Assembly (NCBI RefSeq): GCF_032884065.1
Contig: NC_088881.1
Coordinates: 2,600,001 to 2,664,000 of the forward strand
Direction of reading: 5' to 3'
Source of the DNA: Artemia franciscana
Taxonomy: Eukaryota > Arthropoda > Branchiopoda > Anostraca > Artemiidae
Length of the DNA stretch: 64,000 nt
A program made the translations under genes and the position numbers. The notes beneath the pieces were generated by a model, which did not search any database, was not told where the DNA came from, and worked only from the letters and a program-made list of their open reading frames with translations. This document shows, piece by piece, positions 1-64,000 of the stretch (the first letter of the stretch is position 1; each line of letters opens with the position of its first letter).

Positions 1-44
1 AATTATTCTTCTAATTGAAGAGGAGTTAGATTTATGACATGTAC

Positions 45-190
45 TCCACCTCTGAGGTCGTGCTCAAGGGCAGGGTCGCTCAGGACCTGGACCCCCTGCA
101 ATCTTGAACTTTTCCGAATTTGTGGGTACTTGGGATTCAAATTATTAAATATTTTTTATTTCCCCTCCCTCGACAAAATTCTGCATACGT
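45..190. repeat. Dispersed repeat, family D copy 1
   Basis: This GC-richer stretch runs into a segment reading 'gaatttgtgggtacttgg', then 'ttcaaattattaaa', then a C-rich block. The same order of words occurs near 10905-11050 and 45838-46010, so it is a dispersed repeat. No coding potential or terminal repeats were recognised and the boundaries are approximate. Confidence 0.5.
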
Positions 191-383
191 GACAGAAGTT
201 AGGGGGCTATCAGTCCTCACTCCGCACTGATCTGAAACATGTTTTGGGGGAAGCACAAAAATTTGCACTTAAAATACATAGAGAGGCACATGCCTTCTGT
301 GTATTTCTTTTTTTCTTCCTTGGATTCTCCAGTCACTTTGTATGGGAGGAGTGGTCGCAAAAAATTGTAGGTGGTTCATTCAT

Positions 384-1752
384 AGCGTAAAGAGTGGGGC
401 GTTGAGGAGGGGATTAATTCTTTCATATACGAAATAATTTCTGTTCGTTTTAGGTTTTAATGGTGCTCCTTACCTTCAGTTACAAAAACTTGTTTTTTAT
501 TCAATTTGTTTTTGGATTAATGCAAGTTTTGATTTTGGCTCACCGCACATGAATAATTAAGCGAAATTTGCATATTAATTTTTCGGGGGGCTAAATGGCT
601 CTCTCATAGTTTTGATAGGAGGATTTTGATAAAACAAGGGGTGGGGGAGGAGGCCTAGATGCCCTTTAATTTTTGGTTACTTAAGAAGGCAAATAGAATT
701 TTTCATTTTTTTACGAACGTTTTTATCAGTAATAAATATACGTAACTTAAGAATTAACTTACGTAACGAACTTCTATACTTGTATATTTTTTTACGTATA
801 TGAGGGGCTCACCGCCTCGTCAATACCACGCTCTTTACACTAAAGCTTGAATTTTGTCCCAATTCTTTAAGAATGACCCCTGAATCACAAAGTCCGTAGA
901 ATAAATAGTTGAAATTAATAAAAATACTTTAGCGTAAAGAACAACGTATTGAGGAGAAGACGAACCCTCCTTATATAAGTAATAATTTCTGTTCATTTTA
1001 GGTTCGATAATGCTCCTTACTTATTATGTTAGATTATCCTACGCCCCCTTCATGGTAATTCTCGTAGCTTATGGTAAATTCCTCCATGGAAAGATCCTCC
1101 CACGCAACCCCTCCCCCGAACCCTCCACGCCACAATGTGGAAAAGCCTCCCTGAAAATGTCTGTACACTTCCCAATAACCATTACTATATGCAAACAATG
1201 GTCAAAGTAAGTAGCTTGCAGCCCCTCCCCCGGGGACTTTGGGGGATTAAGTCGACCTGAATGACATAATTATTAGGTTTTTGACTATGCTGAACAAAAT
1301 GGCTATCTCAAAATCTTAATCCGGTGACTTTGGGGAAAAATGAGCGTGGGAGGGGGCCTAGGTGCCATCCAATTTTTTGGTAAAAAGGGCACCACTTTTA
1401 ATTTCCGTTAGAATGAGGCCTTTCACGACATTCTAGGACCACTGGGTAGATGCAATCGCCCCCGGAGAAAAAAAACAACAAAAAAAGCAAACAAACACGC
1501 ATCCGTGATCTGTCTTCTAGCAGAAATGCAAAATTCCGCATTTTTGCACATAGGAGCTTGAAACTTCTTCAGCAGGGTTATATTATTGGTATTTACAGAG
1601 TAATTATTACAGATTTGGTATTTACAGAGTAATAATTACAGAGTAATAATTACAGAGTAATTATTGGTATCAAAAAATTCCATTTTTTAGAGTTTCGGTA
1701 ACTGTTGACCCGGGTTGCTCCTTACTACAGTTCGTTACCATGAACTGTTTGA
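384..1752 (+). mobile_element. Element A, copy 1 (left end truncated)
   Basis: This is a member of the main dispersed family of the window. It starts inside the right arm of the terminal palindrome (agcgtaaagag, then the word ctgttcgttttaggttttaatg) and continues through the internal hairpin module at about 820-1010. It ends at the small terminal hairpin (1727-1748), directly preceded by tgctccttact. The left arm is missing, so the copy is truncated. Three copies of 'acagagtaataatt' at about 1597-1660 are a private short tandem expansion. The open frames here are not shared as proteins between copies, so the element looks non-autonomous. Confidence 0.75.
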
Positions 1753-1906
1753 AAGCGATTTCTGAAAATGCAAATAGCCTCACCTCTTTAAAAACTGATT
1801 GGTTCTACTGTATGAAAATGTAAGCCAGTAAAAACAACAGAAACTGAAATTCCACTTCATTTTTTCTATTTTCTGATATTCTAATCCTGTAAAAAGTGAA
1901 AAGCTT

Positions 1907-2083
1907 ATAATACCTATCCGTCTTTATGGGGGTCGGGGGGTTCGACCCCCTCGCCTCTTGAATGTTTGTCCAACTCGTAAAAGTGTAACAAAAATGAATA
2001 TTAACAAATTTTGATGCGTTTCTTAAAGTTTTTTTTGTAAGCCCTTCCCCTCCCTAGAAAAAAATCCTAGACACGGCCCTAAT
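1907..2083. mobile_element. Short hAT-like MITE, family F copy (degenerate)
   Basis: The core word 'tccaactcgtaaaa', then 'aacaaaaatgaatat' and a C-rich block ending in 'tcctagacacggccct' are shared with copies at 11.5, 19.9 and 53.6 kb. The right end, read in reverse, resembles the hAT-like terminus seen in the better copies. The left terminus is too degenerate to place exactly. Confidence 0.5.
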
Positions 2084-3004
2084 CATAGATAAGAATTATT
2101 TGCAACAAAACGAACATACAATGATTATACTATAATAATCCCCAGAAAGGCTCCTCGGCCTGTAAAGGAGGGAGAAGACACACGAGTTATTCAAGCCTTA
2201 ATTTGGAAAGCAAAGAAAGGATTAAAAAGCTACAAAGAATGTAACATTATAGAGCAAAAAAAAATCCTGTGATATAACCGGTTTAAGTTCCTAATGCTTT
2301 CAGACTATAAAGTGTATTATTGGCCAACCCTCCCCGGAATTCCCCTTCTGCAGCGATTCCGAATACAGAAGCAGACGTTAGTCACTCGTCTCCTGCAGAT
2401 TTTATACGCCTGTCACGACTTGCAGTAAATTATGACCTGTTATATTGATTAACAGATAAACAATACTGTTTAAATGATAGTTGCGCTTCGTCTTGCATTA
2501 TTGCAATGAAGATATTAAGTTATGGTAATTTGGGTAGGTGTGAATCCTTCCTTAAACGTATGATGGACTGGTGTCAATCATTTGGGTTATTGGCATGCGT
2601 GCGATATAACAGCTTACGTAAATTCGTTAAACAGAAATATTGACAGTAATCCTACAGTTCATGGTATGGGACTGATAGTAAAGAGCGACCGTCCCAACAG
2701 TTACCGACTTCTCGTATAGACAAACGCTAGGGGAACAATGTATGCATAAAAAGAATGCCTGTCTTGTTCTGGTTCCAAATATATGCTTTTTTTAAGTTTA
2801 AAGGTAATCAACGAAATTTAATAGCATATATAAATATTGTGTAATTTCAGAAAAGGGAAAATTGCCCTGAAAATGTGATCCGATTCAGATGAAAATTACA
2901 AGTCTATTTTTGATGGTGATAAAACTCTCTCATAAACAAATAAAAATAGAGGTTTCCTTCAAATTTCCTAATTGAAATCAGGATTAAATAGTTTTCATTC
3001 ATAG
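2084..3004. other. Intron or spacer upstream of the zinc-finger exon
   Basis: There is no gene, RNA or repeat I can support here. It is AT-rich unique-looking sequence ending in the splice acceptor of the zinc-finger exon, and is presumably the end of an intron of the hamlet-like gene whose 5' exons lie left of the window. Confidence 0.4.
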
Positions 3005-3264
3005 GTTGTAGTCCGTACCTCGAGCCCAAGCAGTACAAAGTCTTCAGCGTCATCAAATAGTGATCCTGCCATGCGTGGACGTGATCGTTACTCCTGCCGG
3101 TTTTGTGGTAAAGTGTTTCCACGTTCGGCAAACCTTACAAGACACCTACGAACACACACAGGGGAACAGCCTTATAAATGTAAATACTGCGATAGGTCGT
3201 TTAGTATTTCGTCAAATCTACAAAGACATGTAAGGAACATACATAACAAGGAGAAACCATTTCG
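3005..3264 (+). CDS. Hamlet / PRDM3-PRDM16-like zinc-finger protein, exon with C2H2 fingers 1 and 2 of the C-terminal cluster
   Basis: This internal exon belongs to a nuclear DNA-binding regulator of the hamlet/MECOM/PRDM16 family. Counting from the Met codon at 3071, finger one has C9-x2-C12-x12-H25-x3-H29 and finger two has C37-x2-C40-x12-H53-x4-H58. They are joined by a TGEQPYKC linker, and the words [14 protein letters not shown] and [20 protein letters not shown] are diagnostic of this family. The frame is open upstream of that Met to an acceptor at 3004 or 3011, with a Ser-rich stretch, so Met 3071 is internal, not the start. The donor is cg|gtaagt after 3264 and leaves two bases of an Arg codon, which the exon at 17442 completes. 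The PR/SET domain and N-terminal fingers would be left of the window. Family assignment is firm; the exact 5' boundary is not. Confidence 0.92.
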
Positions 3265-3864
3265 GTAAGTAGCCGTAACCATTGATAAATTGATTACAGA
3301 CTAGATGGCACTCATGTTAAATATTTGTGCAACAATCAATTCAAACATCAGATTTTATTTTAGCTGCTTTTTCTATTTTAAGGGTATCAGAGGCCTCCAT
3401 GAGGCAACATCAAACAACTAAAGTTTCAAGAAAAAGTCTGTAAATAGGAAATTTTTTTAAAGTGTTAGTAATTAGGAATATAGACTTAATCAACTAAGTA
3501 TATACAGACTTATATTTGTTAGACTTACAGACTTATAGTTGTTAGGGAATATCTAACAACTAAATTTTCCAAAATTGTCAGTAATTATGAATATAGACTT
3601 CCTTCAATACTTTATAGCACGACTCCGTGAAAGTTTCAGCACCTATGGGCCTCACCTGGTAGGAACAAGGAGCAAGGAGCTTCAATAGGAAGAAGCACCT
3701 ACGGAGAGTGGGGGAGCACGGGAGATCCCCCAATACAAATCAGACTTTTCACATTTTATTTTTGCTATAGTAATCGTATATCTTCTTGTTTTTGGTGCCA
3801 CTCTCCCCTTACAAGACGAACTTACTCCTCACCTACATATGACTCCCCCTGGTTTAGATGTATA
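3265..3864. other. Unannotated intronic stretch
   Basis: Nothing convincing is seen beyond AT-rich sequence. There is a small repeated phrase around 3430-3600 ('aattaggaatatagactt' and 'aattatgaatatagactt'), which looks like a short local duplication. Confidence 0.3.
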
Positions 3865-4163
3865 TTACATAAAAAAAAACTAGTTTTTTTTAACTGAAAG
3901 TAAGGAGCGACATTAAAACTTAAAACGAACAGAAATTACTCCGTATATGAAATGGATTGTTCCCTCCGCAATCCCTCGCTCTTTACGCTAAAGCTTTTAA
4001 TTGTTTTAAAAAGCAGAATTGTGACAAAGAGTCAAACTTTAGCGTAAAGAGCGAGGGATTGCGGAGGGAACAATCCATTTCATATACGGAGTAATTTCTG
4101 TTCGTTTTAAGTTTTAATGTCGCTCCTTACTTTCAGTTAAAAAAACTAGTTTTTTTTATGTAA
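3865..4163. repeat. Long terminal palindrome of element A copy 2
   Basis: The two arms of about 120 bp are almost exact reverse complements around a ~50-bp spacer. Left-arm words such as actgaaagtaaggagcgac and ctctttacgctaaag reappear in reverse complement in the right arm. Transcribed, this would fold as a long double-stranded hairpin. Equivalent palindromes occur at 8644-8935, 27934-28215 and 60150-60432. Confidence 0.85.
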
Positions 4164-5221
4164 TTTCTGAACGTTTTTGAATTAATGCATGTTTGATTTT
4201 GACTCTCCACGCGTAAACTATTCAAATGAAATTTGTATATTAATTCCTTTTTTGGCTAAATGGCTTTCTCTTAGTTTTGATCATACGATTTTGAGAAATA
4301 TGGGAGGGGAAGGAGGCCTAGTTGCCATGCAATTTTTCGGTTACATAAAAAGGCAACTATTAATTTTAATTTTAACGAATTTTTTGATTAGCAAAAAATA
4401 TACGTAACATTAGAATTAACTTACGTAACAAACTTTTATGTTCTTTAATTATTATTATGTATATGAGGGGGTTTGTACCCTCGTTAATACCTCGTTCTTT
4501 ACAGTAAATCGTAAGTTTTGTCCCAATTCTTTAAGAATGACCCTGAATCAGAAAGGCCGTAGAATAAATAGTTGAAATTACTAAAAATACTTTAGCATAA
4601 AGAGCGAGGTATTTATCTCCTCCTAAGTACCTTGCTCTTTATTCTAAAGTATTTTTAGAACCCCTCATATGCGTAATAATCTCAGTTCGTTTTAATTTTC
4701 AATGCTACTTCTTCCTTTCATTTGAAAAAACTTTTCATGTTTATTTTTCATTGTTTTCTTATAGTAATGCTAGAGAATCCTGCGCCCTCTTCATTGAATT
4801 TTTCTTCCTCCATGATAGATTCCTCCAAGGAAAGATCCTCCAACATAGCCCCCTCTCCTCAGCCCCACCCCCAAACAAGAAAAAATCCCCCTGAAAACGT
4901 CTGTACACTTCCCAATAACCATTACTATATGTAAACACTGGTCAAAGTTTGTAACTTGCAGCCCCTCCCCCAGGGATTGTGGGGGAATAAGTCATCCCCA
5001 AAGACATAGTTATTATGGTTTTCGACTATGCTGAACAAAATGGCTATCTCAAAATTTTTATCCGTTGACTTTGGGAAAAAAATGAGCGTGGGAGGGGGCC
5101 TAGATGCCCTCCAATTTTTTTGGTCACTTAAAAAGGGCACTAGAACTTTTCATTTCCGTTAGAATGAGCCCTCTTGCGACATTCTAGGACCACTTGGTCG
5201 ATACGATGACCCCTGGGGAAA

Positions 5222-5223
5222 AG

Positions 5224-5255
<32 letters not shown>
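5222..5255. repeat. Poly-A run inside element A
   Basis: An almost pure A tract of over 30 bases lies inside the element. Other copies have shorter A or T tracts at the same site, so it is a length-variable simple repeat in a fixed place and not a retroposon tail. Confidence 0.8.
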
Positions 5256-5257
<2 letters not shown>

Positions 5258-5710
5258 AACACGCACCCGTGATTTGTCTTCTGGCAAAAAATACAAAATT
5301 CCACATTTTTGTAGATAGGAGCTTGAAACTTCTACAGTAGGGTTCTCTGATGCGCTGAATCTGATGGTGTCATTTTCGCTAAGATCCTACGACTTTTAGG
5401 GGGTGTTTCCCCCTATTTTCCTAAATAAGGCAAATTTTCTCAGGCTCGTAACTTTTGATGGGTAAGACTAAACTTGATGAAAGTTATATATTTAAAATCA
5501 GCATTAAAATGCGATTCTTTTGATGTAGCTATTGATATCAAAATTCAATTTTTTAGAGTTTTGGTTACTATTGAGCCGGGTCGCTCCTTACTACAGTTCG
5601 TTACCACGAACTGTTTGATTTGTGTACCATGTTGGAAAGTCTTTTTTAAGAGGGCTGGTTGTCAACGACTTTGGCTTTCAAAATTTCAATACACACTCAA
5701 TGCATAATGA

Positions 5711-5822
5711 ATGAAAACTTAAATTGTTGAATTAAACTTAAATTGAATTGAATTAATCATATTGAGTTAAACTTAAATTGAATTGAATGAAAACAAAATC
5801 AAGCACATTGAATGAAAACTTC
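5711..5822. repeat. Short imperfect tandem repeat (ttaaacttaaattgaattgaa)
   Basis: Two to three imperfect copies of a unit of roughly 45 bp lie just outside the right end of element A copy 2. They are built on 'aaacttaaattgaattgaa', with 'ttgaatgaaaact' repeated on both sides. AT-rich and non-coding. Confidence 0.6.
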
Positions 5823-5829
5823 AGTGGCG

Positions 5830-6256
5830 TTATATTTTATATCTTTCAACCCTGTCATTTCTAAAATGATAGTTTATCGGAATTCCATCTTTTCAAAACC
5901 TGAGTGGCTCTCTCGTAATTCTGTGTGAAATTGTAAGCCAGTAAAAACAACGATAATTTTCTGAGTCACAAGATTTCCTACAAGTGGTCACTGTGTTTCT
6001 CCGTGTTCTGGTTTTTCGTTGTCTACAATCGATAAAGAATTTTTTTCTTTCCAAAATTATATATAAAAAAACAATGGTCGATGCAAAAGGTTTTCGGTTT
6101 TTCTGTAGTTCTATCCGCCGTCACTGCCACGGAAAAAGGTCGGATGAGGTAGTTGCCAAACACACTGTTTTCTAAGCTATTTTCATAAGGATAATCAACA
6201 AGGCAGTGTAGAAAAGGAGGAACAAAGTGCCATTAAAAATACATGGCCCTGCTGAT
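5830..6256. other. Unannotated intronic stretch
   Basis: No gene or named repeat was recognised. The phrase 'gtaagccagtaaaaacaac' at about 5934 also occurs near 1822, each time a few hundred bases past the hairpin end of an element A copy, so part of this flank may belong to a larger duplicated unit. Confidence 0.3.
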
Positions 6257-6440
6257 AAAGGTCGTATCTAAGGGGGGAGGGGATTAGAGGGTTTAAACCT
6301 TCCCCGAAAAGTATTTCCGAGACGTAAAAAATAACCAAAAGGCATATCAAATTTCATGTGTTTGAAATTTTACAAAGTTGTTTTGTACCCCCAGAAAAAT
6401 ACACCCCCCTTTCCGAACAAAAATCGTGGATACTGCCTTT
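6257..6440. mobile_element. Short hAT-like MITE, family F copy with 8-bp duplication
   Basis: The termini are inverted repeats (AAAGGTCGTATCTA against AAAGGCAGTATCCA, 11 of 14 matching). They are flanked by ctgctgat (6249-6256) and atgctgat (6441-6448), a 7-of-8 match consistent with the 8-bp target-site duplication typical of hAT elements. G-rich and C-rich blocks sit just inside the ends, as in the other copies. There is no coding region; it is 184 bp long. Confidence 0.65.
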
Positions 6441-6448
6441 ATGCTGAT

Positions 6449-7944
6449 CCTCCCTTTTATAGCGGGGTGGACCTATATACTCTGGGTCAAGGCTCAGGCC
6501 TCAGAGATCCGTTACCTCCAATAATCCTTCTTTGGAGAGCAGCTCCGAAAAAGTTTTTGTGCTATTTTTTTTTTGTCTACTTTAATTTTAACTATATGTA
6601 GTAGAATTCAAAACCGGAAAAAAGAAACTTCGAGATGAATAGAACTCCTTATATCAAACACAATAGCTCAAGGTCTTGATATCGGTGTCTAAATTTGTTA
6701 TAAACACTTTGAGTCAAAAACCCTTTGTTTATTAGGCGACAAAATTGATTTGTCCATTGAGAATAGCCTAGAATACTTTTTTGCTGTTATCTTAGTATTA
6801 TGAAAATGTTAGATACGATCTTTAGGCGTGTGGACGTTATGATAGCAATTATCGCGCCACCGTTCAAACGTGGGTGTTAAAATTCTGATAGCCCTGTAGC
6901 TACCTTCCAATTTTAAAGATGATGGCAACACTTGTACATCATTATTGTCATTTGCATGTGCTGACTTCACTTCAAGTTTTGTTAATTAAGACATACATAC
7001 CTAATATCTCATCTGAAACTGACACTAATTTGCCACTGACAAATCAAGCTTGCCAAAATCATATATTGAAGATGCTAAGAAGCTTTAACACATCTTCTAA
7101 TCAAAGGTTTAAGGGTACTCAGTCCTTATTTTAATATTACCATATAATAATAATAACGTTGTTTTCGTTCAAATATTATCTTACCTTGCATCTACCTGTG
7201 CCTCAAGAAGTGCCTACGGCATCAACAATGAGTTGCTAGTCTTGCTCTAGTTTTCGCGATATACTGCTGCCGCCAGCAAATCTTCTCACTCCGGTTGCAG
7301 GAACGTATAAAGAAAGCGGAGATCTGACTGATAAGTTGAATTTCATAGTTCGAGATTAAATTTTTTCTTTTTATATTCAGGATTAGACCCCGGTGTCGTG
7401 CTGGCGTATGCACCAAACGCGGCCGACGAGAAGCCCGGTCGACCGCCTCCGAAGTGTTGTAACGCCACCGTAACACCACCACAGGCCAAGGTAGTGGCGC
7501 TCCTTGGATTTAAAATTTTTAAAATCCAATTTTTAAATTTTTAAATCCAAATTTAAATTTGAGCCAATTCTTTGTTGCACCGACCGCAATATTGGAACTT
7601 TTCTTTTCTTAGGTGGTTAAGGATTTCGATTTTCCGCTTAGAAATCAACCGCGGTTTTCAATTAAACAAACAAGTGCGCCCACAAATAGTTTGAAAATTT
7701 AATTGTGGGGGTTTATCCAGCCCTAATTGCTGCAACGCATCCATCTAATAGACAATTGTCAATCCTGAATCAGGATTTTTCTGAAACATGCATTTTAAAA
7801 GGCCAGAATTCGACCTATGATTCGGCTTTTTAATTGTAGGCTCAGGCAAATTTCATACAAACAGAGATTATTCCTCACAGGAAAGGGATAATCACCACAA
7901 TTTCAGCTTTAAATACTAACGAAGACCATTCTGCTGTACACAAA
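6449..7944. other. Unannotated intronic stretch
   Basis: No supported gene. At 7380-7500 there is a GC-richer island, unlike its surroundings, with a short frame on the - strand that I do not recognise. At 7505-7560 there is a self-complementary run of aaattt words. Confidence 0.3.
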
Positions 7945-8035
7945 AGAAGAACAAAAACAAAACAAAACAAATATAAAACAAAACAAAACAAAATAAAAAC
8001 AAAACAAAAACAAACAAAACAAAATAAAACAAAAG
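7945..8035. repeat. (AAAAC)n low-complexity tract
   Basis: Irregular repeats of aaaac and aaaat. The reverse strand therefore gives spurious Phe/Leu/Cys-rich open frames, which should not be read as proteins. Confidence 0.85.
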
Positions 8036-8199
8036 AAGATAACGAAATTATCGTAGAAATTACGAAAATTGAGATTCTCATTTCTAAATATCGACAAATA
8101 TAGTTGTGTAGTTTTTGGTATTACAACACAGATTACAAAACAGAAAAAAAGAATCACGAAACTGGAAAAAAAATATTAGAAAACATCATATTAAAAAAC

Positions 8200-8640
8200 A
8201 AAATGTGGTTAGAAAAAAATTGCAGAAAATAAAATAAAAGCAAATACCACCAAACAGCATACCAAAGCATGGATTTCCTTTCCTTTGTTCTATTTGTGAA
8301 TCTAATGTTTGAATTACAATTTTTGGTTCTTATAGAAGAAAAGCTTTGCCAAATTTACCCAATGACGAGAATGTGGTTGAAAAACAACAGCAGAAAACAA
8401 GTCAAAAGCATATGCCACCAAACAACATACCAAGCTGTGGCTTTCTTTTCCTTTTCTATTTGTGACTCTAACCTTTAATGACAATTTTTTATTCGCATAG
8501 AAGAAAATCATTGTCTAGTTTAACCAATGATGAAAATGTGGTTAAAAAAGCAGAAAAAATAAGCCAAAAGTATAAGCCCCCAAACAGCATACCAAGCTGT
8601 GGCTTTCCTTTCCTTTTCTGTTTGTGAGTCTAATGTTTGA
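8200..8640. repeat. Tandem repeat, ~165-bp unit, about 2.7 copies
   Basis: The phrase 'aatgtggtt(a/g)aaaaa', followed by 'caaaagcatatgccaccaaacaacatacc' type sequence, recurs at about 8204, 8370 and 8535. Copies diverge by point changes and small indels. Element A copy 3 starts directly after the last unit. Confidence 0.8.
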
Positions 8641-8643
8641 ACT

Positions 8644-8966
8644 AATAAAAAAAACTAGTTTTTTATTAACTGAAAGTAAGGAACGACATTAAAATTAAAA
8701 ACGATCAGAAATTACTCCGTGTATGAAAGGGGCTGTTCCCGTCTCAACGCCCTGCTCTATACGCTAAAGTTTGCCTCTTTCTCTCAATCCTACTTTATTA
8801 AACAGTAAAAAACTTTAGCGTAAAGAGCAGGGCGTTGAGAAGGGAATAGACCCTTTCGTACACGGAGTAATTTCTGTTCGTTTTAAGTTTTAATGTCGCT
8901 CCTTACTTTCAGTTAAAAAAACTAGTTTTTTTATTTAATTTCTGAACATTTTTGAATTAATGCATG
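8644..8966 (+). mobile_element. Element A, copy 3 (terminal palindrome only)
   Basis: This copy is essentially the ~290-bp end palindrome plus about 30 bp of the adjoining interior (tttctgaac to gcatgttt). The arms match those of copy 2 closely, while the rest of the element is missing. It could be a one-ended insertion or a deletion derivative. Confidence 0.75.
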
Positions 8967-9629
8967 TTTCCATCAGAACAATTAGTTTTTAAATTAATTA
9001 ATTGAAGAAAAAACAACTTAACAAATGATTGAACGTAATGCAATAATGACGTTAGATGATCTTACAAATTTGGTTAAAATTCCACTTTTGGAATATTCTG
9101 AACAAAAATCTTTCAGCCTAAACGCAATCTTTTAAATCGCTGAATGTGATGACTTTGAGGCGACATTAGACACTTTAAAATTCAGACAAGTGATGCATAT
9201 TAATATGGTTATACTTTTTTTTGCTCATTACACACTTAGCCATAGAGAATTCCAAGAGGTACTGCTATGAAAAAGTGGTAATGTCTGCTAGATATTGACA
9301 CGACATCTGGCAAGTGTATATGATCAAGATGCTATCCACAGATCGATGTTTGGAGCATGGTTTTTATAAATTAGAAATCACTAAAGATCTTAGCTTATAG
9401 ACGTCAACTTCACGCAAATTTGCGGCTAGAGTCTTCCAGGAAGTGTTTCTTCAGGGACCGATTCCTCACAATAACCTTGAAATGAACACTTGTTTTGGCT
9501 TATTAAAATCTGACCGTGCCAGAAATTTCTTTGGTACTAGTATGAAATACCCCCTACCTATTATTCTTAATCTAAGTAGAACCTAGGTATAACCAGTTTT
9601 GTTGTCAATGTTTTTTTTTTACAAACAAT
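8967..9629. other. Unannotated intronic stretch
   Basis: AT-rich sequence with no gene or repeat that I can support. Confidence 0.3.
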
Positions 9630-9822
9630 TTGAGCTATATATTTGCACATTAGGGTGGGGGGAGGGTTTAAAGTACCTCTGTAGTTTCCGTAATTTGGTT
9701 AATAAAGTATTATATTTTATCATACTTTTTTATATTTCATTTAGATTGAGCGTCAGAGAAACAGACCCGCTATATTTTACTCCCACCCCCACCTCCTAAT
9801 GTGCAAATGTATAGCCCAAATT
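9630..9822. mobile_element. Foldback/MITE-like element with ~35-bp inverted ends
   Basis: The end 'gagctatatatttgcacattagggtgggggg' is matched in reverse complement by the sequence at about 9780-9822 (acctcctaatgtgcaaatg, then tatagccc). The word 'aatgtgcaaatatatagccc' occurs again at about 31137 in the Opa1 intron, so the terminus is dispersed. The word 'gattgagcgtcagagaaaca' is also directly repeated, at about 9744 and 9871. Confidence 0.55.
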
Positions 9823-10380
9823 TATTTCTAAAGTATTATATTTGAATCTTACTTTGGTATATTTCATTAGGATTGAGCGTCAGAGAAACATATATGAAAA
9901 TTGTTAGGTAGGGGGTGTTTCATAAAAGTACCATTTCTTCTATGTGTATTAAACATAGAAAACAAGCGAGTATGAAAGAGGCCCGGTTTTAGAACCTACC
10001 CACGGCGTGAAATGTTTACCCTTACTGCTTTACGATTGTATCCTACATATGCTTAAGTAGGCTACTCACTTTCTCAAACTTAACCTCCTTCCCCACGTTG
10101 ATCCCCTCAGTGTACATCCTTGCATATATACCTGACAACCAAAATGTTTTATAAACAGGTTTGTAGAGAGATGTCACATAGGGAATAGAAAGTTACAAAT
10201 TACTTTTTCTTTACCTTGACATATTGATAGGCTAAAATTGCTTTTCAATACCATTTATCTAGATATTTAGAACTAAATGTATTCCCAACAAAATCGGAAA
10301 ACGTCTCCCAGGGTGCAAAAAAAAAGCTGCAGTCCTACTTATGATTTTAGAAAGCACAATAATACTATAGACATTATTTG
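9823..10380. other. Unannotated intronic stretch
   Basis: No gene or repeat was identified, apart from the duplicated 'gattgagcgtcagagaaaca' phrase at its start. Confidence 0.3.
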
Positions 10381-10384
10381 AGCA

Positions 10385-10525
10385 ATCGATGCGGTAATTG
10401 TCCAGGTAAAGTAATAGTCCTTAGACCTGCCAACGCCTAAGAGTCCCTAGACCAGCCTTAGACCTAGACCTAGTCCTTAGACCTTAGTCCTTAGACCTAG
10501 CAGAGTCCTTAGGACCAGCCAACCT
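10385..10525. repeat. Degenerate minisatellite built on ccttagacc
   Basis: Many short irregular copies of 'gtccttagacctag' and 'agaccagcc' occur in a row. Unit length varies, so it is a slippage-type repeat with no coding meaning. Confidence 0.7.
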
Positions 10526-10904
10526 GTGCTACCGAATTCTTTTTTTTTGCTTTTTTTCTATTTACTTCTTATGCTTTCTATGTAATTTGCCTTGTGTGTC
10601 TTTAACCATAGTCATCCAAAAACTAATCTCAAAAACTTCCTCCTTCATACGTGATCAAGCATTTTTAGTTAGCATGTTTATTTTCATGGTTAAACGTGGC
10701 AACACTGGCAAAAAGAAGATACTGCCCTAAGAACTTTATAGCTTCGAAACAAGCAAAAGAAGTTCAACAGACATAATCTGGGGGAGAAAACTTGGGCAAA
10801 TGTCTCGAATCCCAATGTCTTTACTTGACGTTTCTGATGATCTAATTAAGTTTGAACTAAAAAGATCTGCCATTTTCGTGAATTTTCTAGTCTTGACAAC
10901 CGCT

Positions 10905-11050
10905 GAAGACAAGGACGGACCGGGGGAGGTTCTTGGGGCCTGGTCTCTAAAGATGCTGTATTTTCCCTCTCTTTTTAGGTACTTCTTATTCAAATTATAA
11001 AATAATTAATTTTATTGCTATCCCTCCCCCCAGAAAAAATTCTCCGAACG
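10905..11050. repeat. Dispersed repeat, family D copy 2
   Basis: It shares with 45-190 and 45838-46010 the order: G/C-rich start with 'cctgg', then 'ggtacttcttattcaaatta', then a poly-C block and 'aaaaaattct'. The boundaries are approximate. Confidence 0.5.
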
Positions 11051-11494
11051 TCAATAAAAAAATTCCTTGGTGAAATAGTCAATATTTCTTTCCGTTTTGG
11101 ATCGGAATTCCGCGATATAGGGGAAGAAATGGGTATCCCCAAGAAACACTTAGCCTAATCTTTGCAGTTTAGGAGTAGCCGTACATTAGTAAAAAAAATT
11201 GGTGGTTTCGAGAATTGCAGCCCTAAGTTTCGGAAGTCTGGTGCCGTTATCATTAAAGAAAGGTGGCTTGGAAAGCATACCCTTACATCAACCGATATAT
11301 ATCTCAACCGAATTTTCTTTTATTACCCCTTTAAGCGCATATTTTGCAAAAATGCGAAATCAAATCCTTTTATCTGAAAATATATTCGCAGATATTATCT
11401 AATTGCTACCACTATCATCTTTTTTTGCTGAAAATGGATTAAAGCTTTGATTAGTTCATTTAGTCACTTAGAAAACGGGCTAGGGTCAAAATAT

Positions 11495-11625
11495 TTGTAA
11501 GGCTCGTAAAAACGTAATGAAAACGCATATAAAAAATCTTGATGCATATTTTTAATCGTTTGTTTAAAACACCCCTCCAACCCCCCCCCCCCCCACGAAC
11601 AAAGTTCCTAGAAATACCTTTAAAA
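11495..11625. mobile_element. Family F MITE fragment
   Basis: The words ggctcgtaaaaacgtaatgaaaa, gatgcatatttttaa and a C-run followed by 'cacgaacaaagttcctag' match the family F core. The ends are not resolved. Confidence 0.45.
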
Positions 11626-11945
11626 AGGGTATTAATTTAATGCTCTTAGCAGATCCAGAGATGTTTCAGATGCACGCATTTGAAAACCTGGATGCACATA
11701 TTGTCTTTTCATTCATTTTAAAACCCCCCTGAGCATTTTTTTTTTTGACTTTTTATTTAATACCCTTAGCCGATCCTGAGATAATACGGGTACGTCATTT
11801 TGGCAGTCTGGTTGCGCGTAGTGTTTTTGTCATTTGTTTTTTTTTTTTTTTTTTTGTTTTTTTTTCGACATTCTCCTCAACGTTATAAAACAATTCACTA
11901 CTATAAAACAATTTAAAAAAATTGTCAATTTATTAAATTATTATA

Positions 11946-12212
11946 ATCAAATGACTGATGTGCTATTATTTTAATTATTAATTATTATTTATTGATTGTC
12001 ATTTTATTACAATTATATTTTTTTTAAATTAATTTTATTAAATTAGTAATTAAATTAGTTAGTAATTTAATTTAATTTAAATTAGTATTTTCATCAAATG
12101 ACTGATGTGCTATTATTTTAATTATTAATTATTATTTATTGATTGTCATTTTATTACAATTATATTTTTGTTAAATTAATTTTATTAAATTAGTCGAATT
12201 TTAAATTTTCAA
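11946..12212. repeat. Near-identical tandem duplication (147-bp offset)
   Basis: The segment starting atcaaatgactgatgtgc at 11946 is repeated from 12093 almost without change for about 85 bases and recognisably for about 120. The near-identity contrasts with the diverged repeats around it, so the duplication is recent. Confidence 0.85.
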
Positions 12213-12405
12213 ATTTCATTAGGCTATCATTAATATTATTATGATTATATGTTAACTTTGAAATAAACATGAAGTTAAATCCTTTTTTTCTTCTTCTTCC
12301 TAAAACATTTGCGCAGATACTATCTAATTGCTCCAAGTGTCATCTTTTTTCGCTCACCCAAAAATGGATTGAAGCTCTGAATAGTTCATTTAGTCACTCA
12401 AAAAT

Positions 12406-14329
12406 AAAAAAAGGCCTTATCATTAAAATCTAAGTATGCATTCTTTGCCAACGTTCCTGACCTCTATGTAATTTTGCTAAGAAGTGTTAAATGAGGCGGT
12501 TAAAAATTTCAAACAATTTCAGAATAGCCTATTCTTATCGTAACCCTTATACTTTAGAAACGCAAATAAGCGTTGCCCTCTAATATAACCCATGTAATAA
12601 AAATTGCATGTCAGTATTTGGGTTACGACCTGGAGGTTTTAAAGAGGTTTTGTGGTTTTAAAAGTCTTACAAATTTAGCAAAAGGAACACCGTGTCTTAC
12701 CATTTGTTAAACAATGTAATTTTGTGATTAGTTTTTTTCTCTTGAAATCAGCGTTGTTATTTCGTGTTTTAGATGATTTGCTTATGACTCCTTAAAATCA
12801 ATCTACATTGTATTAATGTACTACAGTATCGAAGATATTAAAATACAAACCTAACCCATCAACCACGACTCTCTAAGATTTTCACTTTTTATCCCGTCAA
12901 AAATTATGAAGTTTTTAAGTCAGTATGACGTGTTTGTCGGTATTTCCACAGAACCGTAAAAAAGTAGCTAGTTAAATTTGATAACATTTTCGTCCGTGAA
13001 ATTCAAACAGTGACAGTCTGTTGATTCCCTTTTGCCCCTAGATTTTTAAGAGTACCATTTTCGGTATTTTTATTGAAATATCTTTTTACATTTTAAATAA
13101 AAAACTAAAAATGCAACAAAATCGCTTCTCTAGATTTCAAAGTGCCTTTTGTCTCATCCCTGCATTTTCGTGAATTGGCAGCCCGTGAACACTGTATTCC
13201 TAGAGTAATGTAGTGAAACAATTTCAGATACTAAACTGCCTCTTTTTTTAATCAAAATTAAATGAAGACATAATAACGGATAAAACTTTTCATCAAAATT
13301 GTGATTGTTACACATTTACAATCTGGGATATTACAAATAGGATATACATTTCTGGAGGGGGGTTACACTGAATAACGTTTTTATGTCTATAATTCCCTTT
13401 ACAAGCAACGAAAGTCTCCTAGTGCTGCATGAAAAAACTGATAACCATGAGAAAAACAGAATGGATGTACAGCTTATACGTCCACACAAATTTTCTAAAT
13501 TGTGAGAAAATATGTACATATTTTGCTTAAATTCACTTTATTCTATTCTCAGCAGACATTGCGTACATCATGCTGATGCAGAAATGAATATGGAATGAAA
13601 TGAAATGAAATGAATATTGTAGAAGTAGCGTTGGCGGTGTGTGAAATGTGACTACTTTCAGCAATAATTCCTAGTAGATTTATAACAGTTCTTTTTGTGG
13701 AGCTGTTAAAATAAATATTTAAAAAAGTGAAAATAGCGAGAGGTCATCGCGGTATTGTACAGTGAGGCGGTTCAGAAATTGGATCCAAAACGCAAGGAAT
13801 AGGACGTTATCAGCTTCGATGGGAAATAAGAGACTCGAAGTTTTAATTGAATACTGGAAATAAAAATTAAAACAATGAAATGATTCCTGGAGCAGATCCT
13901 CCTCGATTAAGTTCCATGACCAAACTACAACCGATTTGTCCTATTAAGTTATAGTGCAATCATTATAAAAAGCGCTAAGCCTTATTTTCTATTTCAATGA
14001 TTTCTTTTTCATCCACGACATTATTTCTACTGTATATCTACTTTCCTATTCTTCAATTATTCCATTTCTGTCCTATTCGTAGATGTAGAGGGTGTATTTC
14101 CACTTTTGAAAGTTTTCAAACAAAAGAATCTAATCTTGAACTGATAGATTTTGGGAAGTAAAACAAAACAAAATGACCTGAGAAAATGTGGCAAAACAGG
14201 ACGCATAGAACACTTTTCAAAATTTGACATTAATTAGCCTCAAGATTTTACTTGATGAGGTTTCAAAGGCAGTATGTTTGGAAAAATATTAATGTTGAAC
14301 ATATTATGTAGCGTAATGGACCGCTATTT
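12406..14329. other. Unannotated intronic stretch
   Basis: About 1.9 kb with no supported gene. A short (gaaat)n run sits at about 13590-13612. Confidence 0.3.
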
Positions 14330-14830
14330 TTCTCGATTTCCTTAAGTTGAAAATGAGCGTGGATTAATTAAAAAAAAATGTCTGCTCAAAATAAACAGCA
14401 AATTCGACACTTAAAACGAGCAACACTTTTAAAGCTACTCAATAAATTATAGTATTTTTTTCCGAACTAATGAGGGGCTGCCCCTCCCCTCAATGATGCC
14501 ACAACTGTTCAGGTTGGGGGACTGTAAATTTCTTGTTTTGAGTTTCCAACAATGGTGATTCCAATGGTGTCACTTTCATATCGATCCACCGTTATTTTTG
14601 AGGGGTTTCAAGCTCTATTTCAAAATTCCTAAAAGTTTGTTTTCGCTAAAAAAAAATTTATATTTAAGATAAACCTATGTAATAGTTATGACTCCTAATC
14701 GCCTAAATGAAAACTTTTGGTCACAATGCAGTTCTTTTTGAATTGCGTTCTTAAGGTTTTGGTTGCAGTTCGCTCTTTACTTGATTGCCACTATGGCTGC
14801 AACCAATGGCCAGTTGCAGCCAAGTTTTGT
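14330..14830 (+). mobile_element. Element C, copy 1
   Basis: This is a second family with the same end layout as element A. Shared with 61440-61790 (opposite strand) are the words for a 'caatggtgt..cactttcat' block, 'gaggggtttcaagctc' and a terminal part containing 'ggttgcagttcgctctttact' followed by a ctgcaacc stem. Reading the reverse strand, the end is stem, then gtaaagagcgaactg, then aaccaaaacc, which parallels the element A end (stem, agtaaggagcgac, aaccaaaactc). No coding region was recognised. Confidence 0.6.
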
Positions 14831-15299
14831 ATACCACACATGAACAAGAAACTGTTCAGACATTGGCGCCTTGACAAAGACATGTCAAGACTTGTAAGTC
14901 TAATTACGTAAATAATTTAATAAGTAATTAAATAAGTCCAATTAAATTCAATTAAGCAAGTCTAATAACTAAGTCAAAAAGTCTACTAATTTGAAGCAGA
15001 AGTCTAGTCAGACACGTATGTAGTCACCGCTTCACCAAGGGTGCTTATAATAAAGTGACAACACTGGCCCTTAAGCCTAAAAAGGATATTTGGAAGAGCC
15101 TGTCTCCATGAGCTTTTGGAATCGTCAGGAGCCAAAAACAGATCTTTTGTTGATGTTAGTGGTTTTGTATTTGTTGATACTTGGGGAAATTACAGGCGTT
15201 TGAACTGACAACGCTGTTAGAAAAACCATAAGCTCAGATTTTTCCCTTAATAAAAAGCCTGTGAATGAGATATATTGGTAAGTGCTTCAATTCACAAAA
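14831..15299. other. Unannotated intronic stretch
   Basis: Nothing beyond scattered short 'aattaagtctaat' type words at 14900-15000. Confidence 0.3.
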
Positions 15300-15870
15300 T
15301 TTTATGGGAGGGGGGATTGGAAGAACTTGTCGTTTTTAATTTTTTCCATGAAAATACAAAAAAAAGGCATTTTGAATGAAAACACCCCAAAAAAGGTATC
15401 TTTAGAAATTTAGGACCAGTGCAAAGAATTCTAGGAGACACATGCCCCCCCAATGGATACCACTGTGTATTGGCTGATCTGGATGTTCCGTAGGAGCTAA
15501 GAGTTTATGTAAATTCACTTCTTGGTTTGCATACGTTTGAATTTACTGGGGGAGGAGGGGTTACCCTGAAGGCAAAAATAGGTGAATTTTTGAAAAGTAC
15601 GGTTTAATACGGAAAAAATCATAATAACTTGGACAGTAAACGCCAAGGATAAAAGTCTTCTTCTGTGCTTACACGTTGTCAGGGTCGCTGGACGAAGTTC
15701 TGGAAAATAGCTTTCTCTTATCATCCGCTACAAAGTTTATAGCATTTCATGTAGCAGGAGTGGAAAAGGTATTTTTTAGTGAAAATACACCAAAAAATTA
15801 TTTTTATATCAAGAGCTGGGGCGAAAATTCACGGGGTACTTAGCCCTCTGCCCCCCCCCCATTATGCTCT
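15300..15870. repeat. Two related G/C-run repeats with 'gaaaatac..aaaaaagg' core
   Basis: At about 15300-15460 and 15725-15870 there is a segment with 'tgaaaa(t/c)acaccaaaaaa' followed by 'acacatgccccccc' or 'tctgcccccccccc'. Similar 'ttcattgaaaatacc' words occur at about 23720 and 28970. This suggests a small dispersed repeat family, poorly delimited. Confidence 0.4.
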
Positions 15871-17441
15871 ATTGAAGTTGACAATCAATGCAAAGTCACT
15901 TCTTGTTTTCTATTTTAGCTTGCACAGTAGGTAGAACGTGTCGCGCCCCATGCTGTTGCTTTTTTATATACATAAGTCGCAATATGTTTTTCTTATTGTT
16001 TATCAAGACAGGAACATTTATCTTCCGCCAATTTTTTTCTCTGTCCACATTTATCTAGCAGGATGACTTTGATAAGTAGGGTCTCTGAAGCGTCTCTAAA
16101 ATAGAGAAAGCGTGCCACTCGTTCACAACTAGTGGCCCGCCCAAGATTTAAATCCAGTGGGGGTTTCTGGACTGTAAACTGACTATAATAAAAGTCTTTT
16201 AATATTAAGCTGTAACTGGAATAACAGGTCTCGTGGCCTTGAATAAAGACACTAATGATTGACACTGGAATAGAAGATTATCACCTGTATATTATGGTTT
16301 AGTTGGTCTATTTTAGTTTTATATATTTTTCTTATTTATGTAAATATTCGTTTGATTTTTATTCTATTAGTTTTCCTTTACTGGCCATTGACCCGTTTGT
16401 CATTTTCATATTCTTTCCTTTGTTTTGTCATGGCTAGCCAGTTCGTCTTTAGATCTTTGGTTATGATATTGGTAATTGTGCTTGTTCTTTGTCTTCATGT
16501 TTTGCCATTGGCTGAAAATCCTCGTTTTCTTACCTATTTGATTTTATTTTTCTTTTATTATATCCTTTCCTCTCTTGGTTTTATGCGTCATAAAGTCAAA
16601 GGTGCTATTTTGAGGAGCAAAAAAATGGAATAACAAAACCATCCCCTTCTAGATTTTTTTAAATCCCTTTTTCGTGTCTTCATTAAAAAAGAATTGAATA
16701 ACTCTTGACAACCCTGAAATTTCCTAAATCGGCAACCCTGCACGTAATACCTTTTGAATTATTGTAGCCACTTAATTTGGATGAATTTCTCCTTTCGCCA
16801 TTCTCAATTATGGCTAAACTTCAGAGCAGAATTTACCCTTTAGCCTACGGCAAACAACAATATAACAATTCTTGTTTTAGAATTTTCGTGCGTGCCTTCA
16901 TGAGGTACCCATCCATAACATGAATTAGAGAGAACTTAAGCGCTTTCTATTGCGTAATATATAAAAAAAAAACAGGTACATTATTTCTATTGCCACTTCT
17001 TCTCTCCCGAGTGTTCCCGTAGACTCTTGTCCAAGGGGTCGTTCACTTCGGAAAATCATACATAACAGGTTGCGTTCGCTACATGCGCCATGAAGTGTGT
17101 CATGCGTGACAAGAAGAGGCGCATAATCGTGTAAGTTTGTCAGGGACAGTGGAGCAATTTGTGCTCCGAGAGGGTAACCAGGTGGCAAAGACTGGGTGAT
17201 CCCTTGCTTTGGTCAATAAAGTAAACCAGATTCGCTAACCCTGTCCACACTGGTTGAAAGTTGAAATTGTCATAATCTTCTGTACTATTACAAAAATTCC
17301 ATACTGTGAATACCTTTGTTTGTCTAGGGGGTGGGCGGGGGGGGGTATCGATAGCTAACAAATTTTTGCAGCCAGTGGTCCTTTCAATCAATTAGATTTA
17401 ATTCCATTTGAACCGATTTAACTCTCGCCGTTATATTTCAG
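15871..17441. other. Unannotated intronic stretch before the acceptor
   Basis: A 93-codon hydrophobic frame on the + strand (16352-16633) has no recognisable domain or splice context and is T-rich. I do not call it a gene. The stretch ends in the acceptor ttatatttcag. Confidence 0.3.
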
Positions 17442-17796
17442 ATGTCCACTTTGTGAGCGGTGCTTCGGGCAACAAACTAACCTAGATCGACACTTACGGA
17501 AGCATGAATCAGACGGCCCAACAATAATGGATGGGGATTGCAAACCACCAGAAAGACCATTCTTTGGCATACGATCTCCTTATGCGTTTCCTCTGAACGA
17601 CGGATCTTGTTGTGGCAACTCTAAAGTCAATTCTTCAGAGGAAGACGGAGAGGAAAGTGACGTTGAAGTTGATGCTAGTGATAATGAAAGTGAAGTAAAT
17701 TTTAGTGTAGGAGTAATTAGTAAGATTAGTGACAAGCCGGATAAAGAACAAAACTCCTCTGTTGGTATACCTGCCTTAGAAAAAGTACAAAGCTAA
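17442..17796 (+). CDS. Hamlet / PRDM3-PRDM16-like protein, probable terminal exon with finger 3 and acidic tail
   Basis: It starts right after tatttcag at 17441. Its first base completes the Arg codon split from the exon ending at 3264. It opens with a C2H2 finger (C-x2-C-x12-H-x3-H, with the family words [16 protein letters not shown]) that completes the three-finger C-terminal cluster. About 40 residues later comes an acidic serine-rich segment ([20 protein letters not shown]), matching the acidic region that follows these fingers in vertebrate MECOM/PRDM16. The frame stops at 17794-17796. The exon may instead be spliced at an internal gtaaga (17720), so the true C-terminus is uncertain. 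The tail is much shorter than in vertebrate relatives. Confidence 0.88.
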
Positions 17797-18490
17797 TGCT
17801 TTCAAAACCGTCAGTGAAAGTGACTTTAGCAACACCTTAAAAGAGCAAGAGAGAGTTCTTAAGCATCTTAAAGAGAGACGAGGGTAAATGTAAGTGTCAG
17901 GAACGTAGAGAGGGTTTTCTGGGGGAGGGGGTAAAAACATCAGATTTCGTTAAATAATTTGGGTAAGAAATATTCAAAAGCTAAAAAAAGTTAGAATTTA
18001 TGGGACAAGGCCATTGCCCTGCGAACGTCCCTGGTTAGTATTTTAAAATACGTGTCGTATTTTCGAAGACACTAAGGAGCAAAAGCAGATACGTTTATGC
18101 GTGTCTATAATGCGTAATATGTGTGCGTAATTTATAAATTCAAATGAAAGGCTTCATAGTCTCTGTCTTTCTCTCTTTCTTTCTCTGTCTATTCTTTTCC
18201 ATCTACTACTCGTCCTTTTCTTCCCTCCCCCCTCATTCATTTCCTCCAATCAATGTATAGGGTAGACATTGCATTGCTTTTTTAACAAAAAATCATCTGT
18301 TCTGGGGTTATAGCTCGGTAGGAGAATTTTGGCGAAGGACTACTATAGTTAAGCTATAGTTAGACATCTGTGTTGCAAAAACAGTTAAAAGCACGTATGG
18401 ATGAATGTGTTTCTGGTTGAACAAAGATTGTTATACAAGGGAGGTTAGATTTAGAAGAAGGGAAAGAAAAACAAAGAAATTATGCATATG
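17797..18490 (+). other. Probable 3' UTR / spacer downstream of the hamlet-like gene
   Basis: There is no further coding sequence that I can support. A pyrimidine-rich (tctttctctctttc) tract lies at about 18160-18220. Confidence 0.35.
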
Positions 18491-18494
18491 ACAT

Positions 18495-18860
18495 AGGACA
18501 TCGACATTTCTCGCACTACTTCACATCACAAGTACTAAGATGAATACATATCTACTTTTTTTTTCGTAAAACAACCATTTAAATTAAATCTTTCCCTTTT
18601 AGGTATATTTTCGTATGTGAATCAACCATAATATCAACAATAAAAACGTATCAGTAGCCATAAAGGTATAAGTCATAATAAATAATTCTCCAATAAATTC
18701 CGTAAGACTTTTTTTTGCTATTTCGCATCATGAATACTAAGATGAATATATGTTTATTTTTTTCATAGAACAAGCCCTTAAATTAAAAACTTTCCCATTA
18801 GAGCATTTTTCCTGCGAATCAACCTCAATACCAACATATCATACTGTCCTAATTATTTTA
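18495..18860. repeat. Diverged tandem duplication, ~197-bp unit
   Basis: The phrase 'actaagatgaatacatatctac', followed by a T-run, 'taaattaaa' and 'tttccc', recurs about 197 bases later ('actaagatgaatatatgtttat' and so on), with matching 'gaatcaacc' words. Two copies, clearly diverged. Confidence 0.6.
18639..18644 (+). terminator. Candidate polyadenylation signal AATAAA
   Basis: This canonical hexamer lies about 840 bases past the stop codon of the zinc-finger gene. Such hexamers are common in AT-rich DNA and others follow at about 18680, so it is only a candidate. Confidence 0.25.
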
Positions 18861-19166
18861 TATCAATTAAGACAAACAACAAGACATGGAACTGGAGTGA
18901 TTATAATGAGTGACATAATAATGACCAGAAAAAAATGAAAGCACGTTTCAGACAAGAGCCAGATTTCGCTTCGGCAGCCCGCGTCGTCCGGTCAAAAAGT
19001 GCGCTTGTGTTGGTTAACACTCAGCCCGCTTCAGCTTCGGATTAGAAATAAAAAATTCGCTCTAAAGGTCGGCAAATTTCTGATTGAATTAAATAAAGTA
19101 CTGTTTATGCAGCGATTAAAATAAACCATTAAAATAAACAATGAATATAATTTTTGTAGATAACTT

Positions 19167-19415
19167 CGAAGACTACACTGCCTTTCCATGACGAAGATAT
19201 AACAGTTTAAACAGGGATGAAACCTTTTAATCGACAGTGAAACAAATATAAAATTTTTTAACTGAATATTTCGGACGCATATACCGTGTCCAACACCAGC
19301 AGTAAAACTGTTTATGATGATGAATACTGTACATGTATATGAAATAATCACTAAAAAAATTTATATTTTTTCACTGTCGATTAAAAGCTTTCATCCCTAT
19401 TTTGAACTGTTATAT
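19167..19415. mobile_element. Foldback MITE, family G copy 1
   Basis: 'aacagtttaaacagggatgaaaccttttaatcgacagtg' type sequence on the left is answered by its reverse complement on the right (cactgtcgattaaaag, ctttcatccctattttgaactg). The same ends and the outer 'gactacactgcctttccatga' word occur at 30693-30926. It carries no protein. Confidence 0.75.
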
Positions 19416-19900
19416 TTTCAATATAATTTGACGTCCACGAATTTCAGTTTCGATCAAACACGATATTGAAAGAAGAATTCTAATCCTCGGGGAGATAATT
19501 TTTGCTTGCTTGGCCATCTTTCACGTTGTCCAGTAAAAAAGAAAAAACTAATCATATCTACAAACATTCGGTTCGTTTCTGCTTCTGACCTAAAAATGAA
19601 AAATTTGTCCCTGCGGTCGGCAAAAATGTTTCTAAAATAAATGAAAATTTTCTGTTCTTGGACTGATAAAACAGACTAGTAGAGTTAAATCAAACCACTA
19701 TTATTAATTAAATTTTTTAAATCATTAAAACTGAACCAATAAAATAGATCTTGGTTTTTCGTGATATTTTATAAAACAACGTCAATGAATTTCGCTTTCG
19801 ATTAGATATGACAGCAACAAGATAATTCTAATCCATCAGGTATTGATTTTTGCCTAGGCAGTCCTCTCTCATGTATTTTGTCAAAAAATATGATCATGTA

Positions 19901-20026
19901 CACCCCCCCCCCCAGAATATTTGTCCGACTCGTAAAAACCTAACAAAAATGAATATAAACAAATTTGTGATACATTTTTTGAAGTTTTTTGCACACCCCC
20001 CCCCCACGAAAAAATATACAACCCTG
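19901..20026. mobile_element. Short hAT-like MITE, family F copy with 8-bp duplication
   Basis: The core words 'tttgtccgactcgtaaaaac' and 'aacaaaaatgaatataaaca' identify the family. It is flanked by atcatgta (19893-19900) and attatgta (20027-20034), 7 of 8 identical. The right end reads caggg in reverse, like a hAT terminus. The ends are shortened relative to the copy at 53566. Confidence 0.6.
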
Positions 20027-20292
20027 ATTATGTATCCAATATTCGGTTCGTTTCTGCTTCAGATCAGAAACAGGAAAAATTCCTCCCTACGGTCGGCAAA
20101 ATTATGTCTAAACTAAGTCAAGGCATCATATTTATGCATTAATAAAACTGAAACATAAAAATTAGTTAGAGCAATTTAAATTAATTAAATCCCTTTAAAT
20201 GAATCTTGCTATTTTCTGAATATATTCAGGGAAGGCTTCAGTGAATTTCGCTTTCAATCAGGCATAATGGCCAAAAATAACATCGCTTGAGG

Positions 20293-20470
20293 CCAATTCA
20301 CAGTGCAGTTTTACCAAAAACGGGATTTAGCTAGCGCTAATTTGAGCCAATCACATTTCGTATAGAATTTTCTAATTGGCTGAAAGAAATTATGACAAAT
20401 TCTGATTAGTTCAAATTAGCACTAGCTAATTTCCAATATTAGCAAAATCTCATTGTGGTTGAGCCTTTAG
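20293..20470. mobile_element. Foldback MITE, family H copy 1
   Basis: Arms of about 75 bp are imperfect inverted repeats, for example 'tagctagcgctaatttgagccaat' on the left against 'ttcaaattagcactagctaa' on the right. A second copy lies at 21832-21992. Non-coding. Confidence 0.65.
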
Positions 20471-20562
20471 ACATCCTAGCTTCGCAAAATTTACCGCCAT
20501 CTCTGAAAAAGTAATAGTTTTCCCTGTTCAAAACGGATTTATTAATCCCCTCAGCCGCAGGA

Positions 20563-20893
20563 GGTAAAAAAAAGTTAAAAAGGTAAAGGATGAGGCACTA
20601 GACCCTTAAGGTCCAAACCAGCGGTACTGATCTCCGTCTCAAGACCCTTCAGCCAGGAATTGCAATGGGGGGATCAGGGCCTGCCATCCTGTGCTTTTGA
20701 CACCCCTCCTGTTTACCTTCCCCAGATTTCTCCAGGTATCCATTTAGTCCTGGGTTGACTCTGGCTGAGCTTATAGAGTCACGTCACTGACCGTGAATGA
20801 TTGGGTACGCTAGGATTCGAATACTCGCCCTCTCGGAAAAATGATCCTAAATGCAGCGCACCAATCCACTCGGCTAGAGCGCAAGAGGTGCTC
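20563..20893 (-). mobile_element. tRNA-derived SINE, family S1 (nearly complete)
   Basis: Read on the - strand, it begins with a tRNA-like head: box A 'tagccgagtgg' and box B 'tattcgaatcc', about 55 bases apart, matching RNA polymerase III promoter boxes. A body follows that is shared with 43391-43627 and 58150-58310 (words tataagctcagccagagtc, ggagaaatctggggaaggtaa, caggatggcaggcc). It ends in 'cctttacctttttaa', a short repeat tail. SINEs are copied by a LINE reverse transcriptase; no partner LINE was recognised nearby. Confidence 0.8.
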
Positions 20894-21831
20894 AAGTTAG
20901 CTATTTTCGTGTTATCAGTGTGAAATAAAAAGTTTCCAATCTTATTTTTTATTTATAGTGATATTGCAGTAAAATAAGTAGTAGCAAAAAAAGTTTGAAT
21001 TTGATGCAATTTGCAGGCTCATGCAGGTTTTATCTATTTTATTTCTCGCTTCAGTGATTATAAATTTTACTTTGACGTCAGCTTTTTTCTTCTAATCTTT
21101 GTAGATCTCTCACAAAAAAAATAATAAATAAAAAAGGATAGTTGACAAGATTTCGACAGTTGCTGACAAATGTCGATGAATCATTCTGCTTGCTGAACCC
21201 AAAAGTAATAATCAGGATAAGCAATGAGCGTGACTGATTTACTAATATTTTCGTTTTAGCGAAGACAAAATCTTTTGATTACAAGGTGACCAATTAAAAA
21301 ACTAATTAATATAGCAAAACTGCTTTAATTAATAGCGATAATGTGACCTATTCATTTTGCAAAAGAAATAAAGGTAATAATTTGCCACATAAGATGGTAA
21401 AACCAAAAAATAAAGCACAATGGACATTCAAAATGAAGTCCAGTTATTTGATTTGATTTTGGAAACTCGCAAACCCATATAGTAAAAGTAGGTAAGTAAG
21501 CCCATATAGTAAAAAAAAAAATGAAAACTCAGTTTTTATCTATGAAAAAAAAAAATCCATTGGCAGTGACGGTGTTGGTGGTCTTCGGTATTACAGGGTC
21601 GTAGCTCCAGAGTTTGTATGGGGGGACCAAGATGGATCCACATCCGGAGAGTGAAGGGGCATAGGATAAATAGGTTTTCTCCAAATTATCGGGGGGGGTG
21701 CAACTGTCCCCATGACCCCCCCCCACAAACGTTTCATTGGGTATTAGTGGATGTCAAATAAAAAAAAGTGGTTGAAAAGTCAACAAAAATAGATGAAAGA
21801 TATTCGACGACAAACAGCTTAAGAACCATTA
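20894..21831. other. Unannotated spacer
   Basis: No gene. A G/C-run block at 21590-21725 ('ggggggaccaagatggatcc' to 'gacccccccccac') may be a decayed MITE. The phrase 'cccatatagtaaaa' is duplicated at 21473 and 21500. Confidence 0.3.
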
Positions 21832-21992
21832 GCAATGGAGTTCCACTAATACCGAGATATGGCTAATTTGAACTAATCAGAATTTTTCATAGAATGATTC
21901 GGCCAATCAGGAAAGTCTACAGAAAATCTTATTGGCTCAAATTAGCGCTAGTTGAATCTCAGTAAAATATTAGTAGAATTACACTGTACATT
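21832..21992. mobile_element. Foldback MITE, family H copy 2
   Basis: It contains 'ggctaatttgaactaatcagaattttt' on the left and 'cttattggctcaaattagcgctag' on the right, in inverted arrangement, matching copy 1. Confidence 0.6.
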
Positions 21993-24900
21993 AATTTTTA
22001 AGAAAATATAATTTCAGTTTGAAGTTGGATTTGTCTTGGGAATTAAGTTTGAACAAATAAAAAATGCTGAAGAAACTTCATAAATTCAAAATTGCTTGAC
22101 ACTGACTAAACTAAATACAGAAATTCACTCCAGGGCTTAAATTCTACCCAATAGACAAATAAAATACTCGTAGGTTAATTGTATGAAGATTAGGAGTGCA
22201 AGTAAGCGTAAATTATAGAGTTTTTTTGGGAGAGGGACCTAACTGACTACTAGATACTAGACTAGGGACACATAAAAATCATCTGGGAGTTTAAACATTT
22301 ATGCACACTAGCCAAAAATTTCAGTTAAAAGTAAATGGTTCAATACAATAGGTTCTCTGCCTGCTTGAATTACATAGATTATAGGTAAAATAAATCGTGT
22401 CCAAATTTTGTTGTACATTGTTAGTATTACTTTTTTTCGTCGTTATCAAATTTACCTGAATTCTTCCGGTGAAGTATTCTGGCCCGGTGCAAGAGGGGAA
22501 GAATTATTAAAATAAGGGTTACTGAGTCATGTACTAATTAGTCTTTTTTTTTTTTGTTCTGGTACTTGAAACTATCTTTGGCGATGTAGGTTGCAACAAG
22601 TTACAACCCCATTCACTGGGTAGAAATTATAGTTATCGTCAGTGAAAAATATTTAGACTAAAAACGCTATATCGAAGGAAGGAAGAAGCTGAAGCAGCCT
22701 AGAAAAATTCAGTTCTTATATTTTACGCTTAGTTCTGCTTCTCTCCTCCTAATTCTACTCTTTCATGTTACTATTTTTTATTTTCTTGGTACCCAAAAGT
22801 AATTTTGGATACAAATTTAGCTACAAAATGTTTAACAAAACCAGGAAATTATGAGGTTATAGCAAGCATAGACATAGAGTTTGTGGATTAAATGAACCAC
22901 ACCCCTTCCAAAAAAAACAGCAAGCGCTCAACCCGAGATGTAGAGTGACTTCTAAGATATCTGAGATATAGTTCTTTGCAGTAGTTCAACCCTCCCCACC
23001 CCCGGCAGAAATCAAAACTCTGCAACTATGTCGCCAGGACTCTATGTAGTTTAATTCTATTCAAACTTATGTGGAAATTCCCGATCATAGACAAAGTTTT
23101 CTTTAACCCCTAACTCAGACAAATACCCTCCCACTAACCGTCCTCCTGGCCTTACCATGGCAGGTGGGGAGGGCTCTATGCTATGGTATTAAATTCTCTT
23201 TCTGCTAAAACAATTTTTTCCAGCTTTTCTGTTACTTTTTGGAAATTAAGAAAAGGCCTAAGCCCCCCCCCCCTCCTAATGACGTTCTTAATGAAGAGAA
23301 ACTAATACTTAAAAAAGCGATTTCGATCCTGGAATAAAACAGGATTTATAGTCATACTGTAGATACGATTTGTTATGCAGATGTTGATGATGTGTAAGTT
23401 TAGTGTATATTGTTGCGTTCCAGCAGAGAGAAGGAGAGAGTTTACCTGTTAAAAAAATGTGACTATATTTTTCGTGGTTTTACTGGCTAAAAATTTCGTG
23501 CATAAGAACCAATCAGATTTGCATTAGCTTTGTCGTGTCAAAATTTAGAATAAGTAAAACGGGAGGGGTAACCAAATTCGAATAAGGCGAAAATAGGGGA
23601 ATTATATGAAAAATATGAGCAAAACCATTGATTTTTTGGGGGGTTTATTTTAGGCCTACCATAGATAAGAGGCTGTAATTTGGTGGAGGAGGGGCAAATT
23701 TGTTGTTTCATTCAGTGAAAATATCCCCAAAAAAGAATTTTTCAAATTGTAAGGTAGTAGTAGTAGTAGTAGTAGCAGGCTTTTTACTATCTAAAAATTT
23801 GACACAGCAAGTACAGATAAATACAGCAATAGGTAGGAAAAACGACATGATTGTTTGACCTTCGTTCTTGACAGTTGATTAAGAAATAGTGGGATTGACC
23901 CAAAAAATGTGACGTCCCTAGAATAATCCATATGAATTGAAGGATGCTTTTTAACGAGGAAGTTAATCTCGCTTCTTCTCTTTGTTGCAAATTAGTGATT
24001 GTGAATCTTCAACTGTTTTTTTAGTTTATTCGTTTTATTTGGAGATCTCTATTTTACAATATAAATGTGCTTTGTTATAAATAGTTTAGATTAACTGTCA
24101 CAATGTGAGACTCACACTTTGGTTGTGATTGAATTACCATGAAAACAATTTTGTTCACAAGTTTGTAAGTCGGGATTATGTGCAATATATATTTAGAGGT
24201 TATTTACTTAGATATGGTTTGTCGTATTAATTTTTATTTTGTGGCGGAAAATATAAAAGTTCATGCACATTCTGTAGCCTATCTAGTTTCATTTAGGATG
24301 CATTCTGTGATTTGAGGCATAATTAAGCAATGGGTAAGGATATAATAGAATCCTCATTCACAAATTGTGCCTTGTTATACATGAGATTAGGAATTATCAC
24401 TTTGACCAATCAGGGATGCTTATCAAAGGGAGAGACCAGTAGTTACTAAGTATTCTAGCCTAATATATAAAACATTGTTCAGAAACATTCTAGCATTTGC
24501 CCGTTTTTATGTCTGAAAGTGGCCTTTCAATGATTCATCCGACAAATCAGTTTCCAATAATCATTTCCAAATCCTAACCCATCTGCAATTTTTTAACAAG
24601 GTAATTCAGGACCTTGAATTCTGGTAAGCAAGGGCAAACTTTATCCTTGGCCAACCCTCCACCCACCACCCCGTGCCCTTTTCCCCTTAAGGAAGTCAGA
24701 ATATTAATTAAGAGGTTGTGTTTGAGATGTGTGTTGTTTACAGGTCAATTTGTACAAAAATGGAAAAAATGCAAGAAAAAGAGCGACAAATATAAATAGT
24801 TTTGCTGGATATTACAATCCCAAATCTAATAAAAATGACAGTGAAAGTTGAAAAATGAACCATATAGGCCATAAAAATGAACCATAAAGGCCAAGATATA

Positions 24901-26035
24901 CTTAAGAAACTGGCCAGTTTTTCTGGATGCTTGAATTATGCTGGCTTATATTAGTTTGAAAAGATTTTTGAATAAACTAAATTTCAGCTGGGGGACAAGC
25001 TGGGATTAGGGGGGTGGTGGTAAAACTAAGATCTAAAAAAGGCTTTTGCCCCTCTGCCCCACTGCAACTTACCTCCATGATTTAAGGATTAAACTGGAGA
25101 AAACGTTAGCTTCAACAATCAACATAAACTTCAAGTGACTAAAATTGTAGAAGCAGACCCAAACAAAAAGGTGTTAAATTGTGAATTACGAACTTATATT
25201 ATATAATTGGAAGCCATGATAATGACAGCGGTCAAGTGGAGTATTGTAACGGGGACACTTTAAAAAATTGAGACCGATGAATGTTTCGGAGAGGAATTGT
25301 CCTAATGACTGTTTAAGGTACTTGCTTGAAAGACTTTATGTCAAGCGACAATCTCTTGGGGTAGTACAAGCCAATCTCACTTTCTAGGGCTACAATTAAC
25401 GAAATGCTAAGATAATTAGGTCATGTGGTTTGAATGAAGCATAATAGAGCACCAAAAAATTGTGTTTTTTGCCATTTATATTGAATCAAACGAAAAGTAG
25501 GATTTTGAGGAAGCGCTGAATTGCTTTTAAGCAGACTTGTAGAGTAAGCTTACAGAGATAAGTTGGTCTAAATATGCCTGGTGTTATAGATAAGTTGCAT
25601 AGATAAGCCTGGTATTGAATTGAGCTATAAGCAGGGGCAGTAAATTCTAAATCAGGTCATAAGGTAAGTCTATAATGTATTTCAAGAAAAAAAAACGAAG
25701 AAAACCTACAAAATTATCTTTTGCTAAATATAATAGCATATGCCTTTCCCAAAATTTATATCTTGGCTGACCTATAGGGAGACCCTCCATATTTAAATTA
25801 AAAAGGAAAAATTTATGAAAATAAGTGAAGTGGATGATAAAGGTGTCCAATCGAGCTAGATGTGCAAGGAGAGAAAATAAAGGACCACTTCACTGGTGAC
25901 TACCAGTTGCGGGAAATAATCCATTGACTAATTTTACTTAGATTGTTTAAGTTTGATTGTTTAAGTCTGATTGTTAAGATTGTTAAGTAGAAAATGTTAC
26001 TATATGCCCTTAGACGATATGCACACGGCATATAG
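21993..26035. other. Unannotated spacer between the two conserved genes
   Basis: About 4 kb with no supported gene. It holds a (TAG)n microsatellite near 23756, a G/C-run repeat with 'gtgaaaatatccccaaaaa' at about 23560-23745, and a short duplication 'aaaatgaaccata(t/a)aggcc' at 24852-24895. The frames seen are short and lack recognisable motifs. Confidence 0.3.
23755..23777. repeat. (TAG)n microsatellite
   Basis: About seven uninterrupted tag/agt triplets. Confidence 0.85.
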
Positions 26036-26262
26036 TTTCATTTGTACAAGCCAGGGCCGTTCAAATGGGTGAGGGAGTGACCGGAGGGAAGTTCCAGTTG
26101 TGGCTCCGAGGAGCCACTGCTGGGGCTTTTTCTATTTATGTCTGAGTCGGTAGGGGAGACGTAATAAATTTTGTGCTGAGTGCCACCCAACTCTAGGAAC
26201 GGCTTTGTACAAGCCGAGCTACTATTAGAGACGCTCGAGCTGGAAGCTAAGTCTCTCAAACA
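26036..26262 (-). other. Unidentified GC-rich coding-like island
   Basis: A 73-codon frame on the - strand is Ser/Pro-rich and clearly richer in GC than its surroundings. There is no ATG start, and an in-frame TGA lies just upstream. The outer words ttgtacaagccagggccgt and acggctttgtacaa form a partial inverted repeat, so this may be a mobile element fragment rather than an exon. I do not recognise the protein. Confidence 0.3.
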
Positions 26263-26544
26263 TCACCTGTTCATATATACATTTGCCCTATAATTTAATT
26301 CAATTAAGCATTTTTTTTTCTTTTTCTTCTTTTTAATTTTTTCCGATAAATTCAAAGATAAGTTAAAAAATTGATTTGATATAAATATGTATTTTGTAAA
26401 AAGTAGCACTTCATGAAGGCAAATGATATAAAAACTATATGGTTGTTATTTATTGAATACAGGCTGTAGCGTACTAAAAATTTTATTTCGAATGAACGAA
26501 CCTCTTTTCTAAAACGAATCAAAGTTTGGGAAGGAAGTTAAGTC
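26263..26544. other. Unannotated AT-rich spacer
   Basis: Only T-rich and A-rich sequence precedes element A copy 4; nothing is supported here. Confidence 0.3.
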
Positions 26545-28217
26545 TCGTCAAACAGTTCGTGGTAACGAACTGTAGTAAGGAGCGACCCGGCTCAATAGTA
26601 ATCGAAACTCTAAAAAAAGGAATACATAAAAAAAATCGCATTTTATGCTGATTTTAAATATATAAGTTTCTTCAAATTAAGTTTTTGTCATCAAAAGTTA
26701 TGAGCCTGAGAAAATTTGCCTTATTTTGGAAAATAGGGAAAACACCCCCTAAAAGTTGTAGAATCTTAACGAAAATCACACCATCAGATTCAACGTATCA
26801 GAGAACCCTTCAGTAAAAGTTTCAAGCTCCTATCTACAAAAATGTGGAACTTCGTATTTTTTGCCAGAAGACCGATCACGGGTGCGTGTTTATTTGTTTT
26901 TTTTTTTGTTTTTTTTTTCCAGGGGGTCATCGTGTCGACCAAGTGGTCCTAGAATGTCGGAAGCGGGCTCTTTCTCACGGAAATGAAAAGTTCTAGTTCC
27001 CTTTTTAAGTGACCAAAAAATTGGAGGGAACCTAGGCCCCCTCCCACGCTCATTTTTCCCGAAGTAAAACGGATCAAAATTTTAAGATAGCCATTTTGTT
27101 CAGCATAGTCGAAAACCATAAGAACTATGTCTTTGGGATGACTTACTCCCCCACAGTCCCCAGGGGAGGGGCTGCAAATTACAAACTTTGACCAGTGTTT
27201 ACATACAGTATTGATTATTGGGAAGTGTAGACGTTTTTCAGGGGGATTATTTTGGTTTGAGGGGAGGGGGCTATGTGAGAGGATATTTCCTTGGAGGAAT
27301 ATGTCATGGGAGAAGAGAAATTCAATGAAGGGGGATCAGGATTTTCTAGCATTATTAAAAAAAAACAATGAAAAAATAAAAATGAAAAAGTTTTTTCAGC
27401 TGAAAATACGGAGCAGCATTAAAACTTAAAACAAACAGAGATTATTAAGCAAATGAGGGGTTCATATCCTCCTAAATACCTCGCGCTTTACGCTAAAGTA
27501 TTTTTAGTAATTTCAACTATTTATTTTACGGCCTTTCCGATTCAGGGGTCATTCTTAAAGAGTTGGGACAAAACTTAAGCTTTAGTGTACAGAGTGAGGT
27601 ATTAACAATGGGACAAACCCCCTCATATACGTAATAAAAATATAAGAATATAAAAATTCGTTACGTAAGTTAATTCTTAAGTTAGGTATATTTTTTACTA
27701 ATAAAAACTTTCGTTAAAAATTAAAAGTTCTAGTTGCCTTTTCAAGTAACCAAAAAATTGGAGGGCAACTAGGCCTCCTCTCCCCTTTTTTTCTCAAAAT
27801 CGTCTAATCAAAGTTAAGAGAAAGCCATTTAGCCAAAAAAAGAAATAATATGCAAATTTAGTTTTAATAATTTATGTGCGAAGAGCCAAAATCAAACATT
27901 CATTAATTCAAAAAAGTCCAGAAATTAAATAAAAAAACTGTTTTTTTAACTGAAAGTAAGGAGCGACATTAAAACTTAAACGAATAGAAATTACTCCGTG
28001 TATGAAAGGGGCTGTACCCTTTTCATCGCCCCGCTCTTTACGTAAATTTTTTTTACTGTTTAATAAAGTAGAATTGAGAGAAAGAGTCAAACTTTAGCGT
28101 AAAGAGCGGGGCGTTGAGAAGGGAACAGCCCCTTTCATATACGGAGTAATTTCTGTTCGTTTTAAGTTTTAATGTCGTTCCTTACTTTCAGTTAAAAAAA
28201 AACTCGTTTTTATTTAA
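26545..28217 (-). mobile_element. Element A, copy 4 (apparently full length, about 1.67 kb)
   Basis: This reverse-oriented full copy opens with the 22-nt hairpin at 26552-26573 (stem cagttcg/cgaactg, loop tggtaa), then agtaaggagcgacccgg. The middle has the C/G-rich region and the second hairpin module (about 27390-27640). It closes with the large palindrome (27934-28215). Order and length match copy 2, which defines the family's full structure. Confidence 0.8.
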
Positions 28218-28501
28218 TAGAGATATGGAGCTAGAAGGAATGCAAAGTTTTCTGATTACTGTCCTTATTAATCATCGTAGAGTGATTACAAATTGCTTGA
28301 ATAGATCATCTCACTGGTTTACATAAACCCGAAAAGTTCAAACTTGTCCCTGATTTCTTGATAATTTGCGTCACAACCACTGTGGACCATTTAAGGTCTG
28401 TAGCCTATGGAACAGTGTTACTAATATTGCTATATTTGCTAATGGATTTCACATTTTCCAAGGTTTCCATAAAGTCGCTGAATGATGATTTTCAATTTCA
28501 G

Positions 28502-28582
28502 TGCAGAAGAACACAACAAACATCATTAAGTTTTCTGAATGCCATTCCTTATCGTCATTTGCCTATCGGTTTTATCCCTGAC
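28502..28582 (+). CDS. Candidate upstream exon of Opa1 (presequence), low confidence
   Basis: A good acceptor (ttcaatttcag, ending 28501) is followed by 27 open codons rich in Arg, Ser, Thr and Gln, with only one acidic residue at the very end. This is the composition expected of a mitochondrial targeting sequence. A gtaaac donor follows and leaves phase 0, which fits the phase-0 exon at 29597. There is no sequence match that I can point to, and the Met start would lie in a still earlier exon. This is inference from splice logic and composition only. Confidence 0.25.
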
Positions 28583-29596
28583 GTAAACACAGTTACGTTA
28601 CACATTACGTTAAACACAGTTACACAGATCATATAGTGCTAATGTGCCTGCGATATGTTTTGGCTATGGAAAATTGGTGATTTTTATTATTCTACTAGAA
28701 AAAAATATTTTATATCTATGAAAGGGCTGGAGATAAATAAGATCTGACTTTACCATCCGACTTGCAGCGTAAAGATAAAGGAAGGGGGGGGGATATCTTT
28801 ACATTCCATTTTATTTGAGCATGGATAATTAGTTTTGACAGAGGAAAATTTGGATGCATAACAAAACATATACCATCATGATCGTCGGTGGGGATCAAAA
28901 GGATCAATTGGAAGAGGACAGGAGAAATTTGTTCCTCCAGATTAGGGTAAATTGTCTTTTTTATGGTATTTTCATTGAAAATACCTTTTTTGGTATTCTT
29001 ATGATATTTTTTATTCAAAAAATTATTCAACAATAAAATGACCCTCCCTTAGATTTTGTGAAAAATATATTTTGTTCCCAGTTTAACCCCCAGGATAGAC
29101 GCCACTTGTTAAGCACCAGGACAGTCCTCGCCAGGGAACGAGAATACATTAACTAATATATAAAAAAAACACGAGAAATGCTGCTGTTTAAATCACGTTA
29201 AAAACAAGGCTCTTGGTATCCCTTATATCTTCCCCAGGGTAAATATCCTGGCCTCGTTTATGCTCACTATGTATTGTTTCTCAAGGTAATCATTTGATTC
29301 TCGGTTTTGCTGCTCAAATTCATGTATTGGTTAAGTATTTATTAATCAGAGTAATAATCAAGCATGAAAAATTAATATTTGGCCTAATAATTCAGTATGC
29401 AAAGAATAGTATTGGGCCTGTAAATTATCTTAATTGATCAATCAAAAAATTATCTTTACTAACAAGCCTTAGCGGCTTGGTAAAAGGATGTTCCATTCAA
29501 AACGAGGTTTAAAAATATCAATTTTTTTACAGCGCGAAATTTAAAATGTATAGCACGTGTGTTTTTTATTTGAAGAAACTTCACTTTTGAAATTAG
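28583..29596. other. Unannotated stretch upstream of the first Opa1 exon
   Basis: The 'attttcattgaaaatacc' words at about 28960-29000 belong to a small dispersed repeat. There is nothing else I can support. Confidence 0.3.
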
Positions 29597-29698
29597 GCTA
29601 ACATGGCTATGCTGATTGGACGAATTCTCAAAGGAGTCCTGAAAATTAGATATTTAATTATTGGAGGTGCAGTTGGAGGTAGTGCTGCTGTGAAAAAA
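29597..29698 (+). CDS. Opa1: Opa1, exon encoding the inner-membrane anchor
   Basis: Opa1 is a dynamin-family GTPase that fuses the mitochondrial inner membrane and shapes cristae. This exon codes for 34 residues. They include [17 protein letters not shown], a short glycine-rich hydrophobic anchor ([11 protein letters not shown]) and a final KK, closely matching the conserved LLKLRYL-xx-G-AVGG-KK segment that is the matrix-to-intermembrane-space anchor of animal OPA1. The acceptor aattag (29596) and donor aag|taagt type gtaagt (29699) give phase 0. The Met codons at 29603 and 29609 are probably internal, because an import presequence must precede the anchor. The following exon begins S-Y-D-E-W-K-D, exactly as expected after KK. 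Confidence 0.88.
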
Positions 29699-30378
29699 GT
29701 AAGTTGTTGGCCATAATTTGGAGCAAAGATAATGTTAAAGCCTGGCGAAGTTGGTTTTTCTGATGTCATGGATCTAATCATTAGTTTCATGTTAAAAAAA
29801 AGTTAGTTGTCAATTCCACAGCCGTTTGTCAATTTAAAGGTAGTGTAGTATTGAGATATGCTAGGCTAGTTGCATCAAAGAGCAAGTGAAAGCCTGACAA
29901 GAGGATAAATTTGTTTCAGACTACTGATAAATGGCAATCAAATATGAAAATAGCCTGATGGTAAATAATTACCCCTCAGAAGTGGCTGGCCACTTCTGAA
30001 GGAAACATAAAGAACAAATATAGACTGTAAAAATAGGCTACCATTAGGTTCCTTCTTTTATCCTATGCTATTTCTAAATATCATGGTTTCTTAGGCAATC
30101 TGACTGTGCCCTCCACCTCAATTAGTCCAAGATATTGCAGTTGTAGTTCTAGGCCTAGGCAGGGGACAGCTCTCTCCCTCCTATTTTTCTAACATCTGAT
30201 ATTAAATTTCTTTTCTTCTATTGTTATATTACTATAGTATACCTTGCCTCCCCCCTTTCCCCACCGCTCCTAGGCTATGAGGCCTAAAACTACTACTTGC
30301 TATTGCCCTAAGTGTTACAAAAAACTTAAGGTATCCTTAAATTAGCACTGTTGAGAAGGAAACATGTTAAGTTTCCTA

Positions 30379-30582
30379 AACATGTTACAATTCTAACATG
30401 TTACATGTTACAATTCTAACATGTTACATGTTACATTAAACATGTTACATTAAACATGTTACAATTCTAACATGTTACATGTTACATTAAACATGTTACA
30501 ATTCTAACATGTTACATGTTACATTAAACATGTTACAATTCTAACATGTTACATGTTACATTAAACATGTTACAATTCTAAC
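30379..30582. repeat. 37-bp minisatellite with palindromic acatgt words
   Basis: At least four regular units of 'acatgttacaattctaa' plus 'catgttacatgttacatta' occur after an irregular start. Each unit holds several self-complementary taacatgtta/ttacatgtta words, so both strands look similar. Confidence 0.85.
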
Positions 30583-30692
30583 TTCATAATTTGAATAGTA
30601 ATTATAGTTAACACATTTTGACTTCAATTCTATATTCTTTACTCTTTCCCCTGAATTTGCAAATATAGCCTGTAACCCAAATTACATAACTT

Positions 30693-30926
30693 TGAAGACC
30701 ACACTGCCTTTCCATGATGAAAGTAAAACAGTTCAAAATAGGGATGAAACCTTTTTATTGACAGTGGATAGATATACAGTGTTACACACATATACAGTGT
30801 TCATCATCAGCAGTAAAACTACTGATTCATCATCAGCAGTTTTACTGCTGATGATGAACACTGTATATGTGTTCAAAATATCCAGTTAAAATAAAAAGGT
30901 TTCATCCCTATTTTGAACTGTTTTAC
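30693..30926. mobile_element. Foldback MITE, family G copy 2
   Basis: Left arm 30723-30759 (gtaaaacagttc, aaaatagggatgaaacc) is the reverse complement of 30890-30926. A second nested palindrome (tcatcatcagcagt and its complement) fills the centre. The outer word gaagaccacactgcctttcc is shared with copy 1 at 19167. Confidence 0.8.
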
Positions 30927-31864
30927 TAACCCAAATTACGTTTCCTGTGTGTTTTTCTGTTTCTTGATTTTGTCATAGTTGATTCACTTTATGGTTACAC
31001 TTGTTGAAACAAGAGTGATGCATGGCAAAATAAGAAGGGATCTTATTTTATATAAATTTGTTTTTACTTAATTTTACTTAACTTTTTGTCTAAACTTGTT
31101 TTACTTAAATTCTATATGCTTTACTCTTTCCCCTTAATGTGCAAATATATAGCCCAAATTATGTGTTTTCAATGTGTTTGTCTGTTTCTTGATTTTGTTG
31201 AGTTGATTCAATTTCTGGTTATGTTGAAACATGTTGAAACAAGAGTGATGCAAAATGAGCAGGGAATCTTGTTTTACAAAGCCAAAGTATTTTTCTTGTG
31301 GGTATATAGAATCTACTGATTTTATCATAAAGTATAATTCAGCCAGAGTCTAAATAGGGGTACTTATAAAATAAAATATAGCCACAGTTCAAATAGTGGC
31401 ACCAATTGGGGAGGGGCAGTTGTGTCAATTGCCACCCTGAATTTTAAGAAATATGCACCTTCATTAAAAAAAAATAGATCCTTGCTCCTCCCTACATTTT
31501 TGTGAATTATTACCACTATATCCTAACTTTTTGTGCTTGCAGGTATGATCTTGTCTTTACCCTAAATTGTTGATTCTTGGCCACCGCTTCCTTTAGCACT
31601 TAATCAAATTTATGTTGGAAGCCAATTAATATGAGTGAGGAAAGATTTACATACCCCTTACTACTATAGATTCTAACAAACTTCAAATTGGCATTATTTT
31701 CATCTCAAATGCTTCTGACAAAATGAATTACTGTTTAATTTAGCAACATTGAATGCCCTCTTTAGATTGATTTTAACTGTTGTACAAAATGCAATCATAT
31801 CCTGCTGCAGTAAAACTAGCCTCAGTCCACAGCCAAACTCAGGTTACTTATTCACTTATTTTTG
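30927..31864. other. Unannotated intronic stretch
   Basis: A diverged direct repeat is present. 'ttctatat(t/g)ctttactctttcccct' with 'caaatatatagccc' and the downstream 'gtttttctgtttcttgattttgt' occur twice (about 30630-31020 and 31110-31260), with the MITE at 30693 inserted in the first copy. Confidence 0.45.
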
Positions 31865-32010
31865 TCTCTGATTTATTAACAAATTCTATTTATTATTTAT
31901 TTATTAACTTTTTTTTTATTATTTATTATTTATTTATTATTTTTATTTCTTCATTATTTATTTATATATTATTTTAACTTTATTTATTATCTATTTATTT
32001 ATTAATTGCT
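31865..32010. repeat. (TTTAT)n-like low-complexity tract
   Basis: Irregular 'tatttatt' runs. The frames here are meaningless Tyr/Phe/Ile strings. Confidence 0.85.
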
Positions 32011-32089
32011 CTTCAGTAAACTATGCTAGTGATGATACTTATGTCTAGAATGTCTGGAAGTGCAGTTTTTTACAGGACTTGAATATTGA

Positions 32090-34420
32090 CAACCAGCTCA
32101 GACCAAAAGGAGTTGTCAAATTTGGAATATTTTGATCACATGAAAGTAACAGGAGCAACATGGTTTGGAATATTCAGATGAGACCAAGAGGAGTTGAGTA
32201 ACTTGGAGTATTATCAACATACTCAGACTAGAAGGAGGTACTAGAATTGAAATATTCTTGACCTCCAGACAAAAGGAGTTACCTGACTTTGAGTATATTT
32301 AGTCTGCCAAAACATAAAAAGAACTTTTGATCTGTCCAGACTGTAAAGAATCACCAGACCTCTAAATATCTTTACAAAGCAAGGTGATTTTGTTGTTTGT
32401 TCTAATCATCTCTTTTCTGTCCTTTTTTTTTGAAATTTCATGAACTATCTAAGAAACCTCTGAATTTAGAGTACTTTTGGTCACCTCAGACTAAAAGGAG
32501 ATGCTGCCTAACCCAAAAGGACTTACCTCACTGAATTTGAAATATATTTTATCTGCTGAGACTAAAAAAAAGATTCTAGAATTGAAATGTTTTCTGCCAA
32601 CCTGAACCACAAGGAGCTACTATATCTGGAATATTTTTAATCAGCCTAAACCAGAAAAACTTACCTCACTGGATTTGGAATATATTTGATCAGGTTAGAC
32701 TAAAAGGAGATACAACATTGGAACGTTTTTGGCCAATTTGAACCACAAGGAGCTTCTAGGTCTAGAATTTTTTTAGTATGCCTAAAGTAGAAGGACATAC
32801 CTCACTGAATATAGAATATTTTTGATCAGCTCAGGCTAAAAGGAGACACTAAACTTGGAATGCTCTTTTACGACCTGAACCACAAGAAGCTTCTGAGCCT
32901 AAAATATTCTTAATCTGCCTAAACAAATGGGTTTACCTCACTGAAATTGGATTATTTTTGATCAGCTCAGGCTAAAATAAGACACTAGAGTTGCAATGTT
33001 TTTGGCCAACCTGAACTGCAAGGAGCAACTAGGTCTAGAATATTTTTAATCTGCCTAAAGCAGAAAGACTTACCTCACTGAATTTGGAATATATTTGATC
33101 AGCTTCGACTAAAAGGGGACACTAGAATTGGAATACTTTTGGCAAACTTGAACCACAAGGAGCTACTAGGCCTAGAATATTTTTAGTCTTTCTAAAGCAG
33201 AAGAACATACCTCACTGAATGTGGAATAATTTTGTTCAGCTCAAACTAAAAGGAGACCCTCAGCTTGGAACGTTTTTGGCCAACCTGAAGCACAAGGGGC
33301 TGCTATATCTGGAATATTTGAATCTGTCTAAACCATAAGGACTTACTTCACCAAATTTCGAATATATTTGATCAGCTTAGACTAAAAGGAGATACTAGAA
33401 TTGGAATGGTTTTGGCCAACTTGAACTACCAGGAGCTACTAGGCCTAGAATATTTTTAATCTTCCTAAAGCAGTGGGACATACCTCACTGAATATGGAAT
33501 ATCTTTGATAAGCTCAGACTAAAAGGAGACACTCAACTTGGAATGTCTTTGGCCTACTAGAGTTGTAATGTTTATGGCCAACCTGAACTGCAAGGAGTTA
33601 CTAGGCCTGGGATATTTTTAATCTGCATAAATACTCAAACATTTTGACCAAAATTAACCACAAGAAGCTATTAGGCCAGAAATATTTTTAATCTGCCCAA
33701 ATACTCAAGCATTTTGACCAAAATGAACCACAAGAAGCTTCTAGGCCAGGAATATTTTTAATCTGCCTAAACCAGAAGGAATTTCCTCACCAAGTTTGAA
33801 ATATTTTTGATCAGCTTAGACTAAAAGGAGACTCTAGAGCTGCTGTATTTTTGGCCATCCTGAACTGCAAGGAGCTACTAGACCTAGTATGTTTTTAATA
33901 TGCCTAAAGCAGAAGGACTTACCTCACTGAATTTGGAAGATTTTTGATCAGCTTAGACTAAAAGGAGATAATAGAATTGGAAGGGTTTTGGCCAACCTGA
34001 ACCACAAGGAGCTTATAGGCCTAGGATATTTTTAATCTGCCTAAAGCAGAAGGACTTACCTCACTGAATTTGGAATATTTTTGATCAGATCCGACTAAAA
34101 GGAGACACTCAACTTGGAATGTTTTAGCCAGCCTGATTTACAAGGAGCTACTAGGGCTGGAATTTTTTTAATCTGCCTAAACCAGAAGGACTTACTTCGC
34201 TGAACTTGGAATGCTTTTGATTACCTCAGATTAAAAGGAGATGCTCAACTTGGAATGTTTTGGGCAGCCTGAACTACAAGGAGTTACCAGGCCTGGAAAA
34301 TCTTCGATCTGTCTAAACCAGAAGGAGTTACCAGACTTGGATTGAGTCCGTCTAGACTAGAAGGATTTACCTGACTTTTAAATATCTTGACAATTTGAAG
34401 TCATTTGGATGGATGTTCTT
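32090..34420. repeat. Higher-order satellite: ~46-bp monomers in ~137-bp trimers
   Basis: Three monomer types alternate: one with 'cttacctcactgaatttggaat', one with 'gagacactagaattggaat' and one with 'caaggagctactaggcctagaat'. Measured from one ggaat/agaat to the next, the steps at about 33065-33230 are 44, 44 and 49 bases. The trimer recurs about every 134-140 bases (for example starts near 32791, 32929, 33065, 33203, 33337, 33476). Monomers at the left edge (32100-32300) are not ordered in trimers. A related 3' segment (words 'ttcttatcat', 'tcttttct', 'catgaa') closes both the left part (about 32390) and the array (about 34420). Confidence 0.85.
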
Positions 34421-35519
34421 ATCATATTCTTTTCTTTTTATACTGACATCTCATGAAATATGTAAGGCCAAAGTTTTTCTAGTCAAAACATTGATTTAAA
34501 TTTTCAAGTTAAAATTGAATTTAACTGATTTATTTTTTAGTGCTTGAAAACCTAAGCTGCCTAGCCTATGAATGAAAAAGAAGATTTTTTTTTTTGTTTC
34601 ATTCTGAAGGCAGTTGTAGAAATAAAGAGATATATGGAAACAATCCATTCATACCAACTTGTTAAAAGGTGTAATGGGATGAATTTTAAATTTTTGTTTC
34701 TTTTCTTTGTCTTTTAATAATGGTAATCCTGAATTGTCTAACCAATAAAATGAAAAAACTGGAATATTTTGCTCATTTATTCTAAAAACAATTATAGGGA
34801 TGAAAAATGATTTGTAGATTGTCAATTTATATAAACGTAGCATAAAATATCGAAAGTTTTCAGAAAAGAATTTTCATCCATTAGTTCAGGCCAAGATTCA
34901 ACAATAGGCTGGGGTTTAGGGGCACACAATGCCAGGGGGCACGATGAATTATCATCGAGTGATTTTTTCTTAACAAAAACTGGACTGATGTGATTCATCA
35001 TCAAAGTGCCAGGCACATACCACCACCACGCTGTCTATTCATAGAAAAGTTTTATGAGTCACGATATTCCTGTGCTGATTTAAAACTGTTAAAATTAAAT
35101 CAAGCTGAAATCTACCGCTGCAAACCTCTCTCTTAATTTGAGATGATATATCTAGGAACACCTCAGATTTTCGAACACACCGGAAGCTACAGTCATAGAT
35201 TAGAAACAATTTCAATTTTTAGTTGAGTAATAGTTTAAACTAATAATATCTAGATACACAGTAGTACATAGAGGAAGGAGTCTCCCCGGCTCTGAGATTG
35301 TACCGAATATTCCTCCATTTAGGAAAAATATAGAGATACTGGCATAAGAATGCACATTTCCAATAACGGATTAATTTGCGAATTAATACAAATAATAGCA
35401 TTATTAAAGCGCTAAAAAAAATAAAACAAAATAATATAAAATAAAAAGAAAAACATAGGCAGCGCAATAGTGCTATCTAAGTAAGAGCGAAGTGGCCACT
35501 TTGCTTTACTTATTTCTCT
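34421..35519. other. Unannotated intronic stretch
   Basis: No supported gene. A - strand frame of 64 codons at 34822-35016 has a Pro/Cys-containing middle that I do not recognise and no clear splice context. Confidence 0.3.
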
Positions 35520-36071
35520 ATATTCTTGTTCAAACAACTTCGTATGAAAGGGTTTGCAAGAACGGCCCAAGAAAATGAATTATCTAGTATCAAGCAGGAA
35601 ATATCGGTATTACGAAACCAAATTGAAAAGGAGCCTGATTTGGGTGAATTATCATCTAGAGTCTTTGTGTTAGAAAACATGAATAGAAGAAGGAATGTTA
35701 TTATATAGAACATTAAAAGTGAATCTAAGTCAAGGGCTAAAAGTCTATGTTGATACCTTACTTTCGCACCTTGGATTTAATATCCGATTTGAGCTACTTG
35801 AGTTTACGGATAGATATATCAAAACCCAGCTTCAGAGATAAGGAAAAATTCTGTATGCTTCAGGGAAAAAAGAAATTACGTGAAAATCCGTTCGAAAGAG
35901 GAGCCGGACGTGAATCCCCTTATCCTCTATGTGACAGATGTTTTGACAAAAGGACTTCGTGACATTCGCAATTCCCTTAGAATTAAACAAAAAGAATTTA
36001 AAGCAAGGGGAATTAGTGCTTGGATCCCCCCATTGGTACCACCTGTATTGTGTTTAACAAAGTTTTTATGA
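35520..36071 (+). pseudogene. Decayed LINE ORF1-like fragment
   Basis: The translation has a heptad-like stretch (residues such as ELSSIKQEISVLRNQIEKE) followed by SRVFVLENMNRRRNVII. That is the coiled coil then 'LE..NRR.N..I' arrangement found in ORF1 proteins of several non-LTR retrotransposons. After a stop-riddled gap, the same frame resumes at about 35880 with VTDVLTKGLRDIRNSLRIKQ, like the C-terminal domain of such proteins. Stops at about 35706 and beyond show it is dead. The reverse-transcriptase ORF is absent, and the assignment rests on pattern only. Confidence 0.5.
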
Positions 36072-36075
36072 TAAA

Positions 36076-36388
36076 TTTGTCGGTAAACTCACTAACGGGA
36101 TAGCTAAGAAATACACAGACCTCTAGACTCAGAATTTCATCTTGGACTCAAATATAACACTCATTTGTATCGGAAATAAACTTTACCTCCCCCCTTAATA
36201 CACAAACAGATACACAGAATTATATAAATGCAATAACATTTCCATTAATTTGGCACATCTGTATATCTCCACATTAAAGTTCATTTCCGATGCAAATAGA
36301 CGCTATATTTGGATCCAGGGGGAAATTCTAGTTCTAAAGGAATGTTTATTTCTCAGGTATGTCATTAGTGAGTTTATCGGAAAACTTA
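36076..36388. mobile_element. Foldback element with ~120-bp inverted arms
   Basis: The left arm (gtcggtaaactcactaac, gaaatacacagac, gaatttcatc, caaatataacactcatttg, atcggaaataaacttta) is matched in reverse complement by the right arm (taaagttcatttccgat, caaatagacgctatatttgg, gaaattcta, gtttatttctc, gttagtgagttt type words), up to about 36388. A ~70-bp centre separates them. Non-coding, and unlike families A, F, G or H. Confidence 0.75.
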
Positions 36389-36479
36389 CTGTTTTATCAT
36401 ATTAGAATAGAACTTAACAAAATTACAGATACCTCACTGAAAAGTATGAAATAGATGATATGAGGGTTTTCTGCCTTAC

Positions 36480-36573
36480 CATGATTACTGAATATATCCT
36501 GAAACTCCGATTCAATGGCAGCCACCGCCAGCGCCACAGACAAAAGAGTAAATATCCACAATGATTGTTTCAT
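36480..36573 (-). CDS. First coding exon of an unidentified secreted protein (signal peptide)
   Basis: On the - strand an ATG at 36573 opens a frame starting MKQSLWIFTLLSVALAVAA, a textbook signal peptide (Lys, hydrophobic core, small residues at the cut site). About 12 mainly acidic/polar residues (IESEFQDIFSNH) follow, and then the splice donor g|gtaagg leaves phase 1. A 5-codon upstream frame ends in a TGA that overlaps this ATG. The mature start resembles the beginning of an inhibitor_I29-type propeptide of cathepsin-L-like peptidases (pattern F..F...HG), but that is a weak guess. The next exon should lie at lower coordinates, inside the Opa1 intron or beyond; I could not find it. Confidence 0.5.
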
Positions 36574-37189
36574 ATTTTTAGCCTCATGTTAATAGCACAC
36601 AATTTGCAAAATCAACTCCTTCGCCCATAGATGAGACGTTTCAGGTAACTAAACAGTACATATCATAATATTTTTTCCTCCTCCATCCCAATCTATTCAA
36701 CGCTTCCTAGTTTCGTAGATGACGAAATTTACTTTGAGTGATAAGAAGCATATAGCTTTCAACTCTGATCCCTGACATCGAGACATCGTACCATTGACGC
36801 ATTGTACCATTGAGGATACAGTGCAAAAAATTAATTTCTTTATCATTTTCGTGTTGATAATTATCTTAGTACTAAATTAGGAACTGAAAGTATGAGATAT
36901 ATTATCCTTGGAATTAAACAACACTACTCCTTTTGGAAAAAAGTGAATTTTCCCAAACGAATATACACCAAAGTAAGAATGAAGTTATTACAGTTTATGC
37001 TGTTGACAAATCATTGTATCTCGAATCAAACAATCATATGCCAATGGATGTAGTTGACAAGTTTTTAAGTATTTCAGGCCATTCTAGTCTTAGCATAATC
37101 AAAACATTCTAACAGGAGTAGTTTAGCAGATTCGGAGACAATGGAGGGGTAGATAAAAAGTCATCACCAAGAAGCTTGTTTTGAAGTTA
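36574..37189. other. Upstream region of the signal-peptide exon
   Basis: This AT-rich region would hold the promoter and 5' UTR of the - strand gene. I see no convincing TATA box. 'gacatcgagacatcgtaccattgacgcattgtaccattgag' at about 36775-36815 is a small internal duplication. Confidence 0.3.
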
Positions 37190-37420
37190 AGCTAAAGTTA
37201 AGCTATCTTGATGAAAAGCACACCATCAGATATGGCATATCAAAGAACTCTATTGTAAAGGTTTCAAGCCCAATCTACAGAAATGTAGAATTTTGTATTC
37301 CTTTTTTCCCAGGACAAAGATCACCAATGCGGTTATTTGTTGTGATCATTTCGAACCAAGAGTTCAATAGAATTGGGGGAGGGCTCATTCGAATGTAAAT
37401 TAAAATTCAAAGAGTCACCC
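37190..37420 (-). mobile_element. Element A, internal fragment
   Basis: The words 'cacaccatcagat', 'gtttcaagc', 'tctacagaaatgtagaattttgtatt', 'cccagg' and 'gagggctcattcg' follow in the same order as in copy 4 (26770-26990). Both ends of the element are missing. Confidence 0.65.
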
Positions 37421-38324
37421 ATATAAAACAAACGGTTGACATATCCATATTTGAAAAGAAAAAACAGTTTTAATAAATTCATTTGAGGTGAGAGAATGTC
37501 AATTAAAGTTGTGCACAAATCCCCGCATTTAACATCCGTCAAATTTTTCTCTGCAAGTATCGTCATATCATTTCTTTCTATCTGTCACTATTTTTATTCG
37601 TTACACCTTAGTTCAGCCTGGGCATGACTTGCAAATGATCAGAAATTAAATTAAAAAAAAAATCAACTTAATGCTCTGGCATGCTGCAGATTTGTCATTT
37701 TTCCATATCGAAGTGACATATAATTTTGACTAAATAAAAGAAAGATAATAGCTGTTAGTTTGATTCAACATGCCCCTGGACATTTCAACTTAACACCCTT
37801 AGTTGTTCCTAAGATATTGCGAATACATGATTTTGAAAACTTGGATTCATATAGCATCTTTTGGTTTATTTAATGGTTAGTTAGTTGGTTTAATTAGCAC
37901 CTTAATGTTATCTAGAAGCTTCAACTTAAAATGCTCCTGATAAATTGCAAATAAGCTATTTTGACAACATAGAGACTTTTTATTTAATTCAATGTTTATT
38001 TAATTCAATGTTTAATTCAATTTAGTTTTAAATCAGCACAGGAATATCGTGACCGCTTATAAACTGTCAGATGTCTCCCAAGAATGGCAACTGAGACTTC
38101 GGCATCACCTCCCCCTTTAATTATTTATGGCTCTTCAGTTGTGTTCTGTCCAGTGCTTTCACCATCCCTGAATTTTCTGGGATTTCCCTGAAAATCTCGC
38201 AAAAATGGAGTAGCAAAAACGCTACTCCAATCGGAATAAATCCGGCCCTAGATAGATTTAAGCTAAGAAGTTAAAATTATGATGTATGCTTCTATTAGCT
38301 TCAAATACATATTAGAAAAGTGTA
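37421..38324. other. Unannotated intronic stretch
   Basis: No gene is seen. 'ggttagttagttggtttaatt' and 'tttatttaattcaatg' are small local repeats. Confidence 0.3.
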
Positions 38325-39515
38325 AATCAAACAGAAAGTGGTAAGAAACTGTAGTAAGGAGCGACCCGGCTTAATAGTAACCAAAACTCTAAAAAACGTA
38401 ATTTTGATACCAATAATTACATCAAAAGAATTATATTTTTATGCTGATTTTAAATATATAAGTTTCATCAAGTTTGGTCTTACTCATGAAAAATCAGGAG
38501 CCTGAAAATATTTGCCTTATTTTAGAAATTAGGGAATCACACCCCCTAAAAGTCATAGAATCTTAACGAAAATCACACCACTAGATTCAGCATATCAGAA
38601 AACCCCAATATAGAAGTTTCACGCTACTATGTACAAAAATGTGGAATTTCGTATTTTTTGCCAGAAGATAGATCACAGGTGCATGTTTATTTTTTTATTT
38701 TTTCCCAGGGGTGATCGTATCGACCCAATGGTCCTAGAATGTCGCGAGAGGGCTCATTATGACGGAAATTAAAAGTTCTAGTTCCCCTTCTAAGTGACCA
38801 AACAATTGGAGGGCACGTAGACCCCCTCCCATGCTCATTTTCCCCCAAAGTCACCGAATCAAAATTTTTAGGTAGCCATTTTGTTCAGCATAGTCGAAAA
38901 ACTTAATAGCTATGTCTTTGGGTACCACGTAATCCCCTACAGTTCCCAAGGGAGGGGCTGCAAGTTACAGTCTTTGACCATTGGTTACATATAGTAATGA
39001 TTATTGGGAAGTGTACAGACATTTTCAGGGGGACTTCTCCGCATTGCAAGGGGAGGGGGGTTCAGGGGGAGGGTGCTACGTGGTAGGATATTTCCATGGA
39101 GGAATTCATCAAGAGGAAAGAGAATTTCCATGAAGAGGGCGCAGGATTTTCTTGCATTATTAATAAAAACAAAGAGAAAAAAATTCAACTGGAAGTAAGG
39201 AGCAGCATTAAAACTTAAAACAAACAGAAATTATTAGGTATAGAAGGGGATTCGTCTCCTCCTCAATGCCTCGCTCTTTGCGCTAAAGTACTTTGAGTAA
39301 TTTCAACTATTTATTCTACTGCCTTTGTAATTCAGGGGTCATTCTTAAAGAATTGGGACAAAATTCAAGCTTTAGTGTAAAGAGCGAGGTATTGACGAGG
39401 GGTCGAACCCCCTCGTATACGTAATAGAAATACACAAATATAGAAGTTTGTAACGTAAGTTAATTTGTAAGGTACGTATATTTATTACTAATAAAAAATC
39501 AGGCAATGAACATTT
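38325..39515 (-). mobile_element. Element A, copy 5 (large palindrome missing)
   Basis: It begins with a damaged terminal hairpin and 'agtaaggagcgacccggc' (38353 onward). It follows the order of copy 4 through the second hairpin module and ends near 39515 in 'acgtatatttattactaataaaaa'. The ~300-bp end palindrome and neighbouring sequence are absent. Confidence 0.75.
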
Positions 39516-39659
39516 TTCACAGCTAGTGTCTTTTTCCACGTCTTCCTTATCCCATTTCCTTAAGGACATAAATTGTTTCCATAGGGGGGTTATAATTGAT
39601 CAAGGTCATTGCTGATCCTACAAATAATTCACCTTAATGTAGTTTACCAGAGCAGTCTT

Positions 39660-40832
39660 TCAATCAGTTTGTGGCAACAAACTGTAAGTAAGGAGCAACG
39701 CGGCCAAACAGTAAATAAAATTCTAAAACACAAAATTTTGATAATAACTAATTCATCAAAAGAATTGGTATTTTATGATGATTATAAATAAATAAATTCA
39801 TGTTTCATGAAACCTGCCGAAGCTACAAGCCTGAGAAAATTTGCCCAATTTTCAAAAAAGGGAGAAATCCCCCCAAAACTCAAGCGATCTTAATGAAAGT
39901 CACACCATCAGGTTGAGCATATCAAAGAGATAGAGGTTTCAAGCTCCTATTAGCAAAAATATGTAATGTTTATTTTTTTGCCAGAAAAAGATAGTGAATG
40001 TATGATATTTTTTTTCTTCTTTCTTCCAGGGGTGATCGTATCGGACCACTGATCTTAAGAGACTGAGAGAGGGCTAATTCGTACGGAAATCGAGATTTTT
40101 AGTACCCTTTTTGAGTGACCATAGAGATTAGTGGGCAACTTGCCCTTCTTCCATCTTCCTTCCCCCAAAGAAATCCAATCAATATGTTGAGATAGCCAGA
40201 GTTGATTAAAAATAGTTGAAGAACCCAGTAACTATGCCAATAGGGCTGTAAGGACCCCGATAGTCTCTGAGAAAAGAGCTGCACGTTATGCAATTGGTCT
40301 ATTGATAAACATACAGTATTTGTTAATTCGATATCTTTGGATTTTTTTTTTGTTCGGGAATTTTCCAAGGGGAGAATTTTGTGTGGGGAGGAAAGTTTCT
40401 GGGGGAAGTTTTACGCAGGGAGAATTTTTCGGAATTCGAACTCGGAATTCTTTTTATTTTTTCTTGTTTTTGCTTGGCTGCTCAATTCTACGTGTGGAAG
40501 AATTGTTCCAGGTTAATTGTCTGGGGAGAATTTTCTGTAGGGTGTAAAGTGTTCAGAGGGAATTTTCTGGGGGGATTTTAGTTGAGGGAACCTTCAGCAG
40601 GAAGATATTTTGCGGGGAGGAAATTTTTCAGTGATGGCGAGGGAATTTCCTTGCATGATTTTGAAAAAATTAGAAATTAAATTAAAAATCAATTTTTTTT
40701 TTCAGCTGAAACTAAGGAGCAATAGGAGCTATAAAAACTAAAAACGAAAAGAAATTATTATATATATGAAGGGGAGCTGTACCACAAATCTCGCTCTTTA
40801 CACTAAAGTTTGCACAATTCTTTAAGAACAAG
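39660..40832 (-). mobile_element. Element A, copy 6 (old, diverged)
   Basis: It starts at hairpin 39665-39684 (cagtttg-tggcaa-caaactg), where both sides of one stem pair differ from the consensus yet still pair. Internal order is kept (aaagtcacaccatcaggtt, ggggtgatcgtatcgg, gagagggctaattcg), followed by a G-rich stretch of 'gggg(a/g)gaattttc' repeats at about 40360-40620 and half of the terminal palindrome (ctctttacactaaagttt). Confidence 0.65.
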
Positions 40833-43330
40833 AGCTAAGAGCTTTTATGGCACTTGTGACGATGCCGGAAGAGCCAAGAGCTCATATGGTATGAGCTCTA
40901 GCAAAATTCTAAGAATTGATAGATTGCTTTCAAGAAAAATCAGAGGCTTAATGCCGGTCGGGATTAAAAAAAAGAGCTCTGAGTCACGAGATCCTTCTAA
41001 ATATCAAAATTCATTAATATCCGATCACCCACTTGTAAGTTAAAAATACCTCAATTTTTCTAATTATTCGTCTCCCTTCAGCCCCCGAGATGGTCGAATC
41101 GGGGAAAAAAACTTTATCAAGTCAATTTGTGCAGCTCCCTGACACGCTTACAAATTTTCATCGTCCTAGCACGTCCAGAAGCACCAAACTCGCCAAAGCA
41201 CTGAACCCCACCTCCTAACTCCCCCAAAGAGAGCGAATCCCGGTTACGTCAATCACGTATCTACGACATTTATAAGCGTTTTCCAAGATTTCCGGTTTCC
41301 CCTTCCAACTCCCCCCAATGTCAACATATCTGGTCGGGATTTGAAGTAAGAGCTCTGAGACATGAGTTCCTTCTAAATATCAAATTTCATTGAGATCCGG
41401 TCACCCGTTCTTAAGTCAAAATACCTACATTTTTCTAATTTTTCTAAATTAACAACGCCCAGCTCTTCCAAAGAGAAAGGATCCGTACCAATTATGTTAA
41501 TCTCGTATCTATAACTGGTGCTTATTCTTCCCATCAATTTTCGTCCCGATCTCTCCACTCTAAGCGTTTTCCAAGATTTCCGGTTTCCAAAATTTCTGTT
41601 TCCCCCCTCCAATCCTCTATGTCCTCGGATCCGATTCGAATTGAAAATGGAGCATCTGAGACATAAGATTCTTCTATATATCAGGTTTCATTAAGATCCC
41701 ATCACCCATTCGTAAGATACCTCGATTTTCACGTTTTCCAAGAATTCTGGTTTCCCCCCTCCAACTACCTTCGATGTCACCGGATCTGGTCGGATTTGAA
41801 ATAAGAATTCTGAAGCACAAAATCCCTCTAGATATCAAGTTTCATTAAGACCTGATCACCCGTTCGTAAGTTACAAATACCTCATTTTTTCTAATTTTTC
41901 CGAATTACTCCCCCCCCCAATTCCACCAAAGAGAGCGGATCCGGTATGGTTATGTCATTCACCTATCTTGGACCTGTGCTTATTCTTTCCACCAAGTTTC
42001 ATCCTGATCTCTCCGCTTTAAGCGTTTTCCAAGATTTCCAGTCCCCCCCCTAATGACACTGGTTCCTGTCGGGATTTAAAAAAAAGATCTGAGTTTCGAG
42101 GTCCTTCTAAATATGAAATCTCATTTAGATACGATCACTCTTCCGTAAGTTAAAAATACGTCGTTTTTTTAATTTTTTAGAATTAACCCTCCCCCCGCCC
42201 AACTCCCCCAAAGAGAGCAGATCCGTTCTGGTTATTTTCAATCTCGTATATAGGCCTTGTGCTTATTTTTACCACCAAGTTTCATCCCGATTCCTCCACT
42301 CTAAGCGTTTCCCAAGATTTTAGCTTCCCCCTCAATTACCCCCAATGTCACTGGATCCAGTCGGGATTTAAAATAAGAGCTCTGAGACATGATATCCTTC
42401 CAAACATCAAATTTCATTAGGATCCGATCATTCCATCGTAAGTTAAAAATACCTCATTTTTCTAATTTTTCAGAATTAACCCTCCCACTCCCCCAAAAAA
42501 AGCGGTTATGTCAATCACGTATCTAGGACTTATGATTATATTTCCCATCAAGTTTCATCCCGATACCTCCACCCTAAGCGTTTTTCAAGATTTTAGGCCC
42601 CTCAACTCCCCCCAATGTCACCGGATCCGGTCGAGATTGAAAATGAGAGCTCTGAGGCACGATTCCCTTTTAAACATCAAATTTCATTAAGATCTGATCG
42701 CTCCTTCGTAAGTTAAAAATACCTTATTTTGTTATTTTTTCAGATTTAACCCCCCCCCCCCAACTCCCCCAAAGAGAGCGGAACCGTTCCGGCTATGTCA
42801 ATCACGTATCTAGGACTTGTGCTTATTTTTCCTACAAAGTTTCATCCCGATCCCTCCACTCTAAGCGTTTTCCAAGATTTTAGGTTCCCCCCTCTAACTC
42901 CCCCCAATGTCACTGGATATGGTAGGGATTTAAAATAAGTGCTCTCAGACTCAATATCCTTCAAACATCCCCTCCAACCACCCCCCCCCCACCCCAGTGT
43001 CACCGGATCTTGTCGGGATTTAAAATAAGAGCTCTGAGACACAATATCCTTCCAAACATGAAATTTCATTAAGATCCCATCACCCGTTCGTAAGTTAAAA
43101 ATACTTCATTTTTTCTATTTTTCAGAATTAAAGGGCCCCCACTCCCCCCAGATGGTCAAATTGGAAAAAAAAACATTTCTAATATATTCTGGTCCGGTCC
43201 CTGATAAGCCTGCCAGATTTCATCGTCCTAGCTTACCTGGAAGTGCCTAAAGTAGCAAAACCAGGACAGACCGACAGAATTTGCGATCGCTAAATGTCAC
43301 TTGGTTAATACCAGAAACATGCTCAAATGC
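40833..43330. repeat. Tandem array, ~280-bp unit, about eight copies, with hairpin-bearing edges
   Basis: Each unit contains in order 'gagctctgagacac', 'catttcattaagatccgatcacccgttcgtaagttaa' type sequence, a C-rich tract with 'ccaaagagagcgga', 'caatcacgtatctagg', 'aagtttcatcccgat' and 'ctaagcgttttccaag'. Starts lie near 40975, 41350, 41655, 41808, 42085, 42378, 42647, 42937 and 43030, with two shortened units. The left edge holds a perfect hairpin (gagctcata-tgg-tatgagctc, about 40878). Edge segments 41085-41210 and 43145-43260 are related to each other (agatggtc, then catcgtcctagc). The right edge reads gatcgctaaatgtcacttgg. Confidence 0.8.
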
Positions 43331-43392
43331 TCAGAAACAAGCTGTTCAAATGCTCAAATGCTCAGAAACAATGCTCAGAAACAATGCTCAAC
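43318..43392. repeat. Short tandem repeat of aaatgctcag/aaacaatgctcag
   Basis: Seven or so variants of atgctcaaatgctcagaaac occur between the ~280-bp array and the SINE body. Confidence 0.75.
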
Positions 43393-43627
43393 CAAACGGG
43401 GGTCAGTGGTGTGACCCTGTAAGCTTAGCCAGAGTCGACCCAGCTCTAAATGGGTACCTGGAGAAATCTGGGGAAGGTAAACAGGAAGGGTGTGCGAAAG
43501 CACAGGATGGCTGGCCCCCAACCCCCCATTGCACTTCCTGGCTGAAGGGCCAAGAAACGGAGATCAGCACCGCCGGTAAGGACTGTAAAGTCTAAGGCCG
43601 TATCCTTTACCTTTACCTTTTTAAAAA
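43391..43627 (+). mobile_element. tRNA-derived SINE family S1, head missing
   Basis: It is homologous to the body of the SINE at 20563-20893 in opposite orientation: 'gaccctgtaagcttagccagagtcgacc', 'gggtacctggagaaatctgggg', 'aggatggctggcc' and the tail 'cctttacctttaccttttt'. The pol III box A/B head is not present. The 104-codon frame here comes from the SINE and is not a gene. Confidence 0.75.
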
Positions 43628-43794
43628 ACAGAAATCATAATTTAAAATTAACTTAACATTGAAAAATAAAGTTTTTACCCTGTTAACCGGAAACAATAAA
43701 ATGAAGGCGTGGAGCTTTCTAGTCACAATTTATAACTATTTGGTAGGATAGCTGCACGATTTCAGCTTTTGTCTTAAAGATTTCAATTTTTTCG

Positions 43795-44490
43795 AGTTAT
43801 CAAACAGCTTGTGGTAACAAACTGTAAGCAAGAGTGATTCGGCCAAATCACTGGGGAGGATTTACGGGGAAAATATTCCACTGATGGGGGAATATTAATT
43901 TCAAAAACGACCTGGAATTAAGTATAAAAAATATTTCTTTTTTTGGAATGAAATTAGAATAAGGAGATTTTTTCTAAGTGGAATTGCCCAAGGACATTTT
44001 GTGGGTGAATTTTCAGCAAGGATGGGCTTGTTCAAGGGAAATTTTACTCGTGATGAAATTTCCTTGGAGGAATTTTTTGTGGGGGAATGTTCCGTTAAAG
44101 GGGAGGTGAATTTCCCGGCTTTATTTGGAAAACAATAAGAAACTAAATAAAAAAACAAGTTTTTCAACTGAAAGTAAGGAGCAACATGAAAGCTTGAAAT
44201 GAAAAGAAATAATTCCTTGTATGAGGGTGATTGCCGCCTCTTCAGTACTTGGCTCTTTAGAATAAAGTTTGACTTTTGTACCAAATCTTTAAAAACAACT
44301 CCCGAGACACAAGAGCCGTTAAATTAGAACAATAAGAAGCTTTTTTAAAATGTAAAAAAAACGTTTTTGCGTGAAGAGCGAGGGATTGAGGAGGGGGCAG
44401 TCCCCTCATATATGGAATCTTTTCTGATCGTTTTAAGTTTTAATATTGCTTTATAATTATAGTTGAAAATACTTTTTTTTATTTAATAGA
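43795..44490 (-). mobile_element. Element A, copy 7 (internally deleted, diverged)
   Basis: Hairpin 43805-43824 (cagcttg-tggtaa-caaactg) is followed by 'gagtgattcggccaaat' and then jumps to a G-rich stretch (43860-44120). It closes with the diverged end palindrome (actgaaagtaaggagcaac at about 44167, 'ctctttagaataaagttt', 'gcgtgaagagcgaggg', to about 44480). Confidence 0.65.
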
Positions 44491-45662
44491 GAAAAAATCT
44501 AATTGTTGTTGTATTTGCAGATTAAAGTGTTTAAAAAACAGACTATGTTTTAATATTCTATTTTACTCTTTTAATTTAGTAATCCATAAGCTTAGTAATC
44601 CATATTCACCCTACGTGCTTTATACTAAACTACATACTAGCAATTCTCGCTTGTACCATTTCATGTTGAGACCACTCCCGCCTCACCTTCTAAACAACAT
44701 AGCCCTAGCATTACCTAGAAACTGGTATTTGGTCTTCCTTGCTCGATTATAACAAAAAAACTGGAGTTTAAGTAAAATAGTTTTAAAATAGAAAAATTAA
44801 TGTGGTTACTATTTGTTCTTAATCTTAATAATGCTTGGAAAGATTGTAATTCCAAGAACGGTGCTAGCTCACCATGAAAGTTTGAATCATAACTTTTTAA
44901 TTCAATAATAGCCTTGGATAATTCCCAAATAACCCAAGGATTACCCAGACTCAGAAATTATTTTTGAAATTCAACGAAATTAATAGTTTAGTTTATGTTG
45001 TATTTGGAGATAAAAGTCCTTAAAAAAACTTTTATTTTATAAAACTTGTATAATAAAATATTTTATAGTAGTAAAACTAAGAACTCTTATAGGATAATAT
45101 TTATTTTTCTATTTTTAGTCTTTGATAAACCAGATAATTTATTATCTGGTTCGCACCATGAATAACGAACTTTATAATAAAAATCTTCCCCTGTAGCAGT
45201 TCACGCCAAGACCACGCCCACATCTTCTTCAAAATTGCCTTTAGGTATAACACTACCTAAAATGAAGTATTTGGTCTTCTTTACGCGATTATTAAAACAA
45301 CTGAAGCCCAGTAAAATCTTCTCAAGATAGAAAATTTTATTGTCATCAGTATTTTTCTGTTGGAAAAATAGCCCTTCTATAAACTGGGCTAGCCTGGCAT
45401 CGAAGGCTAAAGTTTTGCGAAATCTTGCAATGTTTTAACTAAGTCCGTCAGTGAAGAGTTACCTAACGATGGCACAGGGTTAGAAACTTCTGGAAATTCG
45501 CTGCTCTGGTAGGAAGTATCAAAGGAGGGTATATAATTGCAGAAATACTGTTTTTTGCTAATAAGTACTATGGATGCTATACTGAAAACTCGTTTACAAT
45601 TCTCCTGTATTATTAATATTTATTGTCTATACGTCTTTATAGCTTATTATTTTTATTTTCAG
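44491..45662. other. Unannotated end of the Opa1 intron
   Basis: A diverged direct duplication is visible. 'tgtatttgcagattaaagtgtttaaaaaa', 'taccatttcatgttgagaccac', 'ctagaaactggtatttggtcttcctt..gattat' (44510-44780) match 'tgtatttggagataaaagtccttaaaaaa', 'agcagttcacgccaagaccac', 'aaaatgaagtatttggtcttctttacgcgattat' (45000-45300). Two copies of a ~490-bp unit. Confidence 0.55.
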
Positions 45663-45804
45663 TCATATGATGAGTGGAAAGATAAACTAGATTCCCTAAA
45701 TGTACGAGGCTATTTTCCCAGTGATGAGTCTTTAGATTCGTATAGAGAGTCGCTCATAAGAATGAAAGACAAAGTATCAGATACGGTCAAGGATTTCAAA
45801 ATTG
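45663..45804 (+). CDS. Opa1: Opa1, second exon of the window (post-anchor segment)
   Basis: It opens SYDEWKD directly after acceptor ttattttcag, which continues the KK of the anchor exon; animal OPA1 has the same junction (KK then (T/S)(F/Y)-x-(Q/E)-WKD). The 47 codons are strongly charged (RESLIRMKDKVSDTVKDFKI) and helical in character. They form part of the intermembrane-space region between the anchor and the GTPase domain, where proteolytic processing normally occurs. The donor is attg|gtatgt, phase 1. The frame is open upstream into the intron, but the homology starts at the acceptor. Confidence 0.85.
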
Positions 45805-45837
45805 GTATGTAATTTAACTTAATAATATTAATCAATA

Positions 45838-46010
45838 GGTCAGGGATGATGGCACCTCAGCCCTTGGGGAGATGGCTCTTCGGCCCCTGGGGAGATGGCT
45901 CCTCGGCCCCTGGGTCCCCCGAAGTCCTAAGTTTTTCTGAATTTCTGGGTGCTTCTTATTCAAATTACTAACATTTTTTGGCCCTCCTCTCCCTCTAAAG
46001 ATCCCTATGT
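45838..46010. repeat. Dispersed repeat, family D copy 3, with internal 26-bp tandem
   Basis: It starts with near-identical repeats of 'ggggagatggct(c/t)(c/t)tcggcccct', then 'gaatttctgggtgcttcttattcaaatta' and 'cctcctctccctctaaagatcc', matching copies at 45 and 10905. Confidence 0.6.
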
Positions 46011-46191
46011 AAGTCTAAGTCTATGTAAGTTTGTTAAAGGAAGCTTAAATATATGCATAAAAATTAATCTTGTATTTGTATCTTGTTTCTATTTTCAAAA
46101 TTACTTTTATGAAATTTGTAAACTAGAGCAAGGTTGTGATTGAAAAGATTTTGCATCGAAATATATTATTTAAATTCACAGAATCGTGGAA

Positions 46192-49100
46192 CAGTGTTGC
46201 CACCCTGGCCTGAAAGAATTTACTAAATCCGAGGGGAAAAATTTACTAAATCGTATCTTTTTTTACTAAAGGCTCCAAATTTTTTTTTGCCGCACGCGCA
46301 CCGTTAAGCATCGATTTTTATTATAGAAGGATAGTCAATAGGATTTTCACATTTTTTCCTTTTTCTTCCTTTTTTTACTTTTTTCTCTTTTTTTTCTATT
46401 TTTTTTCGTTTTCATTCAAATAAACCTAGCCTACTGCTGTCGCTTGTCACTTGAATTTTATTATTATTTTTCATTAAAACTACAGATTTCGCTCCTTAGG
46501 CTGACAGAATCGATTCGTCGGAGTTACGGGAAGCAAAATATTTCTTTTCCCTAAAAAGCCTGGAGCTACTTCTGATTGGTTGAGGGTATGGGAGGGCTTG
46601 CACAGTACAGAAGCAAACTCCACCGTGAAGGGTCCTTCATAAGTCTGTTACTAGACCATTTTTTGTTCTTTTGGGGTTTGTCACGAACGTCGGAGAAGGA
46701 GAAACAACAACCTGCTTCAAGTTTTTACCAGTTGGTACCAGTTACCAGTTACCAGTACTATCCTGTAAATTTTTACCAGTTACCAGTACTATCCTGTTTG
46801 TTCAAATCACTTCTTGCATACTTGACCGAGTCAGACAACAGTTGTCCGTTTGCGCCTGGAAGAAGTGAATTCAAAAAGTGCTTAAGAATCTCGATGAAGC
46901 ACTCAAGAACCTCGAATGCATCGATCCCTCTGATGCTTTGTGCAGCTCCGTAAATTACACCGTAATTTACCATATGTAGACTGCAGTTTATTGCTATTGG
47001 TAGTTTTTGGTCCCTGACAAACAATAAACTGCTGTCAAGACAAAATTTGTTTATACCTTGAGATTCTTGACACTTGCTGCGGCTATATGGATCAAATTGT
47101 TGCTCCCCCATTTTCATTTTCTTTGCGCACCATCTGTTTTGTGTGCATCATCGCAGCAACAATTTCCGTCTTTAGACTCTTCCGAAGCTTTGTCTTCAAG
47201 TTTGACAAAACTGAGAACTGCCGTTCTGACTCGGCAGACGAATGGGGGAGACAGCACAGCTGCGACATTAATTCGCTAAGATCATCGAACATTGTTTTCC
47301 CCCCTACCATCTTTCATCAGTCGCAAATTTTTCCAGAGCGTATCAGGTTCAAGAATTTTACTAAGTCTATTTCTTCACAAAGTCTGTCCTAGACTCTAAT
47401 TCTGACCACTGCACCCGCTCAAAGTAACAGCAGGATCGATGCACTCAAGGTTCTTGAGTGTTTCATCTTCGCTGTCGAACCTCTTGGTGGTCTGGCTGCA
47501 GAGTTCTACATAATATGACCTGCAGTTTTTTTCGGAATTCTGCAAGCTTCAGCTGAAAACCACTGTAACTAATGACATCCAGTGTTGGGCCGAGGTTGAA
47601 TTCGCTCAGAGGAAGAACTACGCTCTGGAGTGTCTGTTCCTCCAGGGAGAGTTTCAAAACTTCCTCATTGTCATCCCGTTATATCACACTGGGCTTCACA
47701 AAATCATTTCAATAGTGAGGTAAATGTAGTTCTGGTGATATTCAGAATACTGTGAACGCAAACTGCTCAGCTCTAAAACTCCAGATTGAATTCATTGATC
47801 TTCTTCAGCATGAAAGACAGAAAATATAGATATGCTTTACAGAAGGGATTGTTCATGGAACGGTAAATCAACATTGCCTTCTCCCGACTAGCCTTATCAT
47901 TGTCAGAGTTATTAGATTGATCACCCAGGAACCGAACCAATCACTCCACTGTTCTAAAATCCTGTAAACCTCTGCTTCAAGAGACAGCTGTTGTGTTGCA
48001 CTGATGGACAGCAGCCTGTGTTTGGCACTTTGTAAACCCTTATAGCTGTTCATACTCCTTGACCGGTTTTGGACTAAATCAATATGGTCAAGTAGGTCTC
48101 TAATGATGACTTGCACGCTTTCAGGTAAGAGTTTTTGAAGCGTAAGAAGAGCACAGTGCCAAGGAGTGAATAGAAAAGCCTAAGGTAAACAGGTAAGGCA
48201 CCTGTTCTTTGAGTATATAATTATTTTTCCAATACAAATTTTTGGCAATAAGTTAAAAAATTATTATTGCCAAAAGTTTATTTTTCTTCCTAAAATTGTA
48301 TGCCATGCAAGAGCAATGCAACAAGTAGCATTACAAAATTGAAAAAATACTGTATAGAAAACTCTCCAGATAGTATTTTATAACCTTTCAAATCATTTTT
48401 AAGGGTCAAGCAACCCTTGGAGCCACCTATTCCTGGGTATAATCGCAATCAGCAGGTCAGTATGACTGGAAACTGCTTTCAGATTGCATAAAATAGATGT
48501 GTCGTGACGACAGAGGACATGAAAATAAACGTGTTTTGTCAATTAGCACTGTAGGCTATCTTGATTCCCTGTGTGTGAACCATTTTTCCAGGCACATCAC
48601 AATAACAGACCTAGTGTATGGGAAGAAACAGCCATTAGAAAAATTAGTCAAAATTTGTTTTGAGGACTCAGTAGTTTGTGGTTTCTGCCCACCCATTAAA
48701 AAAAATCACAAAACACTTCATGGGTCAGTTTGTCCTCGCCTGTGAGGACTTACCACACCAGGGGTTGCTGTACATCCTATTTTGTTCAGTTTTTCATGAA
48801 TTTTGAGCAAAAACTGACCGTGCATCCTTGTGCTTTGAACATACCTATGATTGTATTCGAAATAAATTACTGATTTTAGAATTGATTCCTCAACAAAAAT
48901 TTGGTGGCTTTATCCACGCTTCAGATTTTCAAAGCTTCACGCGACATATTGATATTAATGAAGAGTTGGAAGGGACTGAAACTGAAGTCATAGAATAAAA
49001 AATATCAATTCAGACAGAGAAACGATGTTCAAATTTTGTTTAACAGAACTAAACTTGGCACAAAAAGCATTAATCTTTTTTTTTGCATATTTCTGTCAAA

Positions 49101-49231
49101 TTTACTAAAAAACTTACTAAATATCAAAAACATAGAAAAATTTACTAAATTTGACTTTGATTTACCAAGTATACTAATTTAGGTACGTTTTTACTAACTG
49201 TAGTAAAATTTTACTAAGCATGGCAATATAG
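46192..49231 (-). mobile_element. hAT-superfamily DNA transposon, full length but inactive (3.04 kb)
   Basis: The ends are cagtgttgcca at 46192 and tggcaatatag at 49231, imperfect inverted repeats (8 of 11). They are flanked by tcgtggaa (46184-46191) and tcgtagaa (49232-49239), 7 of 8 identical, as expected for the 8-bp target duplication of hAT elements. Just inside both ends are several 'tttactaaa' words, which look like subterminal transposase-binding repeats. The transposase remnant is on the - strand. A 'ttaccagttaccagtacta' tandem sits at about 46725-46800. Confidence 0.8.
46773..48150 (-). pseudogene. hAT transposase pseudogene
   Basis: Fragments appear in the right order on the - strand. 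At about 48116-47900, ...SAKHRLLSISATQQLSLEAEVYRILEQW, like the 'TRWLSL...RILEQW' region of hAT transposases. A middle piece lies at 47657-47463. At 47310-47092, CCLPHSSAESERQFSVLSN with K-x-K-x-R-K-S-L after it is the hallmark C-terminal hAT dimerisation domain (SSA..ER.FS). Stops and frame changes separate the pieces, and no intact N-terminal zinc finger was recognised. The enzyme would have cut and pasted the element; here it is dead. Confidence 0.75.
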
Positions 49232-49239
49232 TCGTAGAA

Positions 49240-49489
49240 TGTAAGCAATTTTGTTATTTGAAGATTTTGACGAACTCTATAAGATTCCAAGGAAAAAAAC
49301 GGTGTTTGCCTGTTGTTTTTCTTAGAAAAATTAAAGCCGAATTAATGTATATTCACTTAATTTTTAAAATTAAGCGGTGTTGGCCTGTTTTTTTCTTAAA
49401 AAGAAGAATTTTTTCCCTGAAACTGGAATTTTTGATGGATGATGCCAATTTAAAATTGTGAAGTTTTAAGGGCTATAGAAAATTTTTGT
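49240..49489. other. Short intronic stretch with a duplicated phrase
   Basis: 'cggtgtttgcctgttgtttttctta' and 'cggtgttggcctgtttttttctta' occur about 75 bases apart. Nothing else is seen. Confidence 0.4.
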
Positions 49490-49740
49490 CAGTGTTACCA
49501 CGTTGACTCGTGAAAATTAATAAATAAAACTAATTAACCAAATCTGACAACCCTTCGGTCTGTAAAATTCAAAAATTACCAGTCTTTTGATTCCCAAAGA
49601 CAACTATACCTTCTTAAGCTATTTGATTCCATATGTTTTTAGCTCGTGTTTTTGTTGATTTTTTTGTCTGTTCCTTTTTTAAATTCGGCTACAAATACTA
49701 CCAAAAAGCTGCCTAACTGCAAGTGGAGGTCTTTCACAAA
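49490..49740. repeat. Separated copy of the ~330-bp tandem repeat
   Basis: It starts 'cagtgttaccacgttgactcgtgaaaa' and continues 'caaatctgacaacccttcg' and 'ataccttcttaagct', matching the units at 51762-52700. It was split from them by the AT-rich array and element A copy 8. Confidence 0.75.
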
Positions 49741-49789
49741 AAACGAATTTGGGGTTTTTCCTAATTTCATTCTTTAGGTGAACTAAGAT

Positions 49790-50735
<946 letters not shown>

Positions 50736-50884
50736 CATGCTTCTGGAAAATTTTGCTAGCTCAACAGAACTATGGCTTTAGGCTTTGGAATTTATTTAAC
50801 CTGTCCCTAAATAAAAAGCCAATTTTTGCTCAGAAATGAACGGAAATTAAAAAAAGAACATCTTTTGTGTAGGTACGATAATAG

Positions 50885-51702
50885 TTGAAAAATCTCGTTT
50901 TTTATTTAATTTCTGATTGTTTTTTTAGTAATGCTGGCAAATGCAGCGCCCCTTCATGGAAATTATCTTTTCCCATGAAAAATTCTTCCATGGAAAGATC
51001 CTCCCACGTAACCCAGTCCCCCCTACCAGAAAAAATCTTACCTGGAAACGTCAGTGTACTTACCAATATCCAGTACTACATGTAAACAATGGGCAAATTT
51101 CATAACTTGTAACCCATCCCCCAGGGACTGTGGGGGATTAAGTCTCCTCAAAAACATAGTTATTAAACTTTTTGACTATGCTGAACAAAAGGGCTATCTA
51201 AGAATTTTGATCCGGTGATTTTGGGAAAAAACAAGCATGGGAGGGGGCCTAGCTGCCTTTTAATTTCTTTGGTCACTTAAAAAAGACACTATAACTTTTA
51301 CTTTCCGTTCGATTGAGCCCTTTCGCGACATTCTAGGACCACACGGTCGATACGATTACCCCCGGAAAAAAAATAAACACCCATCCGTGATCTTTCTTCT
51401 TGCAAAAATACAAAATTCCACATTTTTGCAGATAGGACCTTGAAACCTCTACAACAGGTTTCTCTGATACGCTGTATCTGATGATGTGATTGTCATCCAG
51501 GTTCTATGACATTAAGATTCTAAATTTTCTCAGGCTCTCAATTTTTGATGTGTAGGACGAAACTTACGTTTTTAAAATCAACATAAAATGCGATTCTTTT
51601 GATGTATCTATTGGTATTAAAATTTCATTTTTTAGAGTTGTGCTTACTATTGAGCCGGGTCGCTCCTTACTTACAACTATTTTGACTCTTAACAACTGTT
51701 TG
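50885..51702 (+). mobile_element. Element A, copy 8 (left palindrome missing)
   Basis: It begins 'aaaaatctcgttttttatttaatttctg', which is the inner border of the palindrome. It continues with 'tcatggaaa', 'cagcgcc', 'ggggattaagtc', 'gactatgctgaacaaaa' and 'gcgacattctaggacca', and ends 'gagccgggtcgctccttact'. The terminal hairpin is disrupted by extra bases (51672-51702). Confidence 0.75.
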
Positions 51703-51761
51703 ACTCAGGTTCATCCATAACTGAAATTCGCGGAAGTTTTTGGGCAATACCGCAGTTTGGT

Positions 51762-52700
51762 CAGTGTTGCAACTTTGCCACTTGTAAACGAATAGGCAAA
51801 ATTAATTCGTCAAGTTTGACAACGTCTTTCCTCTGAAACACATGACAAACTAACAATCTATTGACTTCCGAAGAAAATTACACCTTCAAAGGATAGCTAC
51901 ACCTTTTTAAGCTGCTTGTTACCATATATTATTTAGCTTATTTTTTGTTGATTTTTTCCCACGTTTCTTTGTTTTTAGTTCGGCGTTCTCTACAATATAA
52001 AATTCAAGTCCATTCATGCCTGCGATCTGCGATTATTAGAATTTTTGTTGTTGCTTACCAATTATGAAGTTTTGTCGCAATACCACATTTTCATCAGTGT
52101 TGCCATGTTGCATCGTGAAAATGAATAAGCAAAACTAGTTCGTCAAATTTGACAACGCCCTTCGTTTGTAATACTTGAAACGCTAACCATCTGTTGATTT
52201 CCAAGGAAAGCTAAACTTTCAAAGGAAGGCTACACCTTCTTAGGCCACTTTTTAAAATAGTTTTTTTAGTTTTTTTTTTATTTTCACCCACGTTTGTTTT
52301 AGATTTGTCACCCGCTATCATGCAAAATTTGCGTCCATTCACACCTGAAAGCCGCGATTTCCTAAAGTTATTTTTGGCTGTATACCAATTCTGAAGTTTT
52401 TAGCACAATGCCAGATTTTCTTCAGTGTTGCCACGTTTCAGCGTTAAAGTAAATAAGCGAAACTAATGAGCCAAATTTGACAATGCCTTCGTCTATAACA
52501 ATGGACACACGTGCAATGTCTAGATTCCCCAAGACAGTTGTATTTTAAAAGAAATATTATAATTTTTGCTAATTTTTCACCCACTTTTCTTTTCTTGTAT
52601 TTAGTACCCGCTATTGTATAAAACTGTGACTAAAAATCGAATTCCTGTTGTTGTTTTTTTTCTAATTCGGCTGTGATAATCAGAAGTGCGACACATCCCA
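51762..52700. repeat. Tandem repeat, ~330-bp unit, three copies
   Basis: Unit starts (cagtgttgc) are at 51762, 52095 and 52423, spaced 333 and 328 bases. Each has 'gtcaaatttgacaacgcc', 'tgttgatttcc', 'acaccttcttaagc' and 'cgctatcatgcaaaat' type words. A fourth, shortened copy is at 49490. Each unit begins with cagtgttgcca, the same word that forms the end of the hAT element at 46192. Confidence 0.8.
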
Positions 52701-53014
52701 TTTTGGTCGAAAATAATTTATGTATTTGTCGTGGGTAAAATTAGTACATGGAGGTGCTGTCATAAATTGTCCTACCTCATACCCTTACGAAGATGCTAGA
52801 AGCACACGCTATTTTTGGACATAGACAAAAGTGATTTAACCTATTTTTAACCTATTTATTTTTTAACCAATTTTCGAATTAACCTATCCAAAAAATCAGA
52901 TTTCGTTTTCTTTGTTCTTGGCACTTTAAGGCTCTCTTAAAAATTATCGCTTTAAATATTACCCACATCTTCTCTGATAGACCTGTATATGAGTGCGGAT
53001 TGACCTTATTTTAG
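52701..53014. other. End of Opa1 intron 2
   Basis: Nothing is supported except the acceptor ccttattttag. Confidence 0.35.
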
Positions 53015-53128
53015 ATCCTCGTCTGGCTAATATTTGGTCTTCAAACGTAAAAGACGCTCAGGAGTGGTTTGATAAGCGATTAGATGACGCCATTAAAGCT
53101 GTTGAAACATCAGAAAATGATGATACAG
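53015..53128 (+). CDS. Opa1: Opa1, third exon of the window
   Basis: The single base left from the previous exon plus 'at' makes Asp, giving D-P-R-L-A-N-I-W and then QEWFDKRLDDAIKAVE, a charged helical segment. The preceding exon ends in ...VKDFKI, so the join reads KDFKI-DPRLA without a break. This belongs to the intermembrane-space stalk region ahead of the GTPase domain. The donor g|gtaggc is weaker than the other two; phase 1 out. The next exons (coiled coil, then the GTPase domain) were not found before the window ends. Confidence 0.8.
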
Positions 53129-53565
53129 GTAGGCATGTTGATTTCTAACGTCATATCCAAGTCCATGAGTAAGCCCACGTGTAAAGGTCGTTACCACTCA
53201 TTGGACAGTTTAATTTCCTACAAGTATATAAAATAATAATGATAGTAACAATAATAATTTATATATTAATCTCATTCCTCAAAAATGTATGATTCTCACT
53301 GAGTAACTGAAAAAAGAGTCAGAAACTTAGAAAGTCAGAGTCAGAAATGTAAGAAGAAGAAACCGGTGAAAAGTCAGCAAAGAATCAGCTAAAAACGAAT
53401 TACACCAAACAAAAAATAGGTGTAGTTTTTTGGGGGAATAGAAAAAGTTAATGCTGGAATTCTTATGGACGAAAAGTGTTTTCAAGTTTATGGGATTAGT
53501 TTTGCTTAAATACTTCCACTGATGAACGCGGCAGCGCTGACAAGAATATGAAACTGCCCTATAGC

Positions 53566-53769
53566 CAGGGCTATATCCACGATTTTTTTGGGGGGAGGGG
53601 CTGCAAAAGATTTTTTTCCTTTTGGGGAGGGTACAAAAAAACGTTAAAAAACGCATCAAAATTTTGTTTAAATTCATTTTTATTACGTTTTTACGAGTTG
53701 GACAAATATTTCGTGGGGTGGGGGGTTCAAACCCCCCATACCCTTCCCCCCTCCCTGGATACGGACTTG
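53566..53769. mobile_element. Short hAT-like MITE, family F, best copy (perfect 8-bp duplication)
   Basis: The ends CAGGGCTATATCCA and, in reverse, CAAGTCCGTATCCA agree at 10 of 14 positions. Both sides carry cctatagc (53558-53565 and 53770-53777), a perfect 8-bp target duplication. The inside has G-rich and C-rich blocks plus the 'acgagttggacaaatatt' core. It is 204 bp long. The 116-codon - strand frame that runs through it is accidental. Confidence 0.8.
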
Positions 53770-53778
53770 CCTATAGCC

Positions 53779-54555
53779 TTCATGATTCTGTACCAACCAA
53801 TTTTTTTTTTTTGAAAATAGTTGTTTCCAGATATGAATAGACATAAAATGGGTCCCGTGGTCAGAACATTTTATTTTGATGACCTTGGTAATTCAAAAAT
53901 TCATTTCGATAGTGCTAAAGTGCTGTTTTAAGCAAACCTTGCAGCTAATCAAGGTTCCCTAATAGCTGCTACCACAAATGAGAGTGGGACTACCTATCCC
54001 CCTCTCAAACTCTCCAAAAGGCTTGAGTATCAATGGCTCTTTTTTGAAACCATATGTATTTTGGGCAGTGGTGTTTTGTTTGTCAATCCATTAACAACAA
54101 AAAGAAGAATATCACGATAATAATTAACACTACAGGAAAGAAGCAAATGTTTTTTTCTTTTTTTACAATAATTGATTAGGCTGATCCCATAGCTCATTTG
54201 AAAGATTTTTTTTTAACTCAGACTGGTTTCTTCCCCTGAAAGAAGAAAAAAAATACTTTGGCAAAGGATGAATGGAGCTATTTGAAATATGACCATATTT
54301 TGTTTTTTTTTTTTTTTCTAACCTTCCTTTTTATTTTTTTGAAAAATATTTGTAGGCTTTCCCGTCCAAATAAAGCCTTGACTTTTCTTTTTCATTGTCT
54401 TTTTTTAATCATGCAAGTGCTAATATGACATATCCCTCTTATTTGTTAGATCCACGTCTCTGATGTAACTAGAAAAATATTCGACAATATCCGACACTTT
54501 TTGATCATTTGTGACACCAGAACATTTTAGGGTATAAACAAGAACAAGAATAGCA
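53779..54555. other. Unannotated stretch
   Basis: Unique-looking AT-rich sequence with T-runs at 53800 and 54300; nothing is supported. Confidence 0.3.
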
Positions 54556-56500
54556 AAAGCGTTGCAAGGGACTGTCCCTTCCTCTATCCTGTACGCTGAA
54601 GTCTTGAAGCTCTTTAAAAATACTTCACATAGGTTCAACAGCCTTTTTGTTTGAGCAGTCTTTCTTTAAGAATTGTGACAAAAAGTCGAACTTTAATGTT
54701 AAGAGAGCGAGGGTTGAAGAAGGGGCAGCCCATCTCATATACGGAATAATTTCTGTTCGTTTTAAGTTTTAATGTTGCTCCTTTTCAACAATTTTCTTAT
54801 ATTTAATTTTGATCGTTTTTAAACCACGCCAAATCTCATGGTAGAAATTTCCTCTCCCTCCTTAAAAACTTTTGTATGTTTCCCAATGACAAATACACAT
54901 GTAAACAATGGGCAAATTCCATAAAGATAATTCAACATAAGTTGATTTTATTTGACAAACAAAAACACAGAACATTTTTGGTGCACCTGCTAAGAAAACC
55001 ACTAAGGGTAATAATCTTCCATTCTAGATATTTAAAAAAATACTGTTTATATTATTCTACTTAGTAATAGTACTAAATTCACACATATACAAAAGCCATC
55101 ATACATAAAATACAATACATAAATTCTACTCTTTTGTGAGGGAAAATCTTTTGGCTGTGGCCTTGAAGGTTACCAGTTGACTTACATTTCGAATCGCAAC
55201 CGATATTATATCCCATACTCAGGGAAAAAAAAAACTTCTTAATTCAAAAGAAGCTCTAGTCGTTTTTCTGAATTGATGTAGCCTACAATGATTAAATGAT
55301 TTGATGCTCCTCAGGTGTCATGAGCATGACTAATAGAGGGAAGTAAACTATTAAGATATTTTTATGTGAAAATAGTAACTTGATAATCTCCAGTTTTTGA
55401 AACATCAAGGTTTGAAATAACTTGCTCCAGAGGCGGGGCTAGGGAAGGGAGAGAATAGTTATTGGACGTTTCAACTATGCTGAATCAAATGGCTATCTGA
55501 AAATTGTGATTAGTTGTATTTTGGTAAAAAACGTGCGTAGGAGAGGAGCTAGTTACCCTCCAACCTTTTTGGATTGCTTAAAAAACACTTGAAATTTTGC
55601 TTCTATTTTGAATGAGCCCTCTCCCGATCTTGTAGAACCGTTGGTTCTGTTGAATTACCTTGGGAAAAAAAACATATAATCACTCATCAGTCAGCCTCCT
55701 TTTGGCAAAAAATACAAAATTCATCATTTTTGTAGATAGGGCTTGAAACCGTCCTGTTGTGGCGCAGTGGATTTGACCTTAGCTTGGTAATACGGGACCC
55801 AGAGATCGAATCACGCTGCAGGAATGCACTCTAGGGCCGACGCAGGGACCTTAGTAGTCAAGAAGCGTCGTTAATTCTTAAATAATAAAAGGGCTTGAAA
55901 CCTCTGGAGCTGCGTTCTCTGATATACTGAATGTATGATGTAATTTTCATTTAGATCAATTATCTTTTTGGGGGATGCTCCCCCCAATCTTTTTGGTCAG
56001 TTAAAAACAGCACTATAACTTTTTCTTCCCGTTCAAATGAGCCCTATCGTGGTCTGCTGCTTATGAATATGGGATTTCTTCGGTGAAAAAGTGGGTGTGG
56101 GAGGGGTTGAGTTGCCCTCCATTCTTTTTGGGTACTTAGAAAGAGCACTCAAACTATGAGCCCTCTTCCGACCTTTTTGGATCATTGGTTCAATACGATC
56201 ACCCCTGGGAAAAAATAACAAAATAAATAAACACGCATCCCTGACCTTTCTTCTGTACAAAAATACAAAATTACACATTATTGCAGATAGAAGCTCGAGA
56301 ATCCGGCAGATTCTCTCAGACTCGCGGCTTTGATGGACAATAGTAAAATTGAATGAATTTTATATATTTAGGATCAGCTTAGAAAACCAATTCTTTTGAT
56401 GTGTCAATTGTTATCTAAATTCTGTATTTTAGAGTTTCGGTTACCATTCGGCTGAGTCACTCCTTATTTACAGTTCATTACCATCAACTGTTTGATCAAA
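54556..56500 (+). mobile_element. Element A, copy 9 (old, with foreign inserts)
   Basis: It starts in the palindrome ('ctgtcccttcctctatcctgtacgctgaag', 'gttaagagagcgaggg', 'ggaataatttctgttcgttttaag' at about 54565-54780). It is interrupted to about 55430 by unrelated DNA and resumes with 'caactatgctgaatcaaatggctatctg'. A partial duplication of the interior lies at about 55980-56200 (the 'gagccct' block occurs three times). It ends at 'cattaccatcaactgtttgatc' (56500). A SINE sits inside at 55751. Confidence 0.6.
55751..55891 (+). mobile_element. tRNA-derived SINE, family S2, with perfect 12-bp target-site duplication
   Basis: A 141-bp insert flanked on both sides by gggcttgaaacc (55739-55750 and 55892-55903), which is itself part of element A sequence. 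Box A (tggcgcagtgg) and box B (gagatcgaatc) give a pol III-type tRNA head. The tail is taaataataaaa. It is different from family S1. The intact duplication indicates a comparatively recent retroposition into an old DNA element. Confidence 0.85.
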
Positions 56501-58059
56501 TCTGGATTTGAAAATTCTTCTATGTATCTTCATAATGGAAACCCTCTGTGAATCACTATCAGAAGAAAGAAGCACTCTACCACTGCCTATGCAATGTGTC
56601 GGCCTTGGTGTGCAATGCATTACATTTTACCCCAGCCTCTTCGTATAGGAGAGGTGGTCGTAGAAACTTTGGAGAGGCCTCATTTGACAGAAAACTAAAG
56701 ATTCTAGTGCCTTAAGAGTCAAAAGGGATTGGAGCCAAGACAGGCTCCTCCCAGTGCCCTTTTTTGCTACCCGGCCCTCAAGTAACTTCCCAATTTGTAC
56801 GCTCGAAATCACAGCTTAGATATACAGTTATGAAAACTCCTATAATACCCATGAAAAGCTTTTGGTACAGAGCTCTGAACTTGGCGCCTCCTCCAAGCCC
56901 GCGCTCCGACGCGTAGATCGTACTACAAACCATAGGCGGGAACGCAATTTTGTTTTGTTGCATACACAGGTTAGATACCCATATTGGTTATCTAAGATGT
57001 GCTGCCAGTTTCCTGTCTCCAGCCGCTAGCATTGCTACCGCGCACTGCGTCCCAAAAATAAATCGAGTTTTCATAACTGTATTGGTATCTAAGCTGTGCT
57101 CGAAATTTTGAGATAGCATTTTGTTCAAAGTGTCGAAAGATTGAATATGCATGCCTCTGGGGATGACTAGACCGCCACGACCGCTTGGAAAAGGGTCGTT
57201 AATAATGCAAATTGTCAAATGTCTATAACCGAAAACAGGGGCTTGTTTGATATTGGGTGGGCGATTAGCTTAACACTCTCAGGGATCGTTTCTGGGTTGT
57301 TTCTAGGTCAAAAGGATCAAACTTTTTGTTTTGGGAAGAATTCAGGGAAAGGAGCCAAAAAAATTTTGTCCCTAGTTGGCTCGAGTCTTACAGCCGTAAG
57401 CTCTTAGGTCAAGAGAAACATCAAGTTAAAAAAATCAGGGACACGCTCCCCTTCCCCCCAAAAAAGAGCAAGACCCAAAAGAACCAAGAACCTTTCTTTT
57501 CGATCGACTTGAAACTCACATTCATAAGTCCTTGGGATAAGGGAAGCCCAATCCAGATTAAAAAAGGAAATAAGAATGTTTCCCTTCCCCCCAAAAAAGA
57601 GGCCGAACAACGGCAGGAAAATGGCCCTAAAACTTTTTCTCCGGCCACTTCTCAAAAAATGGTAGTCATGTGATTTGTAGTCATTTGAGACGAGGCTCAT
57701 TCGATTGAAAACTGGAATTTCAAAAACCCTTTGAAAGGACCGAAAGTGATCTGTGGTGACCAGCCTCCGTTCCATGCCCAATTCTGCTACCTGGCCTTTA
57801 GCTGCGACATTCACCTTCGGGGTCAACATAGCACCCACAGCCCCAGGGGCAATGGTCCTAAATCATTTAAATTAGCCATTGTGCTAAGATACGTTGTATT
57901 AGAGAAGATTTTAGGGATCGTTCACTAGTCCAAGATTCCCAAAGTTTCGCCATGGTATAATTAGGAAACAATAAGGGTATCTAATTAATCAAAACACGCT
58001 ATATGTGCCCGTTTCATGATCCTTGAAACAGAAGGTGCATTGGGGGGGTGAGGGTCGGA
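56501..58059. other. Unannotated stretch, GC-richer, with diverged repeats
   Basis: It contains the window's longest open frame (144 codons, - strand, 57404-57838), but the sequence is repetitive. 'cttccccccaaaaaagag' occurs at 57451 and 57583. The 'cattcgattgaaaactggaatttc ... gctacctggcc' block at 57690-57800 resembles 'catttgacagaaaactaaagattc ... gctacccggcc' at 56680-56775. I see no domain and do not call a gene. Confidence 0.35.
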
Positions 58060-58149
58060 AATCCTGTGCTTGCGATAAGTTATCAAAACGTGCTATATGT
58101 ACCCCTCTCATGGTCCTTGAGCGAGGAGGTACAATCGGGTGGGGGTCCC
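58060..58149. repeat. Diverged direct duplication
   Basis: 'atcaaaacgtgctatatgtacccctctcatggtccttga' repeats 'atcaaaacacgctatatgtgcccgtttcatgatccttga' from about 57990, roughly 90 bases apart. Confidence 0.7.
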
Positions 58150-58310
58150 CAGTTAGATCCAGGTGAACTCTGGCTGCGCTTACAGGGTCAAGCTACTAAC
58201 CCCGTCCCAAATCAAATAATCAGTGACGCAAGGACTAGAATTCTCTCTGTGGAGGACATAGGATTGCTAGTTCAGTTCACTAACCACTCGGTTTAATTTT
58301 AGGGCCCTTT
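58150..58310 (-). mobile_element. tRNA-derived SINE family S1, head portion
   Basis: It matches the 5' half of the SINE at 20563-20893 in the same orientation: 'gaactctggctgcgcttacagggtca', then a degenerate box B region and 'aaccactcggtt' for box A. The 3' body and tail are missing. The 82-codon + frame here is not a gene. Confidence 0.65.
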
Positions 58311-59175
58311 TCAAGTAGTTTTGTTTCGGAAGTGCGGGGTCAAGTAAACCTCAAATTTTCACTTGGGGATGGGGAGAGGTAGATCAAAAGCAACTATGTG
58401 CTTCTAAGTCGTAGAAATAGTATACCTGGTATATCTTAGGAACGGCTTGGGGAATGAAGTTGAAACTTTGAGGTACTATTGGGCGAATAAATAGGGAGAA
58501 TATGGAGCAAACAAATTTCAATTTTTGTTGGTAAGAGGGGAAGCGAAAGGGGTTAGAAATTTTTAGTCTCTAATTTCTAAAAGTGTTAACAGTATAAGTT
58601 CCTATGGAATTTTTCATCTACGTGCAACTATGTAGCAAGGCAAATCAGAAGTCACTAAGTATTGCCAGGTTATAATAACAATAATAATAATCTATTTTTA
58701 ACCCGCTACAAAACAGCAAACACAAGCGGAGTACTAGGAAGAAAAGAAACATAAGGAAACTTCACTATGCACAAATACAATGTACAATCACTAACGGCAA
58801 AACAATCTAGTTAACGGGAGGAAACAACCTAGAGAAGAAACAGCATTATCAGCAAAAATAGTATTCAATCTTTCAAATGACTCAGTAGTATCCGTAGCAC
58901 CGTATTTAGTAACAATGGCATGATTACAGTAATAATGGGGCAAATAAAGAAGGTACATCTACAATCTCCAGTTATCAGAACGGCACATCTACAATATCCC
59001 GGGAACGGTTTGGGGGTATCAAGTTGAAACTTTCAGTGAGTGGTAAGAAGGGGGCAATGAACATTGGATTTGACTTTGGCAGAAGATAATATACTGAAGG
59101 CGTATTATGGCTCTTTACCTAGGCTGCGCTATAGTGCTGCCTCTGGTAAAAAATACAAAGGACACTGTTCGAAAT
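58311..59175. other. Unannotated stretch
   Basis: It includes 'ataacaataataataa' (58675) and a repeated phrase 'aacg(g)cttgggg..tgaagttgaaactttgag' at 58440 and 59000. No gene. Confidence 0.3.
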
Positions 59176-59221
59176 GTATATGTAAATATGTATATGTATA
59201 TGTATATGTAAATGTATGTTT
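59176..59221. repeat. (TATATG/TAAATG)n microsatellite
   Basis: Seven or so hexamers of the type tatatg with taaatg variants. Confidence 0.8.
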
Positions 59222-59395
59222 CCAGTGAAGCACAAATGACTGAGCTTTGGTGATTGATACTTGAGGTTAGGTCGTAGACCGGTAATCTCAGCTGAATTTC
59301 AAAGTGTTGAGAAAGCTAAGATATTTTCTTCTGAAAATAATTGTACAGAAAACAGGTATTGATGTCACCATTACATATCCAAAGTTATTTACAAC

Positions 59396-60438
59396 ATATC
59401 AAACAGTTCGTGGTAACGAACTGTAGTAAGGAGCGTCCCGGCTCAATAGTAACCAAAACTCTAAAAAATGGAATTATGCTGGGGGAACTTCCCATTGAGG
59501 AATTTGTCAAGGGGGAAGAAAATTTCCATGAAGGGAGCGCAGAATTTTCTAGCATTATTTAAAAAACAATGAAAAAATAAATATGAAAAACTTTTTCAAC
59601 TGAAAGTAAGGAGCAGCATTAACACTTAAAACGAACTGGAATTATTACACATATGTGGGGCTCACCTCCTCCTAATATCTCGCTCTTTAAAGTATTTTTA
59701 GTAATTTCGACTATTTATTCTACGGCTTTTGTGATTCACGGGTCATTCTTCAGAAATTGGGACAAAATATAAGCTTTAGTGTAAAGAGTGAGGTACTGAC
59801 GAGGGGGTGAACCCCCTTGTATACGCGATAAAAACATGAGAATACAGAAGTTCGTTACATAAACTAATTTGTAAGTTACGTATATCTTTTACTAATAAAA
59901 ACATTCTTAAAAAAAAAAAAAAAGTTCTAGTTGCCTTTTTAAGTAACCAAAAAATCGGAGAGCAACTAGGCCTCCTCCCCCACTCCTTTTTTCCTCAAAA
60001 TCATTCGATCGAAACAATGAGAAAGCCATTTAGCCAAAAAAAAAAAAATAAAAAAAAATGCAAATTTCGTTTTAATTATTCATCTGCGGAGAGCCAAAAT
60101 TGAAAAATTGCATTGATTCTAAAACGTTCAGAAATTAAATATAAAAAAAAACAAGTTTCCTTAACGGAAAGTAAGGAGCGACATTAAAACTGAAAACGAA
60201 TAGAAATTACTTCGCATACGAAAGGGGCTGCTTTCTCATCAACGCCCTGCTCTTCACGCTAAAGTTTTTTACTGTTTTAAAAAGAAGAGTTGAGAGAAAG
60301 AGTCAAACTTTAGGGTAAAGAGCGGGGCATTGATGAGGAGGCAGCCCCTTTCGTATACGAAGTATCTGTTCGTCTTAAGTTTTAATGTCGCTCCTTACTT
60401 TCAGTTAAAAAAACTTGTTTTTTTCTTATTTAATTCCA
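59396..60438 (-). mobile_element. Element A, copy 10 (internal deletion)
   Basis: It opens with a perfect hairpin at 59403-59424 and 'agtaaggagcgtcccggctcaatagtaacc'. It jumps from 'ctctaaaaaatggaatta' directly to 'tgctgggggaacttccc', so about 700 bases of the interior are missing. It then continues through the second hairpin module and the large palindrome (60150-60432). Both ends are well kept, so this is a good reference for the termini. Confidence 0.8.
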
Positions 60439-61439
60439 CCCTGAGTCGTAATGGGTTTGACAATGCTATCAGCGAAGTCCTCAACCTTAACACTTACTAA
60501 GGTTAAGGGTTAACCATAGATCCATTTTTATTAGTTGAAATATAATTTAAATGATTTGTTTTAAAAGGGATATGCCAGCAATATTGAAGATGAGGTAATA
60601 TTAACAGTATTAATAAGTAGTAATAATTAATATAATGTTTGATTAAAAGTAACATTAACTTTTAAACAAATATTAAAAATTAATACCAATTACTGGTTAT
60701 AATGAATTAATTATTTTTAATTAGTACCAATGTTATTAGTTTGATAATATTAAGGTACTTCCTTGTTATCCAATATACCCTCGAGAATTTGGATCTTTAA
60801 GATCAGACAATAACCGATTTATAACTGTCTATATACGGAGACAATTAGCTTAGACCCAGTTGAAATCTTCGTTGTGCGTGTATTTTTATTAAATTTTTAA
60901 TGTATAGAGATTGTATTTTGATGCGGTTAACTTCTGTTAAATATTTAATTTAATGTGGTCGTAGCGGCCCCCCTTCCATAATTTTTTGTTGTAGTTTCCA
61001 TAATGTTGTTACTTGCATAATCTTACTTTGGTATATTTTGTTTAACCTAATGTCAATTCTCGAGTGTGTACTGGCTAACAAGGAATATTAATTTTAGTTG
61101 TAACTGATATTACGTAGCAATTAGTAGTTTTTAAATAGTAATTTCCCGTCACAGGGGGGGGGGGGAATATACTTTTAGGAATGAAATAAAAGTATTTAAG
61201 ATCGTTTTAAAGTAGTTTTCAAATTTTTTGTGGTTTCCAATGAATGGACCCAGTCCTTAATTAATTATGTTTTTGTATTCAGTCCGGTTAGGGCATATCT
61301 TTTTGTCTAAATCTACAGAAACCTGAACTTTCTGTCTTGGAACTCTATTGATAAATAGACAGATAGATCAATGTCTATGGCCCTTGGGCTTTTTAAATAC
61401 ACTGATTTAACAAAAGCAAAAAATCATACTAAACAAGGA
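60439..61439. other. Unannotated AT-rich stretch
   Basis: 'taatattaac' words abound at 60590-60760 and a G-run lies at 61155. No gene was found. Confidence 0.3.
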
Positions 61440-61790
61440 GATCATGGTTGCAGTGGTAGCTGCAATCTACTAAAGAGCGAACAAACGCCCCTAAGTAACC
61501 AAAAGTTAAAAAATGCGTTTTGAATAAAAACTGCCTAATGAAAAAAATTGCCATCTGATACTGATTCAGGAATAGTAACTATTATTTCGGTTCGTCTTAA
61601 AAGTAAAAGCTCATTACGAAAAGAAATTCATGGTGATTTCGAAAAAAGCCTCAAACCCCTCTAAAATGGTGCCAGATGAAAATGAAAAGTGTACCATTGG
61701 AATTAGCATTGTCGAAAATCCTATTCAGGTGAATTACAGTCCCCCTCCTTGAATAACAAGAAAAATGTTTATTTTTTGCATCGGCAGCAC
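61440..61790 (-). mobile_element. Element C, copy 2
   Basis: It begins with a hairpin (ttgcag-tggtag-ctgcaa, about 61447-61464), then tactaaagagcgaac and agtaaccaaaagttaaaaaatg. The later words 'cctcaaacccctctaaaatgg', 'gtaccattggaatta' and 'ttacagtccccctcctt' match copy 1 at 14.3 kb in reverse. The end design parallels element A although the stem sequence differs. Confidence 0.65.
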
Positions 61791-63430
61791 ATATCTGTCT
61801 CTCGTTTTTTTTTTTGTTTTTTTATGCCTAGTGAGTTACCAGAACATAATCGAGAGATGCTTAATGGATTATTCAAAAAATACTTTTGATGCCATATCTC
61901 AAGTGGAAAAGCTCGTGCTATTGGGCTAGCAGAACTTATAAGAGTTATATGTAATGGCTCATTTGAAAGCTATTGCTCATATCAACCTGCATTTTTTATA
62001 TCAATTCTACCATTCGTAAATGCGATATAGCACTGAAAACACACTTTTGGTGCCACTTCTTAAGTGGAAAAGCTCTGAAGGAAAAAAGAGGTACTATTGT
62101 AATGGTTATGTTCCAAAACCCTTGAATGGAGGTTTACAAGAACCTCTCCTATATACTCTCCCTCCCAGCGCCCTTAGTAAGTTTCATAAGTCGTCTGCTC
62201 ATCAGTAAGCTACTGAAACATTAGTAGGCTACCACACCATCGTAGACAGATGTTTAATGGCTCAATTAAGAGCTATTGCTTATATTTACTAGGTTTTTAT
62301 AAATTCTACCATCTATTAGATCTCACAAATTTCAATGTTAACTAGTTTTTGGGGAGAATTTGCAATGAACTCTTTGTCATGGTTGAAGCACTAGTTACAA
62401 CATAGTAAAGAGTGAGCCACAGCCCATAGTAACTAAAAGTTAAAATGGTCTTTTTCCTCTTTTTTCCAGGCCCCAGCGGGCTACTAGAACATGATAGAGA
62501 GATGCCCAAAAGCTCATTTAAAAGCTAATTCTCATATGTACCTGGTTTATATAAATTCTGCCATCTGCTAGTGCCATATAGCACGAAAAAGGGCAGTTTT
62601 TATGCTATTTCTCAATGGGTGGGGCTTGCGGGCTACTAGAAGATCTTAAATAGATTTTTGATAGCTCATATAAAAAAAAAAATATTGCTCATATCTACGT
62701 TCTGCTTATAAATTCCATCATATGCTAGTTCCAAATGGCACTAAAAACGACATGTCCTAAGTGGATAAGCTGGGGTTAGTGGGCTACGCAATTAAAGTCC
62801 TACAAACACCAATATATTAAATTATATTATTAGAGGCGTCGTTCTGTTAGTACAGCGCTGGACTTCAGATTATGACGCGTTCGATTCGAGCTTGGATTTC
62901 GTTTTCAATCATGGTTTGTCCCTTCTTATGATTGCTTTTCAGATAATCCACTATTTTTGCAAATATGATGCACTCATTTTTTAAAGCATATCCCGGGAAG
63001 GTTCATTTTAAACCTATTACTCTACTCATATCTACATGCTTTTTATCAATTTTACCATCCTTAAGTGCTATATAGCACTAAAAACAGAACTTTTGGTACC
63101 ACTTTAAGTGGAAGAGTTTGGAAGAATACAAGAGTACCATTGCAATAATTATGATCCAAAGCCCTAAACTGGATGTTTATAAGAACCCCTCACATATACT
63201 CTCCCTCCAAACCCTCTTAGTAAGTTTCATAAATCGCCTACGCATCTTAAAAGTAAATGATTATTGGTAAAACAAGTTGTCTAAAACTAAAAAAGTTTCA
63301 ACTAAAAATCTACGAAAAATTAACTTTGAATGATCAACAGTTTTGAGTTGAAACTTCAAACTTCACTCTGTGATGAAGCCTGTTTGCTAGTTATAATGGC
63401 GCTAATTAAAGGGAAGGGACGTCCTTGCCC
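61791..63430. repeat. Decayed tandem family E (irregular units of ~160-330 bp)
   Basis: Recurring words: 'gctattgctcatatctac', 'tataaattctaccatctgctagtgc', 'atatagcactaaaaac', 'cttttggtgccacttcttaagtggaaaagct' and 'agagagatg..taatggctcattt'. For example, 62010-62215 and 63050-63250 correspond closely. A second element C-like end ('catagtaaagagtgagccacagcccatagtaactaaaagttaaaatgg') sits at about 62400. The 62-codon frame at 62020 is part of this repeat. Confidence 0.6.
62833..62945 (+). mobile_element. tRNA-like SINE head inserted in family E
   Basis: 'gttctgttagtacagcgctggacttcagattatgac' followed by a box B-like 'gttcgattcga' resembles a tRNA with D arm, anticodon arm and T arm. No 3' acceptor stem closes it, so a true tRNA gene is unlikely. 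A short T-rich body follows. Confidence 0.5.
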
Positions 63431-63849
63431 CCTTAGTTTTTGCTCCTGCCTAGGTTTTGAAAAACGCTTTTTTTGGTGATTTCATTGGAAAAAGCACTTT
63501 TTTCAAGTAAAATTTATAAAAAGCGATTAGATATAAATATAAGCTTTTAAATGAGCCCTTAAACAGCTTTCTTTTGTCACAGTAGCCTTCTAGTTTCTGC
63601 TAATCAGTAGGTGATCTATAAAGCCTTGTCTTTTTTATGGCTTTTTCTGACGAAGTCGGTCGAATAAGACCAGTTTTTTGTTCATCGAAAAATAAACGTT
63701 CCTGAAAGACATGTATTGTTTTGTGAAGTATAGATAATGAACTTTATGTTATAAACAGAATGTTTTTCGTAGCTGTCAAGGTTGTTTGCAGTATTTTCTA
63801 GACGTGTATTATCTCCCCTAGATCGGTGATAATTATAAATTATATTAAA
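63431..63849. other. Unannotated stretch
   Basis: AT-rich, no gene or repeat supported. Confidence 0.3.
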
Positions 63850-64000
63850 AATAAATTTTCAACTGAAACTAAGGCGTGACATTAAACATTAAAAGGAACA
63901 TACATTATTCCTTATATATAAAAAAGATCATGGCAGCGTTGTTTCTGCATTAAATTTTAATCAAAAACGAACAAACATTAATTTTAAAAAAACGAAGTTT
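63850..64000 (+). mobile_element. Element A, copy 11 (cut by the window edge)
   Basis: 'ttcaactgaaactaaggcgtgacattaaacattaaaaggaac' followed by 'attattccttatata' is the left arm of the terminal palindrome, diverged. The rest is outside the window. Confidence 0.5.

Follow-up and report, generated by a model that had tools for sequence, protein, structure and literature searches.

What kind of mobile element ends in a hairpin that keeps its shape while its letters change? The question is raised by a 64,000-nucleotide stretch of the Artemia franciscana genome (here, the window), in which a first-pass annotation had described two transposon families, A and C, that share the fold, loop class and flanking motif of a terminal hairpin and differ in its stem. 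A paired change in the stem of one A copy had been taken as covariation, and covariation as a sign that the hairpin is recognized by shape.

Hairpin ends in the window and in the genome

The reported hairpins are present. CAGTTCG-TGGTAA-CGAACTG occurs at 26553 and 59404 on the plus strand and also at 5613 on the minus strand, TTGCAG-TGGTAG-CTGCAA occurs at 61448 (plus strand) and is followed by CTACTAAAGAGCGA and AGTAACCAAAAGTTAAAAA, and the variant CAGTTTG-TGGCAA-CAAACTG is found at 39665. The flanking motif quoted for A is also there, but not letter for letter, as the copy at 59404 reads GAGCGT rather than GAGCGA and the copy at 26553 has AGTAATCGAAACTC, with two differences. Genomic copies extend the description. 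The 5' end of family A consists of TCAA, a 9-bp stem, a GGTA loop and the subterminal repeat AGTAAGGAGCGAC, and that of family C consists of TCAT, a different 9-bp stem, the same GGTA loop and TAGTAAAGAGCGA. The stem is ACAGTTCGT-GGTA-ACGAACTGT in A and GGTTGCAGC-GGTA-GCTGCAACC in C, each of 9 bp around a four-base loop, and the sequence that follows is AGTAAGGAGCGACCCGG...AGTAACCAAAACTC in A and TAGTAAAGAGCGAACCACAGCCCATAGTAACCAAAA in C. The window contains the following copies and parts of copies.

59399..60433, plus strand: family A copy, internally shortened, 1,035 bp, 5' TCAAACAG..., 3' ...TTATTTAA
59403..59424, plus strand: A 5' hairpin, ACAGTTCGT at 59403-59411, GGTA at 59412-59415, ACGAACTGT at 59416-59424
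59425..59437, plus strand: A 5' subterminal repeat, family form AGTAAGGAGCGAC, here AGTAAGGAGCGTC
60133..60435, plus strand: A 3' fold-back of about 300 bp
61442..61512, plus strand: family C 5' end, TCAT, stem GGTTGCAGT/GCTGCAATC, loop GGTA, then CTACTAAAGAGCGA and AGTAACCAAAAGTTAAAAA
62377..62446, plus strand: second C-type 5' end, more decayed, TCATGGTTGAAGCACTAGTTACAACATAGTAAAGAGTGA, stem mostly gone
26548..28217, plus strand: A copy with both ends, 1,670 bp
3865..5618, minus strand: A copy with both ends, 1,754 bp, 3' end ATGTAA
38327..38395, plus strand: A 5' end, stem CAGAAAGT/AGAAACTG unpaired at four positions
39660..39729, plus strand: A 5' end with one-base-longer spacing, stem CAGTTTG/CAAACTG
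43800..43835, plus strand: A 5' end, decayed, stem CAGCTTGT/ACAAACTG
1684..1752, minus strand: A 5' end, stem CAGTTCAT/ACGAACTG, with a single CpG change left uncompensated
56426..56495, minus strand: A 5' end, stem CAGTTGAT/ATGAACTG, a compensated pair followed by a broken one

In the copy at 59399..60433, a host T lies directly 3' of the element at 60434, and the outer arm of the fold-back holds an inverted subterminal repeat (GTCGCTCCTTACT) and an AT-rich palindrome (AAAAAACTTGTTTTTT). The C copy at 61442 is a decayed member of its family. No open frame of 150 amino acids from a common start codon was found in the window.

Genome counts were taken over the 1.27-Gb assembly, whose 6,468 contigs include C19, the source of the window (G000:C19:2600001-2664000). 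A pattern that prescribes flanks and loop but allows any stem finds 32,016 A ends (strict form; 0 for a reversed-pattern control) and 226 C ends (2 for the control). Exact flanks were demanded, and thus both counts are lower bounds on all copies. First-look scoring covered the best 40 of 339 candidates for A and the best 40 of 742 for C. Within the window itself the excess is modest: a hairpin ends no more than 3 nt upstream at 7 of the 37 sites within two mismatches of AGTAAAGAGCGA, and at 13 of 208 sites for 30 shuffled motifs. Across all sequence examined, a hairpin was present at 59 of 260 AGTAAAGAGCGA sites (33 A-type, 23 C-type including a third family, D, and 3 other), a set that is enriched because many loci were chosen for carrying A or C ends; one reversed and three shuffled motifs gave 1/21, 2/26, 1/50 and 1/26 in the same set. 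The counts confirm that hairpin ends are commoner than chance. Scans with the end pattern also returned 1 match in a set of viral contigs and 13 in a set of genome contigs, all in contexts that we read as chance, and BLAST of the window against the viral locus found no window sequence there.

Stem changes between and within families

Between families, stem letters change while the fold stays. Over the 44 bases 3' of the stem, A and C are identical at 26 letters, and the local alignment score of 44 compares with a maximum of 26 in 2,000 dinucleotide shuffles; on this alignment the two flanks are homologous. Family D, known from one locus (L039, minus strand), reads TCGT-TGTTGCCCC-ATTA-GGGGCAACC-T-AGTAATGAACGA, and two inner stem pairs are changed on both sides relative to C, such that pairing is compensated. 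Stem length, four-base loop and spacing are kept in A, C and D, and the letters of the stem differ. The consensus 5' hairpins have fold energies of -9.3 (A), -11.4 (C) and -11.6 kcal/mol (D), and for each of the three, 0 of 200 shuffles folded as well. Thus, the description of A and C as sharing loop, flank and spacing around different stems holds, and their identification as related mobile elements with a terminal hairpin is supported. The claim that the fold survives stem change applies between A and C and not to every copy, as the A copy at 38332 (CAGAAAGT/AGAAACTG) has four unpaired positions. At the D locus we also note that the hairpin, GTTGCCCC-ATTA-GGGGCAAC, is followed by about 28 tandem units (approximately positions 2,494 to 3,200), and that the 24-bp unit contains the subterminal motif AGTAATGAACGA.

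Within families the picture is different, and the covariation that had been proposed did not survive genomic counts: stem changes were compensated no more often than chance would give, an outcome that the annotation itself had named as refuting. For C, 100 of the 226 stems were listed (70 distinct) and their right arms were shuffled 2000 times. The stems carried 185 one-sided and 20 two-sided changes, and 8 of the latter were Watson-Crick compensated against a shuffle mean of 7.1, a number reached in 837 of the 2000 shuffles. The paired fraction, 0.846, was likewise that of shuffled stems (0.845). For A, the paired change of the 39665 copy (C6 to T with G3' to A) was set against a noncompensating control double, T6 with T2'. 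Exact stem counts were 653 for T6, 1,019 for A3', 229 for T6 with A3', 392 for T2' and 71 for T6 with T2'. T6 was therefore present in 18.3% of copies with A3' (229/1,248) and in 15.3% of copies with T2' (71/463), an odds ratio of 1.24 (Fisher p = 0.15). When six clustered control copies on contig C91 were counted once, the odds ratio was 1.33 (p = 0.06). Both doubles lie far above independence, which predicts about 32 for T6 with A3' and about 12 for T6 with T2' when the perfect-stem count is estimated from 23 of 35 rows, and such an excess is what unequal copy ages or subfamilies would give.

We conclude that the paired change at 39665 very probably arose as two CpG sites of a single old copy decayed by chance, and that it has no functional bearing. 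C6G7 and C2'G3' of the A stem are both CpG, both changes are CpG transitions, and in A copies with 1 to 8 mismatches such transitions were found at 5 of 192 CpG sites against 4 of 504 other C/G sites, although these numbers are small. Moreover, linkage in the compensating double does not significantly exceed that in the control, and thus the paired change needs no selection. A small excess of the compensating double is nonetheless left, and since doubles exceed independence for both pairs, subfamily history could mask a weak effect. Within-family covariation was dropped as evidence of shape recognition, because C sits at its shuffle mean and A is not significantly above its control.

Anatomy of the elements and their insertion sites

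How A is built was read from 33 copies, 27 in 20 best-match stretches and 6 in the window, a sample biased toward near-consensus copies. The same far end, ...GTCGCTCCTTACTTTCAGTTAAAAAAACTTGTTTTTTTTATTTAA followed by T, was found in 23 of the 33 and was absent from 10. Copies with both ends are 775 to 1,762 bp long, and 17 of the 23 fall between 1,670 and 1,762 bp; a full A is thus about 1.7 kb and runs 5'-TCAAA...ATTTAA-3'. The 5' hairpin starts 4 nt from the 5' end and folds strongly. As the shared far end reveals, the 13-bp repeat AGTAAGGAGCGAC is present near each end in opposite orientations, and each copy has a palindrome on its outer side. The 5' repeat is set in by about 25 bp, and the 3' repeat lies about 33 bp from the 3' end, inside an AT palindrome that is itself weak, its fold being equalled by 12 of 200 shuffles. 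Just ahead of the 3' terminus is a fold-back of about 300 bp, and the ends of A do not match one another as terminal inverted repeats. The longest open frame per copy spans 73 to 149 amino acids in the 23 copies with both ends, and a Pfam search with the longest (149 amino acids) gave no match. We recognize no coding sequence in A.

Some A ends are one base longer in the spacing from hairpin to repeat (CTG-TA-AGTAAGG), namely those at 39660 and 56495 (minus strand) in the window and copies at three other genomic loci (L026, L031 and L040). In this longer form, the match of the subterminal repeat to the 3' end extends to 19 of 20 letters. The AACTG of the 5' hairpin arm continues the subterminal repeat, such that the hairpin includes part of the 5' repeat. 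For C, homologous far-end modules of C-like elements (AGTAAAGAGCGAAGTTGAAACTTAAAACGAACA), sought through the inverted motif, were found at four loci (L023, L027, L050 and L053), and they did not prove a 3' boundary.

Joined-flank searches returned a spanning empty-site match for 4 of 33 A left ends, of which three were inspected (the fourth is L040). The sites are CCCATA/TTGC(ATT) at 97% identity, GTGTTA/TTCTC at 74% and GTGTAA/TCCC at 70%, so two of the three are old. All three fit insertion of TCAAA...TTAA before a T with A on the left, and no target-site duplication is evident, with the proviso that duplication of a single T would be formally the same as none. Of the 30 copies that start with TC (36 were found), 19 are preceded by A, 7 by T and 4 by G, and T follows ATTTAA directly in 24 of 24. 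Strict A^T targeting is thus at odds with the T or G of 11 of the 30, and insertion into TT does not describe the sites either. At L055, judged by left junctions, C copies follow GTGA or ATAA at points where related internal sequence has GTGATATAG. This locus (G000:C21:21538780-21541800) holds three C-type 5' ends within one 3-kb stretch, two of them directly after the same internal sequence, CCATCCGTAAATRTRA, an arrangement that suggests repeated insertion at one site type.

A rolling-circle reading, its rivals and candidate partners

What A and C are is, in our estimate, answered with a probability of roughly 80% by nonautonomous rolling-circle transposons of the Helitron superfamily, nearest to the Helitron2/Helentron group. 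The first-pass annotation had mentioned Helitron/Helentron-type elements without claiming a family, and the link is now the best reading: palindromes at both ends, inverted subterminal repeats, a 5' TC, no evident target duplication and insertion before T. A Rep/helicase supplied by another element would nick beside the 5' TC and move single-stranded DNA, and the hairpins may mark the element ends as single-strand structures. At the 3' end, CAGTT plus the repeat is the complement of the 3' arm of the 5' hairpin (AACTG) plus the repeat; this complementarity implies that the 5' hairpin would come open if the two ends paired. Bao and Jurka proposed the same for Helitron2, where the two repeats would pair, release the 5' hairpin and so fix where replication stops (PMC3627910). 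Selection might act on the few source elements and produce paired changes between families, while inserted copies decay uncompensated. Paired stem differences among A, C and D are what would be expected were the fold needed solely by the small number of elements that give rise to new copies. Several features count against the rolling-circle reading: A ends in TTAA instead of CTRR, it does not target TT, its 5' repeat is set about 25 bp in, its 3' palindrome is weak and the partner was not found.

Might the stem instead be a double-stranded palindromic site read by a dimeric protein, with a partner of its own for each family? The stem sequence itself is the common state, perfect in roughly two of every three A ends (23 of 35 readable rows), and neither C nor A has an excess of compensated changes, both of which this idea accommodates. 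Yet A, C and D keep stem length, loop and spacing but not stem letters, and the anatomy is of the rolling-circle kind, in which single-strand hairpins are expected; we consider a double-stranded site unlikely. Far less probable still is a cut-and-paste (DDE) transposon as the source of A and C, which would then be its MITEs or fold-back elements. The long fold-back at the 3' end and the inverted subterminal repeats would suit such an element, but neither end repeats the other as a terminal inverted repeat, and the three empty sites lack target duplication beyond a possible single T.

If A and C are rolling-circle elements, how new is their design? Hairpins at both ends, asymmetric inverted repeats and compensatory changes all have precedent (PMC3627910, PMC5148889, PMC4067079). 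Helitron2 is defined by both-end hairpins with asymmetric inverted repeats, and compensatory mutations in two related Helitron2 elements have been noted (PMC3627910). A resembles Helitron2 in its hairpins at both ends (the 3' one weak), its 5' T, its nonautonomous members, a 3' inverted repeat just inside the hairpin and a 5' hairpin that shares the repeat. Helitron2 repeats, however, are 8 to 15 bp long with the 5' copy 0 to 2 bp and the 3' copy 20 to 30 bp from the end (PMC3627910), so that the 13-bp repeats of A, at about 25 and 33 bp, differ in position, and the Helitron2 target is TTTT^T/C (PMC3627910) whereas that of A is mostly A^T. FoHeli1 and FoHeli2 of Fusarium oxysporum start with TCAG, end AT-rich in ATTTT and have hairpins at both ends; like A, they have an inverted repeat (12 bp) and insert before T (TNAT^T) (PMC5148889). 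Unlike A and C, which start with TCAA or TCAT, they are fungal with a known RepHel, and the accessible text of PMC5148889 makes no mention of a counterpart to the 3' fold-back of about 300 bp. HINE/DINE-1 elements are, like A, very high-copy and noncoding, with 11- to 15-bp subterminal inverted repeats, a palindrome at one end, an extra inverted repeat near the other and no target modification, but they prefer TT targets with flanking T runs, their repeats lie 2 to 4 nt from the 5' end and their Helentron partners, with Rep, helicase and endonuclease, are known (PMC4067079). Canonical Helitron1 shares with A the 5' TC, insertion without duplication, mostly between A and T, and a hairpin before the 3' end; as far as the accessible parts of PMC3627910 and PMC4067079 describe it, Helitron1 ends in CTRR rather than TTAA and lacks the 5' hairpin and inverted repeats. 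Thus, the hairpin ends are real, the kind of element is already known, and A and C fit it with different details. Whether those details amount to a distinct end design (TC and a hairpin outside an inverted repeat, at the 3' end an AT palindrome outside that repeat together with a fold-back of about 300 bp, an A^T target, a Rep lineage not yet tied to such ends, and a hairpin with a GGTA or ATTA loop and an 8- to 9-bp stem read by shape while its letters drift between families) is doubtful, and we put it forward only tentatively.

A search confined to open papers, including the accessible text of PMC11492255, yielded none on these Artemia families. Helitrons make up 8.81% of the A. franciscana genome (PMC11492255), and family A, with at least 32,016 ends, helps explain that share. 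If the 5' hairpin is read by shape, A, C and D would be natural stem-swap experiments within one genome, and their different stems with kept loop and spacing would make it directly testable which of the two, fold or letters, a rolling-circle Rep depends on.

Which element might supply the Rep was pursued through the Rep genes of the genome. A pattern of Helentron-type Rep motifs found 31 sites, seven of which read QQRGSPHIH. One locus on contig C11 (L071, L070; G000:C11:44627700-44631900) carries a Helitron_like_N Rep fragment of Helentron type (FFRVEFQQRGSPHIH) with a UCH-type ubiquitin protease frame upstream; the accessible text on Helentrons mentions OTU proteases instead (PMC4067079). No element end was reached in these 4.2 kb, and upstream of the related Rep copies, contig C17 has no similarity to C11 and contig C3 has 192 bases only. 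Among at least 80 matches to the C11 Rep (from the best 150 of 1,726 candidates) are open frames of 2,446 to 2,701 amino acids, as follows.

C4112:12901: 2,446 amino acids
C6:2730180: 2,701 amino acids
C10:1770397: 2,492 amino acids
C76:535668 and C3032:15338: 2,679 amino acids

A stray A-like arm beside one was the only A-like sequence at the Helentron-type loci examined, and the Rep loci examined yielded no autonomous element bearing A or C ends. We conclude that Helentron-type Rep genes exist in the genome, although none could be tied to the ends of A or C.

Canonical Helitrons are also present. In a genome search with the Helitron_like_N profile, the best 150 of 7,436 candidates scored as matches, and the seven loci examined (L043 to L049) form one canonical Helitron family by mutual similarity. 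These abundant elements were rejected as a partner of A, as a comparison with the 1.7-kb A showed no similarity at the level searched. At L042, where A lies next to a canonical Helitron, the A copy breaks off without resuming in the stretch examined and does not form a chimera bounded by A ends on both sides. The canonical family, represented by L047:1186-6246 and its relatives, is young and abundant, and in its RepHel the N terminus consists of STPR repeats (PF21107), followed by the Helitron_like_N and PIF1 domains.
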